Source: Bacteroidales bacterium CF | GTDB taxonomy: Bacteria; Bacteroidota; Bacteroidia; Bacteroidales; UBA932 | Direction of reading: 5' to 3' | Assembly (NCBI GenBank): GCA_000473305.1 | Contig: CP006772.1 | Location: forward strand, 744,001-808,000 | DNA: 64,000 nt | Shown: positions 1-64,000 of the stretch, piece by piece | Numbering within the stretch: position 1 is the stretch's first letter | Layout of the letters: each line of letters opens with the position of its first letter | Program-made: the position numbers and the translations under genes | The notes under the pieces: generated by a model | Databases searched by the model: none | Seen by the model: the letters and a program-made list of their open reading frames with translations, nothing else | What the model was told of the DNA's origin: nothing

Positions 1-319
1 CGACAACAGGCATAATAAGGATGTCACAATAATCCTCGCAGCCTGTACCACTGAGATGCGTGTGACTAAAACCATAAATCTCAGAGTCAGAATAGTGATA
101 GCCTGAACAGCCGTCCCAGCCGGACAGCCTTGTGTCAGGGCTCAGCTGCATCATTCCGAAAGGGTAGGTTGCACCGGGGAATGTGTGGCCGTGACCATTT
201 GTCCCTATGAAAGGATTGACATAAGCTGTAAGTTTCTCTGGAAGGTTTTTTCCATGCAATGGCCTTGCCATGCTGCATATTACGATACACAGCAAAAAGA
301 GTTTAAATGTGATTTTCAT
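1..319 (-). CDS. GH92 family alpha-mannosidase, N-terminal part (cut by window edge)
   Basis: The open frame starts at the ATG at 319 and runs off the left edge without a stop; 106 codons are visible. The first 23 or so residues form a hydrophobic signal peptide. They are followed by the hallmark start of the GH92 catalytic region: YVNPFIGT, then GHTFPGATYPFGMMQLSPDT, then GWDGCSGYHYSD and GFSHTHLSGTGCEDY. GH92 enzymes are calcium-dependent exo-alpha-mannosidases, mostly alpha-1,2, that act on N-glycans or yeast mannan. In Bacteroidota they are usually exported to the periplasm or cell surface. The gene lies 16 nt downstream of the epimerase gene on the same strand, so co-transcription is possible, though a functional link is not evident. 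Family assignment is firm; linkage specificity cannot be read from this fragment. Confidence 0.9.
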   Translation of the reverse strand, partial: MKITFKLFLLCIVICSMARPLHGKNLPEKLTAYVNPFIGTNGHGHTFPGATYPFGMMQLSPDTRLSGWDGCSGYHYSDSEIYGFSHTHLSGTGCEDYCDILIMPVV

Positions 320-335
320 CATTTTTGTCCCAATA

Positions 336-1343
336 TCAGACTTTTCCGTACATGCTCTCATAGAGAGCCTTTACACCCTCTCTTATAGAGGTCTGAGGCT
401 TATAGCCGAACTCCTTCTCCAATTTTGTCGTATCGGCAAATGTTATATAGACATCGCCGGGCTGCATCTCGGTATAATGGAGGATTGCCTTTTTTTCTGT
501 AACATCTTCAATAGCATGGATGAAATCCATCAGAGCAACCGGTTTACTGTTGCCAATGTTGAGTATTCTGTATGGGATATTACCTGTAGGTGCGGGTGAA
601 TTGATAACTGCTGCAATACCTTTGACAATATCATCAATATATGTGAAGTCCCTGAAGAGGTTTCCATGGTTGAAAACTTTGATCGGACGATCTTCCATGA
701 TAGCTTTCATGAACAATACAGGAGCCATGTCCGGCCTTCCCAAAGGTCCGTATACAGTGAAGAAACGGAGTCCTGTGGATGGGATCTTGTACAGGGAGCT
801 GTATACGTGTGCCATGAGCTCGTCTGCTTTCTTTGTGGCAGCATAGAGGCTTGCAGGGTTATCACACTTGTCCTCTTCTGAGAAGGGCGTTTTTTCAGTC
901 ATACCATAGACACTGCTGGAACTTGCATATACAAGGTGTTTCACCGGATAATGCCTGCACGCTTCAAGAATGTTAATGAAACCTACAATATTGGATTGGA
1001 TGTATGAGTATGGGTTATCAATAGAATATCTTACACCTGCCTGAGCAGCAAGATTGCATACTATGTCGAATTTCTCCTCTTTAAAAAGGGTGTCGATAAA
1101 ACTCTTATCTGTAAGGTCGCCCTTTATGAATCGATAGTTGGGAAAAATGCTGCTTGTCACCATCTTGCCGGACTCCATTGCCTCAGATGTGAAACCTCCA
1201 AGCTGACCTCGTTTGTGTTTGAGGGTTATTTCATAATAGTCATTTATGTTGTCAAGACCGACAACGCTATCTCCTCTCCCTGCATAGTGCATGGCTGTGT
1301 AGTGGCCGATAAAGCCTGCAGCTCCTGTGATAAGTATTTTCAT
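336..1343 (-). CDS. UDP-glucuronate 4-epimerase-like NAD-dependent epimerase
   Basis: This 335-residue protein belongs to the extended short-chain dehydrogenase/reductase family. The NAD-binding motif GAAGFIG is at residues 7-13, the serine cluster SSSS at 141-144, and the catalytic Tyr-x3-Lys at Y167/K171. The segment LDNINDYY near residue 30 and the blocks AAQAGVRYSIDNP, SLYAATKKADELMAH and LRFFTVYGP.GRPDMA resemble UDP-glucuronate 4-epimerases (CapI/LpsL type) more than UDP-glucose epimerases. The expected reaction is UDP-glucuronate to UDP-galacturonate in the cytosol. It is the last gene of a tight four-gene minus-strand set with GT39, LAB_N and GT2 proteins; the gap to the GT39 gene is 3 nt. 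That context supports supply of a uronic-acid sugar nucleotide for a lipid-linked donor. A related UDP-sugar epimerase specificity cannot be excluded. Confidence 0.85.
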   Translation of the reverse strand: MKILITGAAGFIGHYTAMHYAGRGDSVVGLDNINDYYEITLKHKRGQLGGFTSEAMESGKMVTSSIFPNYRFIKGDLTDKSFIDTLFKEEKFDIVCNLAAQAGVRYSIDNPYSYIQSNIVGFINILEACRHYPVKHLVYASSSSVYGMTEKTPFSEEDKCDNPASLYAATKKADELMAHVYSSLYKIPSTGLRFFTVYGPLGRPDMAPVLFMKAIMEDRPIKVFNHGNLFRDFTYIDDIVKGIAAVINSPAPTGNIPYRILNIGNSKPVALMDFIHAIEDVTEKKAILHYTEMQPGDVYITFADTTKLEKEFGYKPQTSIREGVKALYESMYGKV

Positions 1344-1346
1344 AGT

Positions 1347-2996
1347 CTAAAGGATAACGTAATAATAGCTTCCTACCGGATGTTTTTCAAACTCCTCCAG
1401 AAGCGATGCGGCCTCTTTGTCCTTCTCCTTCAGGTGGCTTTGTCTGACAAGAAGTATCAGACGGTCAGGTTTTGGCCTTGATGGATCAGCCTCGTTTAAA
1501 TCTCTTTCGTCAATAATTTGCCTGAGTTCGTCAATAGATATCTCTCTGGGTTGTCTCCCGAGATAAACATCAGTATTCTCGGCTCTTTTAAGCCTGTAAT
1601 ATACAAAATCGGTTATGCCCTCCCTTTCTGCAACCTCTTTTGCCTCTTTACACAAGGCTCCCATGCCTATCGAGGAGTTGTACTGCGGTACTGCAAAGGA
1701 GAAGCTGAACAGTGCTGCAAGGATGGATGCTCCCATAATGATAATAACCTTGTATATCTGCATCTTCTTGCTGTGGAGTATGTATAGGGCAGTTATCCCG
1801 GCTGCGGAGGCAATAAGCAGGGCTATAAGGATTGCTAATGATCCGGGCCATGAGACATCGTCCAGAAACGATACTCCGATCAGGTATTTTAACACTATGA
1901 ACACCGGTGCACCGAGTGCAAATATCACAGCAGGTATCTCAAGAGTGACTTGGACAAATTTTGCGGGTCCGCTACCTGTTGCACCGAATTTAGGCAGCCA
2001 CAGCAGAGTGAGGTATATGAAAAACGGAAATGCAGGCAGAAGATATATCTGTAGTTTTGAACTTATTAACGAGAGAACAATGAATGTCGAGAGAGCTATG
2101 GTCATGAAGAAGGTCTCCAACAGAGAGCTCTCTCCGACCTTTATCGCTCTTCTTTTCGACAATCCGGCGGCCATCATCGAGATTACAAGCAATGACCACG
2201 GAAATAATGAGTAGATGATAGAGATGAAATAGTAGTAAAAAGGCTCTTTGTGGTGGAATGAGTTGACAGCCCTGTTGACAGTCTGGTTAAAGAGCAGGTT
2301 GTTAAGATATTCGTTTCCCCCCTCAGCCCAAACTGAAAGGAACCAAATAAAGCAGAGAGCCACTAAAACCAGAAGCGTCCTCTTGCCCCAAAATCTTCCT
2401 AATGCTTTATAATCCCTGCGGATCAATAGAAATGTCACAGTAGAAAACAATGGCACCATTATTCCTACAGGCCCTTTTGAGAAGATAGCCATAAAGACCA
2501 GCAGCGGGAATAGGTAACCGTCATATTTTTTACCCTCACCCGTGTACATCCTGTAGAAAACATATAGGGAGAGAGTTATGAACATACACATCAGCATATC
2601 CATCCTCAACACAACTCCTGATCCTATAAAATAGACACTTGAGAGAAGCATCAACTCTCCTGCAATTGTTGCCTGCTGACTTGCGAATCTTTTAATCCAC
2701 AAACCCATGATATATACAACTATCAGAGCCGGTATATATGAGAACATAGCAAGGAAAAGCATGCTGTGGTGGCCGAAAAGGGTTTTCCCGAGCATTACTA
2801 TCCAAAGATAGAGTGGGGGCTTGTCGGCATAATTCAACCCGTGATTTGTGAAGGTGAAGAGGTGGCCCTCCCTGATTGCTTCGTCTGCGATGCTCATATA
2901 ACGAAGCTCGTTGTCCGGGGTAAAATCCCTGAACATGAAAAGCGGAATAACTGCAATCAGATAGAGTAGAAAGCGGTATTTAATTACATATTTCAT
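1347..2996 (-). CDS. GT39 (ArnT/PMT-like) membrane glycosyltransferase
   Basis: This 549-residue polytopic protein has a first membrane segment at about residues 8-22. It is followed by an acidic loop containing PDNELRYMSIADEA, which matches the catalytic loop of ArnT/PMT-type enzymes, and by the motif YADKPPLYLW at about 56-65. Roughly ten further hydrophobic segments follow, and a soluble tail of about 100 residues closes the protein. GT39 enzymes move a sugar from a polyprenyl-phosphate carrier to lipid A, a glycan or a protein on the periplasmic side. The gene overlaps the LAB_N gene by 1 nt and is 3 nt from the epimerase gene, so the operon is tight. The neighbouring GT2 and UDP-glucuronate epimerase suggest the sugar is a uronic acid, which is an inference. 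Confidence 0.85.
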   Translation of the reverse strand: MKYVIKYRFLLYLIAVIPLFMFRDFTPDNELRYMSIADEAIREGHLFTFTNHGLNYADKPPLYLWIVMLGKTLFGHHSMLFLAMFSYIPALIVVYIMGLWIKRFASQQATIAGELMLLSSVYFIGSGVVLRMDMLMCMFITLSLYVFYRMYTGEGKKYDGYLFPLLVFMAIFSKGPVGIMVPLFSTVTFLLIRRDYKALGRFWGKRTLLVLVALCFIWFLSVWAEGGNEYLNNLLFNQTVNRAVNSFHHKEPFYYYFISIIYSLFPWSLLVISMMAAGLSKRRAIKVGESSLLETFFMTIALSTFIVLSLISSKLQIYLLPAFPFFIYLTLLWLPKFGATGSGPAKFVQVTLEIPAVIFALGAPVFIVLKYLIGVSFLDDVSWPGSLAILIALLIASAAGITALYILHSKKMQIYKVIIIMGASILAALFSFSFAVPQYNSSIGMGALCKEAKEVAEREGITDFVYYRLKRAENTDVYLGRQPREISIDELRQIIDERDLNEADPSRPKPDRLILLVRQSHLKEKDKEAASLLEEFEKHPVGSYYYVIL

Positions 2997-3610
2997 TATG
3001 ACCTCCCGTGCTTGTGATATATTGCGATATTTCTGATATAGGCAATAAAGCCGGCTGACTGACCAAGTATCAGCACAGGATCCATTCTCAGAATCGCGTA
3101 TGCAATTATAAGGCTGGAGCCTGTGAGGCTGATAACCCAGAATCCGAGCGGAAGAATTGACTCCTTCCTCCTGGCTGAGTATATAATCTGATAGATAAAC
3201 CTGAATGTAAATAGCACCTGTCCGATAGAGCCGAATATGACTAACCAGAGAGGGATGTTGTCATTGCGCAGGAAGGTCGAAATGAACTGTTCGGCATTCT
3301 CAGCTGCAAGGATAATAGCAACGATTGGGGTTACAATCAGAAGGACTCTGACCGGAGTGAAGACCTTTTGCCATACCCCCTTGATCTTAAGGTTCCAGAT
3401 GTATATGTAATATGATATTATCTGCCCGAATATTATTGCAAAATCTTCACGAAGCCAGCCGTAAATAAAGAAGAGGTATGCTCCTAATATGCTGAGAATC
3501 CAATAAATTGACGGAGAGAGAACCTTTTTTGCCCTCTCTGATAAAATCCACTGCAATACAGTACGGGCACCAAAGAAGAGCTGTGCTAGAAGCCCTATTA
3601 CATATATCAT
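2996..3610 (-). CDS. Membrane protein with lipid-A-disaccharide synthase N-terminal-like (LAB_N) repeats
   Basis: This 204-residue protein is almost entirely membrane-embedded. It shows two copies of the LAB_N pattern: one at about residues 3-73 (QLFFGARTVLQWILSER and GWLREDFAIIFGQIISYY) and one at about 125-197 (IGQVLFTFRFIYQIIYSARR and AILRMDPVLILGQSAGFIAY). LAB_N was named from a segment fused to some LpxB proteins, but stand-alone copies sit beside GT2/GT39 genes for lipid A or polyprenyl-sugar modification. The gene overlaps the GT2 gene by 4 nt and the GT39 gene by 1 nt, so the three are translationally coupled. A role as a carrier-lipid flippase or accessory subunit is plausible but not shown by sequence. 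Confidence 0.8.
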   Translation of the reverse strand: MIYVIGLLAQLFFGARTVLQWILSERAKKVLSPSIYWILSILGAYLFFIYGWLREDFAIIFGQIISYYIYIWNLKIKGVWQKVFTPVRVLLIVTPIVAIILAAENAEQFISTFLRNDNIPLWLVIFGSIGQVLFTFRFIYQIIYSARRKESILPLGFWVISLTGSSLIIAYAILRMDPVLILGQSAGFIAYIRNIAIYHKHGRS

Positions 3611-4344
3611 TTGTCAAGGTTGTTAGTTGAAACGGCATAATTTATATAGCGTTTCTTCATCCATCTGTATGCAAAGCAGTCCATAAACGGACCTACAAGC
3701 CTGTTTGCCAGAGTGTATTTTGATTTTCCTGCAACTCTGGGGAAGTGTCTGACGGGAACCTGTTTGACAGTTCCGTTCTGCAACATTAAAAGGGCAGGAA
3801 GGAAGCGGTGCATGCCGGTAAAGAGAGGTATCCTTTTGGCATAGTCTGTCCTGAGGATCTTTAGCGGACAACCGGTATCCTCTATGCCGTCCTTGGTCAT
3901 GAAACGTCTGAAACTATTTGCTATTTTTGAAGAGATTCCCTTTACAAATGAGTCTTTGCGGTTTTGTCTGATACCCATGACCATTGTGTACTTTCCGACA
4001 TGGGGAATAAGCAGGTTGAAATCCTCCGGAGCTGTCTGAAGATCAGCGTCGATATAACCTAAATAGGGTGAATATGTGTAGTCAATACCGGCCTTCATGG
4101 CTGCACTGAGACCACCGTTTTTTCTGAGGTTTATAAAGAAAAATGAGTTTTGTCTTTTGCATACCTCTTCTATCTTCGATCTACTTGAGTCTGTTGAACC
4201 ATCATTGACAAATAGAATACATGCCGGAAAATCGGTGGAACGTGACACGAATGCTGACAATCTTTCCTCTAATGCCTGGATGTTGTCCTCTTCGTTATAT
4301 ACAGGTACGATGACTGTGAGCTGATAATAAGCTGTTTTGTTCAT
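3607..4344 (-). CDS. GT2 family polyprenyl-phosphate glycosyltransferase (DPM1/ArnC-like)
   Basis: The product is a GT-A fold transferase of 245 residues. It has the N-terminal strand TVIVPVYNEEDN (about 10-21), the nucleotide loop FVNDGSTD (45-52), and a DxD-type site in YIDADLQTAPED (about 97-108). It lacks the C-terminal membrane pair of many ArnC/GtrB proteins, so it resembles DPM1. The expected role is transfer of a sugar from a nucleotide donor to polyprenyl phosphate on the cytosolic side, making the donor used by the GT39 protein downstream. I chose the ATG at 4344. The frame opens 33 nt earlier only with a TTG, and family members begin close to the first strand. It is the first gene of the set and overlaps the LAB_N gene by 4 nt. 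Confidence 0.85.
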   Translation of the reverse strand: MNKTAYYQLTVIVPVYNEEDNIQALEERLSAFVSRSTDFPACILFVNDGSTDSSRSKIEEVCKRQNSFFFINLRKNGGLSAAMKAGIDYTYSPYLGYIDADLQTAPEDFNLLIPHVGKYTMVMGIRQNRKDSFVKGISSKIANSFRRFMTKDGIEDTGCPLKILRTDYAKRIPLFTGMHRFLPALLMLQNGTVKQVPVRHFPRVAGKSKYTLANRLVGPFMDCFAYRWMKKRYINYAVSTNNLDK

Positions 4345-4399
4345 ATATGAGTATAAAAAATCTTCCTTTTTCCGCAAATATAGTGCCTATTCTGACATA

Positions 4400-5683
4400 T
4401 CAGAGCTTGATGAACTCAACTCTTCTGTTTTTTGCCTTTCCTTCAGGATTGTTGTTGTCAGAGATAGGCTGGGTTTCACCCAGTCCGTCGGTCTCAATCC
4501 TAGAGGCATCAATTGAAAACTCCTTTGTCAGATATGCCTTGACATTTGCTGCTCTTCTTTTTGACAGATCCAGGTTTAGAGCATCTTGTCCGTCACTGTC
4601 GGTATGTCCTACAATTTTGATCCTTACATCGGGGTTCTCGGTAAGAACGGCAGCAATCTCTTTTGCTGAGGCGTATGATTCCTGCTTCACGACATCTTTT
4701 CCGGAGTCAAAGTAAATTCCGTAAGAAACCAACTTTCCCTCTGTCAGAAGTTTGCTGCGCATGTCAGGGGAGGCAGTGGTAATCTTCAGGTTGCTGATAT
4801 ATGGTGCACTGTGTCTGTCCCAACCTGAAAATCTGACTCTGTCCATTTTGATCTCCTGGTATAGATTTGTAGGTGAGTCAAGTACCTTTGCTCCCTGGTG
4901 GTATATGCGCACCCTTCTTTTTTGTACCCATATAATCACGTGGTTCGGCTCTTCTGCAATAACAGGATTTACATTGCCCTGTGCTTCCAGCCCCGGTTTG
5001 TCGGGATTGTCAACGTATCCCTTTGTCTCCCAGCCCTCTTTCAATACCTCAATGTGCAGGCCTCCCAATCCCGGGTAGAGATCGTCGTTGACCTCCAGCG
5101 GGTTCTCGGGATTCTCCTGGTAAAGTGACAGCTGGATTCCGTATTGAAATTCTGCATCGGGTATTATGTCAAACTCGATAATGAAATTGTCGGGGAATTT
5201 GACAGGTTTTGTAAAACAGTATACAGCGTCCTGTCCGTTCAGGTGAAACCATTTGCCCGGAGCCTTATTGACACTCTTTACCTCTCCGCTTCCGTTTGAA
5301 GTCCACAATGCAGGAAAATCACCGATTGCATCCTGCGAGAAATCTTCGTAAAACAGTATCTGATCACCCGGGATGAAATCATATTTTGTGGTTGAGGTGA
5401 GTCTCTCTTTTTGTTGAGTGGATTTTGTATTCTCCTGATCCTCTCTTTCAGATGTACTCTTTCCCTCTTTTCCGGTGATTTCTCCCTTTTTCTTTTTCAA
5501 GGCCTCTTCTGTCTTGTCAAGAGTCTTATTAACAGCCTCTTCTGCCTTCTGCTCTACTTTATTCTCAACAGCCTGCTTTGCAACCTCCTTGGCTTTCTGT
5601 CCCAATCCTTTTACCCAACCCTGGCCATTAACCTGAATGGCCGCAAATGTCATAATGGTAATCAATAATACTATTTTTTTCAT
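4400..5683 (-). CDS. Secreted protein with helical linker, lectin-like middle and OmpA C-terminal domain
   Basis: The product has 427 residues. A signal peptide (about 1-20, ending near VNGQG) is followed by a strongly charged helical stretch at about 28-95, rich in Lys/Glu/Ala and probably extended or coiled-coil. Residues about 100-310 form a beta-rich domain resembling a concanavalin/LamG-like fold. The final 110 residues are a clear OmpA/MotB peptidoglycan-binding domain, with VGHTDSDGQ, LSKRRAANVKAYL and a closing NRRVEF. Such proteins tether the outer membrane or a surface complex to peptidoglycan. No transmembrane barrel is visible, so it is not a classical OmpA porin. The next gene upstream on this strand encodes a Yip1-like protein, 23 nt away. 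Substrate of the middle domain is unknown. Confidence 0.85.
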   Translation of the reverse strand: MKKIVLLITIMTFAAIQVNGQGWVKGLGQKAKEVAKQAVENKVEQKAEEAVNKTLDKTEEALKKKKGEITGKEGKSTSEREDQENTKSTQQKERLTSTTKYDFIPGDQILFYEDFSQDAIGDFPALWTSNGSGEVKSVNKAPGKWFHLNGQDAVYCFTKPVKFPDNFIIEFDIIPDAEFQYGIQLSLYQENPENPLEVNDDLYPGLGGLHIEVLKEGWETKGYVDNPDKPGLEAQGNVNPVIAEEPNHVIIWVQKRRVRIYHQGAKVLDSPTNLYQEIKMDRVRFSGWDRHSAPYISNLKITTASPDMRSKLLTEGKLVSYGIYFDSGKDVVKQESYASAKEIAAVLTENPDVRIKIVGHTDSDGQDALNLDLSKRRAANVKAYLTKEFSIDASRIETDGLGETQPISDNNNPEGKAKNRRVEFIKL

Positions 5684-5706
5684 CTCTATATTTTTAATAT
5701 TTAGAT

Positions 5707-6258
5707 TCAGATTAATGCAACTCTAAGAATTACGCCGAGAACGATAGATACGCCAATCATGCAGATCAGAGCAACAATAAAATAGAGTCCGTTTGTCTCT
5801 TCGGGTGCCTTCATCATCGGGCTGAGTCCCACATATAGTGTGTAGAGGCTATACAAGCCGGCAACAAATGTCAGTATACCCAGGATGCTGAAAAGATAGA
5901 ATATTCCGGCAACACATATTGCTGTATAGCAGTATGCCACTAGTTCGAATGCCTTGTTGAAATTTTTGACACCATTGTATCTTGGTGCAAGTTCATTGAT
6001 AATCCAAGCGGTAAGGTATGCGCCGCCGATTATGGTCACAAAGTGATTAATGGCCATTTTTATTCCGAAGCCGAAATCTGAACTCCATCCTATCAGGGCA
6101 GATATGGCAGGAATCAAAGCCAGCCACAGCAGATAACTTGAAAACACATGGCTATGTGAGTTGTTTTCATTGTCAATTGTGGTCCACTCACTCTTTGGAT
6201 TTAGAATGATATTCTTCGCCCTCTGAAAAATATCACCGGGATTAATCTTCATAGACAA
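5707..6258 (-). CDS. Yip1-domain integral membrane protein
   Basis: This 183-residue protein has a short soluble start containing NPGDIFQRAKNIILNPKSEW, the typical opening of bacterial Yip1-family proteins. About five hydrophobic segments follow, at approximately 40-60, 68-88, 105-130, 132-150 and 160-183. The biochemical function of bacterial Yip1 proteins is not known. It precedes the OmpA-domain gene by 23 nt on the same strand, so the two may be co-transcribed. Translation probably starts at 6258, since the frame closes soon upstream and the family motif begins within the first residues. Confidence 0.75.
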   Translation of the reverse strand: MSMKINPGDIFQRAKNIILNPKSEWTTIDNENNSHSHVFSSYLLWLALIPAISALIGWSSDFGFGIKMAINHFVTIIGGAYLTAWIINELAPRYNGVKNFNKAFELVAYCYTAICVAGIFYLFSILGILTFVAGLYSLYTLYVGLSPMMKAPEETNGLYFIVALICMIGVSIVLGVILRVALI

Positions 6259-6311
6259 TTATAATTTAGGTTATTTCATCAAAGTTAATAATTTTTCGCT
6301 ATGAATGAGTT

Positions 6312-6728
6312 CTACTCGCCTATTATCTTAACGAGTACTCTTTTACGGCGCATCCCGTCAAATTCTCCGTAAAAAATCTGTTCCCACGGGCCTAGATCCA
6401 ATCTGCCGCCGGTAACAGCTACAACCACCTCTCTCCCCATAATCTGCCTTTTCAGGTGTGCATCGGCATTGTCTTCATATCCGTTGTGCTGATACTGAGC
6501 GTAGGGCTTTTCCGGGGCCAGTTTTTCGAGCCACTTTTCAAAGTCGTCATGTAAGCCACACTCGTCATCATTTATAAATACACTTGCAGTTATGTGCATT
6601 GCGTTGCATAGTATTATGCCTTCCATTATACCGCTCTCTTTTAGTGATGTGGCTATCTGTGGTGTGATATTTACAAAACCTCGTCTTGTTGGGAGTTCAA
6701 ACCAGAGCTCTTTTCTGTATGATTTCAT
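6312..6728 (-). CDS. YjbQ / UPF0047 family protein
   Basis: This 138-residue protein covers the whole UPF0047 (YjbQ) domain. The conserved blocks are present: FVNITPQI near residue 19, [20 protein letters not shown] (about 37-56), [17 protein letters not shown] (about 88-104) and the closing [14 protein letters not shown]. Members are often annotated as secondary thiamine-phosphate synthase because the E. coli protein can complement a thiE mutant; the physiological role remains unclear. The gene stands alone on the minus strand, 53 nt upstream of the Yip1-like gene, and its start region lies close to the divergent DUF4491 gene. Confidence 0.85.
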
Positions 6729-6787
6729 TGTTTTTGGCTATTTTTGATAATCGTTTTCTAAATGTAAAGATAATGCTAATTGAGTCA

Positions 6788-7111
6788 ATGCAATTTTCCG
6801 GACTGCTGATCGGTATTTGCACTTTTTTGATAATCGGTGTTTTTCATCCGATTGTAATAAAGACGGAATATTATTTCGGTACAAAATGCTGGTGGGTCTT
6901 TCTCGTTGCAGGATTGTGCGGAGTTGTAGCCACACTTTTTATTGACAATACCTTCTTTTCTGCTGTCACTGGTGTTTTCTCCTTTTCCTCACTGTGGTCA
7001 ATAAAGGAGGTATTCGAGCAGGAACAGAGAGTCTTTAAGGGGTGGTTCCCAATGAATCCGAAGCGTGCCGATTATTATGAGACAAAACGCAACGCCATAA
7101 GTTCAAAATAA
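6788..7111 (+). CDS. DUF4491 family small membrane protein
   Basis: The product has 107 residues, with three hydrophobic segments at about 3-22, 35-52 and 58-75, and ends in a charged tail containing GWFPMNPKRADYY, the signature of DUF4491. The opening FSGLLIGICTFLIIGVFHPI also matches that family. I chose the ATG at 6788 because homologues begin directly before this motif. ATG codons at 6773 and further upstream are possible but would overlap the promoter region of the divergent yjbQ gene. DUF4491 is found mainly in Bacteroidota and Firmicutes, and its function is unknown. The gene is followed by 717 nt without genes. Confidence 0.8.
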   Translation: MQFSGLLIGICTFLIIGVFHPIVIKTEYYFGTKCWWVFLVAGLCGVVATLFIDNTFFSAVTGVFSFSSLWSIKEVFEQEQRVFKGWFPMNPKRADYYETKRNAISSK

Positions 7112-7162
7112 TTTCACACCTCACTGACCATCGCTCCCTAACAGCGTAATCATCGGGTTCTG

Positions 7163-7282
7163 TGCTTTTTCTTAACGCCATTTCTTGCTGGTTTTCAGGG
7201 TGCTGCGGGACGCCTCCCTTCGGTCGTTGAACGGTCCTCGCACTGTTTCCTGAAAACCCTCTGCGAAATTAGCTAAAAAGCA
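7163..7282 (+). repeat. Palindromic hairpin element, copy A
   Basis: The 120-nt element can fold end to end. TGCTTTTT (7163-7170) pairs with AAAAAGCA at the right end. The inner arm GGTTTTCAGG (7190-7199) pairs with CCTGAAAACC (7249-7258). The apex at 7211-7240 reads CGCCTCCCTTCGGTCG followed by TTGAACGGTCCTCG, and the same 30 nt occur exactly at 30709-30738. The left arm carries an extra CTTAACG next to the T-run that is not matched on the right, and the same bulge recurs in the other copies. It lies between a plus-strand and a minus-strand gene, so it could act downstream of the DUF4491 gene. Confidence 0.75.
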
Positions 7283-7286
7283 ACGT

Positions 7287-7414
7287 ACTTTGGCGCAGTT
7301 TGAGGTATGTCTTTCAAATTCAAGTGTATGCAAATCGCCTTGTTTTTGGTAATCTTATAAGTCTATTTTTAGAATTCCTTAAAATCAAGCACATACCTCA
7401 AACTGCGCCAAAGT
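7287..7414. repeat. Perfect 24-bp inverted repeat with 80-nt spacer
   Basis: The arms are 7287-7310 (ACTTTGGCGCAG then TTTGAGGTATGT) and 7391-7414, its exact reverse complement. The left arm begins 4 nt after hairpin copy A. The AT-rich spacer (7311-7390) has no recognisable gene. The arms are unrelated in sequence to those of the other hairpins. Confidence 0.8.
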
Positions 7415-7420
7415 CCCTTA

Positions 7421-7669
7421 GCCGAAGATGAGATTTAGGAGCAATTGAAGACATAAGGCCGAAAAAGACCTTGTTTTTTTAGTGATTTTATACACATTTC
7501 CCAGAAATATAAGAATCGGCAAATTATCCTCTGATGCCGCTTAAACGTTAATGGAGATATGCCTAATCAGGGATATTTTCAGCCGGAGATGGGATTTAGG
7601 AGCGATTGAAGACATAAAGACGACAAAGACCTTGTTTTTTTAGTGATTTTATGAGTGTTTTTCCGAAAT
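7421..7669 (+). repeat. Two direct copies of an ~88-nt repeat
   Basis: Copies lie at about 7421-7508 and 7582-7669. They share AGATTTAGGAGC or close variants, ATTGAAGACATAA, and AGACCTTGTTTTTTTAGTG followed by ATTTTAT, with scattered substitutions. The second copy is also the left arm of hairpin copy C, so the first copy looks like a solitary half-element that has lost its partner arm. Confidence 0.7.
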
Positions 7670-7778
7670 AGGGCGAGAATATTTGACGACCGAAGGGAGG
7701 AGCCCAGGAAAAACACGAAATCAAATCACGTTAAGAAAAAACAGCGTCTTTAAGGCTTATGTCTTCATTGCGACTAAG
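7590..7778 (-). repeat. Palindromic hairpin element, copy C (inverted orientation)
   Basis: The element reads in the opposite orientation to copies A and D. Its apex on the minus strand contains CCTCCCTTCGGTCGT (within 7685-7703). The inner arm GTGTTTTTCC (7655-7664) pairs exactly with GGAAAAACAC (7707-7716). Further out, AGCGATTGAAGACATAA on the left matches the reverse complement of TTATGTCTTCATTGCG on the right. The unpaired CTTAACG signature next to a T-run is present on the minus strand at about 7728-7740. It is more diverged than A and D. Confidence 0.65.
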
Positions 7779-7828
7779 GATGGACAGCCCTGAGACAGTA
7801 TTTTCACAGAAAAAAGCGGCTTATGGCT

Positions 7829-8818
7829 TCAATTATTCACCTTCCAGTTCTTACTGAATTTACCTATCAGTGCTTCATTAACTGCAAGCTTTTCCGGAAC
7901 AACATTCTCAACCGGAATTTCTGAAGGCTTTTTACCCTCAAGAATATCTGCAGCAATATTGCCTATTGTTTTCCCAACATCAACATAATTAGCCCCCAGA
8001 CTGAAAAAAGAACCAACTTTAACATGATCCACATTATTGGTGAATACAGGAATCCCTCCCGCATCTGCAGCCTTTATCACCATCGCAATCGACATTTCTA
8101 CCACATTGTCACCACCGATCCAGATAGCATCTACACCCCTTGCCACAATTGACTGTGCAGCTTCAAGAACAGCTGTCGTATTATCGACAGTTGCCTCAAT
8201 GAGTTTTATCCCCAGAGAGTCGCAGACCGGCCTTGCAATATTGACACAGGCTTCCGAACAGGTTTCTGAACGGCACCAGACAACTCCCAGACTCTTTAAC
8301 CCCGGGTTCATCTGTTTCGCAATGATAAGTAACTTTTTTACCGGCTGAAAAGTACCTGCACCTGTAAGATGCGGAGGCTGTATGGGAGGATTCCCTCTGC
8401 TAAGGCCGACTCCTGAGGCAAAAGGATCTGTGACGGCGCCGAAAACATGTATCAGTTTGCCCTCTTTATTTGCATTTGCCATTACCTGGAGAGCAGGAGT
8501 GCTGGCAGTGAGTACAATGTCATAATCCCTTGTCACTATCTCTTTGGCAATAGTGTTTGCGGTAGGCATGTCATTTTCCGCATTGTACCTGGTAATGCGG
8601 ATGTTTTTGCCATCGATGTAGCCTCTCTCCCGGAGGGCCTCCAAATACCCCTTTTCCGTGTCGGCAAGTGTCTCTCTGGATGAGAAGATAAATGACGCAA
8701 TCCGGAATGTCTTGTCATCTTTTGACGAAGAGTCGGATGGGATAATGAGCAGAATGAGTGATAAGAGTGCAATGACGGAAAGTCCTGCAGATATTCTCTT
8801 TATAGCTATTATATTCAT
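7829..8818 (-). CDS. ABC transporter substrate-binding protein, TrpX/PF04392 type (orphan)
   Basis: The 329-residue product has an N-terminal hydrophobic signal or anchor (about 8-27). The rest is a two-lobed periplasmic-binding fold of the ABC_sub_bind family: RIASFIFSSRETLADTEKGY at the start, YDIVLTASTPALQ, GAVTDPFASGVG and, later, DAIWIGGDNVV and GIPVFTNN. Family members bind tryptophan, tyrosine or other small molecules, and their permease and ATPase genes are usually adjacent. None is visible here, so the protein is either an orphan or works with components encoded elsewhere. It is the last gene of a minus-strand run with DUF190, CrcB and an amino-acid permease, 9 nt from the DUF190 gene. 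Confidence 0.85.
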   Translation of the reverse strand: MNIIAIKRISAGLSVIALLSLILLIIPSDSSSKDDKTFRIASFIFSSRETLADTEKGYLEALRERGYIDGKNIRITRYNAENDMPTANTIAKEIVTRDYDIVLTASTPALQVMANANKEGKLIHVFGAVTDPFASGVGLSRGNPPIQPPHLTGAGTFQPVKKLLIIAKQMNPGLKSLGVVWCRSETCSEACVNIARPVCDSLGIKLIEATVDNTTAVLEAAQSIVARGVDAIWIGGDNVVEMSIAMVIKAADAGGIPVFTNNVDHVKVGSFFSLGANYVDVGKTIGNIAADILEGKKPSEIPVENVVPEKLAVNEALIGKFSKNWKVNN

Positions 8819-8827
8819 AGGGCTTAT

Positions 8828-9190
8828 TTATTGAGGCCTCTGTTTGCTTCCGGATTTATTCATCAGTATAGTGACAGGCTCGATAGTCACCAGACACCCT
8901 TTTTTCATCGAGTCGAGGTCAGCTTTTATAAAGTCGTAAAACCTCATTATGCTCTCTGTGGTGTCGATTATCTCAATCATCACCGGAAGCTTCTCTGTCA
9001 ACTCCCAGAATTTAGACGTGCTGATATCCTTGCTGCTGCTGCCATATCCCATTATTCCCCTGTAAACTGTGACACCTGAGATGCCATATTCCTTGGCTTT
9101 TAACACTATATGCTCATACAGGAGCTTATGCGCAACCTTGTCTGTGGAGCTTGCATAGATCTTGAGGACACTGTTTTCTTCCGGTTTCAT
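8828..9190 (-). CDS. DUF190 domain protein (CrcB-associated)
   Basis: This 120-residue protein matches DUF190. It has LKIYASSTDKVAHKLLYEHI near the start, KEYGISGVTVYRGIMGYGS (about 33-51) and a ferredoxin-like/PII-like fold pattern, with PVMIEIIDTTESIMRFYDFI later. DUF190 genes are frequently next to crcB and are thought to be accessory to fluoride export, perhaps as a cytosolic regulator. Here the gene is 2 nt from crcB on the same strand, which supports that link. No transmembrane segment is present. Confidence 0.85.
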   Translation of the reverse strand: MKPEENSVLKIYASSTDKVAHKLLYEHIVLKAKEYGISGVTVYRGIMGYGSSSKDISTSKFWELTEKLPVMIEIIDTTESIMRFYDFIKADLDSMKKGCLVTIEPVTILMNKSGSKQRPQ

Positions 9191-9192
9191 AA

Positions 9193-9570
9193 TTATAAGA
9201 TGTTAGAGAGTACATAACCGAGGTAAACGGCAAGGAAACCCAGAATTACACTCAAGGATGTGTACAGGATAATTGATAATACCTCTCCGCTGTGAAGCAA
9301 CATCAGATTCTCATTTGCAAATGAGGAGAAGGTGGTGAAACCTCCGCAGAAGCCAACCATTAAAAAAAGTCTCATATCGGTGGATAACAGATTGCTTTTA
9401 TCCGAGATTCCGGTCAGAAATCCTATTATGAAGCAGCCGGCTATGTTTACCAGAAGTGTACCTATCGGTATAGATAAAAAATCCCAGAGCAAATTGAGCC
9501 TCGACACGTAGTATCTGGCTACGCTGCCTATAAAACCACCTGTCCCTATCAGCAGAATGTGCTTAAGCAT
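9193..9570 (-). CDS. crcB: Fluoride channel/exporter CrcB (Fluc)
   Basis: The 125-residue product has four membrane segments. It carries the family motifs: GTGGFIGSVARYYVSR (about 9-24), the conserved Asn in GTLLVNIAGCFIIGF (about 37-51), and GFCGGFTTFSSFANE (about 73-87) with the phenylalanine box. Fluc proteins form dual-topology dimers in the inner membrane that let fluoride leave the cell. The start overlaps the end of the permease gene by 8 nt and a DUF190 gene follows, so translation is probably coupled. I saw no fluoride (crcB-motif) riboswitch in front of the run. Confidence 0.93.
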   Translation of the reverse strand: MLKHILLIGTGGFIGSVARYYVSRLNLLWDFLSIPIGTLLVNIAGCFIIGFLTGISDKSNLLSTDMRLFLMVGFCGGFTTFSSFANENLMLLHSGEVLSIILYTSLSVILGFLAVYLGYVLSNIL

Positions 9571-11272
9571 TTTTCAACTTGCTGTTTTTTATTCCGTATG
9601 CAAAGTAAATAATAATTCCGATAGCAAGCCATATCAGGAATCTCATCCAGTTTGTAATACCCAGCTCGGTTATCAGATAGAGGTTTATCAGCAGGCCGAG
9701 CACGGGAATCAGGGAGAGGGACCTTCTGATTGATATGTAAATAACATACGCAGCACATATAAGGAATCCATACATTGGAATATTGTGCTTACTGTATTCT
9801 TGGAAGAAACCCGCAATGCCGTCAAAATTAAATGCAAAAAGCAGAATGAGTACAATTAAAACTATTGGAGGCAGGAATTTCCGGCTGTTGTAGAAGGGAA
9901 CCCTGAAGCCTCTTTTGCCATCTTTTTCCTTAGGAGCGTCGTAACCGTCCTTGTTAATAATAAGTACTCCCGCACAGACTACTATAAAGGCAAATAGAGT
10001 TCCTATGCTGGTCAGGTCAGTAACCTCTGTGAGATTCAGAAAAAGTGTCGGAAGAGCTACAAAGAATCCTGTTATAACTGTAGCATAAGAAGGGGTGTGA
10101 AATTTCTTGTGAACCTTGGCGAATCTCTTTGGCAGAAGCCCGTCACGGCTCATGCTCATCCATATTCTAGGCTGTCCTACCTGGAATACAAGAAGTACAC
10201 TGGCCATGGCAAAGATGGCACTTATGGCTATTACTCCGGAAAGCCAGTTGATGTTTAACTTGTGAAATACGAAAGCAAGTGGGTCGCCTACTGCCAGTTC
10301 ACTATAGCTGACCATTCCGGTGAGAACCATGCTGATTGCCACATAGAGGACAACACATATTATAAGGGAATAGAACATTGCCCGGGGGAGATCCTTTTGC
10401 GGATTCTTACACTCTTCTGCTGTTGTCGAGATTGCATCGAATCCTATGTAGGCGAAAAATACAGCCGAGACTCCTTTCAGTACCCCGCCCATTCCGTTGG
10501 GAGCAAAAGGAGACCAGTTGTCCGTATTGACATAGAAGGCGCCGACAGATATGACAACCAACAGAATGACCATTTTTACCAGGACCATGATGTTGCTGGC
10601 TATTTTGGTCTCCTGGATTCCTATATAAACAAGCACGGTAATTAGTACAACGATTGAAAATGCGGGTATATCTCCAATCAACCTAAATCCGCCTATCTGA
10701 GGGGCATTTGTCCAGGCCATATATGACTCCCGCAAAGATGATGTAAGTGCGTTAAGATCTGTCCCGGCTGCCAGTTGTGCCGAGGCTTCACGGAAACCTC
10801 TTGAGGCTGATAGGAAATCTGTGGTCATGTATTCCGGAATTTTTAACCCGAAACCGTTCATCATACCTGTGAAGTAGTCTGACCAGGATATTGCTACGGC
10901 AATATTGCCTACGGCATACTCCATAATAAGTGTCCATCCGATGATCCAGGCGACCAACTCCCCGAAACTTGCGTATGCATAAGTGTATGCACTACCGCTT
11001 ATAGGTATCCGGGATGCGAATTCTGCATAACACAAAGCCGAGAAACCACAAGCCACAGCAGTGAAGACAAAGAGGAGCGAGACTGCTGGTCCTCCGTTAT
11101 AAGCTGCATTCCCGATAGTGCTGAAGATACCTGCTCCTACGATTGCGGCTACACCGAGTGCTGTAAGATCTATGACTGAAAGACTTTTATTGAGGTGTAA
11201 TCCGCCGGAATCCGATTCGGAATTGTTCAGAATATGTTTTATGGACTTCTTTCTTAAAAGTTCTTCAATCAT
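9563..11272 (-). CDS. APC superfamily amino-acid permease (cationic amino-acid transporter-like)
   Basis: This 569-residue protein has about 12-14 membrane segments. The substrate-binding motif GVAAIVGAGIFSTIG lies near residues 35-50, within the first core helix, and AYIGFDAISTTAEECKNP falls near helix 6. These are features of the CAT/YhdG-type branch of the amino acid-polyamine-organocation family. A stretch of about 40 residues of extra-membrane sequence lies between helices 4 and 5. Uptake or exchange of basic or other amino acids across the inner membrane is expected; the substrate cannot be read directly. It is the first gene of the run that continues into crcB, with an 8-nt overlap. 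Confidence 0.85.
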   Translation of the reverse strand: MIEELLRKKSIKHILNNSESDSGGLHLNKSLSVIDLTALGVAAIVGAGIFSTIGNAAYNGGPAVSLLFVFTAVACGFSALCYAEFASRIPISGSAYTYAYASFGELVAWIIGWTLIMEYAVGNIAVAISWSDYFTGMMNGFGLKIPEYMTTDFLSASRGFREASAQLAAGTDLNALTSSLRESYMAWTNAPQIGGFRLIGDIPAFSIVVLITVLVYIGIQETKIASNIMVLVKMVILLVVISVGAFYVNTDNWSPFAPNGMGGVLKGVSAVFFAYIGFDAISTTAEECKNPQKDLPRAMFYSLIICVVLYVAISMVLTGMVSYSELAVGDPLAFVFHKLNINWLSGVIAISAIFAMASVLLVFQVGQPRIWMSMSRDGLLPKRFAKVHKKFHTPSYATVITGFFVALPTLFLNLTEVTDLTSIGTLFAFIVVCAGVLIINKDGYDAPKEKDGKRGFRVPFYNSRKFLPPIVLIVLILLFAFNFDGIAGFFQEYSKHNIPMYGFLICAAYVIYISIRRSLSLIPVLGLLINLYLITELGITNWMRFLIWLAIGIIIYFAYGIKNSKLKNA

Positions 11273-11293
11273 CAGTTATATGTTTAGGATTGC

Positions 11294-11301
11294 CAAATTT
11301 A
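11294..11301 (-). promoter_or_regulatory. Putative -7 box for the permease-crcB run
   Basis: The minus strand reads TAAATTTG, a match to the Bacteroidota -7 consensus TAnnTTTG, 21 nt before the start codon at 11272. No clear TTG is seen at the -33 position, so support is moderate. Confidence 0.4.
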
Positions 11302-11362
11302 ATAATTCTGAGAGTTTATTGGTTTAAAGATTGATTTTTTTAAAAGAAATCAGAAATAATTA

Positions 11363-11391
11363 TGAACATATGTTCACAATAACTACTTTTG
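11363..11391 (+). promoter_or_regulatory. Promoter with perfect palindromic operator before the DUF134 gene
   Basis: TGAACATATGTTCA at 11363-11376 is a perfect 14-bp palindrome. It lies just upstream of a -7 box TACTTTTG at 11384-11391 and therefore occupies the spacer where RNA polymerase would bind. The start codon follows at 11405. A repressor, possibly the DUF134 protein itself, could block the promoter by binding here. Confidence 0.6.
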
Positions 11392-11404
11392 TAAAAAATA
11401 AAAT

Positions 11405-11827
11405 ATGCCTCGTCCAAAACTTTGCAGAATAATATCCGATATGCCCGATATTCAGGGATTCCGGCCAATAGGTGTCCCTATGCCTGAAAGTGAGCCGGTT
11501 GTGCTTTTATACGAAGAGTATGAGGCTTTGAAGCTGATGGATTACAAGGGGCTTACCCAGGAGGAGTCCTCTGTGCTTATGGATGTTTCAAGACCCACTT
11601 TTACAAGGATATATGAAAAGGCACGAAGGAGTGTTGCACAGGCGTTCGTTGAGGGAAGGGCGCTCGTTATCGAGGGTGGGCACTATCATGCCTGCGCAGA
11701 TGAGGGGTGTCACAGGTGCAGAAGGGCAAATAGTGGTGGGGCATGTTGCAGAAGGGATACAAAACAATCAATAAATAAAGGAGATAATTATGAAAATTGC
11801 TGTGCCCGTAAGGGGAAATGTAATTGA
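11405..11827 (+). CDS. DUF134 family helix-turn-helix protein
   Basis: The product has 140 residues. It opens with MPRPKLCRII, the signature start of DUF134, and has a sigma-like helix-turn-helix at about 45-80 (LMDYKGLTQEESSVLMDVSR then PTFTRIYEKAR). The C-terminal tail is rich in Cys and His (HYHACADEGCHRCRR, GGACCRR), suggesting metal or iron-sulfur binding. DUF134 proteins are predicted DNA-binding regulators and are commonly paired with NifX-like proteins, as here. The last 38 nt overlap the next gene in another frame. The palindromic site directly upstream makes autoregulation plausible. Confidence 0.8.
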   Translation: MPRPKLCRIISDMPDIQGFRPIGVPMPESEPVVLLYEEYEALKLMDYKGLTQEESSVLMDVSRPTFTRIYEKARRSVAQAFVEGRALVIEGGHYHACADEGCHRCRRANSGGACCRRDTKQSINKGDNYENCCARKGKCN

Positions 11828-12140
11828 TGACCATTTTGGCCATTGTGAAGCCTATGCTATTTACACTATTTCTGATGACAGGAGAGTCGAGAATGTAGAG
11901 ACCCTGCCTTCTCCTCAGGGATGTGGCTGTAAGAGTAATATTGCAACGGTATTTGAAGAGATGGGTGTAAAAATAATGCTTGCCGGAAACATGGGTAACG
12001 GAGCTTTGAATGTACTCAACAGCCACGGGGTTGAGGTTTTCAGGGGTTGTTCCGGAGAAGCTGATATGGTTGTGGCATCATATCTGGCAGGTGAGATCAG
12101 GGATTCAGGTGATGCCTGTGCTCATCATGATTGCCATTAG
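11790..12140 (+). CDS. NifX/NifB-like dinitrogenase cofactor-binding domain protein
   Basis: This 116-residue protein consists of the dinitrogenase iron-molybdenum cofactor biosynthesis domain. Its opening is IAVPVRGNVIDDHFGHCEAY, and a conserved GCGCKSNIATVFEEMGVKI block lies near residue 47. The tail carries HHDCH, another potential metal site. Stand-alone proteins of this kind occur in many anaerobes that do not fix nitrogen, and their ligand is unclear. Translation is supported by an AAGGAG ribosome-binding site at 11778-11783, 6 nt before the ATG, and the gene overlaps the DUF134 gene by 38 nt. No nif genes are near. Confidence 0.8.
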   Translation: MKIAVPVRGNVIDDHFGHCEAYAIYTISDDRRVENVETLPSPQGCGCKSNIATVFEEMGVKIMLAGNMGNGALNVLNSHGVEVFRGCSGEADMVVASYLAGEIRDSGDACAHHDCH

Positions 12141-12462
12141 TATTTTCTGAATTATATCAGGAACGGGATTAGTCATAATTGATAAAATCTACATGTGTCG
12201 CAAAAATGGTTACAATATGTAACTGTTTTTTGCGGCACACTCATTTTTTATAAAACATTTGTCTGTTAGGCTTCCCAAATGTATTGAAGTATAGGTAACT
12301 GTTAAAGTGTAAGATGGTAGTTGATATCTGTTAGTATAAAATTTATAAAGCGATTTTTTTAATAATATTTTATAGCTGATATATTGTTAGATATCAGTGA
12401 AATGGGTTGTGTGTTCTTGTTTTTTGAATATGGGATGGAATTCAAAAACTAAAGAAAAGTCA
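12141..12462. other. Intergenic AT-rich stretch before the ilv promoter
   Basis: Apart from the hairpin at 12194-12239, nothing is recognised here: no RNA gene and no coding frame. It separates the DUF134/NifX pair from the ilv operon. Confidence 0.5.
12194..12239. repeat. Long imperfect hairpin (possible terminator) after the NifX-like gene
   Basis: TGTGTCGCAAAAATGGTTACA (reading 12194-12214 in two parts: TGTGTCGCAAAAA and TGGTTACA) pairs with 12218-12239 across an ATA loop. The single T/C difference in the arm leaves a G-T-type pair, so the stem is about 20 bp. It lies 54 nt past the end of the NifX-like gene, and a run of six T follows 5 nt further on. That fits a terminator imperfectly; a protein-binding palindrome is also possible. 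Confidence 0.5.
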
Positions 12463-12491
12463 TTGCCGGATTATATTTTATTATACATTTG
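12463..12491 (+). promoter_or_regulatory. Promoter of the ilv operon
   Basis: TTG at 12463-12465 and TACATTTG at 12484-12491 are separated by 18 nt, matching the Bacteroidota -33/-7 pattern. Transcription should begin near 12498, about 28 nt before the leader-peptide start codon. Confidence 0.65.
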
Positions 12492-12525
12492 CATATCCGG
12501 AGAGAGGATACCGGATTGAAACAAT

Positions 12526-12663
12526 ATGAGTTTTTCAAAAAATAGTACAATAGCGGATCTTTCGATACTAAATCTAGTCCTATCGCTAGTCAGTGACATT
12601 CATTTTGTGATTGTCTCTGTCATTACTATTTCAGTCATTATTCTAGTCATTAGCACGGTATAG
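12526..12663 (+). CDS. ilv operon leader peptide (attenuator)
   Basis: This 45-codon frame runs from ATG at 12526 to TAG at 12661-12663 and contains 9 Ile, 8 Val and 6 Leu codons, 23 of 45. The densest part is the last 20 codons, including VIVSVITISVIILVI. Such bias is the hallmark of ribosome-mediated attenuation of branched-chain amino-acid operons. The frame lies between the ilv promoter and a rho-independent terminator, and ilvD follows 93 nt after its stop. A shortage of charged tRNA for any of the three amino acids would stall the ribosome inside this frame. It is too short and biased to be a typical protein, so a purely regulatory role is inferred. Confidence 0.85.
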   Translation: MSFSKNSTIADLSILNLVLSLVSDIHFVIVSVITISVIILVISTV

Positions 12664-12734
12664 GATCCTTTAAAGTAGAGAATTATAGTGAAAGCTTGCT
12701 TTAACAGGGTCCTGTAAAGCAAGCTTTTTTTTTG
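12662..12734 (+). terminator. ilv attenuator: terminator with competing antiterminator
   Basis: The terminator stem is AAGCTTGCTTTAACAGG (12692-12708) against CCTGTAAAGCAAGCTT (12711-12726), with one bulged A, followed by a run of nine T. A competing pairing exists: AGGATCCTTTAAAG at 12662-12675 can pair with CTTTAACAGGGTCCT at 12699-12713 (one G-U pair and one bulge), which destroys the terminator. The upstream strand overlaps the leader-peptide stop codon, so a ribosome finishing the leader would mask it and favour termination, while a stalled ribosome would leave it free. This is the classical attenuator geometry. Confidence 0.8.
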
Positions 12735-12756
12735 TGTAAAAATTAATACGGAAAAA

Positions 12757-14583
12757 ATGAAGCAACTTAGAAGCAGCCAGACAACAACAGGAAGAAAAAT
12801 GGCAGGGGCCAGAAGCCTCTGGAGGGCTAACGGTATGCAGGAAAGTCAATTTGGAATGCCGGTAATAGCAATCGTCAACTCCTTTACTCAATTTGTTCCC
12901 GGCCATGTGCACCTTCACAATATTGGACAAGAGATTAAATCAATAATTGAATCTGAAGGCTGTTTTGCAGCTGAGTTCAACACAATTGCAATCGATGATG
13001 GAATCGCCATGGGGCACGACGGCATGCTATACTCATTACCATCTAGAGATCTTATTGCAGACAGTGTGGAGTATATGTGCAACGCGCACAAAGTTGATGG
13101 TATGATCTGTATTTCAAATTGCGATAAGATAACTCCGGGGATGCTGATGGCCGCAATGAGGCTGAACATCCCGGCAGTGTTTGTATCAGGGGGGCCTATG
13201 GAGGCCGGAAGGGTCGGCGATGCAGAATATGATCTTGTTGATGTTATGGTTAAAGGCGCTGATAAACAATATCCCGAGAGTGACCTGTCAACTCTTGAAA
13301 GGAGTGCTTGTCCAACTTGCGGCTGCTGTTCGGGAATGTTTACTGCAAATTCGATGAATTGCCTCACAGAGGCTCTTGGACTGGCCCTTCCGGGTAATGG
13401 TACTCTCCTGGCAACACACTCTTTGAGGAAGAGTCTGTTTGCTCAGGCAGCAAGGCTAATCGTCACGAATACAAAGGACTATTATTTCAACTCAAAGGAG
13501 AGCATCCTACCCAGAAGCATAGCCACAAAAGCCGCATTTATGAATGCGATGGCATTAGATATAGCTATGGGCGGCTCGACAAATACCGTGTTGCACCTTC
13601 TTGCCGTGGCTAATGAGGCAGGTGTCGATTTTAAAATGAGTGACATTGATCAGCTCTCAAGACGGATTCCTGTCCTGTGCAAGGTAGCACCAAACGGGAA
13701 GTTTCATGTCCAAGATGTGAACCGGGCCGGAGGCATTATGAGGATCCTTGGTGAGCTTGCATCAGAGGGCTATCTTGATTTGTCCGTATCCAGAGTTGAT
13801 TACGATACACTTGGAGATGCCCTCAGTGAGAACAATATTAAAAATAGTGGAATAAAGCCTGAGGTTGAAAAGCGATATCTTGCCGCTCCGGGGATGCGCA
13901 GGAATCTTGAATTGGGTTCGCAGTCAAATTATTATAAAGAGGTCGACCTGGATTCTGTCAATGGTTGTATAAGAGATGTAAAACACGCATATTTCAAAGA
14001 CGGTGGTATTGCTGTCCTAACCGGTAATCTTGCCCAGGCGGGTTGTATCGTAAAGAGTGCGGGAGTAGACGAATCTATTTTAAGATTCAGGGGAGAGGCT
14101 GTGGTCTTCGAATCTCAGGAGGAGGCATCCGAGGGAATACTCAATGGAGCGGTCAAATCCGGGGATGTTGTAATTATCCGATATGAGGGGCCGAAGGGTG
14201 GGCCCGGGATGCAGGAGATGCTTTACCCTACATCTTATCTGAAGTCGGTAAAGCTGGACAAAGAGTGTGCCTTGGTTACAGACGGCAGGTTTTCCGGCGG
14301 GACATCCGGCCTCTCGATAGGCCATGTCTCTCCTGAGGCAGCTGCTGGTGGAAATATAGCACTTATTGAAAATGGAGATATGATTGTGATAGACATTCCT
14401 GAGAGAATGATCTATATCGATTTGGAAGAGTCGGAACTTGAGGATAGAAGGAGAAAAATGGAATCAAAGGGTAAAGAGGCTTACAAGCCACTTAACAGGG
14501 AGCGTTATGTCAGTAAGTCGTTGAAAGCATATGCGATGAATGTCTCATCGGCAGATATGGGAGGAGTAAGAATAATTGAATAA
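12757..14583 (+). CDS. ilvD: Dihydroxy-acid dehydratase
   Basis: The 608-residue product is a full-length IlvD. It converts 2,3-dihydroxy-isovalerate and 2,3-dihydroxy-3-methylvalerate to the 2-oxo acids of the valine and isoleucine pathways. The iron-sulfur ligand motif [10 protein letters not shown] places Cys122 and the neighbouring Lys124, and [18 protein letters not shown] (about 184-201) supplies further cysteines. [19 protein letters not shown] lies near residue 510. The length and motifs match the 4Fe-4S type of E. coli. It is the first structural gene after the attenuator; its stop shares the ATG region of ilvB, with a 1-nt overlap (TAATG). Control by Ile/Val/Leu through the leader peptide is expected. 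Confidence 0.97.
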
Positions 14584-16304
14584 TGAATCAGATTATGAAA
14601 AGAGAGATTAGAGGAACTGAGGCACTTTTACTGACACTTCTGGAGGAGGGTGTAAGGACTGTATTCGGATATCCCGGAGGTACGATTATGCCTCTGTATG
14701 ACGAATTATACAATTTCAAGGAGGAGATTAACCATATACTTGTAAGACACGAACAGGGAGCGGTTCACGCTGCCGAAGGATTTGCAAGAGCTACCGGCAA
14801 AGTGGGGGTCTGTATGGCAACCTCCGGACCGGGTGCGACAAATCTTGTCACAGGTATTGAGGATGCACATATTGATTCTACTCCGCTGGTATGCATCACT
14901 GCCCAGGTAAATGCGGATAAATTGGGGACTGATTTTTTTCAGGAGGCAGACATAATCAGCATAACAATACCAATAACAAAATGGAGTTATCAAATTACAA
15001 AGGCATCGGAGATACCGGAGATAATTTCGAAGGCCTTTTACATTGCTGCTTCGGGCAGACCTGGACCGGTCTTGATAAGCATAACAAAAAATGCTCTGAT
15101 TGAAGATGTCGATTATCAATATAAACAATATACTCCGGTAAACTACCTTGGTGAACTCTTGAAGAAGAGAGATCCTGCAGACACATCTGAGGCTGTCAGG
15201 CTTATTAATAGTGCAGAGAAGCCTATGATAATTGCCGGGCAGGGGGTAATTCTCTCCGGGGCAGAAAAGGAGCTTGCAAAGCTTGCGGAAAAGGCCAATA
15301 TACCGGTTGTGGCCACGCTGATGGGAATTTCGGCAATGCCCACCGGCCACCCTTTATTCAAAGGCAATGTCGGTATGCATGGAAATATTGCACCTAACAA
15401 AATGACTCAGAAGAGTGACCTTATTATTGCCGTAGGGATGCGTTTCAGCGACAGGGTTACGGGGAATACCTCCAAGTATGCACCTAATGCAAAGATAATC
15501 CATATAGATATCGATAAGGCAGAGTTTGGCAAAAACATAAGGGTGGATCTGCCTCTGTGCGGAGATGCAAGGGAGATTCTGAGGAAGATAATTCCAAATG
15601 TTGAGTTCCGCAGCAGGGAGGAGTGGTTCTCATATATCGACCAGAAATGGGAGAAGGAGAGGCGCGTTATTATAGATGACCTGATGCGGCCGGGCAGGGG
15701 TGATGAAGGAATAAGTATGGCCAGGGCTGTCGACTGCGTTGCCCGTGTTGCCAAGGGTGAGGCCATAGTGGTTACTGATGTCGGTCAGAATCAGATGTTT
15801 AGCGCCAGGTATTCAAAATTCAGAAAAACCAGAAGCTTTATAACATCCGGCGGTCTTGGGACAATGGGGTACGGCCTGCCTGCTGCAATAGGGGCCAAGG
15901 TAGGCATGCCGGACAAAGAGGTCGTTCTGATTCTTGGGGACGGAGGCTTCCAGATGTCTATACAAGAGCTTGGAACAATACTTCAATCCGGGATAAAAGT
16001 CAAGATACTCCTTCTAAACAACTCATATCTGGGGATGGTCCGTCAATGGCAACAGCTCTTTTTTGACAGGCGTTACTCATATACCGATATGGTAAATCCC
16101 GATTTTATGAAAATAGCTCAGGCATACAATATCCCTTCAATAAAAGTTGAGCATCACTCTGAGCTTGAAAAAGGTGTGAGGGAGATGATTGCGAGTGACT
16201 CTCCGTTTCTTCTTGAAGTAGTTGTAGAGAAGGAGGAGAACGTATTTCCGATGGTTCCGAACGGAGCCTCGCTGGATGAAACAATTTACAATGCAAACAA
16301 ATAA
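14583..16304 (+). CDS. ilvB: Acetolactate synthase, large (catalytic) subunit
   Basis: The 573-residue product is a thiamine-diphosphate enzyme with the usual three domains. The catalytic glutamate region reads HEQGAVHAAEGFARATGK (about 59-76). The middle domain holds the FAD-binding fold, and the cofactor motif GDGGFQMSIQELGT opens the C-terminal third. It condenses pyruvate with pyruvate or 2-oxobutyrate, the first common step to valine, leucine and isoleucine. The ATG overlaps the ilvD stop by 1 nt, and an ATG one or two codons in (14595) is also possible. The small regulatory subunit gene follows directly, as in most acetohydroxyacid synthases. Confidence 0.97.
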   Translation: MNQIMKREIRGTEALLLTLLEEGVRTVFGYPGGTIMPLYDELYNFKEEINHILVRHEQGAVHAAEGFARATGKVGVCMATSGPGATNLVTGIEDAHIDSTPLVCITAQVNADKLGTDFFQEADIISITIPITKWSYQITKASEIPEIISKAFYIAASGRPGPVLISITKNALIEDVDYQYKQYTPVNYLGELLKKRDPADTSEAVRLINSAEKPMIIAGQGVILSGAEKELAKLAEKANIPVVATLMGISAMPTGHPLFKGNVGMHGNIAPNKMTQKSDLIIAVGMRFSDRVTGNTSKYAPNAKIIHIDIDKAEFGKNIRVDLPLCGDAREILRKIIPNVEFRSREEWFSYIDQKWEKERRVIIDDLMRPGRGDEGISMARAVDCVARVAKGEAIVVTDVGQNQMFSARYSKFRKTRSFITSGGLGTMGYGLPAAIGAKVGMPDKEVVLILGDGGFQMSIQELGTILQSGIKVKILLLNNSYLGMVRQWQQLFFDRRYSYTDMVNPDFMKIAQAYNIPSIKVEHHSELEKGVREMIASDSPFLLEVVVEKEENVFPMVPNGASLDETIYNANK

Positions 16305-16314
16305 AATAACTGAT

Positions 16315-16833
16315 ATGGAAAGAGAGTACATAGTAGTGGCAAATGTCAACAACCAGATATCTGTCTTGAACAGGATAACATCTGTATATCTGAAAAGGCA
16401 TATAAACATTGAGAGTCTGAATGTTTCGGAGTCATATATTAAAGGGATCAGCACAGTTGTCATATCTGCAATAACATCGACGAATATAACGCAAAAAATT
16501 GTAAATCAGCTGGATAATATAATTGATGTCTACTCTGTGGATTTTTATCTTCCTGAAGATATTATATACAAAGAGCTGGCTTTATATAAGGTCGATTCAA
16601 GGATCCTTTCGGACAAGAGGGAGTCCGCATTTTTGCTTAACGAGTCTCACGGAAGGATAATGGAAATAAGCAAGGATTATGTCGTTATTGAAAAATCGGG
16701 AACCAGAGGCGAACTGGAAAAGCTTAGGGATCGTCTTGACATTAAAGGATTGCTTGCCGGCTATTCGAGATCCGGGAATGTCGTCCTTCACCGTGAAGAA
16801 AACATAACAAATATTTTACAAAAAGTTTCTTAA
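16315..16833 (+). CDS. ilvN: Acetolactate synthase, small (regulatory) subunit
   Basis: I place the start at the ATG at 16315 (172 residues), just after the ilvB stop. In-frame ATGs at 16291 and 16276 would overlap ilvB and add residues outside the family alignment. The N-terminal ACT domain is clear: VVANVNNQISVLNRITSVYL and HINIESLNVSES, with a second ACT-like half after about residue 80. The protein binds the large subunit and confers valine feedback inhibition and full activity. Its length is typical of the longer IlvH/IlvN class. It sits between ilvB and ilvC, consistent with one operon. Confidence 0.9.
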   Translation: MEREYIVVANVNNQISVLNRITSVYLKRHINIESLNVSESYIKGISTVVISAITSTNITQKIVNQLDNIIDVYSVDFYLPEDIIYKELALYKVDSRILSDKRESAFLLNESHGRIMEISKDYVVIEKSGTRGELEKLRDRLDIKGLLAGYSRSGNVVLHREENITNILQKVS

Positions 16834-16863
16834 TAATTAACACACTTATAAATAATTACAACC

Positions 16864-17913
16864 ATGGCACAAATGTATTTCGGTAATGTTGCGGAAAATG
16901 TAGTAACAAGAGAGGAGTTTCCACTTTCAAAAGCGTTGGAGACATTAAAAAACGAGACAATTGCAATAATAGGATATGGCATTCAGGGACCCGGACAGGC
17001 GTTGAATCTCAGGGATAATGGTTTCAATGTGATTGTTGGTCAACGCAAGGATTCAAAGACATGGGACAAGGCTGTCGCAGACGGATGGGTGCCGGGAGAG
17101 ACACTCTTTGAAATAGAGGAAGCCTGCAAGAGGGGTACTATTCTGCAGTACTTGCTTTCGGATGCCGGACAGATACAGTTATGGCCTGTCGTTAGCAAAC
17201 ACCTTACTCCCGGTAAGGCTCTCTATTTTTCTCATGGTTTTGCAGTTACCTACAGCGAAAGGACAGGGATAGTCCCTCCAAAGGATGTGGATGTTATATT
17301 GGTTGCTCCTAAAGGTTCCGGAACATCACTCAGGAGACTCTTCCTTGAGAACAGAGGGTTGAATTCAAGTTATGCCATTTACCAGGATGCTACCGGAAAG
17401 GCTTTTGACAGGACTGTCTCTCTGGGTGTTGGTATTGGCTCAGGCTATCTCTTTGAAACAACTTTCAAGAAAGAGGTATACTCAGACCTGACAGGAGAGA
17501 GGGGAACCCTTATGGGAGCCATTCAGGGAATCTTTGCAGCTCAATATCAGACCTTGAGGGATAACGGACACTCGCCATCAGAGGCCTTTAACGAGACTGT
17601 GGAGGAGCTTACACAGAGTCTTATGCCACTTGTCTCTGAAAACGGAATGGATTGGATGTACGCAAACTGCTCAACTACAGCGCAGCGCGGAGCTCTGGAC
17701 TGGTGGAAGAGATTCCGTGATGCGACGCTTCCTGTATTCTCGGAATTGTACAGTGAGGTGGCAAAAGGGAATGAAGCTCAGCGTTCAATCGACTCAAACG
17801 GAAAGGCGGACTACAGAGTTAAACTCGATGCTGAGCTGAAGGAGATGAGGGAGAGTGAGATGTGGCAGACCGGAGAGGTGGTCAGGTCTCTCAGACCGGA
17901 ACGAAATAAATAG
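16864..17913 (+). CDS. ilvC: Ketol-acid reductoisomerase
   Basis: The 349-residue product has an N-terminal NAD(P) fold, with the dinucleotide loop GYGIQGPGQALNLRDNG at about 38-54 and IVGQRK in the specificity loop. The C-terminal helical knotted domain contains SDLTGERGTLMGAIQG (metal-binding Asp/Glu) and a second acidic cluster, NETVEELTQSLM. It catalyses the alkyl migration and reduction of acetolactate and acetohydroxybutyrate. The length is near the class I size, with the slightly divergent loop (IQGPGQAL instead of SQGHAHAL) usual in Bacteroidota. The gene starts 30 nt after ilvN and ends 10 nt before ilvA. Confidence 0.95.
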   Translation: MAQMYFGNVAENVVTREEFPLSKALETLKNETIAIIGYGIQGPGQALNLRDNGFNVIVGQRKDSKTWDKAVADGWVPGETLFEIEEACKRGTILQYLLSDAGQIQLWPVVSKHLTPGKALYFSHGFAVTYSERTGIVPPKDVDVILVAPKGSGTSLRRLFLENRGLNSSYAIYQDATGKAFDRTVSLGVGIGSGYLFETTFKKEVYSDLTGERGTLMGAIQGIFAAQYQTLRDNGHSPSEAFNETVEELTQSLMPLVSENGMDWMYANCSTTAQRGALDWWKRFRDATLPVFSELYSEVAKGNEAQRSIDSNGKADYRVKLDAELKEMRESEMWQTGEVVRSLRPERNK

Positions 17914-17923
17914 ATTCCAGACA

Positions 17924-19177
17924 ATGTCCTATTTTCCCCATATTAAAGATATTTCTAAAGCCAGGATAACGATCAGCCCTGTCCTGGCTTCCACACCTCT
18001 TATGCCCGATATGAACCTTTCTGCCAAATATTCGGCAAATGTCATGCTTAAGAGAGAAGACCTTCAGGTTGTCCGTTCCTATAAAATAAGAGGGGCATTC
18101 AATAAGATAAGCACCCTTGGAAAAGATCAGCTAAAAAAGGGTGTTGTGTGTGCAAGTGCAGGGAATCATGCCCAGGGTGTGGCTTTCTCTTGTTGCAAGC
18201 TTGGTATTAAAGGAGTTATCTATATGCCTGCCACTACTCCGAGACAGAAGATAAGTCAGGTCAGAATGTTTGGCCGTGAGTTCGTTGAAATAGTACTTAC
18301 AGGTGATACTTTCGATGCTGCTTACGATGAGGCAAAGCAATTCTGCCAGCAGAGCGGTATGACATTCATCCATCCGTTTGATGATCCTAAGATAATTGAG
18401 GGTCAGGCAACGGTGGGGATGGAGATTATGCAGGATATCCACGAGAAGATTGACTACGTATTTATTCCTATTGGTGGAGGAGGTCTGGCATCCGGAGTAG
18501 GAGCCTATTTCAAGCAAGTCAGCCCTGAAACCAAGATTATTGGAGTTGAACCTGCCGGTGCCCAGAGTATGAGGCTGGCATTTGACAAAGGAGAGGTGGC
18601 CACGCTTGAAACTATTGACAGCTTTATAGACGGGGCTGCGGTAAAGAGAGTAGGAGACAACACATACACTATCTGCAAGGAAGTTCTGGATGATCTTATA
18701 TCAGTCCCGGAAGGTGCCGTCTGTTCCACAATACTGGAGTTATACAACAAAAATGCAATTGTTGCCGAGCCTGCAGGAGCTTTATCAGTAGCGGCACTTA
18801 ATCAGTATGCCGGAAGGATAAAGGGGAAGAATGTTGTCTGCATTGTCAGTGGCAGTAACAATGATATTACAAGGATGGAGGAGATAAGAGAGAGATCTCT
18901 TCTCCACGAGGGGGTGAAGCACTATTTCATAATTCGTTTTCCTCAGAGGTCGGGGGCATTGCTCGCTTTTATAAGGGATGTCCTAGGGCCTAAAGATGAT
19001 ATTACCCATTTTGCATATTCAAAGAAGAATAACAGAGAACAGGGCCCTGCGGTTATAGGGGTTGAACTGGCTGATGCTTCTGATTTTCCTCAGCTTATAG
19101 GCAGAATGGATAAAAAGGGGATTGTCTATCAATATCTGAATGACAATCCTGATTTGTTCGGATTTCTAATTTTATAA
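17924..19177 (+). CDS. ilvA: Threonine ammonia-lyase (dehydratase), biosynthetic
   Basis: I choose the ATG at 17924 (417 residues). The frame extends 69 nt upstream into ilvC, but the extra residues are a shadow of that gene. The PLP-binding lysine is K54 in RSYKIRGAFN, and the phosphate loop is GGGGLASG near residue 186. A single ACT-like regulatory domain follows from about residue 325 (HYFIIRFPQRSGALLAFI). It converts threonine to 2-oxobutyrate, the entry to isoleucine. The one-domain regulatory tail differs from the two ACT domains of E. coli IlvA and resembles the shorter Bacillus/Corynebacterium form. Its place inside the ilv operon supports a biosynthetic rather than catabolic role. 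Confidence 0.93.
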   Translation: MSYFPHIKDISKARITISPVLASTPLMPDMNLSAKYSANVMLKREDLQVVRSYKIRGAFNKISTLGKDQLKKGVVCASAGNHAQGVAFSCCKLGIKGVIYMPATTPRQKISQVRMFGREFVEIVLTGDTFDAAYDEAKQFCQQSGMTFIHPFDDPKIIEGQATVGMEIMQDIHEKIDYVFIPIGGGGLASGVGAYFKQVSPETKIIGVEPAGAQSMRLAFDKGEVATLETIDSFIDGAAVKRVGDNTYTICKEVLDDLISVPEGAVCSTILELYNKNAIVAEPAGALSVAALNQYAGRIKGKNVVCIVSGSNNDITRMEEIRERSLLHEGVKHYFIIRFPQRSGALLAFIRDVLGPKDDITHFAYSKKNNREQGPAVIGVELADASDFPQLIGRMDKKGIVYQYLNDNPDLFGFLIL

Positions 19178-19190
19178 AAAGAAAAAAAAT

Positions 19191-20198
19191 ATGGATTGGT
19201 CAAAACTTGCCTTCGGCTATATTAAGACAAATAAAATTATCTGTTCATGGTACAAGGATGGTGAATGGAGCCCGCTTTCTGCCGAAACAGATGACAATAT
19301 TAAAATAAGTGCACTTTCAGGTGCGCTCCATTATGGAATTGAAGCCTTTGAGGGGTTGAAAGCATTCAGGGGTGCAGATGGTAAGGTGAGGCTCTTCCGC
19401 CCTGATGAAAATGCAAAAAGGATGAGGCGTTCTGCTGATTTTCTGGGCATCGCCTCTCCCTCTGTCGAGATGTTTGTGGAGGCTTGTAAAAGGGCTGTAA
19501 TTGAAAATATTGATTTTCTTCCTCCTTATGAAAGCAGGGCCTCGATGTATCTGAGACCCTTTGTGATTGGGGTGGAACCGCAGATTGACCTTGTAAGTCC
19601 GAAGGAGGTACTCTTTGCTGTTGCAGCAATTCCTGTAGGTGCGTTTTCCGGTAAAAACCTGACTCCGGCAAGGATGCTCCTGGCGCGGGATCATGACAGG
19701 GCTGCCCCTATGGGTACAGGCAGCTACAAGATTGGGGGTAATTACGCTGCTTCCATGTTGGCCGGCACCAAGGCAAAGAAGGAGGGTTTTGCCTCAATTC
19801 TATATCTGGATTCGGCAGAGAGAAAGTATATCGATGAGTTTTCATCTTCCAATTTCTTTGGCATAAAAGGCAATTCCTATGTGACGCCTGACTCGGCATC
19901 AGTTCTTCCCTCCATCACAAATAAGTCGTTGATGCAGCTTGCCGAAGATATGGGTATGAAGGTGGAAAAACGAAGAGTTCCTGTGGAGGAGTTGAAAGAT
20001 TTTGATGAGGTTGGTGCCTGCGGGACAGCTGTTGTCATCACTCCTGTCTGGGAGATTGTAGACAAAACATTGGAAGTTACTTACAGGACCGGTGAGAAGG
20101 AAAGGACGGGAGCTGTAAGTGAGAGGCTGTACCGAAAACTTACCGGAATCCAGTACGGGGAAGAGCCTGACGAGCATAACTGGTGTTTGGAGCTCTAG
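19191..20198 (+). CDS. ilvE: Branched-chain amino-acid aminotransferase
   Basis: The 335-residue product is a class IV, fold-type IV PLP enzyme. The Schiff-base lysine is K190 in GSYKIGGNYAAS, and YIDEFSSSNFFGI carries the conserved Glu and the start of the phosphate site. The length and the motif YGIEAFEGLKAFR match the BCAT-II group. It performs the last step to isoleucine, valine and leucine with glutamate as donor. It is the last gene of the operon, 13 nt after ilvA. Its stop codon overlaps that of the convergent aroD gene by 4 nt, and no terminator is visible between them. Confidence 0.95.
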   Translation: MDWSKLAFGYIKTNKIICSWYKDGEWSPLSAETDDNIKISALSGALHYGIEAFEGLKAFRGADGKVRLFRPDENAKRMRRSADFLGIASPSVEMFVEACKRAVIENIDFLPPYESRASMYLRPFVIGVEPQIDLVSPKEVLFAVAAIPVGAFSGKNLTPARMLLARDHDRAAPMGTGSYKIGGNYAASMLAGTKAKKEGFASILYLDSAERKYIDEFSSSNFFGIKGNSYVTPDSASVLPSITNKSLMQLAEDMGMKVEKRRVPVEELKDFDEVGACGTAVVITPVWEIVDKTLEVTYRTGEKERTGAVSERLYRKLTGIQYGEEPDEHNWCLEL

Positions 20199-20821
20199 AT
20201 CCCGAGTATCTTTTTCATCTCAGCTTCACTATATTGCCCGGGTGCACTCTCTTGTGAGCCCGGAGCAATTACAAAAGTAAATGGTGCTCCCCTTTTCAGG
20301 GCTTCAATTCTGGTGACTCGGCCAAGCTCACCCATGCCAATTGAGAGAAGGGCTCTTCCCGGTCTGTAAAGAGAGATGAGTGTCGAATTGTCATTATCAC
20401 TGTTTGCCATAGTGGCAATCTTAACCAGGTCGGCACCCTCTGAAAGTGATCTTTCGATTATTCTCTCCAGATACTCTTTATCGGGGGTTGACTTGTAATT
20501 GTGATACGAGATAATGACCTTGCAATCATTTGCTTTGGCATATCTTACCAACTCCCTCATATACCCGTCATCAGATTCAATCTCTATATCAACCCACTCT
20601 GCCCCGCCGTCTATTGCAGCCTTTAGCAGGGCTTTCCTTGTCTTATCGGGGATATCGCCCGGACGGCATGTCGCAATTAGTGATTTGTGCTTCGCAAACA
20701 GAACCCTCACCTCATCGGAAGAGAGGTTGCTCATCTCGATTCTTATTTCGGCCATTTCGGCCCCTTCTATCAGTGACAGGATCTTTTCACTCCCCTCTAC
20801 GGCTATTGAACGGCAAAGCAT
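20195..20821 (-). CDS. aroD: 3-dehydroquinate dehydratase, type I
   Basis: The 208-residue product is a short type I dehydroquinase, a Schiff-base TIM barrel. EIRIEM carries the acidic pair after strand 2, the catalytic His is in IISYHNYKSTP (about 110), and the Schiff-base Lys is in LVKIATMANS (about 137). It removes water from 3-dehydroquinate in the shikimate pathway. It is smaller than the enterobacterial enzyme (about 250 residues), as is common in Bacteroidota. It is the last gene of the aromatic operon, 11 nt after the DAHP synthase gene, and meets ilvE tail to tail. Confidence 0.92.
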   Translation of the reverse strand: MLCRSIAVEGSEKILSLIEGAEMAEIRIEMSNLSSDEVRVLFAKHKSLIATCRPGDIPDKTRKALLKAAIDGGAEWVDIEIESDDGYMRELVRYAKANDCKVIISYHNYKSTPDKEYLERIIERSLSEGADLVKIATMANSDNDNSTLISLYRPGRALLSIGMGELGRVTRIEALKRGAPFTFVIAPGSQESAPGQYSEAEMKKILGI

Positions 20822-20832
20822 CTCTGAAGGAA

Positions 20833-21918
20833 TTAATTGTTCATTATAATTGTCTGTTTATTGATGGATTCCTGGTGTATGGCCTTGAATACATTGCTTA
20901 CAAACTCTTCGCTGAGGTCATTGGCCTTGCCCTTTTCCACCATCTTGTCCACGATATCCTTCCAACGCCCTGCCTGAAGTATTGTGATGTTGTTCTCCTT
21001 CTTGTAGCGGCCGATTGTTTCGGAAATAGACATCCTTTCGTGCAGGATCCTGATCAGCTTATCATCACAGATGTCGATTTTTTGTCTCAGCTCGTCGAGT
21101 GTAAGGAGGAAGAGAGGATTGCTGGTATTGACATCTCTCAGGATGAGCTTGTCGATTATTGCTGCAAGTTCGGCCGGAGTGACCTGCTGTTCGCTGTCGC
21201 TCTTTGCTATTGCCGGGTAACAGTGAGACTCGATCATCAGACCGTCGTAGTTCAGGTCCAGCGCTTTTTGAGATATCTCCTGAAGAAGCTCCTTCTTGCC
21301 ACCCATGTGGCTCGGATCACAAATCATTGGAATCTCGGGGATTCTCTGTTTTAGTTCAATCGGCAGCTGCCACTGAGGAATATTCCTATATCGGGTCTTG
21401 TCAAAGGTTGAAAACCCTCTGTGAATGGCTCCGACATGTCTGATTCCTGCCCCTTTGATCCTCTCGATAGCTCCGATCCAAAGGTTCAGGTCGGGATTGA
21501 CGGGATTTTTTACAAGTACTGGAATATCCACACCTCGGAGGGCATCTGCTATCTCCTGCATGGCAAAAGGGTTTGCAGTTGTCCGGGCACCTATCCAGAT
21601 AATATCCACGCCGTATCTCAATGCATCGTAGACATGTTTGACATTTCCGACCTCTGTGGATATCTTCATTCCTGTCTCTCTTTGTACTCTCCTCATCCAT
21701 TCAAGTCCAAGGCTGCCGACCCCTTCAAACTGATTGGGTCTGGTCCTCGGTTTCCATATTCCTGCACGGAATACCTCTACTCCGATACTCTTCAGTTGAA
21801 CAGCGGTATCCATTACCTGTTCTTCTGACTCTGCGCTGCACGGCCCGGCTATCATTACAGGCCTCTCCTGTTTGCTTAGTCCCCATCCTTCAAAAGGGGA
21901 GTTGTTAATTTTTTCCAT
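20833..21918 (-). CDS. Bifunctional DAHP synthase / chorismate mutase
   Basis: The product has 361 residues. The N-terminal 255 or so form a type I-beta DAHP synthase barrel, with MIAGPCSAES at the start, GIWKPRTRPNQFEG, and a metal-binding end MICDPSHMGGKKE. The C-terminal 90 residues are an AroQ-type helical chorismate mutase (LDELRQKIDICDDKLIRILH and ISETIGRYKKEN). The fusion order, synthase first and mutase last, is the one known from Bacteroidota such as Prevotella and Porphyromonas; the mutase part can mediate feedback. It starts the shikimate pathway and also makes prephenate, feeding TyrA and PheA encoded in the same operon. The gap to tyrA is 4 nt. Confidence 0.95.
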   Translation of the reverse strand: MEKINNSPFEGWGLSKQERPVMIAGPCSAESEEQVMDTAVQLKSIGVEVFRAGIWKPRTRPNQFEGVGSLGLEWMRRVQRETGMKISTEVGNVKHVYDALRYGVDIIWIGARTTANPFAMQEIADALRGVDIPVLVKNPVNPDLNLWIGAIERIKGAGIRHVGAIHRGFSTFDKTRYRNIPQWQLPIELKQRIPEIPMICDPSHMGGKKELLQEISQKALDLNYDGLMIESHCYPAIAKSDSEQQVTPAELAAIIDKLILRDVNTSNPLFLLTLDELRQKIDICDDKLIRILHERMSISETIGRYKKENNITILQAGRWKDIVDKMVEKGKANDLSEEFVSNVFKAIHQESINKQTIIMNN

Positions 21919-21922
21919 ATTC

Positions 21923-22765
21923 TTAATGCTTCAATACTGCCTTTATTCTATTAGATTCTTTAATCATATCCCTGATTTTATCACCTTCATCCTCTTTGAT
22001 CAATGTGCGGAACTTCTGAAGTTTCTCGATATAGGTCTCCAGAACGGTTACCACATTCTCTTTATTCTGATGAAAAATAGGTACCCACATATCAGGGGAG
22101 CTCTTTGCCAATCTTACAGTTGAATCAAAACCACCGCTTGCCAGGTCAAAAATATGCTTTTCATTCCTCTCCTTCTCCAGAACTGTCAGTGCCAGAGCGA
22201 ATGAGCTGATATGTGATATGTGTGAGATATATGCTGCGTGGACATCATGGTTTGTGCTGTTCATGTAGATGATCCTCATATTCAGCGTCTCATACATCCT
22301 TTTCACCTTCGCAACAGCCTTTATGTCAGACTCTTCTGTGTCGCACAAAATGGCGCTCTTTCCGTCAAAGAGTCCGGACATTGCTGCCCAGGGACCTGAA
22401 AACTCTGTTCCGGCCATAGGGTGGGAGGCAACATAACAACGTCTGTTCTTGTGGTATTTTATGATTTCACATATACTCCCTTTTGTTGAGCAGACATCTG
22501 TTACAACTTTCCCCTCAGCAAGGTCCAGCACTTTGGGAAGCAGTTTGACGGCTGAATCTGCGGGAACGGCTACTATTATCATTTCCGATCTGCTGATGCC
22601 CTCTTCAAGGGTACAGATCTCATCCACCAATCCAATCGTCAGTGCTCCGTTTGCATTTATCTTATCGTTATCGACTCCCAATATTGTATTGGCAAACCCT
22701 CTTTTTCTGAGGTCTATGGCGGCAGATCCACCTATCAGCCCCAATCCTATGATTGTTATGACCAT
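21923..22765 (-). CDS. tyrA: Prephenate dehydrogenase
   Basis: The 280-residue product has an N-terminal NAD fold with GLGLIGGS at 7-14, the catalytic-site block VASHPMAGTEFSGPWAA (about 114-130), and an all-helical dimerisation domain with YISHISHISSFALALT. It oxidises and decarboxylates prephenate to 4-hydroxyphenylpyruvate for tyrosine. No ACT domain is present. The gene lies 4 nt from the DAHP synthase/chorismate mutase gene downstream and 54 nt from the aminotransferase gene upstream. Confidence 0.92.
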   Translation of the reverse strand: MVITIIGLGLIGGSAAIDLRKRGFANTILGVDNDKINANGALTIGLVDEICTLEEGISRSEMIIVAVPADSAVKLLPKVLDLAEGKVVTDVCSTKGSICEIIKYHKNRRCYVASHPMAGTEFSGPWAAMSGLFDGKSAILCDTEESDIKAVAKVKRMYETLNMRIIYMNSTNHDVHAAYISHISHISSFALALTVLEKERNEKHIFDLASGGFDSTVRLAKSSPDMWVPIFHQNKENVVTVLETYIEKLQKFRTLIKEDEGDKIRDMIKESNRIKAVLKH

Positions 22766-22819
22766 AATCTTTTCACTATTGTTTTAACTCTTCATTAATC
22801 ACTATTAACTCTTCACTAC

Positions 22820-23980
22820 TCACTCCTCACTTCCCCCAACCCTCTTTAACGCCTCAGAGAGTGTGGCTTCATTGCAGCAGAGTGAGATTCTTGCGAACCC
22901 CTCGCCGTTAGAGCCGAAAATATGCCCTGGTGTTATGAAGACATTGCTCTCATGCAGATATTTATCTGAAAACTCTACAGAGCTGCGCGTTGTGGAAGGG
23001 ATTTTCGCCCATACAAACATCCCTGTCTGATTTTTGTCATAACTTGAACCTGTTGCATCAAAAATCTTCCAAACAAGACTCCTTCTTCTTCTGTACTCTT
23101 CATTCAGGGAGCTGTACCACTCTTTGTCGCACGAGAGAGCCTTGACAGCCGCCAGTTGCAGAGGCCTGTACATCCCGCTGTCCATATTGCTTTTAACTTT
23201 AAGTATATAACTGATGAGAGTGCTCTCCCCGGCAACCATACCTACCCTGAACCCCGCCATATTGTGTGATTTGCTCATTGAGTTCAACTCCAGTACAATG
23301 CCTTTTGATCCCTCTATCTCCAGAATGCTTATAGGGTTGTCGTTCAGGATAAAGCTGTAGGGGTTGTCGTTGCAGATTAGAATCCCGTGTCGCCTGCCGA
23401 AATCGACAAGTTTGCGGTATAAGTCGTAACTGGCCGGCTCTCCTGTCGGCATGTTGGGGTAGTTGACCCACATAAGTTTGACACCTGAAAGATCTTGTTT
23501 TTCAAGTTCTTCGAAATCCGGTTCCCATCCATTCTCCTCCTTTAGGTTGTAATTTATTACTTCAGCCCCAACCATCAGTGAAACAGCTCTATATGTGGGG
23601 TACCCGGGGTCAGGGACCAGAACCTTATCGTTCGGATTGATGAAAGCCATTGATATATGCATGATACCCTCCTTGGATCCTATCAGTGGCAGTATCTCAT
23701 TTGCCGGATTAAGTTCAACCCTGTAGAATTTTCTGTACCAGGCAGAAAAAGCCTCTCTCAGTTCAGGTATCCCGGTATAACTCTGATAACCGTTTGTGCC
23801 ATATGTCCTGGCCGATTCTGTCATTGCCTCTATGGCATTCTCCGGAGCAGGCATGTCGGGATTACCTATTCCGAGGTTTATTACCTTTTTCCCGGCTCTG
23901 TTCATCTGCTCAATCTCTTTGAGTTTGACCGAAAAGTAGTATTCGTTGACCAATGTGGTCCGGGTTGCTGGAGTTATCAT
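22820..23980 (-). CDS. PLP-dependent aminotransferase, class I/II (aromatic/aspartate type)
   Basis: The 386-residue product is a fold-type I aminotransferase. NLGIGNPDMPAPENAIEAM opens the small domain, NYPNMPTGEPA carries the substrate-side Asn/Pro motif, the PLP lysine is in LNSMSKSHNMAGFRVG, and the C-terminal arginine region contains GEGFARISLC. Its position between pheA and tyrA suggests it transaminates phenylpyruvate and 4-hydroxyphenylpyruvate, or prephenate, though aspartate or diaminopimelate-type activity is possible by family. It is 6 nt downstream of pheA, so it is very likely co-transcribed and under the same attenuator. Confidence 0.85.
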   Translation of the reverse strand: MITPATRTTLVNEYYFSVKLKEIEQMNRAGKKVINLGIGNPDMPAPENAIEAMTESARTYGTNGYQSYTGIPELREAFSAWYRKFYRVELNPANEILPLIGSKEGIMHISMAFINPNDKVLVPDPGYPTYRAVSLMVGAEVINYNLKEENGWEPDFEELEKQDLSGVKLMWVNYPNMPTGEPASYDLYRKLVDFGRRHGILICNDNPYSFILNDNPISILEIEGSKGIVLELNSMSKSHNMAGFRVGMVAGESTLISYILKVKSNMDSGMYRPLQLAAVKALSCDKEWYSSLNEEYRRRRSLVWKIFDATGSSYDKNQTGMFVWAKIPSTTRSSVEFSDKYLHESNVFITPGHIFGSNGEGFARISLCCNEATLSEALKRVGGSEE

Positions 23981-23986
23981 GATTAT

Positions 23987-24844
23987 TTATATATTATGGA
24001 CGTTTTCCAATGACTCGATTGCGTGTGTGTATTCTCCAAGGATTTGGAAATCTACTATTTGCGGGCTTATCTCAAATATGCTCTGAAGATATTTCGTGTA
24101 GTTGTTGAATGTGACATCTACATAGAAGAAGTAACGGAACTCTTTGCCTAGTATCGGCATACTCTGGATTTTTGTCAGGTTCAGGTCGTTTTCTGCCAAT
24201 GTTCCAAGAACACCTGCAAGGCTCCCTTTTCTGTGAGGAAGGCTGAAGCAGAGAGATGCCTTTGTGGCCTCGCAGGAGTGCTCTACAACCTCATCCTGAT
24301 TTGCAAGGACAAGAAATCTTGTATAGTTGCGCTTATTTGTCTCAATCCCCTCAGCCAGAACCTCCAATCCATACATCTCGGCTGCAAGTTCACTGGCTAT
24401 GGCTCCATGTCCCTCGGATTTGTTAAGGTCTATCTCTCTTGCACTTACAGCTGTATCAGAAGATTCCACAAGTTTTATCCATGGATAATGCTTGAAGAAC
24501 TCCCTGCACTGGTTAATTGCCATAAAATGTGAGTGTACCTCTTTGATATCCTCGATCTTCTGCCCCGGAAGGGTCAACAGGTTTTGTTTGATTCTGAGAT
24601 ACTCCTCACCGATAATTTTAACCGGACTCTCCCTTAGGAGGACATAATTAGAAAGCAGGCTGCCGGCGACAGTATTCTCAATGGCCATTAGCCCGAAATC
24701 TATCTCCTTTTTTGCAAGCATCTCCGTAATCTCTTCAAATGTCTCACATTCAACAATCTCTATCGGTAAATCCCTGAAATACCTTTGGGCTGCTATCTCG
24801 TGGAAGGCTCCATGGATTCCCTGTATTGCAACTTTTTTCTGCAT
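23987..24844 (-). CDS. pheA: Prephenate dehydratase
   Basis: The 285-residue product has the two-lobed periplasmic-binding-like catalytic domain, with the start AIQGIHGAFHEIAAQRYF, GLMAIENTVAGSL and the catalytic TRF motif in NYTRFLVLANQ. A C-terminal ACT domain (GSLAGVLGTLAENDLNLTKI) binds phenylalanine for feedback control. It converts prephenate to phenylpyruvate. No chorismate mutase is fused, because that activity is supplied by the downstream DAHP synthase fusion. It is the first structural gene of the operon and follows the Phe/Tyr leader attenuator. Confidence 0.95.
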   Translation of the reverse strand: MQKKVAIQGIHGAFHEIAAQRYFRDLPIEIVECETFEEITEMLAKKEIDFGLMAIENTVAGSLLSNYVLLRESPVKIIGEEYLRIKQNLLTLPGQKIEDIKEVHSHFMAINQCREFFKHYPWIKLVESSDTAVSAREIDLNKSEGHGAIASELAAEMYGLEVLAEGIETNKRNYTRFLVLANQDEVVEHSCEATKASLCFSLPHRKGSLAGVLGTLAENDLNLTKIQSMPILGKEFRYFFYVDVTFNNYTKYLQSIFEISPQIVDFQILGEYTHAIESLENVHNI

Positions 24845-24855
24845 GGTATATAAAA

Positions 24856-24928
24856 CAAAAAACCCCGCTGAGCCAGCGGGGTCAATTAATATTGTAATCA
24901 GTCAGTTTACATCATATCAACCCCGCTT
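24856..24928 (-). terminator. Phe/Tyr attenuator: terminator with competing antiterminator
   Basis: On the minus strand the terminator stem is ACCCCGCTG, loop GCT, CAGCGGGGT (24882 down to 24862), followed by TTTTTTGTTTT and then the pheA start codon at 24844. Upstream, AAGCGGGGTT (24919-24928) inside the last leader codons can pair with the same ACCCCGCT arm and would prevent the terminator. A ribosome that reaches the leader stop at 24912 covers the antiterminator strand, whereas one stalled on the Phe/Tyr codons leaves it free. The pieces therefore fit the classical attenuation model. Confidence 0.85.
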
Positions 24929-24983
24929 TACTTCTAAAGAAATAAAAAAAGTAAAATGAGGTATATCCGAAAATGTTGTTCAC
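24912..24983 (-). CDS. Phe/Tyr leader peptide of the aromatic operon
   Basis: A 23-codon frame starts at GTG (24983) and ends at TGA (24912). It encodes MNNIFGYTSFYFFYFFRSKA followed by GLI: 6 Phe and 3 Tyr, with FYFFYFF as a solid block in codons 10-16. No in-frame ATG lies upstream before the inferred transcript start, and AGAGAGAAAG a few nt before the GTG may serve as the ribosome site. The peptide lies between a promoter and the attenuator hairpin and is followed by pheA, so it is almost certainly regulatory. The mixture of Phe and Tyr codons suits an operon that carries both branches. Confidence 0.85.
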   Translation of the reverse strand: MNNIFGYTSFYFFYFFRSKAGLI

Positions 24984-25009
24984 TGTTCTGTTGTCTATCT
25001 TTCTCTCTG

Positions 25010-25038
25010 CAAAGGTGAAAAAAAAACCGGAAAATCAA
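25010..25038 (-). promoter_or_regulatory. Promoter of the aromatic amino-acid operon
   Basis: On the minus strand TTG (25038-25036) and CACCTTTG (25017-25010) are separated by 18 nt, the same spacing as in the ilv promoter. The first base of the -7 box departs from the TAnnTTTG consensus. The start of transcription would fall near 25003, about 20 nt before the leader GTG. Confidence 0.55.
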
Positions 25039-25122
25039 ATAAAAAAACAAATATTTTTACAGAAATGTTCCGATTGCCCTTATTTACAACAATCTTGGCA
25101 AGTTATAATGTGTAAGCAAAAA

Positions 25123-26292
25123 TTACTCATTTTTGACAGACGAAAACATAAGACCACCCATCATGATTAAAGATGTGAGTACAACGACCTGTATCATTAA
25201 CGGATAATTTATCAGAGGTATTTGTTGGGCAACGGGTATTGAAAGTACAAGAAGTATTGTTATAAGTCCTCTTGGAGCGATAAACAGTAAAGGTCTCAAC
25301 GGTAGGGATGAGATCTTCAGCTGGGCGGCCCTGACAATGAATATCAGAGAGACAATGATTAGTGCCCAGCTAAGACTGTGGAGGTCGAGTATGTCGGAAC
25401 TCTTTATCAGATAGCCGAATAACATGAAAAAGAGAGCCCTGACAAGAAAGGAGATCTCTGAGACGAACTCCCTGAACTTGTGGATCTCCTTGTCCAGTAC
25501 CTCAGGTCTGAAGTGTCTTGTCCATTTATATTGACTCAATTTATCCATGTTACCCAGGAATAAACCGAAGATCATTATGAATATGAGCGATGGAAGTTTT
25601 AATTCATGAGTCGCTACATATACAAGCAGTATAACAAGTATTATTGGAATAAATCGTATATGATGGTCCACCTTGCTGAGGAAAAGGGATAGACCCACTG
25701 TCGTAACCAGAGATATTACAAACATTACCAGTATCTGCAACCCGAAATTGCCGAAGGCATTGAGGTCGATTACTGTATTTATCGTCATGAAGTTAAAAAA
25801 GAGGACACCTAGAATGTCAGAAAGACTGCTCTCGTAAACAACGGATTCCTTTACTGATTTCTCACATGATCTCACACTAGGGATGGCTATGGCGCTGCTA
25901 ATAACGCTGAAAGGTATAGAGTTAATCAGGGCTGTTCCAAATGGATACCCTTTAACCTTAAATAAAACGAAAGCGATGGCAAATGCCAGAGCAAACATTG
26001 AGACAAAAGCACCTATAAACGACTTCCGGACGATGGCAAGTTTTGATTTTCTGAGTTCCAGTTCCAAGGATCCTTCAAGTACAATAAGCACAAGACCGAT
26101 CGTGCCCAGACCCGGCAATATAGGAGTAAGGTCAGGGAGGGAGATCCCGGCCACCATGGTAATCTGCTTCACTCCCCATCCTAGAAGGAGAAGGAGTATG
26201 ACTGACGGAATCTTTGTCTTGGATGCTGAAAGGTCAAAGAGGTACGCTATCAGCAGGAGTGAGCAGACAGTAATTATTATTAAAGTAGACAT
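25123..26292 (-). CDS. Cation:proton antiporter (CPA family)
   Basis: This 389-residue protein has about 12 hydrophobic segments. Conserved features include LLLLGWGVKQI near residue 35, the SVISSAIAIPSVRS stretch (about 130-143), and RPLLFIAPRGLITILLV near the end, matching the Na+(K+)/H+ exchanger domain. No C-terminal TrkA or cyclic-nucleotide domain is present. It should exchange sodium or potassium for protons across the inner membrane; ion specificity cannot be told. The gene is 9 nt after the lipocalin gene on the same strand, and its end is about 85 nt from the promoter of the aromatic operon. Confidence 0.85.
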   Translation of the reverse strand: MSTLIIITVCSLLLIAYLFDLSASKTKIPSVILLLLLGWGVKQITMVAGISLPDLTPILPGLGTIGLVLIVLEGSLELELRKSKLAIVRKSFIGAFVSMFALAFAIAFVLFKVKGYPFGTALINSIPFSVISSAIAIPSVRSCEKSVKESVVYESSLSDILGVLFFNFMTINTVIDLNAFGNFGLQILVMFVISLVTTVGLSLFLSKVDHHIRFIPIILVILLVYVATHELKLPSLIFIMIFGLFLGNMDKLSQYKWTRHFRPEVLDKEIHKFREFVSEISFLVRALFFMLFGYLIKSSDILDLHSLSWALIIVSLIFIVRAAQLKISSLPLRPLLFIAPRGLITILLVLSIPVAQQIPLINYPLMIQVVVLTSLIMMGGLMFSSVKNE

Positions 26293-26301
26293 GCCTGCCG
26301 G

Positions 26302-26826
26302 TTATTGTTTGTCATTCGTTACCCATATTAACTCACTGACTTTATATCCTGCAGATTCGGCTTTCTTTAAAAACTCCTCCCGGATCTCTTCAGGAATTGT
26401 CTTTTGTCTAGAGAGAATCCATAGGTATTTGAGGTTTTTTCCTGCTATCAGGGCATATTGGTAATCCTTGTCAAGAGCTATGACATTATATCCTGAGTAG
26501 AACGGGCCGAAAAAGGAGACCTTAAGCATAGCCTTGTTGTTGCCGTCTACAAATTTTGCCTTTCCTATAGCCTCTTTCCACTCTTTTTTAGTGTAGTTGT
26601 AGCCACTGTTGATTACTTTTATGGATCCATCATTATTGACGCTGTAATTGGCCTTTGTCTTGTTAAGACCTCTCTCGAAACGAAAATCCATCCGGGCTAT
26701 CTCATACCAGTCTCCCAGATATCTAGTCTGGTCAAATGGTTCTACGGCTCTCACTCCATCAGGAATTGTAGCACATGATGAGAGTGATAAAATGCAAAGA
26801 GCGCTGACAAAAAAATACTTTTTCAT
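26302..26826 (-). CDS. Lipocalin family lipoprotein (Blc-like)
   Basis: The 174-residue product has a lipoprotein signal peptide with the lipobox LSSCA (Cys at about 18). It then shows the bacterial lipocalin signature YLGDWYEIARMDFRFERGLN, TKANYSVNNDGSIKVIN, and the C-terminal YLWILSRQKTIPEE. Blc-type lipocalins sit at the outer membrane and bind fatty acids or lysophospholipids. The gene lies between the GH78 and antiporter genes, 22 and 9 nt away, so it may share their transcript, although no functional link is obvious. Confidence 0.88.
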   Translation of the reverse strand: MKKYFFVSALCILSLSSCATIPDGVRAVEPFDQTRYLGDWYEIARMDFRFERGLNKTKANYSVNNDGSIKVINSGYNYTKKEWKEAIGKAKFVDGNNKAMLKVSFFGPFYSGYNVIALDKDYQYALIAGKNLKYLWILSRQKTIPEEIREEFLKKAESAGYKVSELIWVTNDKQ

Positions 26827-26848
26827 ACTTGTAATTTTAAGTTAATCA

Positions 26849-29170
26849 CTATGTTGCTATAAATTTCCATTTACCGGACCTTACCTTGAACTTGATATGT
26901 CCGGTTGTGTTGTCTTTTATTCCTATAACAATCTTATTGTTGGAAAAGTTTCTGTTTCGCCATACAACTTTACCATTTGCCCTGATTTCCCTGAAAGAGT
27001 AATCGGGAATTCCGATTACGGCCTCTGTACCCGAAGGAATTGTAACATCAAGTTCAAAATTTCCCTTACTGTCAATGAATGAACTTGCTATCTCTCCTTT
27101 AACACTCTGAATCTTTGCTGATGCCCTCTCTATACCGGAAGGTCTTGGGGTTATCTTAAAAAGAGTATAGCCCGGTTTTATTGGTTCAATGCCGCACAGA
27201 TACTGTGAAAGTATTGTAAGCGCACAACCGCTCCATGCATGGTTTACTGTTCCTCCGCCGAAACCCTCTGAACCGATTCCCCATCCCTCAAACAGGGTGG
27301 TGTAGTCAGGGTTGTTCACCATGGGGGAGAACCTTTTTTTCATCCTTTCAAGTGCATAATCTCCGTATCCCATCTGAAAAAGAGCCTCAAGGATATATTT
27401 CTCCATATATGGACTTGCATGCTCCTCTCTCTTTAAAACCTCCAGAATAGCTGGATATTTATCTCTATCGGCAAGACCGGCCACAACAGCCAGACCCTGA
27501 CTTCTGTCATCGGTCTTTCCCTTATATTCAGGGTTTCTGTACTCCTTGCCTGTCCAGAATTGTTTGTTGAATGATGTCTTAAAACTCCTCATTATTGAGC
27601 GGTACTCATTTGCATCATCATATCTGCCTATGGCCTCTGCCATATTTGCTCCTCCCTTGAGTGCCAGATAGTAAAGCGAATTGAAGATCAGATGGAGGTC
27701 GCGCTCTTCACCCCAATCTCCCCAGGTCCATTCACCTTTGCGGAACACCACGGTCCCTTGGTCGTTTATCTTCCAGACATGAATGTATTTCCTGACTCCT
27801 TCGTATAAATCCCTGATTGTCTCTATGTCTCCTGTGTGCAGGTAGTAGTTCCAGAAGCCGTAATAGCCGATACTGTTGAGCATCTGGCATGGAAGCTCCC
27901 TGTTCCAGTTTGCAGAGGGGATAGGAGAGAAGAGAGTGCTGTCCTCCCTTTGCCAGCCTATCAATTCATACATGCCCTTTCTGAAAAGTTTATGACTTTC
28001 AGTGCTGAGAGAGTAAAAAGCCTCGCCTCCTTCGTTGACCTCATCTCCCCACCACTGTGCGCGTTCTCTGTCAGGACAGTCCATATATGTATCCCTCATA
28101 GTGACATATAGAGTCCTTCGCGATTTCTCCCAGATCTTGTTCAAAAATCTGTCAGAGCAGGTGAAACTGCCGGCAAATTCCGTATTATAACCTGTCTCCC
28201 TGTACTTCAAATCAATCACCTTGACCCCTTTCGGAATACTGTAGAACATCTTGTGTCCGTTAATCCAGCCATAGCTCTCGTACTCCTGTATGCCCTCCTT
28301 TGTGACATATTCAGCCCTGTTATTAGGAGTACTCCCACCGAAGACATTGTCTGTACGGAGATCTATCAGAGAGCCTGCCGGAGCTTCAACCTTGAAATAG
28401 GGAGTTATGTGGATGTTTGCAGGGAGGGTACAGACTATTACTGTGTCTTTAGTTGCAACAAATGGTAATGAGGGTTTGGAAACATAATCAACAAGGCCGG
28501 AATTTTTCCATTGCGGAATCGGCCTAAGCACAAGTCTGTTCCATGGTTTCATGGGTGGGTAGCCAAGTTCTCTTGCCCTATCCCATCCGGATGTCTTGTA
28601 GAGCGAATCCTGCCATTGACCGATATCTTCCCTTGCATCAAACCTTATGTTCGGTTCCGGTAACCTGAAGTTGGGAAAAGGAAGCGAACAGCTCTCGTAT
28701 GCAGGGTGTACATTGCTTCTCCAGTTGTTATCGCTTATAATTCCGACTCCCGGGGCATCGCACTGGAACAAAAGACCTGCTTTACCGCTGCTGTTGTGCG
28801 AAAACCCATCCTTCCCGAAATACCAGGTAAGTATAGATATTGAGTTATTCCCCTTTTTCAGGAATGGAGCAATTTCAACCTCATCAAAATATGTGTCATC
28901 GGGATTGGGTCCTCTTTTGAGCCCGCCTTCGAATATTACAAGATCTCCGTTAACCCAGAGCCAGTATTTTGTGTCTGTGGCAATTCTCGCAATAGCTGAG
29001 GGTGGAGGATTTTCTATCTTAAAATCCCTGCGGAAGCATAACCATGTGTTTGTTGCGTTTTGTGCTTTTGGATCTGTAATCCATTTGGCCTTCCACTCTT
29101 CTGTAGCATTAAGTTTTTCCGAAATAAAGGAAATTGCGAGAAACGCTAAAAAGTACTTGAAATATTTCAT
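26849..29170 (-). CDS. GH78-like alpha-L-rhamnosidase, secreted
   Basis: The start at 29170 (773 residues) is preferred over the upstream ATG at 29200, because it begins directly with a signal peptide (about 1-22) and avoids overlap with the SMR gene. The N-terminal third is beta-sandwich sequence with a carbohydrate-binding look. The (alpha/alpha)6 catalytic domain follows with TYMDCPDRERAQWWGDEVNE, the GH78 acidic cluster, and FEGWGIGSEGFGGGTVNHAW near its end. A beta-sandwich domain closes the protein. GH78 enzymes remove terminal alpha-L-rhamnose from plant or bacterial glycans. No SusC/D pair is adjacent, so the substrate polymer is not indicated. Confidence 0.82.
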   Translation of the reverse strand: MKYFKYFLAFLAISFISEKLNATEEWKAKWITDPKAQNATNTWLCFRRDFKIENPPPSAIARIATDTKYWLWVNGDLVIFEGGLKRGPNPDDTYFDEVEIAPFLKKGNNSISILTWYFGKDGFSHNSSGKAGLLFQCDAPGVGIISDNNWRSNVHPAYESCSLPFPNFRLPEPNIRFDAREDIGQWQDSLYKTSGWDRARELGYPPMKPWNRLVLRPIPQWKNSGLVDYVSKPSLPFVATKDTVIVCTLPANIHITPYFKVEAPAGSLIDLRTDNVFGGSTPNNRAEYVTKEGIQEYESYGWINGHKMFYSIPKGVKVIDLKYRETGYNTEFAGSFTCSDRFLNKIWEKSRRTLYVTMRDTYMDCPDRERAQWWGDEVNEGGEAFYSLSTESHKLFRKGMYELIGWQREDSTLFSPIPSANWNRELPCQMLNSIGYYGFWNYYLHTGDIETIRDLYEGVRKYIHVWKINDQGTVVFRKGEWTWGDWGEERDLHLIFNSLYYLALKGGANMAEAIGRYDDANEYRSIMRSFKTSFNKQFWTGKEYRNPEYKGKTDDRSQGLAVVAGLADRDKYPAILEVLKREEHASPYMEKYILEALFQMGYGDYALERMKKRFSPMVNNPDYTTLFEGWGIGSEGFGGGTVNHAWSGCALTILSQYLCGIEPIKPGYTLFKITPRPSGIERASAKIQSVKGEIASSFIDSKGNFELDVTIPSGTEAVIGIPDYSFREIRANGKVVWRNRNFSNNKIVIGIKDNTTGHIKFKVRSGKWKFIAT

Positions 29171-29186
29171 CGTATAATTTGATTTT

Positions 29187-29513
29187 TTATTCTGAGACAA
29201 ATTTCAACCCGACTATTGAAAAAATAAGAGTTGTAAGGAAGAAAAGTCTCCAGAACTCGGCCGGTTCACGAAAGAATATTATACCCACTATGACTGTTCC
29301 TACGGCTCCGATGCCTGTCCATACTGCATAGGCTGTTCCTACGGGAAGTGTCTGCACGGCCTTTACCAGCAGAATCATGCTTATTGTAAGAAATATGATA
29401 AAACCAAGGTACCAATATGCCGCATTCATACCGCTTGCCTCTTTTGCCTTACCCAGACAAAAGGCGAAGCCGGTCTCACAAAATCCGGCCACTATTAAAA
29501 TTATCCAGTTCAT
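29187..29513 (-). CDS. Small multidrug resistance (SMR) family transporter
   Basis: This 108-residue protein has four membrane helices. The catalytic glutamate is Glu13 in VAGFCETGFAFCLGKA, and AYAVWTGIGAVGTVIVGI (about 61-78) is the conserved dimer-interface segment. The pattern around Glu13 and the GIGAVGT motif are closer to the Gdx/SugE branch, which exports guanidinium, than to EmrE, but assignment by eye is uncertain. The gene overlaps the end of the gene upstream (29510-29513) by 4 nt and is followed by the rhamnosidase gene, so it is part of a co-directional run. Confidence 0.85.
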   Translation of the reverse strand: MNWIILIVAGFCETGFAFCLGKAKEASGMNAAYWYLGFIIFLTISMILLVKAVQTLPVGTAYAVWTGIGAVGTVIVGIIFFREPAEFWRLFFLTTLIFSIVGLKFVSE

Positions 29514-30547
29514 TTTATAGATTCGTAGATCTTTCTCCAGATCAATTCGTTATTCATCAATTCCCGTATTTTGCTGTCTGCCAGACGGAAGCCCTTTTCA
29601 CCCGGCTCCTGTTGAAAATGTATGGTGAGCAGCCTTGTGCTTTTTGTTTGACCAAGAATATTCACAAGTGCAGGGTTGACTTTTACTAAAGTGTCTGCAT
29701 TCTTGTTGTCATTTACCCTGACAAGTCCGGATACACTTATTTTATCATCTATGGCTGAAAGAGAGTAGTAGGCAGGAAGCCTCCTCTCTTGCTCATCCAT
29801 TTTGTCAAGCTCCTTTTTTAATAGAGCAGGGTAATAATCTTCGTCTTTTGTCACCATGTTTTTCAGCTCTTTTTTCATCTCCTCTATTCCCTTTTTCACC
29901 TCTTCGGCAGCTGCTTTATCCACTTCGAGGAGCTGACGGTAAACCCTCTCCATCTCCTCAATCTCCTTGGAAACTTTGGTGTCTGTCAATTTCTCGGATT
30001 CGGGATACTCTTTCAGGGCTCTGGCAATCATTGCCTTAAGATACTCTTCCCTTGTTACGGGGACAAAAAGAGGAGCGTCAAGCTTAGTTAAAACGACTGT
30101 TTCATACCTGCTTGCGCTGAATTTGGGAAATCCGTGAAAATACCCGTTTTCGACAGGCTTAATGTATATGCCGTCGACTACTGACATTCCGAAAACATCG
30201 GACGGATTGTTAATGGAAAATGTTATGGAAGGCCCTGAGAGAGTCATTTTTTGTCCATCCTCCTTTATATATGCGGCGAAGGTCAGTTCAAACGATGAAC
30301 TAATTCCGGAAAACAGGGCTTCAAAACCTTTGGGTGGTGAGATGCCTTTCCATGCAGATATAATAGAGCAAATCTTTTCGATTTCCGTCTTCCAAGGGCC
30401 TGAAAGCATATTTTTCACTTCGCCACGGCTGTTTGGAAGGAAGTAATGCTCATCAATCATCACCGGCTCGTCGGAATAGTGCTCTTGACAATAAGATGTG
30501 ACAGATAATGTTAACAATACGATTAAGGCTAAGGCTTTCCTGTACAT
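29510..30547 (-). CDS. Secreted protein of unknown function
   Basis: The 345-residue product has a clear signal peptide (about 1-20, ending SYCQE). I do not recognise a family. Residues about 165-250 are highly charged and helical, with repeated Glu/Lys segments such as KEIEEMERVYRQLLEVD and KKGIEEMKKELKNM, suggesting a coiled coil. The flanking regions look like mixed alpha/beta. A periplasmic location is likely. Its stop overlaps the SMR gene start by 4 nt. Upstream lies a 398-nt gap with a palindromic element, so this is probably the first gene of the run. Confidence 0.65.
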   Translation of the reverse strand: MYRKALALIVLLTLSVTSYCQEHYSDEPVMIDEHYFLPNSRGEVKNMLSGPWKTEIEKICSIISAWKGISPPKGFEALFSGISSSFELTFAAYIKEDGQKMTLSGPSITFSINNPSDVFGMSVVDGIYIKPVENGYFHGFPKFSASRYETVVLTKLDAPLFVPVTREEYLKAMIARALKEYPESEKLTDTKVSKEIEEMERVYRQLLEVDKAAAEEVKKGIEEMKKELKNMVTKDEDYYPALLKKELDKMDEQERRLPAYYSLSAIDDKISVSGLVRVNDNKNADTLVKVNPALVNILGQTKSTRLLTIHFQQEPGEKGFRLADSKIRELMNNELIWRKIYESIK

Positions 30548-30638
30548 ATAGTTAGCTATTTGGTTGATTATATGCGAAATTAGTTATTTCCAGCCACAAT
30601 GCAAAGAGCGCTCATTAAAATAAAGCACTTTATGAAAA
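30548..30638. other. Left part of the 30548-30945 gap
   Basis: No gene is seen between the start of the unknown secreted protein and the hairpin element; promoter elements for that gene could lie here, but no clear TAnnTTTG box was found. The rest of the gap holds the hairpin (30639-30803) and a terminator (30846-30869). Confidence 0.4.
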
Positions 30639-30803
30639 TGTAAGCTTCTCAGGGGCACTGATGTTTTTCTTAACGCTTATTTCTTTGTGTTTTTCGGAAC
30701 CTGCGGAACGCCTCCCTTCGGTCGTTGAACGGTCCTCGGCTTATTTCCGAAAAAACCTTCAGAAAATAAGCTAAAAAACAGACGTGCCCCTGAGAAGCTT
30801 ACA
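30639..30803 (+). repeat. Palindromic hairpin element, copy D (most complete)
   Basis: The 165-nt element folds over its whole length. The outer arms TGTAAGCTTCTCAGGGGCAC (30639-30658) and 30784-30803 are a perfect 20-bp inverted repeat. The inner arm GTTTTTCGGAA (30689-30699) pairs with TTCCGAAAAAAC (30745-30756). The apex 30709-30738 is identical over 30 nt to copy A at 7211-7240, while the arms differ from A but remain complementary. The unpaired CTTAACG signature occurs at about 30669-30675. The element lies between two minus-strand genes. Confidence 0.8.
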
Positions 30804-30835
30804 GTTTTCTTGATAAAGTGTAAATATGAGTGTTT

Positions 30836-30869
30836 GAAACAAAAAGAGGGGACAAAATTTTGTCCCCTC
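30836..30869 (-). terminator. Terminator of the SusC/D-thioredoxin operon
   Basis: GAGGGGACAAAA and TTTTGTCCCCTC (30846-30869) form a perfect 24-bp palindrome. On the minus strand it is followed by TTTTTGTTTC, a short T-rich tail. It lies 77 nt beyond the stop of the thioredoxin-like gene at 30946, in the right place to end that operon. Confidence 0.75.
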
Positions 30870-30945
30870 TCCAGATCACAATACTCTTAATTATTTACTA
30901 AACTTCCGCATCAGTGTACCTACTTTTTATATTGTGATCAGCGCA

Positions 30946-32106
30946 TTACTTTCCTAAAGCCTTGTCAATTGCTTTGGATATCTCCTCTTCACCTCTTACA
31001 TATTTTGATGAAATTTTGCCCTCTTTGTCAATAATTACAAGGAAAGGTATTCCGGAAAACTGATACAGTCTGGAAACTTCAGATCCCGATTTTGGAGCCA
31101 ATATCTGAGTCCAAGGCATATTTTCCTGGGATAGAGCCTTTTTCCATTCACTCTCGCCCTTGTCTATTGAGACGCTGAGAAACTCAACTTCGTTCCGGCT
31201 ATATTTCTCGTATACCTTTTTCAGGTGAGGGATCTCTGCCCTGCAAGGTCCGCACCATGAGGCCCAGAAATCAATCAGGAGGACCTTTCCCTTAAAAGTA
31301 GAAGGACCATACATTTTACCGTTCAAATCCGGATATTCGAACATTGGGGCAATTGATCCGATATTCATTTTTATGGCATTGGCAGCATCTTCCTCACTCT
31401 CTTTTATGTAATTCAGGACCGGTTCATAACCGGGGTACTTGGACAAAAGAGATTCACAAATTTTATCAATCAGCTCCTTGTCCTCTTTCCTGTCGAGTAA
31501 TTTAAGTGCAGCAACAATACTTGTCCTGTCACTGTATAGAGAGACTATGTATCTTATCTGGCTCTTTCGCTCATTGCTCAAGTAATCATATAAACTCTTT
31601 GTCGATTCATTCTTGACGCTGTCGTTCAGGTATTTTGTGTTATATCCGATTTTCGAAACGGCAATCATGCCCTGATAATTTCTGAAGCCAATAAAGTTGA
31701 GGTGGTTCATTACTTCGTTCTTCGGGCCCCCTTTTATCAAGTGAAATGGAGGATTCTTAATCCTGATTCTGGCTGTGTCCTTACCTCTGAAATCGACATT
31801 TATATCCTCGTCTTCACCCCAGAATTGGATCATCTCCCATTTCTTACAATCAAGGACATATACGCCCGGTTTGTCGACATTGAGCTTGTACTCAAATTTA
31901 TTATCCTTATCTACGTCAAATTCAGCCACAGTGACACGTTCATTCCCCTCTTGCCTGAAAATGCTCATTTTAAACAAAGGTTCATTGAACTGGACAGTAC
32001 CGGTTATATTGATAACCTTGCCCTGTGCAGAAGAGGTTGCGGAGAAGGAGATAAACAGAAGCAGGCTTAATGCATTCAGAAGTAGTATTGATATGTTTCT
32101 TTTCAT
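30946..32106 (-). CDS. TlpA-like thiol-disulfide oxidoreductase with DUF4369-like N-terminus
   Basis: The 386-residue product has a signal peptide (about 1-27). A beta-rich N-terminal region of about 100 residues resembles DUF4369 and is followed by a helical middle. A C-terminal thioredoxin fold carries the active site FWASWCGPCRAEIPHLKK near residue 280 and the cis-proline region in FSGIPFLVIIDKEG. Such proteins act in the periplasm as thiol reductants. It is the last gene of the operon containing SusC/SusD and another thioredoxin-fold protein 4 nt upstream, so the two redox proteins may act together on imported or surface-bound thiol substrates. A terminator follows. Confidence 0.85.
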   Translation of the reverse strand: MKRNISILLLNALSLLLFISFSATSSAQGKVINITGTVQFNEPLFKMSIFRQEGNERVTVAEFDVDKDNKFEYKLNVDKPGVYVLDCKKWEMIQFWGEDEDINVDFRGKDTARIRIKNPPFHLIKGGPKNEVMNHLNFIGFRNYQGMIAVSKIGYNTKYLNDSVKNESTKSLYDYLSNERKSQIRYIVSLYSDRTSIVAALKLLDRKEDKELIDKICESLLSKYPGYEPVLNYIKESEEDAANAIKMNIGSIAPMFEYPDLNGKMYGPSTFKGKVLLIDFWASWCGPCRAEIPHLKKVYEKYSRNEVEFLSVSIDKGESEWKKALSQENMPWTQILAPKSGSEVSRLYQFSGIPFLVIIDKEGKISSKYVRGEEEISKAIDKALGK

Positions 32107-32110
32107 ACTT

Positions 32111-33988
32111 TTAGTTGTTAGATAGTGATTTATAAACGCGATTGAGCTCTTTCTGATAGTCTATCATACTCATTGCGAGCATAACACCATTTTTCTCTGC
32201 TTCGGCCTTCCTTCTTGCCTGCTTTGCCTCAAAAAGCGGAATGAATTTTTCGAACCATCCGGCAGCATGGCTTCTGATTTTTTTATCGGTACACAGTCTG
32301 TCGATTTGCATACCCCAAGCGAGCATCTCTGTTTCAGACATATTTGCAAGGCCTGTTTTCTTAATCTTAGTGTCAATCATGGATAGCAGGGATTTCCAGT
32401 TACGTGTCTGTATTGCATTGAAAATATTTGCTTTCTCTTCTATGGATTGATAATCCTCAACCCCTTCCTCTTTCATTCTCTTTATGTACTTCTTAAAGCC
32501 CTCCTTGTCGATAGTCGCATTGTCACCGGAACCCTGTACATATCTGTTAGCTCCATTTTCCCAGATGCTCCTTAGCTTTCTGTCAACAACATCTTGTGGA
32601 TATATATTATAGAAATTGCTGCGATTTTTATATACATACTTGAAAATCTCAGAATCCGGATCTTCCATATATGAGAGGAAGTATTTAAAGTACTCCTTGC
32701 TTTTGAAATTATTCAAGTCGGTAGATTTAAAGAGTCCATCAGCAACTTTCTGGGCATCTTTGATCATATTTGCCATCTCGAGGGTTCTGAGATATTGTAG
32801 TATGAAGCTTTCATCCCTTTCTCCTGAAGAATATCTTTTTTGCATTGCAGAGAGTCCGTTTTCGCTCATACCTTCACGGCTCTTACTTAAAAACTCCTCA
32901 GCAGGCATGCTGCCTACAATCTTGTTTACAACAACCTCGTTGACATCTATGTAAACATATGTGGGAAATGCATTTATGCCGAACATCTCTTTAAGTTTGA
33001 GACCTTCACCCTTCTCCATGTCAAATTTTGCATTTACGAAGTTGGAGTTGAAGTATTCGGCTACCTCCGGACGGGTAAAGACGGTGTTGTTCATCTGCTT
33101 GCAAGGGCCACACCATGTGGTGTAGCAGTCTAGGAAAATCGGTTTGTTCTCCCTCTTAGCCTTCGACACAATATCTTTCCATGTACCTTTTTCGAACTGT
33201 ATAGAGCTCTTGTTCAGAGCACTTTTTCCGTAAGAGATGAACTCGTCAGCTTCAGTATAACCGGAAGCTGAATATATCAGTTTCTCGTCGGCATTAATGA
33301 AAAGATATGTAGGGTAAGCGTTTGTACCATATTTTTCTGCAAGATTGGTATGAACAGTTCCCAGGTTCATAGAGAGGCAGATAAAATTCTCGTTATAGTA
33401 ATCGGCAACCCTGTCTACGGAAAAGACATCCTTTACCATTCGTATGCATGGTTGGCAGTTATCTGTGTATGCATCAATGAATATAGGTTTTCCGCTGCTT
33501 TTTGAAAGTTTCAGAGCCTCTTCGAAGCTAATATCCTGAAAGAGTATACTTCTGCTGTTGCTCCATTTGCTGTTAGCTTTGGAGAGCGCGGAGTTTGCTT
33601 TTTCAAGAAAAAGGCCGGGATTAGTATATACTCGGGACGGATGGATAATTTCCAGCAGATCACCGTTAGGCATCATAAACGCGTAAGCGGGATACATATT
33701 CATCTGAAGGAGCGGCGCAAAGGATTTGCCGGCTTCAGAACCCATGTCCATTCTGACTGAAATGAGATTTTTTGAGCAGAATCCGGCAACCTCTGCATTG
33801 GCTGCAAGTTGTTTCTCGGAATTGATTTTTTCCTGCCCCATCATCCTCTGGCTTGTAACATCAACTAAAATGATCTTCTTCTCTTTTGATGCTATTTGTT
33901 TAGCCTGCTCAAAGTCAAGATTGGAAAAATTCTGGGCTGTTGCCATTATTGGTAACAGCAAAACAAGTGTGGTTAACTTAAGTCTCAT
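32111..33988 (-). CDS. Triple thioredoxin-fold secreted protein
   Basis: The 625-residue product has a signal peptide (about 1-18). Three thioredoxin-like domains follow: residues about 20-130, with no CxxC (the position reads SQRMMGQ); about 150-260, with CQPC in YTDNCQPCIRMVKDVF; and about 270-375, with CGPC in TTWCGPCKQMNNTVF. The C-terminal 240 residues are helical. The first domain is probably structural or substrate-binding, the other two redox-active. It lies 14 nt after susD and 4 nt before the TlpA-like gene, inside one operon. The role may be to reduce or isomerise disulfides of ligands handled by the SusC/D pair, which is an inference. Confidence 0.82.
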   Translation of the reverse strand: MRLKLTTLVLLLPIMATAQNFSNLDFEQAKQIASKEKKIILVDVTSQRMMGQEKINSEKQLAANAEVAGFCSKNLISVRMDMGSEAGKSFAPLLQMNMYPAYAFMMPNGDLLEIIHPSRVYTNPGLFLEKANSALSKANSKWSNSRSILFQDISFEEALKLSKSSGKPIFIDAYTDNCQPCIRMVKDVFSVDRVADYYNENFICLSMNLGTVHTNLAEKYGTNAYPTYLFINADEKLIYSASGYTEADEFISYGKSALNKSSIQFEKGTWKDIVSKAKRENKPIFLDCYTTWCGPCKQMNNTVFTRPEVAEYFNSNFVNAKFDMEKGEGLKLKEMFGINAFPTYVYIDVNEVVVNKIVGSMPAEEFLSKSREGMSENGLSAMQKRYSSGERDESFILQYLRTLEMANMIKDAQKVADGLFKSTDLNNFKSKEYFKYFLSYMEDPDSEIFKYVYKNRSNFYNIYPQDVVDRKLRSIWENGANRYVQGSGDNATIDKEGFKKYIKRMKEEGVEDYQSIEEKANIFNAIQTRNWKSLLSMIDTKIKKTGLANMSETEMLAWGMQIDRLCTDKKIRSHAAGWFEKFIPLFEAKQARRKAEAEKNGVMLAMSMIDYQKELNRVYKSLSNN

Positions 33989-34002
33989 AAAGTAAATTGT
34001 TT

Positions 34003-35523
34003 CTAACGATATCCTTTGTTTTGAACGATGGCACCATAGGATATATTGATGTCATAGTTTGGAATTGGTAATATTTTTCTGTCATTGGTCACAGACGGAT
34101 CTTTCAATGGCCTTCCGGTCCTTATGAGATCCCATCTTGTATGACCCTCAAATGCAAGTTCTTTCAGCCTCTCTAACAGGATCTCGTCTATAAGCGCCTG
34201 CGGGGTGGCAAAACTTGATGCTGTATATGCAGCCGGTTTGGTCGAAAATGGTCGTCTTCTTATATCATTCAACTGAGTGATTGATGCATCGTTTATGCCG
34301 CTAATCCTGGCAAGTGCCTCTGCTTTTGTAAGTTTAGCTTCAGAAACACGTAAGTATATCACATTGTTGAATCCATTGCCGTTGTTATACTTGTATGAGG
34401 TAAGGTCAGTAGGATTTGATGTAGTGCTGCCGTACCAGAGCAAAGAGGCTGCTGTCGCCGGGTCTATATACCCTCTTCTGTCTCCGCTCGCATATATTCC
34501 GGCAAAATCCAGGCCTACATAAAACGAACTCTTGTTATAGAAAAGTGACCCTAGCCCGTTTGAGTAGTTATTAGCACTTGAGTAGCACGGTGAAAGAAAG
34601 ATGGTCTCTGTGCTGAAACTTGAGCTGTTTGTCTCTGTCCCTGTTTCGTTGAGCGGAAACATATATGATGTGTGATTCGAATACGAGGTTGAGAATGTGT
34701 AGCCTTTTGTGTTGTTGATGACAGAATCTGCATAGTCTGCCGCCAATTGCAACTCACTTTGGTTATTCGTATAAGTTCCTTTGTAGAGATAAACCCTTGA
34801 TAGCAGTGCAAATGCTGCTGTTCTGGAAGCCCTTGTCCTTGCAGTGAGATTTGTAACATTTGCGTCCGGCAGGTATTTCAGGGCATCATCAAGATCAGTG
34901 ATAATTTGATTGTATGTCTCACCTACAGTAATCCTGGTCTGAATATCCTCAGGATTATAACCGTCATACGGGGTGAGGCGCAATATAACTCCAAGACCGT
35001 TCATGTCACCTGTAAGGGCTCCGTCTCCGAAAGCCTGCAAAAGTAGCAGGTATTCATAAGCCCGTATGAATTTGGCTTCAGCTATATGCCTTTGCATTGC
35101 CGCAGTACTGTAATGGCCGTATTTATTAATATTGGTAATTACGTTATTTGCATAGTCTATTGCATTGTAAGTTGTACCCCACATACTCTGAATATAACCT
35201 TCATGGTCAGAGCTGTTGTACTGAGATGAAACCATGTTTACAAATCCAGAATTCTCCCTCAGTGATAGAGTAGGAGTACCTATCTCTCCGAAGAGTATGA
35301 AGTATCCGGTATTTGCATAATTATTCACGCCTGTAGGAGCGCCGGAGATGCTGGCGTTCAGCCTTGTATATGCCCCAAGAAGAGCCGCTTCCGCTGTGTT
35401 CGAGTCCCTGTATGTTATCTCATCAACCATAACGTTTTCAGGAGCAAGGTCTAGGTTGCAAGATTGTATAAAAACCGCAAGGATTATCACTAATATGGTT
35501 TTAATTAAATTTTTCATAATCAT
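34003..35523 (-). CDS. SusD/RagB family outer-membrane lipoprotein
   Basis: The 506-residue product has a lipoprotein signal peptide with the lipobox QSCNL near residue 22. It then shows the SusD/RagB pattern: helical TPR-like repeats, with YLLLLQAFGDGAL near residue 157, and a C-terminal block ILLERLKELAFEGHTRWDLIRTGR that is highly conserved in the family. It forms the surface lid over the SusC barrel and binds the ligand. It is 12 nt downstream of susC. The neighbours are thioredoxins and a kelch lipoprotein rather than glycosidases, so the ligand may be a peptide or other non-glycan compound; this is not shown. Confidence 0.93.
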   Translation of the reverse strand: MIMKNLIKTILVIILAVFIQSCNLDLAPENVMVDEITYRDSNTAEAALLGAYTRLNASISGAPTGVNNYANTGYFILFGEIGTPTLSLRENSGFVNMVSSQYNSSDHEGYIQSMWGTTYNAIDYANNVITNINKYGHYSTAAMQRHIAEAKFIRAYEYLLLLQAFGDGALTGDMNGLGVILRLTPYDGYNPEDIQTRITVGETYNQIITDLDDALKYLPDANVTNLTARTRASRTAAFALLSRVYLYKGTYTNNQSELQLAADYADSVINNTKGYTFSTSYSNHTSYMFPLNETGTETNSSSFSTETIFLSPCYSSANNYSNGLGSLFYNKSSFYVGLDFAGIYASGDRRGYIDPATAASLLWYGSTTSNPTDLTSYKYNNGNGFNNVIYLRVSEAKLTKAEALARISGINDASITQLNDIRRRPFSTKPAAYTASSFATPQALIDEILLERLKELAFEGHTRWDLIRTGRPLKDPSVTNDRKILPIPNYDINISYGAIVQNKGYR

Positions 35524-35535
35524 TACTTTTGTCGT

Positions 35536-38500
35536 TTAGAAACCTAGTTTAATACCGAATTGGAATGCTCTTGTCTGAGGCATTGTAAGGTTATCATAAC
35601 CTGAAGATGTTGCTGATGAGCCGAATGCACTAACCTCCGGGTCAATACCTGAATACTTTGTAAAGGTTAATAGGTTAGTTGCTATCGCATAAATTCTCAC
35701 TTGCTTAAAAATTTTTGACTTTTGAAGGAGTACTTCAGGAAGAGAGTAAGCCAGCTCAAGAGTCTTAAGCCTCATGTATGAGTTGTCCTCAAGGAATCTT
35801 GTGGTTGTACTCGAGGCTGTATAGTCATAACTTCCGGTGATTGATGAGTTTTTCAATTTAGGAACACCTGTATTGTGTCCATATATTTGCCATAGTTTGA
35901 GTATGTCCTTGTCAAGATTATTGGCATCTTTTGTAGAGTAAGTCATCAACTGTGCTTTTGTGTTGTTGATCATCTGTCCACCGTATGAGAATGTAAAGAG
36001 GAAGTTTAATTCCAGTCCTTTGTAAATTAGAGAGTTGGACAAACCACCATAAAAATCAGGTGTCGCATCTCCCATTATAAACTTATTTTGGACAGAGTTT
36101 TTATTGTCAGCTGCAGGGGCTGTCTCACTTACAGTTCCATCTTTATATATCCAAAGAGGATTACCATTTTCCGGATTTACACCGTTCCATTTGTACAAGT
36201 AAAACTGAGCTGCAGGGTAACCTACTGCGTAGTATTTGAAGGAGCTGTTAAGTTCATCGATTTGGTTCCCCTCAAAGTTGAGTTTCAGTATTTTATTGGT
36301 GTTTCTGGAGAATGTCAGGGTGGTAAGCCATTGGAAATCCTTTCCGGATACATTGTATGAGGTAAGTCTCAGCTCAACTCCGGAATTGGACATATCACCG
36401 ATGTTCTGATCCTGTTTTGTATATCCTGTATATGCAGGCACATTTGAGGAGAACAGCATATCTGTGGTTTTCTTGTAATAGTAATCCAATGTCATGTCAA
36501 TCCTGCGGTTCAGGAAAGTAGCATCCAGTCCGACATCATAAGTAACCGTCTTCTCCCATCCCAGATTTGTATTTCCCGGCTGAGACATATTCAGATATGA
36601 ATAACCACCGTAATTTGCTCCGGTAATCAGGCTATATTCCGCCTGAGCTCCATAATAATCTGAGTTGGCATCTTTGCTTGACCAGCCTACGGATCCTCTG
36701 AGCTTGAGATCATCGATCCACTTTACATTGTCCTTAATGAATTTCTCTTCGCTGAGTCTCCATCCGAGAGAGACCGAAGGTGTGTTTATATATCTGTTAT
36801 CCCTGTTGTATTTTGAAGAGCCGTCTATACGATATGTCAATCCGGCCATATACTTTCTCATAAACTGATAGTTAAGCCTGGCAAAGCCGGAAAGGAGGGC
36901 TGATTTTATCTCTCCGCCACCCGATACACTTTTTGTCTGTGCTGAGCCGACTCCGACAAGGTACTGGCTGAAGAAATTCCTTCCTGATATTGAGTTCGCA
37001 TAAACTGTTGATGTCTCATAGCTCTGTCCAACGATTCCTTGTATGAAGTGCCTGCCAAACTCCCTGTTAATGTTGAGAGTGTTGTTTACGACAAACTTGG
37101 AGCTCATTGAGACAGTCTCCTGAGCCTGGTTCTTGCTCACAACTTCACTTAGAGGTACATCTGATTTCCTGACAGCAGTCTTAGTGTTGTACATGTCTGT
37201 ACCAATATCTGATCTCAGTGTCATCCACCTGGTAGGTTTCAGCTCAATAAAAATATTTCCGGTCACTCGGTTGTCGAGAGAGTTCATTTTGTTTTCATAT
37301 GCTGTTGCTACAGGGTTGTATGCCTCTGCATATCCATATGGGTTTGTTCCCTGTCCATAGAAGTAGTCTCCATTATCTTTATAAACAGGGAGGTTCGGTG
37401 CCTTCTTTGCTGCAAGAGCATATATGGTCTGAGCCTGCAGAGCGTTGTTATCTACCTGAGAAAGTGAAATGTTGGTTCCAATTGTGGTTATCTTGTTTAG
37501 TTTAGAATCAAGGTTTACCCTTACAGAGAACCTCTGCAGGTCATTGTTTATTATATAAGATTGATTGCTGCTTAACGAGGCACTCACAAAATAGTTGGTC
37601 TTTTCTGTTCCTCCGGATACTGAAGCAGAAGTGTTTGTACTTATGGCTGTCCTGGTAACAGCATCTATCCAGTCTGTGTTGTACTGTGATGCAAACGGAG
37701 TATTTGGGTAGTACATAGAATACACAAGATTGTACTCATCTCCGTTGAGCAGATTAAGTTTTCCCATTGGATTTTCTATGGATGTGCTGAAGCTTACATC
37801 AATCTTTGTTCTGTCCCTTAAACCTTTTTTTGTTGTAATCAATATTACTCCTGCTGCACCTCGCGATCCATAAATTGCAGTTGCGAATGCATCCTTGAGA
37901 ATCTCGATTGATTCGATATCATCCGGATTTAGCGATGTGAGGGGATTCTTTTCAAATGAATAGGTCAGGGCAGGGTTATTTGTAATTGAGCTGGAAACGT
38001 TTGTTCCTCCCATTGCTATTGCCGGTATTGATCCTCCTGAGGTTGATGTCAGGTTGTTCTCTCTGCTGGTACCATAAATAGGAACACCATCAATGACATA
38101 CAAAGGGTTGTTGTCACCCATGATCGTGCTTATGCCTCTAATGGTCAAAACATTGGCTGCGCCTAATGCTCCGGAGGAGGTAGACATATATACACCTGCA
38201 GCCTGTCCGGCAAGCATTTTGTCTATTGATAGAGCGTTTGTTACTTCAGCCGGTCTTACTGTCGTAACTGAACCTGTAATATCCCTTCTTTCCTGAGTCG
38301 AATATCCTGTAAATACTAACTCCATCAGTGCCATCTTATCCTCTTCAAGAATTACATCCACATGATCAGGCTTGTTTATAAGCATTTCTATAGGTTTGTA
38401 ACCTATAAAGGAGAACTTTAATGTTCCTCCTTTGTGAATCTGTATAGTGAAACAACCGTCTATATTCGTTTCTGTTCCGACGTTCGTCCCCTTGACCTGA

Positions 38501-38625
38501 ACGTGTGTTCCCGGAATAGCCTTTCCCTCACCATCTTTCACTGTTCCGCTGATTGTCATCTTTACCTGTCCATGCAATACAACTGATATCGCAATTAGGC
38601 AGAATAATGCTATTATCTTTTTCAT
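35536..38625 (-). CDS. SusC/RagA family TonB-linked outer-membrane transporter
   Basis: The product has 1029 residues. A signal peptide (about 1-20) is followed by a carboxypeptidase-regulatory-like beta-sandwich (about 25-105, TISGTVKDGEGKAIPGTHV), then a TonB-box region and plug domain (VLTIRGISTIMGDNNPLYVI, then SIEILKDAFATAIYGSRGAA) and a 22-strand barrel ending in an aromatic residue (FGIKLGF). No STN domain is present, so it is not a transducer of the anti-sigma type. It imports ligand across the outer membrane with SusD, using TonB energy. It is downstream of the kelch lipoprotein gene and 12 nt upstream of susD. Confidence 0.95.
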   Translation of the reverse strand: MKKIIALFCLIAISVVLHGQVKMTISGTVKDGEGKAIPGTHVQVKGTNVGTETNIDGCFTIQIHKGGTLKFSFIGYKPIEMLINKPDHVDVILEEDKMALMELVFTGYSTQERRDITGSVTTVRPAEVTNALSIDKMLAGQAAGVYMSTSSGALGAANVLTIRGISTIMGDNNPLYVIDGVPIYGTSRENNLTSTSGGSIPAIAMGGTNVSSSITNNPALTYSFEKNPLTSLNPDDIESIEILKDAFATAIYGSRGAAGVILITTKKGLRDRTKIDVSFSTSIENPMGKLNLLNGDEYNLVYSMYYPNTPFASQYNTDWIDAVTRTAISTNTSASVSGGTEKTNYFVSASLSSNQSYIINNDLQRFSVRVNLDSKLNKITTIGTNISLSQVDNNALQAQTIYALAAKKAPNLPVYKDNGDYFYGQGTNPYGYAEAYNPVATAYENKMNSLDNRVTGNIFIELKPTRWMTLRSDIGTDMYNTKTAVRKSDVPLSEVVSKNQAQETVSMSSKFVVNNTLNINREFGRHFIQGIVGQSYETSTVYANSISGRNFFSQYLVGVGSAQTKSVSGGGEIKSALLSGFARLNYQFMRKYMAGLTYRIDGSSKYNRDNRYINTPSVSLGWRLSEEKFIKDNVKWIDDLKLRGSVGWSSKDANSDYYGAQAEYSLITGANYGGYSYLNMSQPGNTNLGWEKTVTYDVGLDATFLNRRIDMTLDYYYKKTTDMLFSSNVPAYTGYTKQDQNIGDMSNSGVELRLTSYNVSGKDFQWLTTLTFSRNTNKILKLNFEGNQIDELNSSFKYYAVGYPAAQFYLYKWNGVNPENGNPLWIYKDGTVSETAPAADNKNSVQNKFIMGDATPDFYGGLSNSLIYKGLELNFLFTFSYGGQMINNTKAQLMTYSTKDANNLDKDILKLWQIYGHNTGVPKLKNSSITGSYDYTASSTTTRFLEDNSYMRLKTLELAYSLPEVLLQKSKIFKQVRIYAIATNLLTFTKYSGIDPEVSAFGSSATSSGYDNLTMPQTRAFQFGIKLGF

Positions 38626-38652
38626 GTTACTTCAATTTGATTTGGTGGTCAG

Positions 38653-40107
38653 TTATTTAAGGCGTTTTGTCCAGACATCGTATCTCATATCCATAGCTAT
38701 GCCACTTATGGAATAGTTTCCTGCAGAGTATGCATAGCCTCCAATAATCCAGATGAGGTCACCCGTTCCGTTTAAGACATTGGCATAAATTCTGGAAGAG
38801 AATGCAGATGGAAGCTGTTGAGCTGAAGGTAAAACAGTCCAGTTCTTACCATCGGTTGAAGAGAGTACATTTGTGAGCCCTATCCTTGTACTTCCAACAA
38901 TTTTCTCTCCACCTATCATATAGAGTTTTCCATTATAAGTCACTACTTTATGCCCGAATCTTTTCAGGTCTTCTCCAGAAGAAGTTTCTGTTACCCAGGT
39001 TGCACCGTTGTCGGAAGAGGAGTATATCTCTCCCTTGACATTACTTTCAGAAAGGTAGCTTGTGTAACCACCGGATATCCACAGTTTTCCACCGAATGAG
39101 TACATCGCATCCTCATTTCTATTTGTAACAGTGCTTGGATTAGGAATTACATTTGTCCAGTTTGTTCCGTCAGAAGTACGGTATATGTTCGTTTGATTGA
39201 ATGGTTGCCACATTCCGTATCCATACATCTTTCCCCTTCTGACAAATAGCATTCCGTTGTGTGTCACCACTTGAGAAAATGGTCTTCCAAGAGGATTGCC
39301 GACTTGTGCTGTGGTGCAGTCGGTCCAGTCTGTTCCGTTTGTTGTGGACAACATTCTCCATACGCTTGTTGAAGAGGCATCTGGAGCAGTTCCATTGATG
39401 TCTTTCCCGAACAATCTCACTCCGCCTATTGCATATAGCTTTCCGTTCAAAACAGCCAACTCTGCACCAAATCCACCTATTACCGCCGGATTTGTCTGAA
39501 CTTTTGTCCACAATCCGCCATCTTCTGATGAGTATAACTCATAATAGGCTGTGCCGGTAGAAACAGTTCCGTTAGGATAGTATGATCCAAGGATATAGAG
39601 TTTATTGTTAAACCAGGCAGCACTGTATGAACTGAAGGATGGCAACCCGGTCATCCTCATGTCTGTATTTACCTTTGCTCCCGATATTTGGCTGTGATCA
39701 CTTTTTTCTATAAATGCTGTCACGGAGTACTCACGTTGGGCATTATTATATAGGGTGCTTATTTTCAAAGGTTTGCTCAAATCAACTTCACTCTCGCCAC
39801 TTATGATCTCCTCTCCGTTAATAAAGACTTTTGCCCCGATCGTAGTTGTAAACAGAGGTTTGATCCGAGACATAGTCAGCGCCGGGGTACCGTAAAGGAT
39901 ACTATCCTGATTGTTCTGGATAGATTTTTCAACCTGATTGACAGAGCAGTCAAACACTCTGCCGTCCGGAAGCTGGAACCTACATGTGAGTATACCGGAA
40001 ACATCCTCATAAGGAATTTGGTTTTTCTGGCATGATCCCACGCTTATCAACATTGCGGTCGAAAGGAGTCCGACGAGCAATCTTTCATGGATTCGGGGCT
40101 TTTTCAT
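38653..40107 (-). CDS. DUF6242/kelch-like beta-propeller lipoprotein
   Basis: The 484-residue product has a lipoprotein signal peptide (lipobox GSCQK, Cys at about 27). An N-terminal beta-sandwich of about 120 residues with the look of DUF6242 (QDSILYGTPAL, AKVFINGEEIISGESEVDLS) is followed by a kelch-type beta-propeller. Repeats such as NNKLYILGSYYPNG, NGKLYAIGGVRLFG, GGKLWISGGYTSYL and NGKLYMIGGEKIVG recur about every 60 residues. It should be exposed at the cell surface and could be an accessory binding protein for the SusC/D pair encoded next. It is the first gene of the operon, with a 182-nt gap to the regulator gene upstream. Confidence 0.8.
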   Translation of the reverse strand: MKKPRIHERLLVGLLSTAMLISVGSCQKNQIPYEDVSGILTCRFQLPDGRVFDCSVNQVEKSIQNNQDSILYGTPALTMSRIKPLFTTTIGAKVFINGEEIISGESEVDLSKPLKISTLYNNAQREYSVTAFIEKSDHSQISGAKVNTDMRMTGLPSFSSYSAAWFNNKLYILGSYYPNGTVSTGTAYYELYSSEDGGLWTKVQTNPAVIGGFGAELAVLNGKLYAIGGVRLFGKDINGTAPDASSTSVWRMLSTTNGTDWTDCTTAQVGNPLGRPFSQVVTHNGMLFVRRGKMYGYGMWQPFNQTNIYRTSDGTNWTNVIPNPSTVTNRNEDAMYSFGGKLWISGGYTSYLSESNVKGEIYSSSDNGATWVTETSSGEDLKRFGHKVVTYNGKLYMIGGEKIVGSTRIGLTNVLSSTDGKNWTVLPSAQQLPSAFSSRIYANVLNGTGDLIWIIGGYAYSAGNYSISGIAMDMRYDVWTKRLK

Positions 40108-40192
40108 AATTATTAGTTTTGGTTTGTGATTGTTTTTCTATTCAAATTTGCAAAAAGAGAAAATAAAAAAGCTCTTTTTATAAACTAAAAAA

Positions 40193-40290
40193 TGTCTACA
40201 AAAAGTCATTATTGAATAGAAAAGTATCTACAATATATTTTTATATGTGCTTTGTTATTAGACGTATATAAAAAATATAATATCTACAAT
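40193..40290. promoter_or_regulatory. Three direct repeats before the SusC/D operon
   Basis: TGTCTACAAA at 40193-40202 and TATCTACAAT at 40225-40234 and 40281-40290 share a 9-nt core in one orientation within the 182-nt gap between the regulator gene and the kelch lipoprotein gene. The last copy touches the end of the regulator gene. They may be binding sites for a regulator, but in AT-rich sequence chance is a real alternative. Confidence 0.3.
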
Positions 40291-41876
40291 CAGAAAGATT
40301 TTAAATATGATGTAAGATTAGTGTCACTATCGATATTAAGGTGCTGCCTCATACGATAGCGAGCCATATTTACACTTTTCGGGGAACAATCCATAAGTGT
40401 TGAAATCTGTTTTGTAGAGAGCCCGGCTCTGAGTAAAAGGGCTACATTCTTATCATTCTTGGTCAGGTCAGGATGTTCGGATGAGAGCCTGTCAATGAAA
40501 TCCTTATTTATTTTTCCAATTCTGCTCATGACAGATTCGACGTCTTCATTCTTCGTTTGCAGGTTTCTTATATAAAGATTCATCCTTCTCAATTCGGAAA
40601 AAACATCCTTTGCCTCCATTTTTTGAGCCTTGCTCAAGGATTCCTGTATGTTACAGAGAATGTCATTCCTGCTGTTTATATAAGTTGCCAGGTTGAGCAG
40701 TTCTGCCTGTGTATATTTGACATCCCTTTCGGCAGAGGCTTGCTTGAGTTCGAGGTTTTGCATGCGTCTCCGGTTGCTGATGAAAAAGTATATATATAGT
40801 AAAACAAGTATTGTAATGATAAATGTAGAAATTAAGATTACCAGCGTGAGGTTTAACCGTTTTATGTCATTCTCCTTTTTTTGTAGGTTTATCTCATACT
40901 CTTTTCTAGATAGGATGCGATTTGAGATCATCTCTTCTATGTCGCTTATATTCTGTCCGTCAGTAATTATTTTCTGAGCCTGTTGCCTTTTTTTTGTCTC
41001 TTCGTATGCTGATCTGTAATTTCCCTCCTTAGCATATATAATTGACCGGAGGTCATAATTTTTAAATAGAATCTCTTGTGCGTTTAAACTCTTACCGATA
41101 GTTAGTGCTGAATCTAAATATGAATGGGCAATTTTGTAATTACCAAGGACAATATATTGATATGCAAGATTGTTGTAGTTTTCGGCAAGGGATAATTGCC
41201 TTCCACCTTTTTGGTTTATTGAAATTGCCTCTTTCAGGTAGCTTATCTTAAGTTTTGTATCACCTTCACCTATTGCGAGATTGTTCAGCGCTGTGGCAGT
41301 TATATGCGAGTCATCCTCAATTGCCCGGCTGAAAGCCAATGCCCTGAGGAAATATTTCACTGCTTTATCCTGTGTGTGAAATTTCTGATAGAAAAGCCCA
41401 AGATTATTGTAGTGAAATGCTAGAAGATATATATCACCCAGTTTTCTGAAGAGAGAGTCACATGTATTAAGACTGTTCACAGACTTGGTGTGGCATCCGG
41501 TTTTGATTTGTATCATCGCATAGTATGCAGTGGCAATTGCATTTGTGCGTATCTCTCCTTTCGGGCAATTGGAAAGAGCTTCATGTATAGTATAGAGTGC
41601 CCTGGCAGACTCCCCCTTTTCTAAATACTGGATTGTGAGTGAAATTAGCTTTTTAGTAATGGACAGGCTGTCTTTTGGTGTCTTCAGCGTTGACAGTGAT
41701 GCCGGAAGAATCTTGTGTTGCAGTACTATTCTACCGGTAGAATCCCTTTTAGGAATCTTTATTGCATTAATCTCTCTGTCGCTTTTTGGCTGTGCATTCA
41801 AATCCACTGCTACCGGCAGGTTTGCCAGAAGCATTATGCAAAAGAACAATTCAATTATATAAGCGGTTTTTTTCAA
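40290..41876 (-). CDS. TPR-containing membrane regulator with LuxR-type HTH
   Basis: The 528-residue product has a signal peptide (about 1-28), a run of about six TPR motifs (120-300; AVKYFLRALAFSRAIEDD, ATALNNLAIGEGDTK), a long helix, one membrane segment (about 350-375, LTLVILISTFIITILVLLYI), a coiled coil, and a C-terminal LuxR/GerE-like helix-turn-helix (KNDKNVALLLRAGLSTKQIS followed by TLMDCSPKSVNMARYRMR). This is the common Bacteroidota design of periplasmic TPR sensor and cytosolic HTH. It lies directly upstream of the kelch/SusC/SusD operon on the same strand, so it is the likely regulator. The ligand is not known. Confidence 0.85.
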   Translation of the reverse strand: MKKTAYIIELFFCIMLLANLPVAVDLNAQPKSDREINAIKIPKRDSTGRIVLQHKILPASLSTLKTPKDSLSITKKLISLTIQYLEKGESARALYTIHEALSNCPKGEIRTNAIATAYYAMIQIKTGCHTKSVNSLNTCDSLFRKLGDIYLLAFHYNNLGLFYQKFHTQDKAVKYFLRALAFSRAIEDDSHITATALNNLAIGEGDTKLKISYLKEAISINQKGGRQLSLAENYNNLAYQYIVLGNYKIAHSYLDSALTIGKSLNAQEILFKNYDLRSIIYAKEGNYRSAYEETKKRQQAQKIITDGQNISDIEEMISNRILSRKEYEINLQKKENDIKRLNLTLVILISTFIITILVLLYIYFFISNRRRMQNLELKQASAERDVKYTQAELLNLATYINSRNDILCNIQESLSKAQKMEAKDVFSELRRMNLYIRNLQTKNEDVESVMSRIGKINKDFIDRLSSEHPDLTKNDKNVALLLRAGLSTKQISTLMDCSPKSVNMARYRMRQHLNIDSDTNLTSYLKSF

Positions 41877-41924
41877 TCAGTTTTTTTCACTGATTGTAAA
41901 TATATAAAAAAATGGTGAATCTCT

Positions 41925-42872
41925 CTATTCGTTACTTTTGATGAATCTGCCGGTAACTTCAGTATACTCACCCGGATTCTCCAAATGGTGGGAGTGTGAA
42001 CACCCCTTCATTATATGAAGCTTTGAGCCCGGAATTTTTGACTGGAAATATCTGACGCTTTCAGGAGTTGCTTCGTCAAACTCTCCGCATGTAAAAAGTA
42101 CTGGTACCTTAATCTTATGGAGCTCACCGGTTAGATCTGCACTCTTTAATGTGCCCGTTGCTGTGAACTCGCTCGGTCCCCACATATATAGATAGATATT
42201 GACAGCCATTTTGCCGTTGGTGCGGTTGAGTGGTTCCGGAAGAGGATCCATACGGCACAAGTGTATTTTATAGTACTCCTGAACAGCGTTCTGATACTCC
42301 TGTGAAGAGTAATCCCCGCTTTGTTCGCATCGCTTAATTGTATTCTGAATTTTCTCCGGAAGGAGAGTAACCATTCTGTTCTGGTCCTCAATCCATCTCG
42401 GAGAGCTGAGAAGAGGTCCTGATAAAGTCAGACTGAGTATCCCCTCAGGATTTTCTCTCAGAAGATACTCTGTTGCAAGCATTGCACCCCAAGATTGTCC
42501 CAGAAGGTGAAATTTATCGAGTTTCAAAGCCTCTCTCAATATTTTTATCTCTTCAACAAATCTTTCAACTTTCCATAGGAGAGTGTCTGTCGGATGGTCT
42601 GAATTGCCGCAACCTAGCTGGTCGTAAAAAATAACAGGTCTATCCTCTGCCAGTGCCTCAAGTGGCTCGAGGTAGTCATGAGGTGCCCCGGGACCACCGT
42701 GAACAACGAGTAGGGGCGCCCCTTTCTTATCTGCACCAACAATTTTGTACCAGATTTTACCGCCGGTTACCTTTACACTACCTTCGGTAACCTCTTTCTT
42801 AACCTTATCCCCATTAGAATTGCAGGATGTCAGGAGTGTTGAAATCATCATAAACAATATAAATTTTCTCAT
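41925..42872 (-). CDS. Alpha/beta hydrolase lipoprotein, proline iminopeptidase type
   Basis: The 315-residue product has a lipoprotein signal peptide (lipobox TSCNS, Cys at about 17). The oxyanion region is HGGPGAPHDYL and the nucleophile elbow GQSWGAMLATEYL; the final His is in GCSHSHHLENPGEY. These are features of the S33 peptidase family, which removes N-terminal proline or hydrophobic residues from short peptides. The lipoprotein anchor places it in the periplasm or at the surface. It lies 49 nt upstream of the TPR regulator gene on the same strand. Peptide processing would suit a peptide-handling role for the neighbouring SusC/D system, but this is an inference. Confidence 0.85.
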   Translation of the reverse strand: MRKFILFMMISTLLTSCNSNGDKVKKEVTEGSVKVTGGKIWYKIVGADKKGAPLLVVHGGPGAPHDYLEPLEALAEDRPVIFYDQLGCGNSDHPTDTLLWKVERFVEEIKILREALKLDKFHLLGQSWGAMLATEYLLRENPEGILSLTLSGPLLSSPRWIEDQNRMVTLLPEKIQNTIKRCEQSGDYSSQEYQNAVQEYYKIHLCRMDPLPEPLNRTNGKMAVNIYLYMWGPSEFTATGTLKSADLTGELHKIKVPVLFTCGEFDEATPESVRYFQSKIPGSKLHIMKGCSHSHHLENPGEYTEVTGRFIKSNE

Positions 42873-43016
42873 AAAGGGAACATCTTAATTCCTTTATACA
42901 AAAATAAAAAGCTTTTATTGACTTTCAATCTCTGCTTAAATGTTTATTTATGTTAAAATTGAGTGGTTTGTTCAATAATTCTATTTAATTTTAGTCACAA
43001 TTTTATTACCCGCAAT

Positions 43017-45203
43017 ATGTTCAACATTTCAACTTCAAGCACTGAGTCTCTGGTAACTCTTGTTCCTGAGGGCCGGCTGGACACAATTAACAGTAAAATT
43101 CTCGAATCAACTCTGGCTTCTTTGCTTGATAGTGAGGATTACATCATTATTAACTTTTCAAGATGCACCTATTTGGCAAGTAGCGGAATCCGTCTCTTGA
43201 TCTTGGCTACAAAGAGTCTTACATCCAAAGGTGGAGGCCTTTTTTTATCGGATCTTTCACCTGAGGTGTATATGGTGCTAGAGATGGCCGGACTTATTTC
43301 GGTGCTGCAGATAGCTAAGAGTGAGGATGTGGCAAGAAAGAGGATAGCTTTAATGAGAGAGGATAAGATTAAAAGCCACGAATTACAATTCGGTGGAGCA
43401 ACTTATCTTGTTGAATGCCTTGGTGACACAGGCCTTCGTTCATCTATGTGGTATGATCCTGACATTGTAGGATATGATGAGCTGCTGATTGCATCAGGAG
43501 TCGGTTCTCCTGCAGAGTCAACAGATGATACAAAGGATGACAGGGGTATTTTTGTCCTGATTGGAAATTGTTGTGGTTTCATCCCTTTTAATACAACAAT
43601 TCCTGCAGATTTCAGAGTTGTGAGTGAACCATCAAAGGGGGCATTGTATATCGACAGGGCCTTCTCTTTAAAGGGAGAGGCAACTTGCAGAGTCAGGCTT
43701 ATATCTCCTGAGAATGTAGCGATGACAAACATAAAAGAGGCTTTGATGCATATTGCCGGGAAAGCCTCTTCAGATAGTCTCAGGGCTGTTGCAATTGCGG
43801 ACTTCAACGCGGCAGCACCCTCTTTAACCATGATATTTAAAACAGAGAATGCTGCTAACGGGATTTTCCCGACAACAATTTATGGTGCAAGATTCACTTT
43901 GGGCAACATTTACAAACCGGAAAATGAGGAATCATTCCTCTCCTTCGCATCACGCAATTTAACTATTGATAATATTGTATCTGTCACCCCTACTGATGTT
44001 GCTCCTGTTCTCAACAATCCGCTAATGTGGATTTTCTGCTCTGACGGATGGGTTTCGCCTGATAACGAGAGAGTAAAAGTGGAGTGCACTCAAGGTCTTG
44101 AAATGCAGCCATATAAACGCTATCTATCCAGAAAGCTTTATGATGATTCTGCCAGAATAGTTGTTAAAATGTTGCACGGGGGATACTCTGCCGAGACTTT
44201 TCAGGTGGATTCATATGACAGAGAGGGGCGCAAGATGAGGCCTACCGTGCTGAAAATTGCCGGAAGGGATATAATTTCCCGGGAGGCAGAACGATGTACC
44301 AATTACTCCCTTCCGTACATTATGAACAATAGTGCAATGGTGTTGGGAACCGTTAACTTTTGTGATAAAGGAGCTCTCAGGTATAATTTTGTCGGAATAG
44401 GGGGAGAGGGTACCAAGCTGGAGTGGTTGACGCACTATTTCAATACAATGCCGATTGAACAGCTAGAAATATTATTTGACAAGATATTCCTTAAAATACT
44501 CAACCCGTGGTATGGCCAACCGGTTAAAAAAGAGATACAACAATATAAAGACCACGATCCAAGGCTCACATTCTTTCCAAATCTGTGTGAGGTTGCTGAG
44601 AAGGAGCTGGAGATATCTGCTGATGACAAGTATGTTGTTCTTGACGGGATTGATATTGAGCAGATTAATCCTTACTGGTTTTTAAAGCATGAATACAAGA
44701 GGAGGGAGGAGAGAACTGTTGACTACAACGTGTCTGTATGTCACGGAGATCTGAATATGCAGAATATCCTGCTGGACAAGGATATGAATGTATACCTCAT
44801 TGACTTTTCCGAAACAAGGCCGAGAGCGGTAGTTTCCGACTTTGCAAGGTTGGAGGCAATTTTCATGGTAGAGAGCGCATTGATGGATACCCCTAAGAAT
44901 ATTAAGAAAACTATTGACATGGTTTCAGTCTTCTATGATCACAACTTAATAGATAAGAAGCCATCGTTTATATGGAAGGGAGATGTTCCTGGAATAGTAA
45001 GACGCAATGTGAGCCTCTCATATAAGATGAGAGAATATGCAGACCGCTCTTTGCCTGAAAGCAAATCCATAGTCCTATATTATATTGCAATGCTTGAATG
45101 GACATTGCCGATAGTATGTTACGGCAGTGTAGACATCATGCATAAAAGGCTGTCTGCGTTCATAGCCGGAAAGTTGTGTGAAAAACTACTGGAACAAGAT
45201 TAA
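43017..45203 (+). CDS. STAS domain - phosphotransferase-like fusion protein
   Basis: I place the start at the ATG at 43017 (728 residues); the frame opens 54 nt earlier with a GTG, but the STAS fold begins at this ATG. Residues about 5-105 form a STAS (anti-sigma-antagonist) domain with the phospho-acceptor region FSRCTYLASSGIRLLILATK. A middle region of about 250 residues is not recognised. From about 360 a kinase-like N-lobe (VVKMLHGGYSAETFQVDS, VLKIAGRD) precedes the phosphotransferase C-lobe with CHGDLNMQNILLDKD and YLIDFSETRP. The C-lobe resembles aminoglycoside phosphotransferase or TCAD9-type domains. Both neighbours are on the opposite strand, so it appears monocistronic. Confidence 0.72.
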   Translation: MFNISTSSTESLVTLVPEGRLDTINSKILESTLASLLDSEDYIIINFSRCTYLASSGIRLLILATKSLTSKGGGLFLSDLSPEVYMVLEMAGLISVLQIAKSEDVARKRIALMREDKIKSHELQFGGATYLVECLGDTGLRSSMWYDPDIVGYDELLIASGVGSPAESTDDTKDDRGIFVLIGNCCGFIPFNTTIPADFRVVSEPSKGALYIDRAFSLKGEATCRVRLISPENVAMTNIKEALMHIAGKASSDSLRAVAIADFNAAAPSLTMIFKTENAANGIFPTTIYGARFTLGNIYKPENEESFLSFASRNLTIDNIVSVTPTDVAPVLNNPLMWIFCSDGWVSPDNERVKVECTQGLEMQPYKRYLSRKLYDDSARIVVKMLHGGYSAETFQVDSYDREGRKMRPTVLKIAGRDIISREAERCTNYSLPYIMNNSAMVLGTVNFCDKGALRYNFVGIGGEGTKLEWLTHYFNTMPIEQLEILFDKIFLKILNPWYGQPVKKEIQQYKDHDPRLTFFPNLCEVAEKELEISADDKYVVLDGIDIEQINPYWFLKHEYKRREERTVDYNVSVCHGDLNMQNILLDKDMNVYLIDFSETRPRAVVSDFARLEAIFMVESALMDTPKNIKKTIDMVSVFYDHNLIDKKPSFIWKGDVPGIVRRNVSLSYKMREYADRSLPESKSIVLYYIAMLEWTLPIVCYGSVDIMHKRLSAFIAGKLCEKLLEQD

Positions 45204-45209
45204 TCTTTT

Positions 45210-45902
45210 TTAAGAGAGAGACTTGTCAACACTATAAATTGCATGCAGTTCGGTGGTGTTGAAAAGCGGAACTCTTACATCTGCTTGATTTATTAGCAGT
45301 GGTATTTCGGTACATCCAAGGATTACTCCCTCTGCTCCCGTATCTGCCATCTGATTTATAATCCTTACATATTGTTCTCTTGAAGATTCATTAACCACCC
45401 CAAAGCAAAGTTCTTCAAATATGATATTATGTATTGTTTCTCGATCCCTTTGTTCCGGAATAATCACATTAATGCCGTATTTATTAAACAAAGCATCTTT
45501 GTAGAAACCCTCCTCCATTGTAAAACGGGTTCCCAGCAACCCGACCATTCTTATCTCTCTTTTAACAATCTCACGCGCAGTTGCATCTACTATGTGAATA
45601 AGTGGTACATCTGCTGATTTCTCTATGTTATCTGCTATTTTATGAAGAGTATTAGTGCATATTATAATAAAATCGGCACCGCCTTTTTTCAGGTTGAGGG
45701 CAGCATCTGTAATTATATCCCGAATAACTTCCCATTTGCCCAAACGTTGTAACTCCTCAATTTCTGCAAAATCTACGGAATATATCAGACATTTTGCGGA
45801 GTGATATCCTCCAAGTCTCTTGTTTATCTCTTGATTTATTATCCGATAATACTCGAGTGTCGATTCCCAGCTCACACCTCCTATCAATCCTATTGTCTTC
45901 AT
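45210..45902 (-). CDS. Aspartate/glutamate racemase family protein
   Basis: The start at 45902 (230 residues) begins directly with KTIGLIGGVSWESTLEYYR; the ATG 36 nt upstream would add an unrelated tail. The two catalytic cysteines are in IICTNTLHKI (about 82) and LGCTEIPLL (about 195), matching the PLP-independent racemase fold. Members racemise aspartate, glutamate or other amino acids; the motif with WES and the spacing suit the broad YgeA/RacX group. It meets the STAS fusion gene tail to tail with a 6-nt gap. No partner gene is adjacent. Confidence 0.88.
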   Translation of the reverse strand: MKTIGLIGGVSWESTLEYYRIINQEINKRLGGYHSAKCLIYSVDFAEIEELQRLGKWEVIRDIITDAALNLKKGGADFIIICTNTLHKIADNIEKSADVPLIHIVDATAREIVKREIRMVGLLGTRFTMEEGFYKDALFNKYGINVIIPEQRDRETIHNIIFEELCFGVVNESSREQYVRIINQMADTGAEGVILGCTEIPLLINQADVRVPLFNTTELHAIYSVDKSLS

Positions 45903-45941
45903 GGTATTTTTTTTCATAAAGTTATTGAAAATGATCAATAA

Positions 45942-45972
45942 AAAAGGTATCAGGTTTAGACTGATACCTTTT
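45942..45972 (-). terminator. Terminator after the small secreted protein gene
   Basis: AAAAGGTATCAG and CTGATACCTTTT form a 12-bp inverted repeat with a 7-nt loop (45942-45972). On the minus strand it ends in a T-run. It lies 17 nt beyond the stop at 45989 and upstream of the racemase start. Confidence 0.75.
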
Positions 45973-45988
45973 AATTTACATTTAGCGG

Positions 45989-46396
45989 CTATCTTTTCTT
46001 TTTGTATTGCTCATAAAAATACTCATGTCTGACAGAATCGATCTCTTTGTATAACTTGTCAAGTTTCTTCATATACTGTTTATACCGAATCATCGACGAA
46101 TCATTGACAAAAAAATCATTGAAAAACAGGGAACGTGAAGAAGGGAAAAAAAAGTCAAAACGTTGTTCAAACTCCTTTAAGAATGAATCCTTTGCCAGAG
46201 AATCAGCGCCTGTAAAAACATAAGTATAAGTAGAGTCATATCTTATCAGATTGCCGTTCTTGTCATACTCTTTGTTAACCTTGATGTTTGCTTTTGGTTG
46301 TGACGAGGAAGCCGGCTGGCCACTCTTTATGGTCTGGCCAAATACGCCGGCTGTGACAATCATAAGACAGAAAAGTAACAAAACTGACTTATTCAT
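45989..46396 (-). CDS. Small secreted protein of unknown function
   Basis: I start at the ATG at 46396 (135 residues), which begins with a signal peptide (about 1-22, ending VFGQT); the frame opens 27 nt earlier. The mature part contains SYTYVFTGADSLAKDSFL-like sequence and is rich in Lys, Asp, Phe and Tyr, with a charged helical tail (YMKKLDKLYKEIDSVRHEY). No family is recognised. It lies 13 nt downstream of the Hsp20 gene on the same strand and may be co-transcribed with it, so a link to envelope stress is possible but unsupported. Confidence 0.55.
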   Translation of the reverse strand: MNKSVLLLFCLMIVTAGVFGQTIKSGQPASSSQPKANIKVNKEYDKNGNLIRYDSTYTYVFTGADSLAKDSFLKEFEQRFDFFFPSSRSLFFNDFFVNDSSMIRYKQYMKKLDKLYKEIDSVRHEYFYEQYKKKR

Positions 46397-46409
46397 AGTA
46401 ATAATGCTT

Positions 46410-46847
46410 TTATTGAATCTCAATTTGTCTCATTGGTCTTGGCTTAGCCTCCTCTTTCTTTGGAATAGAGACTTTAAGCACACCATTCTCGTATTTCGCC
46501 GATATTTTATCACCTTCAGCAGTCTCTGGCAGAGTGAAAGACCTGCAGAAAGACTGATAGCTGAACTCCCTCCTGGTATATCTCTGACCCTCTTTGGTCT
46601 CGTTCTCCAGTTTCTTTTCAGATGATATTGTCAGGATGTTGTTGTTAAGTTCAATCTTAAAATCGCCCTTTTCAAGGCTTGGTGCAGCCATCTCCACTTC
46701 AAAACCGTTATCATCTTCCAGAATATTTACGGAAGGTAATGTTGTGTTTGTGAGCGAGAAATTCCTGTTCGACCAGTCAAACAAGTCGTTGTCAAAAAAG
46801 CGGTCGAACAAACTTGGATATTGATTAGAAAATTTAACTAGTGACAT
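46410..46847 (-). CDS. Hsp20 family small heat-shock protein
   Basis: The start at 46847 (145 residues) is set by a GGAGG at 46856-46860, 8 nt upstream; the ATG at 46862 would precede that site. The alpha-crystallin domain spans about 40-135, with VEMAAPSLEKGDFKIELNNN, SYQSFCRSFTLPE and the GVLKVSIPK strand (the G-V-L motif). Small heat-shock proteins bind unfolding proteins and pass them to ATP-dependent chaperones in the cytosol. A strong Shine-Dalgarno site is notable, as neighbouring genes lack one. The C-terminal IxI-like motif RQIEIQ is also present. Confidence 0.95.
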   Translation of the reverse strand: MSLVKFSNQYPSLFDRFFDNDLFDWSNRNFSLTNTTLPSVNILEDDNGFEVEMAAPSLEKGDFKIELNNNILTISSEKKLENETKEGQRYTRREFSYQSFCRSFTLPETAEGDKISAKYENGVLKVSIPKKEEAKPRPMRQIEIQ

Positions 46848-46980
46848 AATTTTATCCTCCATGCTTTTTAGTTAGAAATTGTTTTCACAGAAATAAATTT
46901 CAAAATAAGTGCCAGAAGGATATTTTGAAAAGTTTGAGCGTTGATAATCAAGCGTGTATGTGATATAACGAGGCAATAAA

Positions 46981-47005
46981 AAAGAGTGCCATTTTGGCAC
47001 TCTTT
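46981..47005 (-). terminator. Terminator of guaB
   Basis: AAAGAGTGCC, loop ATTTT and GGCACTCTTT make a 10-bp stem, and the minus-strand read ends in a T-run from the flanking A-tract at about 46975-46983. It is about 41 nt past the stop of the gene at 47046. Confidence 0.75.
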
Positions 47006-47045
47006 AAATTTTGTCTGTCAGTATTCCGGTGTAAGGCCTTGATAA

Positions 47046-48551
47046 TTATTGACTATTGCTTTTGGTGTCTTTCAGAATGACATCATGTGCACCACCCTCA
47101 ATAATACTAGTTGAAGAGACCATTGTTATCTTGGCAACTCTCTTGAGCTCCTCTATGCTTAATGCACCGCAGCTGCACATTGTAGACTTGATTTTACCAA
47201 GGGTTATGTCAAGGTTGTCTCTGAGCTTACCGGCATAAGGCACATAACTGTCCACACCCTCTTCGAACTTGAGGGAATCGACTCCTCCCATATCATATCG
47301 CTGCCAGTTCCTTGCCCTGTTTGAACCTTCTCCCCAATACTCCTTCACATATGTTCCGCCAACCATCAGTTTCTTTGTAGGGCTTTCGTCAAACCTTGCA
47401 AAATACCTTCCCATCATAATAAAGTCTGCACCCATGGCAAGTGCTAGAACCATATGATAGTCCTGAACAATACCGCCGTCAGAACAAATCGGGACATATT
47501 GCCCGCTCTTTTCAAAATATTCATCCCTGGCTTTGGCAACCTCAATCAGTGAAGTGGCTTGTCCGCGTCCGATACCTTTCTGTTCTCTGGTTATACATAT
47601 TGAACCGCCTCCGATTCCAACCTTTACAAAGTCGGCACCTGCATCTGCAAGGTAAAGGAAGCCCTCTTTGTCTACAACATTACCCGCCCCGATCTTTACC
47701 TTGTCACCGTAATTATCACGGACAAACTTAATGGTCTCCATCTGCCACTCTGAAAAACCATCGGAAGAGTCAATACAGAGAATGTCCACACCTGCTTCAA
47801 CAAGCTTAGGTATTCTTTCCAGATAATCCCTTGTATTTATACCGGCTCCGACAACAAGTCTCTTATGGGTGTCAAGAAGTTCGTGGGGATTGTTCTTATG
47901 GTTTTCGTAATCTTTGCGGAATACGAAGTATTTAAGTCGCTGTTGTTTGTCAATTATAGGCAGTGCATTTATCTTGTTATCCCAGATAATATTGTTGGCC
48001 TCGTCAAGTGATATACCGTATTTTCCTGTAATTAGCTTTGAAAAAGGGGTCATGAAGTCCTTGATCTTCTTTTCCGGGCTATCTACCCCCGGTCTGTAGT
48101 CACGGCTGGTGACCAATCCAAGAAGCACTCCGTTTGAAGAGCCGTCATCTGTGATACCTATCGTTGAAAAGCCATTTGCCTGTTTGAGATCTATCACATC
48201 CTGAAGAGTATGATCAGGAGTAAGGTTGGCATCGCTTACAACAAAGCCGGCCTTATATTTTTTCACCCTGCGGACCATGTCTGCCTGGTCATTTATTGAC
48301 TGAGAGCCAAAGATGAAAGAGAGACCACCGTTCCTCGCAAGAGCAATAGCCATTTTATCATCAGATACAGACTGCATTATCGCTGATACAAAAGGGATAT
48401 TTAGAGTTAAATCCGATTTGGATCCTTTGGTGAACTTTGTCAAAGGAGTCTTAAGGCTGATTTTATCCGGAGTGCAGCTCTTGGTTGTCAACCCGGGAAT
48501 CAGGAGGTACTCGTTGAATGTCCTTGAGATATCATTTGCGATCTGTGCCAT
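47046..48551 (-). CDS. guaB: IMP dehydrogenase
   Basis: The 501-residue product has a TIM barrel interrupted by two CBS domains (about 110-225; [31 protein letters not shown]). [16 protein letters not shown], the catalytic cysteine loop [15 protein letters not shown], and a flap ending [11 protein letters not shown] are visible. The Arg-Tyr dyad in the flap is kept. The loop differs from the common GPGSICTTR, and the spacing before the flap is longer than in E. coli GuaB, so it belongs to a divergent branch. It oxidises IMP to XMP in guanine nucleotide synthesis. A TACTTTTG box on the minus strand lies upstream, and a terminator follows. Confidence 0.9.
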
Positions 48552-48573
48552 AGTAACCTTTTTTAAAATTTGG

Positions 48574-48581
48574 CAAAAGTA
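48574..48581 (-). promoter_or_regulatory. -7 box of guaB
   Basis: The minus strand reads TACTTTTG at 48581-48574, fitting TAnnTTTG, 22 nt before the guaB start codon at 48551. The short leader and the position fit a promoter. Confidence 0.5.
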
Positions 48582-48677
48582 AGGAAATTTGATTAATAAT
48601 TCCCCTTATAGATATAAAGATAATGTGAAATTTCAAATTAATTATCAAAACAGCAAGAAATCTAACTTCTCATTTTG

Positions 48678-48685
48678 TACCTTTG
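48678..48685 (+). promoter_or_regulatory. -7 box of the MATE gene
   Basis: TACCTTTG matches TAnnTTTG. Transcription should begin about 7 nt further on, near 48692, so the alternative TTG start at 48683 would lie outside the mRNA and the ATG at 48707 is favoured. Confidence 0.55.
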
Positions 48686-48706
48686 CTGCAGTTAAATCTT
48701 GATATT

Positions 48707-50056
48707 ATGGAGACAAAAGGAGCACCGACGGCGTTGGGTTCGGAGAGAGTGTGGAAACTGCTCCTGCAGTATGCAATTCCTTCGGTCATAGCAATGACCG
48801 CATCATCACTCTACAACATTATCGATAGTATATTTATTGGCCAGGGGGTTGGCCCGCTTGCCATATCAGGGCTTGCCATAACATTCCCTTTGATGAATCT
48901 CAGTGCAGCTTTCGGATCTCTTGTGGGAGCCGGTGCGGCTGCCTTGATGTCATTAAGGCTGGGGCAGAAGGACTATTCATCTGCCAATGCCATACTGGGC
49001 AATGTCTTTACAATGAATATAATAATAGGAGTTACCTATTCGATTTTTGTCCTCTCATTTTTGGATCCTATTCTTTACTTTTTTGGCGCCAGCAAGGATA
49101 CTATCTCGTATGCAAGAGAGTATATGATTGTGATATCTATGGGTAATGTGGTGACACACATGTATTTTGGCCTCAATGCCCTGTTGCGCGCATCAGGATA
49201 TCCGGCAAAATCCATGTACACCACGATAATATCTGTAGTTATAAATATCATTCTTGCTCCGATTTTTATTTATGTGGCAGGATGGGGCATCATGGGTGCC
49301 GCACTGGCTACGGTTATAGCCCAGACATCCATGCTTATCTGGCAATTGAAGATGTTTAGCAATAAGCAGAATTTCATACACTTTCAGAAGGGGATGTTCA
49401 GACTGAGGAAAAAGATTGTTAAAGATTCTCTCTCTATAGGTCTTGCCCCTTTTCTTATGAATGCCGCATCTTGTGTCATAGTAATCATAATCAACCAGGG
49501 TCTGATCAGGTACGGCGGTGACCTTCAGGTAGGTGCATACGGAATCATTAACAGAGTTGCAGCATTGTTTGTTATGATTGTTTTGGGGCTGAATATGGGT
49601 ATGCAGCCGATAGCCGGTTATAATTATGGGGCGAGACAGATGGATAGGGTAAATAAAGTGCTTAAACAGACAATTATACTTGCAACTTCTGTGATGATTG
49701 CAGGCTTTTTAATCGGTGAACTTTTTCCGAGGGCTGTCGCATCTGTCTTTACAAGAGACAAGGAGCTTATCGAGCTTGTTATTCCGGGGATGAGGATTGT
49801 ATTTATCTTCTTTCCTATAATAGGTTTCCAGATGGTAGCGTCTAATTTCTTCCAGAGTATAGGTATTCCGGGTAAAGCTATCTTTATGTCTTTGTCCAGA
49901 CAGGTTCTGTTTTTGCTGCCTGCCTTACTGATATTACCTCGTTTTTTCGGAGTTAACGGTGTCTGGTACAGCCTCCCGTTGGCAGATATAATGGCAAGCC
50001 TAATAACAGCTTACTTGCTTATGCAACAATACAGGGTAACTAAAACAGCTAATTAA
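48707..50056 (+). CDS. MATE family efflux transporter
   Basis: The product has 449 residues from the ATG at 48707 and about 12 membrane helices. The two homologous halves are visible: LLQYAIPSVIAMTASSLYNI and DSIFIGQGVGPLAISGLAIT in the first, and SIGLAPFLMNAASCVIVIII and LGLNMGMQPIAGYNYGARQM in the second. The sequence resembles the DinF/NorM-related branch common in Bacteroidota. MATE proteins export cationic drugs or metabolites in exchange for sodium or protons. The stop is followed 1 nt later by the start of the cytidylate-kinase-like gene, so the pair is translationally coupled. Confidence 0.9.
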   Translation: METKGAPTALGSERVWKLLLQYAIPSVIAMTASSLYNIIDSIFIGQGVGPLAISGLAITFPLMNLSAAFGSLVGAGAAALMSLRLGQKDYSSANAILGNVFTMNIIIGVTYSIFVLSFLDPILYFFGASKDTISYAREYMIVISMGNVVTHMYFGLNALLRASGYPAKSMYTTIISVVINIILAPIFIYVAGWGIMGAALATVIAQTSMLIWQLKMFSNKQNFIHFQKGMFRLRKKIVKDSLSIGLAPFLMNAASCVIVIIINQGLIRYGGDLQVGAYGIINRVAALFVMIVLGLNMGMQPIAGYNYGARQMDRVNKVLKQTIILATSVMIAGFLIGELFPRAVASVFTRDKELIELVIPGMRIVFIFFPIIGFQMVASNFFQSIGIPGKAIFMSLSRQVLFLLPALLILPRFFGVNGVWYSLPLADIMASLITAYLLMQQYRVTKTAN

Positions 50057-50057
50057 A

Positions 50058-50651
50058 ATGGAGAAGAATCATGTCATATGTGTCGGCCGCCAGCTTGGTA
50101 GCGGTGGTCATGAGATAGGAGAGAGGCTTGCCTCAAGGCTTGGTTACTCTTTCTTTGATAAGGAACTTATTAAACTGGCCTCTGCTGAGAGCGGGCTGAG
50201 CAGCGATGTTTTTGAAAGGGCTGATGAAAGGATCAATCATACAATGTTTGACGGGATATTCTATATGTCTGACAATTGCATGCGAAATGATGCTCTGTTC
50301 AAGATTCAGAGTGATGTCATAAGAGAGCTTGCAGAGAAGGAATCCTCTGTTTTTGTGGGTAGGTGTGCAGATTACATTCTAAAAGATTATCCCGGGGTTG
50401 TCTCGGTCTTTATTTCTGCCAATAATGAAGATAGGACCAGGAGAGTCATGGAGCACAACGACCTTTCAGAAAATGAGGCGCGTTCATTAATTGAAAAGAC
50501 AGACAAAAAAAGGGCCGCCTACTACAATTTCTACAGCAATAAAATTTGGGGCAGGGCCGATTCCTATGACCTCTGCATCAACTCTTCTGTTTTGGGAGTT
50601 GATGAGACTGTCGACTTTTTGTATAGATTCGTACAAGAAAAATTCAAATAG
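50058..50651 (+). CDS. Cytidylate-kinase-like family protein
   Basis: The 197-residue product has a P-loop-type start VGRQLGSGGHEIGERLASRL and the blocks YSFFDKELIKLA, VFVGRCADYIL, and the lid-like YYNFYSNKIWGRADSYDLC. This is the cytidylate kinase-like family (AAA_26), a relative of Cmk without the full nucleoside-binding insert. The biological substrate is unknown. It starts 1 nt after the MATE gene and ends 7 nt before the convergent DUF3788 gene. It is not the housekeeping cmk gene by motif. Confidence 0.85.
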   Translation: MEKNHVICVGRQLGSGGHEIGERLASRLGYSFFDKELIKLASAESGLSSDVFERADERINHTMFDGIFYMSDNCMRNDALFKIQSDVIRELAEKESSVFVGRCADYILKDYPGVVSVFISANNEDRTRRVMEHNDLSENEARSLIEKTDKKRAAYYNFYSNKIWGRADSYDLCINSSVLGVDETVDFLYRFVQEKFK

Positions 50652-50658
50652 AGCTCTA

Positions 50659-51081
50659 CTATTTTAGACCCTTTTTATATCTGATCAGTTTTGCCAGATC
50701 TTCAAGTTGATCTGGTTCCCTAATCTCTAGCACTACAGGGTGGAGTTTCCCGAATGTCTGTGAAGACTCAATCTGTTGTTTGTAGGATTTGTCAATGTCC
50801 AGTTCTATTATGCCGGAGCAATCCCTGTCTCTGAAGAAGAAACTGGTCTTGAAAAATCCCTCCCAAATCGATAGCCAGAAAACCGTCTTGCTTTTGAAAA
50901 CAACTTTGCAGAGCCAGGCTTTTCCGTCATTATAATAGCGCCATTGCGGCTGAAGGTTGTAATCAGGCTCGTCATACCTTCTGCACATTTCATGGTATGC
51001 ACCGAAGCTGTTACCCAGAATATCTTCCAATAGTTGTTCTGACGGCGGTATCATAGGATCCCGCAACATTTGTCCTTCCAT
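50659..51081 (-). CDS. DUF3788 family protein
   Basis: The 140-residue product matches DUF3788. Near the middle it has WRYYNDGKAWLCKVVFKSKT, and later FFKTSFFFRDR and HPVVLEIREPDQLEDLAKLI. The fold appears to be that of an open beta-sheet similar to YdhG/YjbR-type small proteins, which bind DNA or ligands, but no function is known. It follows the KamA-type gene by 18 nt on the same strand and may be transcribed with it. Confidence 0.8.
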   Translation of the reverse strand: MEGQMLRDPMIPPSEQLLEDILGNSFGAYHEMCRRYDEPDYNLQPQWRYYNDGKAWLCKVVFKSKTVFWLSIWEGFFKTSFFFRDRDCSGIIELDIDKSYKQQIESSQTFGKLHPVVLEIREPDQLEDLAKLIRYKKGLK

Positions 51082-51099
51082 ATTGCTGAATATTTAAAA

Positions 51100-52644
51100 T
51101 CAGGAGTTTCCAATTGACCGGACAAATTTAGACTTTTTAAATTGTACATCAAGTTTTTCCTTAATAGAAGCAGGATTTGTAACTGGCATGCCATTATCAT
51201 CAACTTCGTACTCGAGAAGCCCGGCTTTCTTCATTTTTTCGAGAGTGGGTAGTTTTGTCCTGTTGGTTGTCTCTATATGGTGTCCATCTTTATCAACAAT
51301 TATAAGTTTCGGCAAGAAAACACCTTTCCTCCCTATAAAGCGATCCATTATACCTACTCCTTCTATGAACTCTTCACGTGTGGCCCTGCCCAAAGCCTCA
51401 TATCTATTCAACTCCCGGTCATCCCATGTATAAACAGTAGCAAAGCTTTCAGAAATTTTCTCATCAATTCTGGACTCTGAGTTAAGTGTATCATGTCCGG
51501 ATGGCATTAATATTACCTTTCCACCTCCGCCTTCCACATTTGCTGCATACCTGGGTACAGTCACTCCTGACATCCATCCTTGAAGGTTTTTCATATAAAT
51601 TTTCCCAATCTGTATCGGGGTTATGAAATGTACAATTCCCCTCTCTTTATGACATTGGAGAAGATAGTAGGGGTGGACTCCGATCCAGAACATCCTTCTG
51701 AATGTTTCGGCTAAAGTCTTGTAGTAGTCGTTAACATGATTTAGCAGTACAGTCTGATTTCTTATTGTGAACCCATGTTTGCGGATTTTGCCTATAGCCT
51801 CTGCAAGTTCTTTTGTAATTTCTTGATAATGATTGATGTGAGTCATGAAATAGACGTACTTGGCAACACCTTTTGTATGCCTGTTTGCCGATACTTCAAT
51901 AAGCGTAAGTAATTCATCAGTAATTGCCATAGGTAGTACAACCGGTACCCGGGTGGCTATTCTGATTGCTCTCAGATGGGGTATCCTGCTCAACTCTTCC
52001 AGAATGTACCTTAACCTTGTGTGGCTTATCATTAGTGCATCGCCACCGGTTACAAGCACTTCGTTTATATTTTTATTATAGTTTATATAGAACAGGCCCT
52101 TATCTATCTCCTCCTTATTAACCTCCACCGTTCTGTCAAGAGATTTAGCCCTTTGGCAGTGTACACAATATGATGCGCAACTAGTGTTTTCAGCAACAAA
52201 AAGTGCTACTCTGTTGGGATAACGCTGGTATACAGCTCCGTAAGACCTTGTCCCCTCTGACATAGCCCCTTCTAACCCCGTGTTGGGAAAAAGCAAGTTT
52301 GCGGGTGTAGGTACGCTTTGCCAAAAAATGGGATCTAAACGTCTTTCAGGTTTTTCTCCCTTGCTCATTGATGGATGGAAAGGATCCTCCTGCATCAGAG
52401 AGGCATAATATGGAGTAATCCTTAGGGGTTCTTTGCCCTCACTTTTGAGCGTGGATATGACCCTTTCTATCTCCGCAGTCTGTAAGGCATTGATATTTAT
52501 GACCTTTGATAGCTCCTCCGTGCTTGTTATTGTATTTTTTAGTTGCCAGATTGGGTTATTCCAATCACTCTCTTTTACATCTTTCCACAATTCAATTGTT
52601 TTATAATCTCTTGATTTATAAAATATTCGTTCATTCATTTCCAT
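51100..52644 (-). CDS. KamA family radical SAM protein (lysine 2,3-aminomutase-like)
   Basis: The product has about 514 residues from the ATG at 52644. ATGs at 52677 and 52692 would add up to 16 residues, and the family alignment does not favour them. The radical-SAM cluster motif is CASYCVHCQR near residue 162; the SAM-binding GGDALM and the PLP/lysine-associated LMPSGHDTLNSES follow. KamA enzymes use SAM and PLP to move the amino group of lysine, or related residues such as EF-P lysine (EpmB). This length, over 500, exceeds EpmB and resembles the larger free-lysine forms. No lysine-fermentation genes are near, so the substrate is open. Confidence 0.88.
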   Translation of the reverse strand: MEMNERIFYKSRDYKTIELWKDVKESDWNNPIWQLKNTITSTEELSKVININALQTAEIERVISTLKSEGKEPLRITPYYASLMQEDPFHPSMSKGEKPERRLDPIFWQSVPTPANLLFPNTGLEGAMSEGTRSYGAVYQRYPNRVALFVAENTSCASYCVHCQRAKSLDRTVEVNKEEIDKGLFYINYNKNINEVLVTGGDALMISHTRLRYILEELSRIPHLRAIRIATRVPVVLPMAITDELLTLIEVSANRHTKGVAKYVYFMTHINHYQEITKELAEAIGKIRKHGFTIRNQTVLLNHVNDYYKTLAETFRRMFWIGVHPYYLLQCHKERGIVHFITPIQIGKIYMKNLQGWMSGVTVPRYAANVEGGGGKVILMPSGHDTLNSESRIDEKISESFATVYTWDDRELNRYEALGRATREEFIEGVGIMDRFIGRKGVFLPKLIIVDKDGHHIETTNRTKLPTLEKMKKAGLLEYEVDDNGMPVTNPASIKEKLDVQFKKSKFVRSIGNS

Positions 52645-52725
52645 AATGTCAAAATTTATGTTGTATAAAAGAGTCATCTTATTTTTTTGCATTCAACAAT
52701 AATGCCGCAAAATGTCTATCAATCA

Positions 52726-52756
52726 TTGAAATAACATATTTTTTTTGTTATATTTG
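52726..52756 (+). promoter_or_regulatory. Promoter of the TonB receptor signalling operon
   Basis: TTG at 52726-52728 and TATATTTG at 52749-52756 are separated by 20 nt, and the -7 box fits TAnnTTTG. The start codon follows at 52817. Confidence 0.5.
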
Positions 52757-52816
52757 TATAGAGCCTTCTATTATGCTCATGTGACATTAGCTCCGGTTTC
52801 ATTGAATATTTCAATT

Positions 52817-54835
52817 ATGAAAAGGCTATTGTTCTATTTAATTATCCTTCTGACATTTTTCTTTCCAATAACTTTGTCTGCTCAGAAGACAGATACCCTC
52901 CATGTTGATGATATACTGAATATGTCATTCACAGACCTGATGAATGCAAAAGTCATTACGGCATCAAAGATGAATCAGTCGATTAAGGATGTCGCGGCCA
53001 ATGTCCATATCATAACAGCAGAGCAAATCAGAACCCGTGGCTATTTTACCCTCGAAGAGGCTCTTTCAGATCTTCCCGGCTTTCAATTCCGCAACATACA
53101 GGGATACAATAGTTATGTATTTATGCGCGGTGCACCGAGCCAGAATAACTTGATACTCCTGCTTGTCGATGGGATTCAGATAAATGAGATCAACTCCGGT
53201 GGGTTCTATGCAGGGGGGCAATATATTCTCTCAGATGTTGAAACTATTGAGGTAGTTTACGGTCCGGCCTCGTCAACATACGGCACAAATGCCGTTTCAG
53301 GTATTATAAACATTATAACAAAAAATGTTAAAAATTCAGAAAAGGGGCGCATCTCTATCCTGGGTGGAACCTTTCACACAGCCATGGCCGACTTTAGTGT
53401 CCGCGACTATTCTGCAGAAAAGAAAACCGGATTTTCGATATCGGGTATGTATAAAACTACTGAGAAGGCAGATCTGAGAGGAGAGGCCGGGGATGGCAAC
53501 TGGTCATCACTTATGGAGAATTTTGAAAATGACATCTCGTTTTCTGCTAAATTTCAATATGACAGATTCACTGCCGGAGTTGTGTATCAAGATAAGAGAA
53601 CTTCAAGATCTACCTCATACAACACATATACAACAGGTTTTCTTGACAGGAATACGTCATGGAACCTCTCGCTCCTTAACAGTTATATAAAATACGAGCG
53701 GGAGTTCAACAGCAATTGGAACATGAATGCCAGTATATACTACCGGGATGCAACAATACGGCCAAGCACGGTGGGAGATATTCGTAAGGCCACTCCGGAC
53801 GATTCCGGAAGCCAGGTACGATATTACAGACCTAATAATCTTGCAGGAGCTGAGCTTCATCTAAGTTATAATCCATTAAACTGGATGATGCTTTCAGGAG
53901 GTTTGGTAGGAGAGACAGAAAATGTCGCAGAGAAATTCTCATTTAGTTACAGTTCATCTCAGTATACAGAGGCTGAGACTCCATCTAAACCTAAGATGCT
54001 CTCCAACGAGCTGTTCAGCGTCTATCTGAGAGTCAATATCAATATATTAAAGAACTTATCACTAGTTACCGGGTTAAGACATGATTTATCCAGCTATTAC
54101 GGTGAGGTTTTAACTCCCAGGACCGCGCTTGTTTATAATACGGAAAAACTCTCAGCCAAGCTGATGTATAACAGGGCATTCAGGGCTCCCAAACCATGGG
54201 ACTATACCTATGGTCTGGGTAATAGCAATCTTAAACCGGAAAAGATGGAATCTACAGAGATATCCCTTACATATAAACTGGCGGAAAATTTTACGGCCGG
54301 GCTCGCTCTGTACCGAAATTTTATAAATGAGAAGCTTACCAAGGAGATTATCGGGACAGATGAGAGGTGGATTAATGAGGATGAATTGTTTACAAACGGA
54401 GTCGAATTATACGGGAATTATGTTCTGGGTAAGCTTTTCCTTACAGGAAACTATACTTATAACGGTTCATTTGACCAGAATGATCTCCAGACGCCGGAGA
54501 TATCTCCCCATATGGCAAACTTCGGGGTGACCTATAATTATGACAATCATTTAAAGATAAACCTTCGGGCAAATTACACGGGTGAGCGTACAAACCATCA
54601 CGTTATTCCTAATACGGGAGACAGGAAAATTGAAGCAGCTACTGTTTTTAACGGTTGTATCTCATATTTCAACCTTCACGGTTTTGATATACAGTTAAAA
54701 GCTGAAAATATCTTTAACAAAGAGTATTATCACTCGTCGAATCTTCCGGTAAGCAGATTCAGACAACCACAAAGATGTTTTAAAATAAGTCTGACTTATC
54801 ATTTTGACAAAGTTTTCGATAAGATTATAAAATAG
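52817..54835 (+). CDS. TonB-dependent outer-membrane receptor
   Basis: The start at 52817 (672 residues) begins with a signal peptide (about 1-23, ending LSAQK). The plug domain contains LNMSFTDLMNAKVITASKMN, the TonB-box-like beginning, LLLVDGIQINEINSGGFYAG and GPASSTYGTNAVSGIINIIT. The barrel follows and ends in the aromatic-closing region SLTYHFDKVF. It lacks a SusC-type beta-sandwich and a SusD partner, and belongs with smaller cobalamin/siderophore-type or colicin-receptor-like receptors. It is 6 nt upstream of a YfiR-like gene. The receptor may sense an extracellular signal for the kinases that follow. Confidence 0.9.
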   Translation: MKRLLFYLIILLTFFFPITLSAQKTDTLHVDDILNMSFTDLMNAKVITASKMNQSIKDVAANVHIITAEQIRTRGYFTLEEALSDLPGFQFRNIQGYNSYVFMRGAPSQNNLILLLVDGIQINEINSGGFYAGGQYILSDVETIEVVYGPASSTYGTNAVSGIINIITKNVKNSEKGRISILGGTFHTAMADFSVRDYSAEKKTGFSISGMYKTTEKADLRGEAGDGNWSSLMENFENDISFSAKFQYDRFTAGVVYQDKRTSRSTSYNTYTTGFLDRNTSWNLSLLNSYIKYEREFNSNWNMNASIYYRDATIRPSTVGDIRKATPDDSGSQVRYYRPNNLAGAELHLSYNPLNWMMLSGGLVGETENVAEKFSFSYSSSQYTEAETPSKPKMLSNELFSVYLRVNINILKNLSLVTGLRHDLSSYYGEVLTPRTALVYNTEKLSAKLMYNRAFRAPKPWDYTYGLGNSNLKPEKMESTEISLTYKLAENFTAGLALYRNFINEKLTKEIIGTDERWINEDELFTNGVELYGNYVLGKLFLTGNYTYNGSFDQNDLQTPEISPHMANFGVTYNYDNHLKINLRANYTGERTNHHVIPNTGDRKIEAATVFNGCISYFNLHGFDIQLKAENIFNKEYYHSSNLPVSRFRQPQRCFKISLTYHFDKVFDKIIK

Positions 54836-54841
54836 TGTATA

Positions 54842-55384
54842 GTGCTAAATAACAGATGTATAAAATTTGTCTGTCTTGGAATATTGTTATTTTCCGGGAC
54901 GCTTTTCCCTTCATATACTATGGGACAGGCTCCTGAACATCTTCTAAAAGCAGGTTTTATTGAAAAGTTCACTCATTTTGTTGAGTGGCCGGCTTCGGCT
55001 CAGGGTGGTGCTGAGGTGATGAAAATAGCAGTACTTGGTAAAAGCAGGATAGAGCCGGCCATAAGGGAGATATTCGCCAAAACCAAAAATCCTGATGTGT
55101 CAATTATAAATATAACTTCTGTCCATGAGACAGAGGGTTGTAAAATAGTCTTTATCTCCAATTCGGTAAGCCAGGAGACTCTGCAAGAGTTTCTCCAATA
55201 CACAAAGGGAAAGCCTGTGATGACCATAAGTGACACGAAGGGATATTGTAACAAGGGCGTTCTTCTGAATATGATAGTTGTGGATAATTATGTAAGATAT
55301 GAGATAAATAAGGGTGTACTTGATGCTTCCGGGTTAAAAATGAGCAGCTTGCTTCTTAACTCAGCAATAATTATTGAAAAATGA
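54842..55384 (+). CDS. YfiR-family periplasmic protein (DUF4154)
   Basis: The product has 180 residues, starting at GTG (54842). It has a signal peptide of about 28 residues, then [20 protein letters not shown], the characteristic YfiR beginning, [31 protein letters not shown] and [18 protein letters not shown]. YfiR in Pseudomonas represses the diguanylate cyclase YfiN from the periplasm. Here no cyclase is adjacent; instead the start of a histidine kinase gene overlaps its stop by 4 nt, so the YfiR-like protein may control that kinase. The TonB receptor lies 6 nt upstream. Confidence 0.87.
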
Positions 55385-56847
55385 TAAATAAGCTAATATT
55401 GAATCTCTCTATAAGGAATAAGCTGATAGTGGTTATTCTAATGGTTGCCTTCAGTGTAGTTCTTGTAGCTTTTGCTGTATTGGCAAGCAGGGAGTTTCAC
55501 AGAACACAGCATTTGATAACTTCCAGTCTGGAGATCAATACCCGTCTGGTTGGAGAATATTGTATTGTACCCCTATATTTCGAAGACAAGAAACAGGCTG
55601 TAGAGGTTTTGAGCAGACTAGGGATTCTTGAATCTGTGGAGGCCGGGTATGTTTTTGATAAAGAGGGCAATTTATTTGCATCATATAGAGACTCATCCAC
55701 TAATGTAAAAGTGACTGAAACAGATTCAAATGGAGAGAGCATATATAAGGGAGGATTCTTTCACATAACAGAGCCTGTTTTTTTCAAAGGGGAGAAACTT
55801 GGAACAATTCATGTAAGGGCAAATGCGGACAGTCTTAAGGTATTGTTGATTAAGCTTTTGCTTACATTATGCCTGCTTCTGGTAATTGTAGCGATTCTCT
55901 CATATGCTTTAGCATCAAGGCTTCAGAGATATATTTCAGGTCCGATACTGAAGCTGGCAAAAACCACTGCGGAAATTTCAGAAAAACAGGACTTTAATGT
56001 TCATATAGAACATGAGGGAGATGATGAGGTCGGACAACTTTGTGATCAATACAACAATCTTTTGAGGCAACTTTTAGTAAAACAACAGGAGAGAGACAGG
56101 GCGGAAAGGAAGATTAGAATCATGAACGAGAATCTTGAGAAGAGAGTGGCTGAGAGAACCGCAATGCTTGAAACAGCCAATAAAGAACTAGAGTCCTTCT
56201 CATATTCTGTATCTCACGACCTGAGAGCCCCTTTGAGGCACATTACCGGTTACCTGGATCTGCTTATGAAGAGAAATTACGATCAGCTCGACGAAAGAGG
56301 GCGGCATTATATTGAGGCAATACTAGACTCCTCTGTCCATATGGGCAATCTGATTGACGATTTGTTGAGTTTTTCCAGAACAGGCCGTATGGAGGTAAAA
56401 CCAGACTCTCTGGATATGAATAAACTTGTAAGGGATGCTATACAGCTTTTGGAACAAGAGGTTAAAGACCGTCAGATTGAATGGAGAATAGAGGCTCTTC
56501 CTCAAGTCCGTGGTGATTATAATATGCTGAGGCAAGTATGGGTTAATCTTATTGGAAATGCAATCAAATACACAAAGAAGAGAGAGGTTGCCACTATAGA
56601 GATTGGTTCGCAAAGCAATGATGATGAATGTGTTTTCTTCGTCAGGGATAACGGGGCCGGTTTTGATATGAGATATGCACAGAAACTGTTCGGCGTTTTT
56701 CAAAGATTACATTCCAATGAGGAGTTTGAGGGTACTGGTATAGGATTGGCAAATGTCAGGCAGGTGGTCAAGAAACATGGAGGCAGGACCTGGGCTGAGG
56801 GAGAAATTGACAAGGGGGCTATATTTTATTTTTCAATACCAAAATAG
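55381..56847 (+). CDS. Sensor histidine kinase (HAMP, HisKA, HATPase)
   Basis: The product has 488 residues. The first membrane segment (about 14-34) is followed by a periplasmic sensor of about 120 residues resembling CHASE8, a second segment (about 157-178, [19 protein letters not shown]), HAMP (about 178-235), a coiled coil, and the phospho-acceptor helix with His in [14 protein letters not shown]. The ATPase domain has [12 protein letters not shown] and the G1 box [12 protein letters not shown]. It overlaps the YfiR-like gene by 4 nt and is 6 nt from the response regulator, a strong sign of a pathway. CHASE8 kinases are often linked to YfiR-like periplasmic partners, which fits. Confidence 0.9.
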
Positions 56848-56853
56848 AAAGTT

Positions 56854-57312
56854 ATGCTTGAATTAAAGAAGATTTTATTGGCAGAAGACAATCCAAAAGA
56901 TGTTGAATTGACTATTGAAGCTTTATCAGACAGCAATCTTGCAAACAGGGTTGTTGTTGTGAGAGATGGGGTAGAGACTCTTGAATACCTCAGATGTGAA
57001 GGCCAGTATGCAGGAAGAGATTCTGAACTGCCATCTGTCCTTTTGCTGGACATCAAGATGCCTCGTAAGGATGGCATAGAGGTTCTGAGGGAGATCCGGA
57101 GCGATCCGAAATTAAAGCTGTTGCCGGTTGTGATGTTGACATCATCGAGAGAGGATAAGGATTTGTTGAACAGTTACTACTCGGGGGTAAATGCCTATGT
57201 AGTAAAGCCGGTAAATTTCGGCGGTTTTATTGATGCTATCAAACAACTTGGAATATTCTGGGGTTTGATAAACGAACTGCCTCCGTGCATGGGGCAGATA
57301 AATCAGGAGTAA
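56854..57312 (+). CDS. Single-domain response regulator (Rcp1-like)
   Basis: The 152-residue product is a receiver domain only. The acidic pair is in ILLAEDNPKD, the phospho-acceptor Asp in VLLLDIKMPRKDG, Thr/Ser in VVMLTSSRED and Lys in AYVVKPVNFGGF. No output domain follows. This is the Rcp1/CheY-like type found next to phytochrome-like or CHASE-type kinases. It lies 6 nt after the kinase gene and 10 nt before the hybrid kinase gene, so it probably shuttles phosphate between the two. Confidence 0.9.
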   Translation: MLELKKILLAEDNPKDVELTIEALSDSNLANRVVVVRDGVETLEYLRCEGQYAGRDSELPSVLLLDIKMPRKDGIEVLREIRSDPKLKLLPVVMLTSSREDKDLLNSYYSGVNAYVVKPVNFGGFIDAIKQLGIFWGLINELPPCMGQINQE

Positions 57313-57322
57313 TCTTTATATT

Positions 57323-59251
57323 ATGAAGGAAAAGTTGTTTGCCTTGCTTCTTGAAGATGCGCCCAGAGATGCCGAGTTGTTTAGGGAGTGCTTGATTGAA
57401 GAGGGTTATGATGTAAAATTGGATATTGTTGATTGTGAGAAAGAGTATCTTAAAAAGATTGGTGGTGAAAAATACGATATTATCTATGCTGATTTTACTC
57501 TTCCCGGATTTACCGGTCAGGACGCTCTGAATCATTCTTTGGAAATATGCCCTGATGTACCTTTTATCTGCATATCAGGGACTATTGGTGAAGACCGGGC
57601 TGTTGAACTTGTTAAGCAAGGAGCGACGGATTATGTTCTAAAGGACAGGATGGAAAGGCTCTCCCTGGTTACCGGACGTGCTTTGGATGCATCCCGGCAT
57701 CTGGAGAAATTCAGAAAAGCAGAATTTGATGCAAAAACAAACAGGGGTCTTCTTAAAGCTGTTATTAACAATGCTCTTGACTCTATATATGTTAAGGATA
57801 CAGACGGGAAATACCTGTTATTTAACACCGCTGCCGAGATGATGACAGGAAAGCGGGCAGAGGATGTAATTGGTAAAAGTGATTATGTGATTTTTAATAA
57901 TGAAGATGCAAAAAAAACTGCCGAAGATGACAGAATGGTCCTCGAGAGGCTCACACCTATATCCTTTGAAGAGAGCCTTCTCCTGAATGATGGCAGGGTC
58001 CATATATTTCATACTATTAAGTGTCCGATTTATAATGCAGAGGGGGATATTGTCGGGCTCTCCGGTATTTCCAGAGATATTACGGAAAAGAAATTGATTG
58101 AACAGGAGTTGATTAAAGCTAAGGAAAAAGCGGAAGAGGGGGATCGTCTAAAGAGTGCATTCCTGCAGAATATTTCTCATGAGATAAGGACTCCGATGAA
58201 TGCAATAATCGGATTTTCGAAACTTCTGAAAGAACCTGATACAGACAGAGAGAAGAGCATAACCTATGGCGAAATCATATCGAACAGCAGTGAGCAACTT
58301 CTATCAATTATTTCAGACATAATAAGTATCTCTACAATTGAGGCCGGTCAGGAGAGGGTTGTTCTCAAACCTGGTGATTTAAATGTTATTTTTGAAGCAT
58401 TGAACAAAAAGTTTTCTCTGGCAGCAAAGAAAAAAGGGCTGACCTTAAATTCCGGTATCTCCATACCTGCTGATGGTTCCAAAATATTGACAGATACTAA
58501 TAAAGTGACGCAGATTCTTGTTAATATTATTGGTAATGCCATCAAATTTACAAAAAAAGGATATGTGAGTTACGGTTGCCAGCTTAAAGGAGATATGCTG
58601 GAGTTTTATATTGAGGACACCGGTATTGGCATTCCTGAGAATAAGTTTCAGGATATTTTTAAAAGATTCAGACAGGCAAATACAGATATTGCCGGAAATT
58701 ATGGCGGGTCCGGTCTGGGTCTTGCTATTGCAAAAGCTTATGTATCCTTGCTTGGAGGAGAAATTTGGCTTAAATCGGAAATAGCAAAAGGATCGACTTT
58801 CTTTTTTACCATACCATATGAAAAAGCTCCTGTATCTGCAGAATTACAAGATTTTAGTATTAACAGGGCAAAACTTTCAATGGTTGCACAATCCAGTATT
58901 CTGGTAGCAGAGGACGAAGAGTCAAATTTTCTTCTTTTAAAGGAGTATCTTAAAGATTACGATATTAATCTTATTTGGGCCAGAAATGGGGAGGAGGCAG
59001 TAAACATATCAAAAGGCAGGCATAATATTTTTCTGGTTATTATGGATATTAAGATGCCGGTCATGGATGGACTGCAAGCAGCGAGGGAGATAAAGCGTAT
59101 CAGGCCGGAACTGCCGGTGGTTGCATTTACTGCTTATTGCAGTGATGAGGATGTGAAAAAGGCTATATCTTGCGGATGCAGCGGCTTCATGAGCAAACCG
59201 ATAACAAAAAATCAGCTCTGCAGTATTGTTATGGAGTATATGCAGAGCTGA
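57323..59251 (+). CDS. Hybrid histidine kinase (REC-PAS-HisKA-HATPase-REC)
   Basis: The product has 642 residues. A receiver domain at about 1-120 (acceptor Asp in IIYADFTLPGFTGQD) precedes a PAS domain at about 140-260 (AVINNALDSIYVKDTDGKYL), a phospho-acceptor helix with FLQNISHEIRTPMNAI, the ATPase domain (NIIGNAIKFTKKG, GGSGLGLAIAKAY) and a C-terminal receiver (acceptor Asp in LVIMDIKMPVMDG, Lys in GFMSKPITKN). No membrane segment is present, so it is cytosolic. It is the last gene of the plus-strand run and completes a probable multistep phosphorelay. The closing output is unknown, as no HTH is encoded here. Confidence 0.93.
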   Translation: MKEKLFALLLEDAPRDAELFRECLIEEGYDVKLDIVDCEKEYLKKIGGEKYDIIYADFTLPGFTGQDALNHSLEICPDVPFICISGTIGEDRAVELVKQGATDYVLKDRMERLSLVTGRALDASRHLEKFRKAEFDAKTNRGLLKAVINNALDSIYVKDTDGKYLLFNTAAEMMTGKRAEDVIGKSDYVIFNNEDAKKTAEDDRMVLERLTPISFEESLLLNDGRVHIFHTIKCPIYNAEGDIVGLSGISRDITEKKLIEQELIKAKEKAEEGDRLKSAFLQNISHEIRTPMNAIIGFSKLLKEPDTDREKSITYGEIISNSSEQLLSIISDIISISTIEAGQERVVLKPGDLNVIFEALNKKFSLAAKKKGLTLNSGISIPADGSKILTDTNKVTQILVNIIGNAIKFTKKGYVSYGCQLKGDMLEFYIEDTGIGIPENKFQDIFKRFRQANTDIAGNYGGSGLGLAIAKAYVSLLGGEIWLKSEIAKGSTFFFTIPYEKAPVSAELQDFSINRAKLSMVAQSSILVAEDEESNFLLLKEYLKDYDINLIWARNGEEAVNISKGRHNIFLVIMDIKMPVMDGLQAAREIKRIRPELPVVAFTAYCSDEDVKKAISCGCSGFMSKPITKNQLCSIVMEYMQS

Positions 59252-59270
59252 TCTTTTAATATACGAGTGG

Positions 59271-61613
59271 TTATCTTCTGTATGTTGATCCAGAAGAACT
59301 TGGTTGCCTTGTACTCTCTCTCTTTTCAGAGTTTCTCTCTTCGGAACTATTGCTTTTTTTCACTTCCTTTTTCTCCGGTTCATCCCTCTTCTTATTTACA
59401 GAATTGTCCCGCGGAGATTCTCTCCTTGGTTGTGTGTATTGGTATTGGTCGCGTTTGTTATTGTAAGTCTCGGTTTTTTTATTGCTCCTCTCTCTTGAGT
59501 TATACTGCTCGTTTAGTCCGCGGTTAGAGTTAGCAGGATTTTGAGTGTTATTGCCTCTTCTTATCTGTGAATCCTGTCTTACATTGTTCTGGCCGGTAGG
59601 GGGCTGATTCCTGTTTACTGTTGTCGGAGTCTGATTCCTTCTTACAGGTGTTTGATCCTCTCTTCTTGTAGTTGTCTGGTCTCTTCTGACCTGATTTGTC
59701 TGGTTTACCCAGTTATTTCCGCTCCTTGCCTTGTAAACATTGCCCTTGTCGTCAGTATATACATTATTCGGTCGCCTAGAGGTATTTGGCTCTCTCCTGT
59801 ATGTCGAACCGGAAACTCTTCTCTGTTCGTTTTCCTTTTTATTATACAGATTGTTGAAAGCCCGGTTGTCTCTGGGATTGTCCCTGAAATCATTTTTTTG
59901 TGGCCTTGGTCGTTCCGGTGAGTATCCTCTTCTGTCACCCAGATTATATCTGTGGTATTGTCCGTGTCTGTATCCGACAGGCCCCCAGTATCCATGGGTG
60001 TGTTTATGAAAATGGTTGTCGAATCTTATCCAGTTAACGCCTCCGAATGGTGTCCCGTAAGAAAATCCCCAACCTGTGAATGGGTTGTAATGAACATTAA
60101 AGCCATATGTAAGAGGCCTCGGGAAATAGTGTGTCCTGTACCAAGGCTTGTAATGATAGCCTGTGCCGTAGAATACACATCCCCTGTAAATGTAGTTGTT
60201 TGTATATCCCGGATAATATCCGATTCTTACAACATCAGGTGTATAGTCATATATAAACACATATCTTACATTGTAGACAGGATTGTCCGGAGGGATTGAC
60301 ATGAACTCGGCCGGTATACTGACTGAGACCTCCCATGGTCCGTATGGATTATAACTCTCGAACCATACTGCGTCGTCACAGCAGTAATAGGTACCGTTAT
60401 AGTATATTACAGCCTTGTCTGTGTTTATTGCATACTTTAATTGTGTACCTCTTATGTAATCAAACTGAGGATCTCCGTCGTAATATATGTCAAGCTGCAT
60501 TCTGCCGCGCCTGATTTCGGCTGTTTGTGGAATTCTGGTCTCAAGCACGGCCTCCATCGCCTCTCTGGTTCCAGCTATACTGGAAAGAACATTGTTTACC
60601 GGCGAATCTTCGGGGATTGAACGGAAATCTTCAGGAAGGGCATCCGGTGGAACGAATGTCCAGTTGTCGGATATAAGGCTTCTTGATTTGTACCATCTTC
60701 CGGAGATTAATACATAATAGAGTTGAGAGTTTATATCCATCAATATATCATCATCGCTGTTTGTAACATATAGAAGTGATGTGTTCCTGATAGGGGAGAA
60801 TCTAGGGGCTCCGTTAGAAGATAACAACTCTGCAGGATGGGTGCGGACAATTATACCAGATGGGGCACTGCCTTGGGTAATTTGCTCATTATCTGAAGAT
60901 CCCATCTTTTCTGCCTTAACTACCTTCGCAGGGACATTACTAGTGAGTCTCCATCCTTCAAATATCGAACGGGATGAATACCAATAGTTGCCTCCGTTAA
61001 GATAGAAGAGATCCGTGTCTGGATCCATAACTATGAAAAATGGAGTGTTCACAACATATTTCAGATTTGTACCATCTATTTTCTGAAGAATGGGGTCTCC
61101 GTCAAGAAGTACAAGAGCTGTGGGTTTTGTAACAAACAGTATCTCAGGCGCCTCATTGTACAGCTGTTCGGATTCGGAAAGCTGTTTCTGTTCAAGCCCT
61201 GCTGTGAGCTCATCCATTGACATCACCATGTCCCATTCCGGAACCTCTCTCTCGACAATTGTGTTCATTCTGGAGATTTCGTTTTCATCAAGCCCCGGGA
61301 ATTTGTTGGCTACTATATCAATATCAAGCAGTCTTACACGACGGTCGTCGCGATCAGTTGCTATTCTGCAAACATACCAGATTGCTCCGTAAACCTCATC
61401 CTTGTCTCCTGGTGCTTCAATTATTACAGCAGATCTGCACTCCATCCTGTTCCTGTCCAAAGACTCTATTTCAGGTTGAAAAATTGTGATCTTGCCACTG
61501 GATGATATGATCTCTCTCGGCCAATTACGGAATTCGGCAGCATTCATGGTTGAAAAAGAGATAATTATGGACAACACAAATGTCATCGATGATTTGATAG
61601 TCAGAGGTTTCAT
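59271..61613 (-). CDS. Large secreted protein with basic low-complexity C-terminus
   Basis: The 780-residue product has a signal peptide (about 1-26). Residues about 30-470 contain repeated units with VVNTPFFIVMDPDTDLFYLN, NTSLLYVTNSDDDILMDI and KYAINTDKAVIYYNGTYYCC, each followed by a Trp/Tyr-rich segment such as WYKSRSLISDNWTFVP. Next comes a Tyr/Gly/His-rich part (TYGFNVHYNPFTGWGFSYG). The last 200 residues are Arg/Asn/Gln/Ser-rich and disordered. Similar proteins have been labelled carbohydrate-binding family V/XII-like, but I cannot confirm this. It is convergent with the hybrid kinase gene. Confidence 0.6.
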   Translation of the reverse strand: MKPLTIKSSMTFVLSIIISFSTMNAAEFRNWPREIISSSGKITIFQPEIESLDRNRMECRSAVIIEAPGDKDEVYGAIWYVCRIATDRDDRRVRLLDIDIVANKFPGLDENEISRMNTIVEREVPEWDMVMSMDELTAGLEQKQLSESEQLYNEAPEILFVTKPTALVLLDGDPILQKIDGTNLKYVVNTPFFIVMDPDTDLFYLNGGNYWYSSRSIFEGWRLTSNVPAKVVKAEKMGSSDNEQITQGSAPSGIIVRTHPAELLSSNGAPRFSPIRNTSLLYVTNSDDDILMDINSQLYYVLISGRWYKSRSLISDNWTFVPPDALPEDFRSIPEDSPVNNVLSSIAGTREAMEAVLETRIPQTAEIRRGRMQLDIYYDGDPQFDYIRGTQLKYAINTDKAVIYYNGTYYCCDDAVWFESYNPYGPWEVSVSIPAEFMSIPPDNPVYNVRYVFIYDYTPDVVRIGYYPGYTNNYIYRGCVFYGTGYHYKPWYRTHYFPRPLTYGFNVHYNPFTGWGFSYGTPFGGVNWIRFDNHFHKHTHGYWGPVGYRHGQYHRYNLGDRRGYSPERPRPQKNDFRDNPRDNRAFNNLYNKKENEQRRVSGSTYRREPNTSRRPNNVYTDDKGNVYKARSGNNWVNQTNQVRRDQTTTRREDQTPVRRNQTPTTVNRNQPPTGQNNVRQDSQIRRGNNTQNPANSNRGLNEQYNSRERSNKKTETYNNKRDQYQYTQPRRESPRDNSVNKKRDEPEKKEVKKSNSSEERNSEKRESTRQPSSSGSTYRR

Positions 61614-61687
61614 AATAATGTTGTTTTATTGACTATAGATGTTCAAAATTCGGGCCATAACAAGCCTCTCTTTGCGGGATAGTATTG

Positions 61688-62419
61688 CTATTTTGCCCTG
61701 TAAACAAGCTTCATTGTTATTGAAGCAGTCTTCTCCCTGGAAGATGTATTAAAGGTGCCGCCCCAAGAGTAATCCTCGTTGGAATTCTGACCTGTAATCT
61801 GTATTATCCCCATCTGTGCATTAACCAGTTTCCCGATTGAACTCCCTGACTTCTCTGCTATTTTCTCTGCTCTTTGCCTTGCATCCTCAGTGGCTTCGGA
61901 GACAAGTTCCAATTTCAGGTCTGCAAGCTTGGTGTAGTAATACCTAGGCGCTTTTGAGTTAAACTGTACACCATCGTTTATAAGTTCGGTAATATTCCTT
62001 GAAAGCTCTTCGATCTTTTCAATATCCCGGGAGGTAATCTGAATTGACTGAGTCAGTTTATACCCTGTAAAATCTTCGCCCATATATTCTCCTGATGCAG
62101 AGTACTTTCTTTTTACCTGCTCGTTTATCTCTATTGCGCTGAATACTATGTCTTTCTTTTCAATGCCGTTCTTTTTAAGGTACTCTCCGATAAGTTCCTT
62201 GTCCTTGTTTAGTTCGTATGATGCACTCTTAAGGTCCACTCTTACTTTTGAGAAATATCCCTCCCATACAATCAGGTCTGAGGTAAAGTTTTTCTCACTC
62301 AAGCCTGTAACGGTAATTTGTCTCTCTGCCTGACTCCTTTTTACATAGGCATTACCCAGGACAATCGCGGCAATCACTGTTGCAGCGGAAATCAGGATGT
62401 ATTTGTAGCTGTTATTCAT
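61688..62419 (-). CDS. SIMPL domain protein (DUF541), membrane-anchored
   Basis: The product has 243 residues. An N-terminal membrane anchor (about 7-25) is followed by the SIMPL domain: QITVTGLSEKNFTSDLIVW, GIEKKDIVFSAIEINEQ, and the closing ATEDARQRAEKIAEKSGSSI motif that typifies DUF541. Family members are periplasmic oligomers with unclear function, linked in some bacteria to oxidative stress. The gene lies 13 nt downstream of gldA on the same strand and 74 nt upstream of the large secreted protein gene. Confidence 0.87.
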   Translation of the reverse strand: MNNSYKYILISAATVIAAIVLGNAYVKRSQAERQITVTGLSEKNFTSDLIVWEGYFSKVRVDLKSASYELNKDKELIGEYLKKNGIEKKDIVFSAIEINEQVKRKYSASGEYMGEDFTGYKLTQSIQITSRDIEKIEELSRNITELINDGVQFNSKAPRYYYTKLADLKLELVSEATEDARQRAEKIAEKSGSSIGKLVNAQMGIIQITGQNSNEDYSWGGTFNTSSREKTASITMKLVYRAK

Positions 62420-62432
62420 ATATTTTGGATTA

Positions 62433-63530
62433 TTATTGTTTTTTTCTCATTCTGCCTGTAGCATCTGCGGCAATCATTGCCGCAATGATACTTTCCGGTT
62501 CAATACTGCAGGCCTCATGGTGTATGCTCTCTTCCGGCCTGCAAGTTGCAACAGCAACTTTCATAAGGTCATCATAACCTACATTTTTTATGTTTAACTC
62601 TCTGAAGGTAGTAGGAAGTCCTACACTTTCGCAGAATTGATATACAGTTTCGTTCTCACATGGATCATTGTCAGTAAGGTGCAGAGATGTCAACACTCCG
62701 AAAGCAACCTTTTCACCATGATAAAGACCATGAGTCTGTTCCAGGGCAGTCAGGCCATTGTGTATTGCATGAGCTGCACCAAGTCCTGAACTTTCAAAAC
62801 CTATGCCGCTCAGTAGTATGTTTGCCTCAACAATATGGTTGAAAGCCGGTGTCACGATATTGTTCTCATTCGCAATCCTGGCAGATATACCATATTTAAG
62901 CAGGGTGTCGTAACATAATCTGGCAATGCTCAAACCGGTAAGTGTGCTGTAACCTCCGCAGGCGTTTTCCGAATTAGTACGCTCGCATGATCTTGCCTCG
63001 AACCATGTGGCCAGCGCGTCTCCCATACCAGATACAAGAAAGCGTGAAGGAGCACAAGAGATGATTTTTGTATCGACAAGCACAACCTGTGGGTTCATTT
63101 TCTGATAATAAACATAGTCAAAAACCCCATTCATAGTGTAGACCACTGCACAGCCGCTGCAAGGGGCATCGGTGGATGCAATAGTGGGAACTACAATCAC
63201 CGGTATTCCGTTTTTATCTGCCGAAATTTTTGCGGTGTCAATTGTTTTTCCGCCACCCATACCGACAATTACATCAATCTTTTCATTCTGAATCAGAGAG
63301 CAGACTCTCTCTATCTCCTTTTCGGAGCACTCGCCGTTAAATTCACATATAACGAGTGACTCTTTCAATTCCTCTCTTACACTATACCTTGGTAGTATGC
63401 TCTTCACTACTGTCGATGAAGCAAGGATAAGGCTTTTTGTGCCCAGTAATCTTATTAGCTCAGGTAATTGTGCCACTGCACCTTCTGCCTGTATGTACTT
63501 ACCCGGAAAAACTGCTTTAAATGGTTTCAT
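62433..63530 (-). CDS. gldA: Glycerol dehydrogenase (iron-containing ADH family)
   Basis: The ATG at 63530 (365 residues) overlaps the TGA of the antiporter gene as ATGA and is therefore the likely start; an upstream ATG adds 8 residues. The NAD loop is VGMGGGKTIDTAK, with DAPCSGCAVVYT, and the metal ligands include the two His in GLGAAHAIHNGLT and THGLYHGEKVAFG. It oxidises glycerol to dihydroxyacetone, or acts on related diols, with NAD. The length fits GldA. No dihydroxyacetone kinase is near. Translation is probably coupled to the antiporter gene. Confidence 0.85.
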   Translation of the reverse strand: MKPFKAVFPGKYIQAEGAVAQLPELIRLLGTKSLILASSTVVKSILPRYSVREELKESLVICEFNGECSEKEIERVCSLIQNEKIDVIVGMGGGKTIDTAKISADKNGIPVIVVPTIASTDAPCSGCAVVYTMNGVFDYVYYQKMNPQVVLVDTKIISCAPSRFLVSGMGDALATWFEARSCERTNSENACGGYSTLTGLSIARLCYDTLLKYGISARIANENNIVTPAFNHIVEANILLSGIGFESSGLGAAHAIHNGLTALEQTHGLYHGEKVAFGVLTSLHLTDNDPCENETVYQFCESVGLPTTFRELNIKNVGYDDLMKVAVATCRPEESIHHEACSIEPESIIAAMIAADATGRMRKKQ

Positions 63531-64000
63531 AGTTGTTGCTTTATGTTTACACAATCAAAAACGTAATTGAGTGAATCCCTGTTTTCCGCCAGCAGGAACA
63601 GTCTGTCTCCCTTCTCCAGTTTTGTCGCTCCTGTCGGAATAAAATACTTGCCGTCTCTCTCTATCGTAGATATTACAATGGTTGTGGGCCACCCAAGCTG
63701 TACTATTTTTTTACCGGCTGCAGGACACCCCTCTTTAACTATCACCTCTGTCAGGAGAGACTTGGGACTCTCTGTAAATTCTATATCGCTTTTATTTCTC
63801 TGTTTGAGATTGACCGGAAGTGTAAGGTGAAGCCAACGTGCAACTTTTGCCAGAGAGGTTCCTTGAATGACAACAGATGTCAAGGAAACGAAGAAAACTA
63901 TATTGAAAATGGTTCCTGCTTTCTCTGCTCCGGCCAGCAGGGGGTATGTGGCGAATACAATCGGGACTGCACCCCTCAAACCTCCCCAGGATAGAAAAAG
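63527..64000 (-). CDS. Potassium/proton antiporter with TrkA-C domain, C-terminal part (cut by window edge)
   Basis: The frame enters from the right edge and ends at the TGA at 63527; about 157 codons are visible. The last membrane segments read LSWGGLRGAVPIVFATYPLL and IFNIVFFVSLTSVVIQGTSL, matching the NhaP2/CvrA type of K+/H+ antiporter. A cytosolic TrkA-C domain (LTEVIVKEGCPAAGKKIVQL and GDRLFLLAENRDSLNYVF) follows. TrkA-C binds nucleotides to gate the antiporter. The start lies outside the window. Confidence 0.9.
   Translation of the reverse strand, partial: LFLSWGGLRGAVPIVFATYPLLAGAEKAGTIFNIVFFVSLTSVVIQGTSLAKVARWLHLTLPVNLKQRNKSDIEFTESPKSLLTEVIVKEGCPAAGKKIVQLGWPTTIVISTIERDGKYFIPTGATKLEKGDRLFLLAENRDSLNYVFDCVNIKQQL

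Follow-up and report, generated by a model that had tools for sequence, protein, structure and literature searches.

What governs the expression of the pheA operon in Bacteroidales bacterium CF, and what role is played by the short frame rich in Phe and Tyr codons that precedes it? In the window (the whole stretch of 64,000 nucleotides that was analysed), five genes follow one another on the minus strand, with gaps of 6, 54, 4 and 11 nt:

23987-24844, minus strand: pheA, prephenate dehydratase (the best NCBIfam models are prephenate dehydratases, all under their curated cut-offs)
22820-23980, minus strand: class I aminotransferase (the models shown are all under the cut-off)
21923-22765, minus strand: tyrA, prephenate dehydrogenase (NF006307, 351 bits against a cut-off of 295)
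20833-21918, minus strand: aroG-CM, DAHP synthase fused to chorismate mutase (models for both domains, under the cut-off)
20195-20821, minus strand: aroD, type I 3-dehydroquinate dehydratase (TIGR01093, 120.6 bits against a cut-off of 139.3)

The region preceding pheA contains the following elements:

25010-25039, minus strand: candidate promoter of the Bacteroidota type, found by eye (TTTG at 25039-25036, 18 nt, CACCTTTG at 25017-25010)
24912-24983, minus strand: leader peptide frame VNNIFGYTSFYFFYFFRSKAGLI, with a GTG start, 23 codons plus TGA, 6 Phe and 3 Tyr
24920-24962, minus strand: 1:2 (protector) hairpin of the MFE fold, ACCUC-UUUUACUUUU (24962-24947) with AGAAGUAAAG-GGGGU (24935-24920)
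24918-24928, minus strand: predicted antiterminator strand (2) AAGCGGGGTTG, within leader codons 19-22, identified by its pairing energy against shuffles
24861-24883, minus strand: intrinsic terminator hairpin (3:4), a 10-bp stem followed by TTTTGTTTT (24860-24852), -17.5 kcal/mol

This arrangement is very probably a ribosome-mediated transcription attenuator of the leader-peptide type, with charged tRNA-Phe and tRNA-Tyr as the signals it senses. The hallmarks of such a device are readable in the sequence: a frame rich in codons for the products lies 5' of the operon, an intrinsic terminator intervenes, and an antiterminator excludes it. A first-pass annotation of this DNA had proposed a mixed Phe/Tyr attenuator in front of pheA, the aminotransferase, tyrA, aroG-CM and aroD, and the anatomy, conservation and covariation described below speak for it. 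The 23-codon frame that it reported (24983-24912, six Phe, three Tyr) agrees letter for letter, including the seven consecutive aromatic codons (FYFFYFF), and its F/Y score is reached by none of 100 dinucleotide shuffles (row L001). The terminator, previously placed at 24862-24882 with a T-run, is found again as the same hairpin, one base wider; 16 nt separate its stem from the pheA ATG (24844). The antiterminator, AAGCGGGGTTG, repeats the 3' arm of the terminator and is predicted to pair with the 5' arm at -18.0 kcal/mol, an energy equalled by 0 of 100 shuffles, which together with the covariation among relatives bears out the earlier claim that a strand in the last leader codons competes for the terminator arm. 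The leader as a whole folds with a z of -4.55, and none of 200 shuffles is equally stable. The MFE fold places the 1:2 hairpin (pairing z -3.17) between the F/Y codons and the antiterminator strand, overlapping the F/Y codons.

From these elements we infer translation of the leader, termination ahead of pheA, ribosome stalling and a response to Phe and Tyr. RNA polymerase would initiate shortly before the leader frame, which a ribosome would translate. With ample Phe-tRNA and Tyr-tRNA, the ribosome would reach the stop codon and mask the antiterminator strand (24928-24918), so that the terminator (24883-24861) could form and transcription would end ahead of pheA. When either Phe-tRNA or Tyr-tRNA is scarce, the ribosome would stall in FYFFYFF and disrupt the 1:2 hairpin; the freed antiterminator would then pair with the 5' arm of the terminator while the 3' arm is still to be made, allowing transcription of the whole pheA-aminotransferase-tyrA-aroG/CM-aroD operon.

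Conservation was assessed in the best 80 of 325 relatives from a scan of GTDB genomes with PheA, all labelled as Bacteroidota groups save L080 ('uncultured bacterium'); exclusion of L038, L045 and L091, which have less than 200 nt upstream, left 77 pheA loci. A short frame that outscores 99 or more of its 100 dinucleotide shuffles in F/Y richness lies upstream of pheA in 59 of the 77, while enrichment in H, I/L/V, W, T, R, S or K is found in 0-4. Under a simpler rule (at least six F/Y in 12 codons, plus a terminator), 68/77 loci have both frame and terminator, seven have no leader and two no terminator; two of the seven (L096 and L098) hold a weaker F/Y frame. The relatives thus retain both the hairpin and the F/Y-rich frame, the check proposed in the first-pass annotation, and the competing pairing is kept by covariation. 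Phe is present in 68 of the 68 runs, Tyr in 65 and Trp in 13. The run appears to be a genuine reading frame: in 69 loci, it averages 8.5 F/Y per 12 codons, the two remaining frames 2.8 each, and only 12% of its third codon positions are purines. The GTG start named in the first-pass annotation is present in the window and is a local detail, as 63 of the 68 frames from relatives offer an ATG no later than the run. In an even draw of the phylum, 24 of the 29 best-matching pheA loci (30 less L020) pass the F/Y shuffle test, on genomes partly shared with the 77. The same scan recovers E. coli pheL as a positive control (antiterminator z -4.3). The genes behind the leader also recur: among the 65 relatives' loci with at least 5 kb downstream of pheA, aroG follows in 59, the aminotransferase in 45, tyrA in 31 and aroD in 13.

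The competing pairing was examined in 92 rows (77 relatives, the window and 14 from the even draw, some contigs being duplicated), 83 of which possess both leader and terminator. The terminator arms vary widely (69 different arm triples, plus 'none' for four rows, among the 83), and since arms and loops are too variable for one alignment, a swap test was used instead of a covariance model. Across 53 rows with distinct terminator arms, pairing between a row's own antiterminator and its own terminator arm is stronger by 4.4 kcal/mol than the expectation for swapped partners, and 0 of 10000 permutations equal the own pairings. Once the energies are centred, 13 of the 53 antiterminators have their own arm as the single best partner, and for 27 it is within the best three. 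Taken locus by locus, the signal is less uniform: the antiterminator outdoes 99 or more of its 100 shuffles in only 43 of the 68, with a mean z of -3.1. The distance from the end of the last F/Y codon to the antiterminator strand has a median of 11 nt (10-90% range 9-16), close to the downstream edge of a ribosome, so that the strand would emerge just past a ribosome stalled in the run.

Folding models describe this switch with unequal success. At equilibrium, the mean terminator probability over 83 rows is 0.82 with the ribosome in the run, 0.99 with the ribosome at the stop codon and 0.98 without a ribosome. Values below 0.5, combined with more than 0.8 at the stop codon, are found for the mean over the run in 10/83 rows and for the best stall codon in 25/83; the window itself has a mean of 0.64 over the run and a lowest value of 0.38. 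Equilibrium folding was therefore discarded as proof of a switch, since the terminator is favoured in most rows even with a stalled ribosome, and for the same reason a working switch would have to be kinetic. In a co-transcriptional calculation (n=79), from which L051, L054, L058 and L084 (part of the 68, but with a script-picked frame over 80 nt away from the terminator) were skipped, the 5' arm is paired upstream with a value of 0.996 under stalling and of 0.29 once the ribosome has reached the stop codon. This model discriminates poorly, because shuffled sequences reach 0.79, with all 79 shuffled means above 0.5, and because in 17/79 the arm remains largely paired even after the ribosome has arrived at the stop. 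The 1:2 hairpin is not upheld as a general conserved part (mean z -0.95; 11 of 69 loci under z -2). The proposed switch would act kinetically and carry a protector hairpin in some lineages, the window's included.

The near-constant distance between the aromatic run and the antiterminator strand would also suit TnaC-like arrest of the ribosome by a nascent peptide in response to free Phe or Tyr, in place of starvation for charged tRNA. TnaC relies on a few fixed residues, whereas the order and number of F and Y vary among the loci while the enrichment persists, which suits codon starvation. Product-induced arrest would moreover act with the opposite sign for a biosynthetic operon, and this mechanism is considered very unlikely. 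Equally improbable is a leader that acts on translation, by reinitiation at pheA or by unfolding of the pheA start, with termination secondary. Reinitiation at short leader-gene distances is proposed in PMC4833913 (a paper that cites Lopatovskaya 2010), where the Bacteroidetes distances peak at 11-14 bp. In the window, by contrast, 67 nt separate the leader stop codon from the pheA ATG, with a strong terminator in between, and in the relatives the frame stop lies 5-80 nt from the terminator in 64/68 loci, at a median of 35.5 nt.

Still less credible is a metabolite riboswitch, a T-box or an RNA-binding protein that switches the terminator, with the F/Y frame incidental. The terminator and antiterminator would look alike in that case, yet Rfam lists no family at gathering score in the window, and the frame is itself the conserved signal, its residue changing with the operon. 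That the hairpin merely terminates the upstream gene (25123-26292, on the same strand), with pheA initiated downstream of it, hardly merits consideration, given that the hairpin lies 239 nt beyond that gene and behind a promoter-like site, that the relatives' terminator arms covary with their antiterminators, and that the F/Y frame accompanies the terminator in 68 of the 77.

For the tRNA-sensing attenuator, the promoter is the weakest part of the window's anatomy. The first-pass annotation had listed a promoter; by eye, the candidate box CACCTTTG shares seven of eight letters with TAnnTTTG, given as the -7 box of flavobacteria in PMC9723704, but a scripted search of the window for TTTG-N19-23-[T/C]AnnTTTG returned none and a sigma-70 scan gave nothing at this site. 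Of 69 loci, the window among them, 45 have a strict TAnnTTTG in the 60 nt that precede the leader, whereas mononucleotide shuffles predict 2.96; the copy in the window is one of the 24 that miss.

Comparison with known RNA families sets the element apart. At permissive E-values, Rfam gives 38 matches on the leader, all under their cut-offs and many lying over the terminator. L10_leader (27.1 of 44 bits), trpB (26.6 of 59) and Trp_leader (25.4 of 41) were rejected on that ground, and membership in Phe_leader (RF01859) was likewise rejected at 19.4 bits against a gathering cut-off of 55. Bacteroid-trp (RF01692) has no match over its 49-bit gathering cut-off in the window or in the organism's own genome. 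In ten pheA loci, the only Rfam family at gathering score is Flavo-1 (L100, 3052-3127), distant from pheA. The closest functional parallel, E. coli pheL-pheA (RF01859), shares a short leader rich in the product amino acid, with an antiterminator and a terminator before pheA. Its leader contains Phe and no Tyr, whereas the window leader mixes both and its operon makes both; in E. coli, tyrA-aroF lies beside pheA on the opposite strand, unlike in the operon studied here. A single leader also senses several products of its operon in E. coli ilvGMEDA and thrABC, where the amino acids and the phylum differ.

The first-pass annotation knew of no description of such a leader in this phylum, but the idea has been published. 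PMC9723704 reports "strong clues" that leader peptides attenuate amino-acid operons in Flavobacterium psychrophilum, as well as conserved 5' elements at pheA and hisG that other Flavobacteriaceae share and that have no Rfam match. Table 1 of PMC2864571 includes Bacteroid-trp (RF01692), from Bacteroidetes, as a candidate cis-regulator. The phylum-level idea has been in print in outline since 2021. The F. psychrophilum element, a structured 5' transcript at the same gene in the same phylum and without an Rfam match, is probably the same thing as the window attenuator; the section of PMC9723704 on it gives no codon content, competing strands or spread beyond Flavobacteriaceae. Bacteroid-trp and the trpB motif (RF04312) are also candidate cis-regulatory RNAs for amino-acid genes, associated with a different operon, and short frames reminiscent of leader peptides are mentioned for B. 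thetaiotaomicron in PMC7366714. The literature matches listed, a scope outside which most subscription papers fall, mention no further Phe/Tyr leader from Bacteroidota and no bench-tested leader-peptide attenuator from the phylum. The survey of Lopatovskaya (2010) is said to span several phyla and may hold an earlier prediction of a pheA leader. What is new here comprises the dual Phe/Tyr content, the wide spread, the formal covariation, the apparent horizontal travel and the tandem copies. Bacteroidota start translation without Shine-Dalgarno sequences. As the proposed switch needs a ribosome close behind RNA polymerase, it makes the coupling of transcription and translation directly testable in these bacteria, for which the pheA leader offers a concrete, compact target. 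A leader also predicts the amino acid sensed and can thereby help operon annotation.

Spread beyond the class Bacteroidia was explored in 20 genomes of other classes of the phylum, hand-picked for family diversity, with PheA 33-41% identical to that of the window. No F/Y leader before pheA passes in any of the 20, whose upstream regions are on the whole higher in G+C. Four further genomes labelled outside Bacteroidia, G112 (L200/L251), G231 (L211/L252), G164 (L249) and G254 (L250), encode PheA 44-50% identical to that of the window. All four have an F/Y leader, with a hairpin and T-run readable in the sequence; G112 and G231, both within the 29-locus draw, were those shuffle-tested. Downstream of pheA, G112 also has the aminotransferase, tyrA and aroG, and only aroG was found in the stretch of G231 examined. 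In a midpoint-rooted tree of 45 PheA sequences, with classes taken from labels only, 18 of the other-class rows (L247 and L248 of the 20 being absent) fall on one side of a branch with support 100/99. The four leader-bearing other-class sequences group among Bacteroidia, and the starred branches force at least three label changes. The simplest reading is that the pheA operon was apparently transferred together with its leader three or four times; this stays short of proof, because a gain and a loss can equally change a label, the rooting is at the midpoint and the classes are labels.

A broader reading, in which attenuation by leader peptides is the standing means of amino-acid control in the class Bacteroidia, with a separate leader for the Phe/Tyr, His, Ile/Leu/Val and Trp genes, the operon-bound Phe/Tyr module has moved with pheA to other classes and is sometimes present in tandem, and transcription and translation are closely coupled, seems rather more plausible than otherwise. 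The odds of this reading are slightly reduced by the fact that what the tree requires is changes of label rather than transfers as such. With the same scan, the upstream region is H-rich at 24 of 30 hisG loci, I/L/V-rich at 15 of 26 ilvD loci (29 less L117, with a short upstream region, and the gene fragments L130 and L138) and W-rich at 7 of 15 trpE loci; off-diagonal residue enrichment in these sets amounts to at most two per cell. The trpE set was limited to L170-L184 of 30 loci, since the rest score lower and look paralogous. The W-rich frames that pass the shuffle test before trpE-like genes are those of L174, L177, L178, L180, L181, L182 and L184; no Rfam family reaches gathering score in these seven loci, so that RF01692 misses them. 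The organism's own genome has no trpE match and is possibly that of a tryptophan auxotroph; trpE is found at some level in 44 of the 60 genomes searched, many of the matches being paralog-like.

Two further putative leaders belong to the organism itself:

about 2471307-2471394 of its contig C1 (locus L142), minus strand: His leader MSKRTNINALHHHHHHHRHHKWQVAFSV, with a GC-rich hairpin and T-run, then hisG
12526-12663 of the window, plus strand: candidate I/L/V leader MSFSKNSTIADLSILNLVLSLVSDIHFVIVSVITISVIILVISTV, ending in a stop codon, with a TACATTTG box at 12484 and a hairpin at about 12691-12727 with a T-run

Taken alone, the I/L/V leader is borderline, being matched by 2 of 100 shuffles, and the terminator scan of the window lists none before ilvD at its hairpin. 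It precedes ilvD-ilvB-ilvN-ilvC and two more genes, ilvA- and ilvE-like.

Tandem leader-terminator units precede pheA in 4 of the 74 loci scanned (L046, L051, L056 and L084); three further loci with two F/Y frames were judged not to be tandem. A tandem attenuator of another kind is known from the Salmonella mgtCBR operon (PMC3641672). Of the eight units in the four pheA loci, five have an antiterminator that no more than 2 of 200 shuffles can equal; the weakest of the eight is the upstream one of L046.
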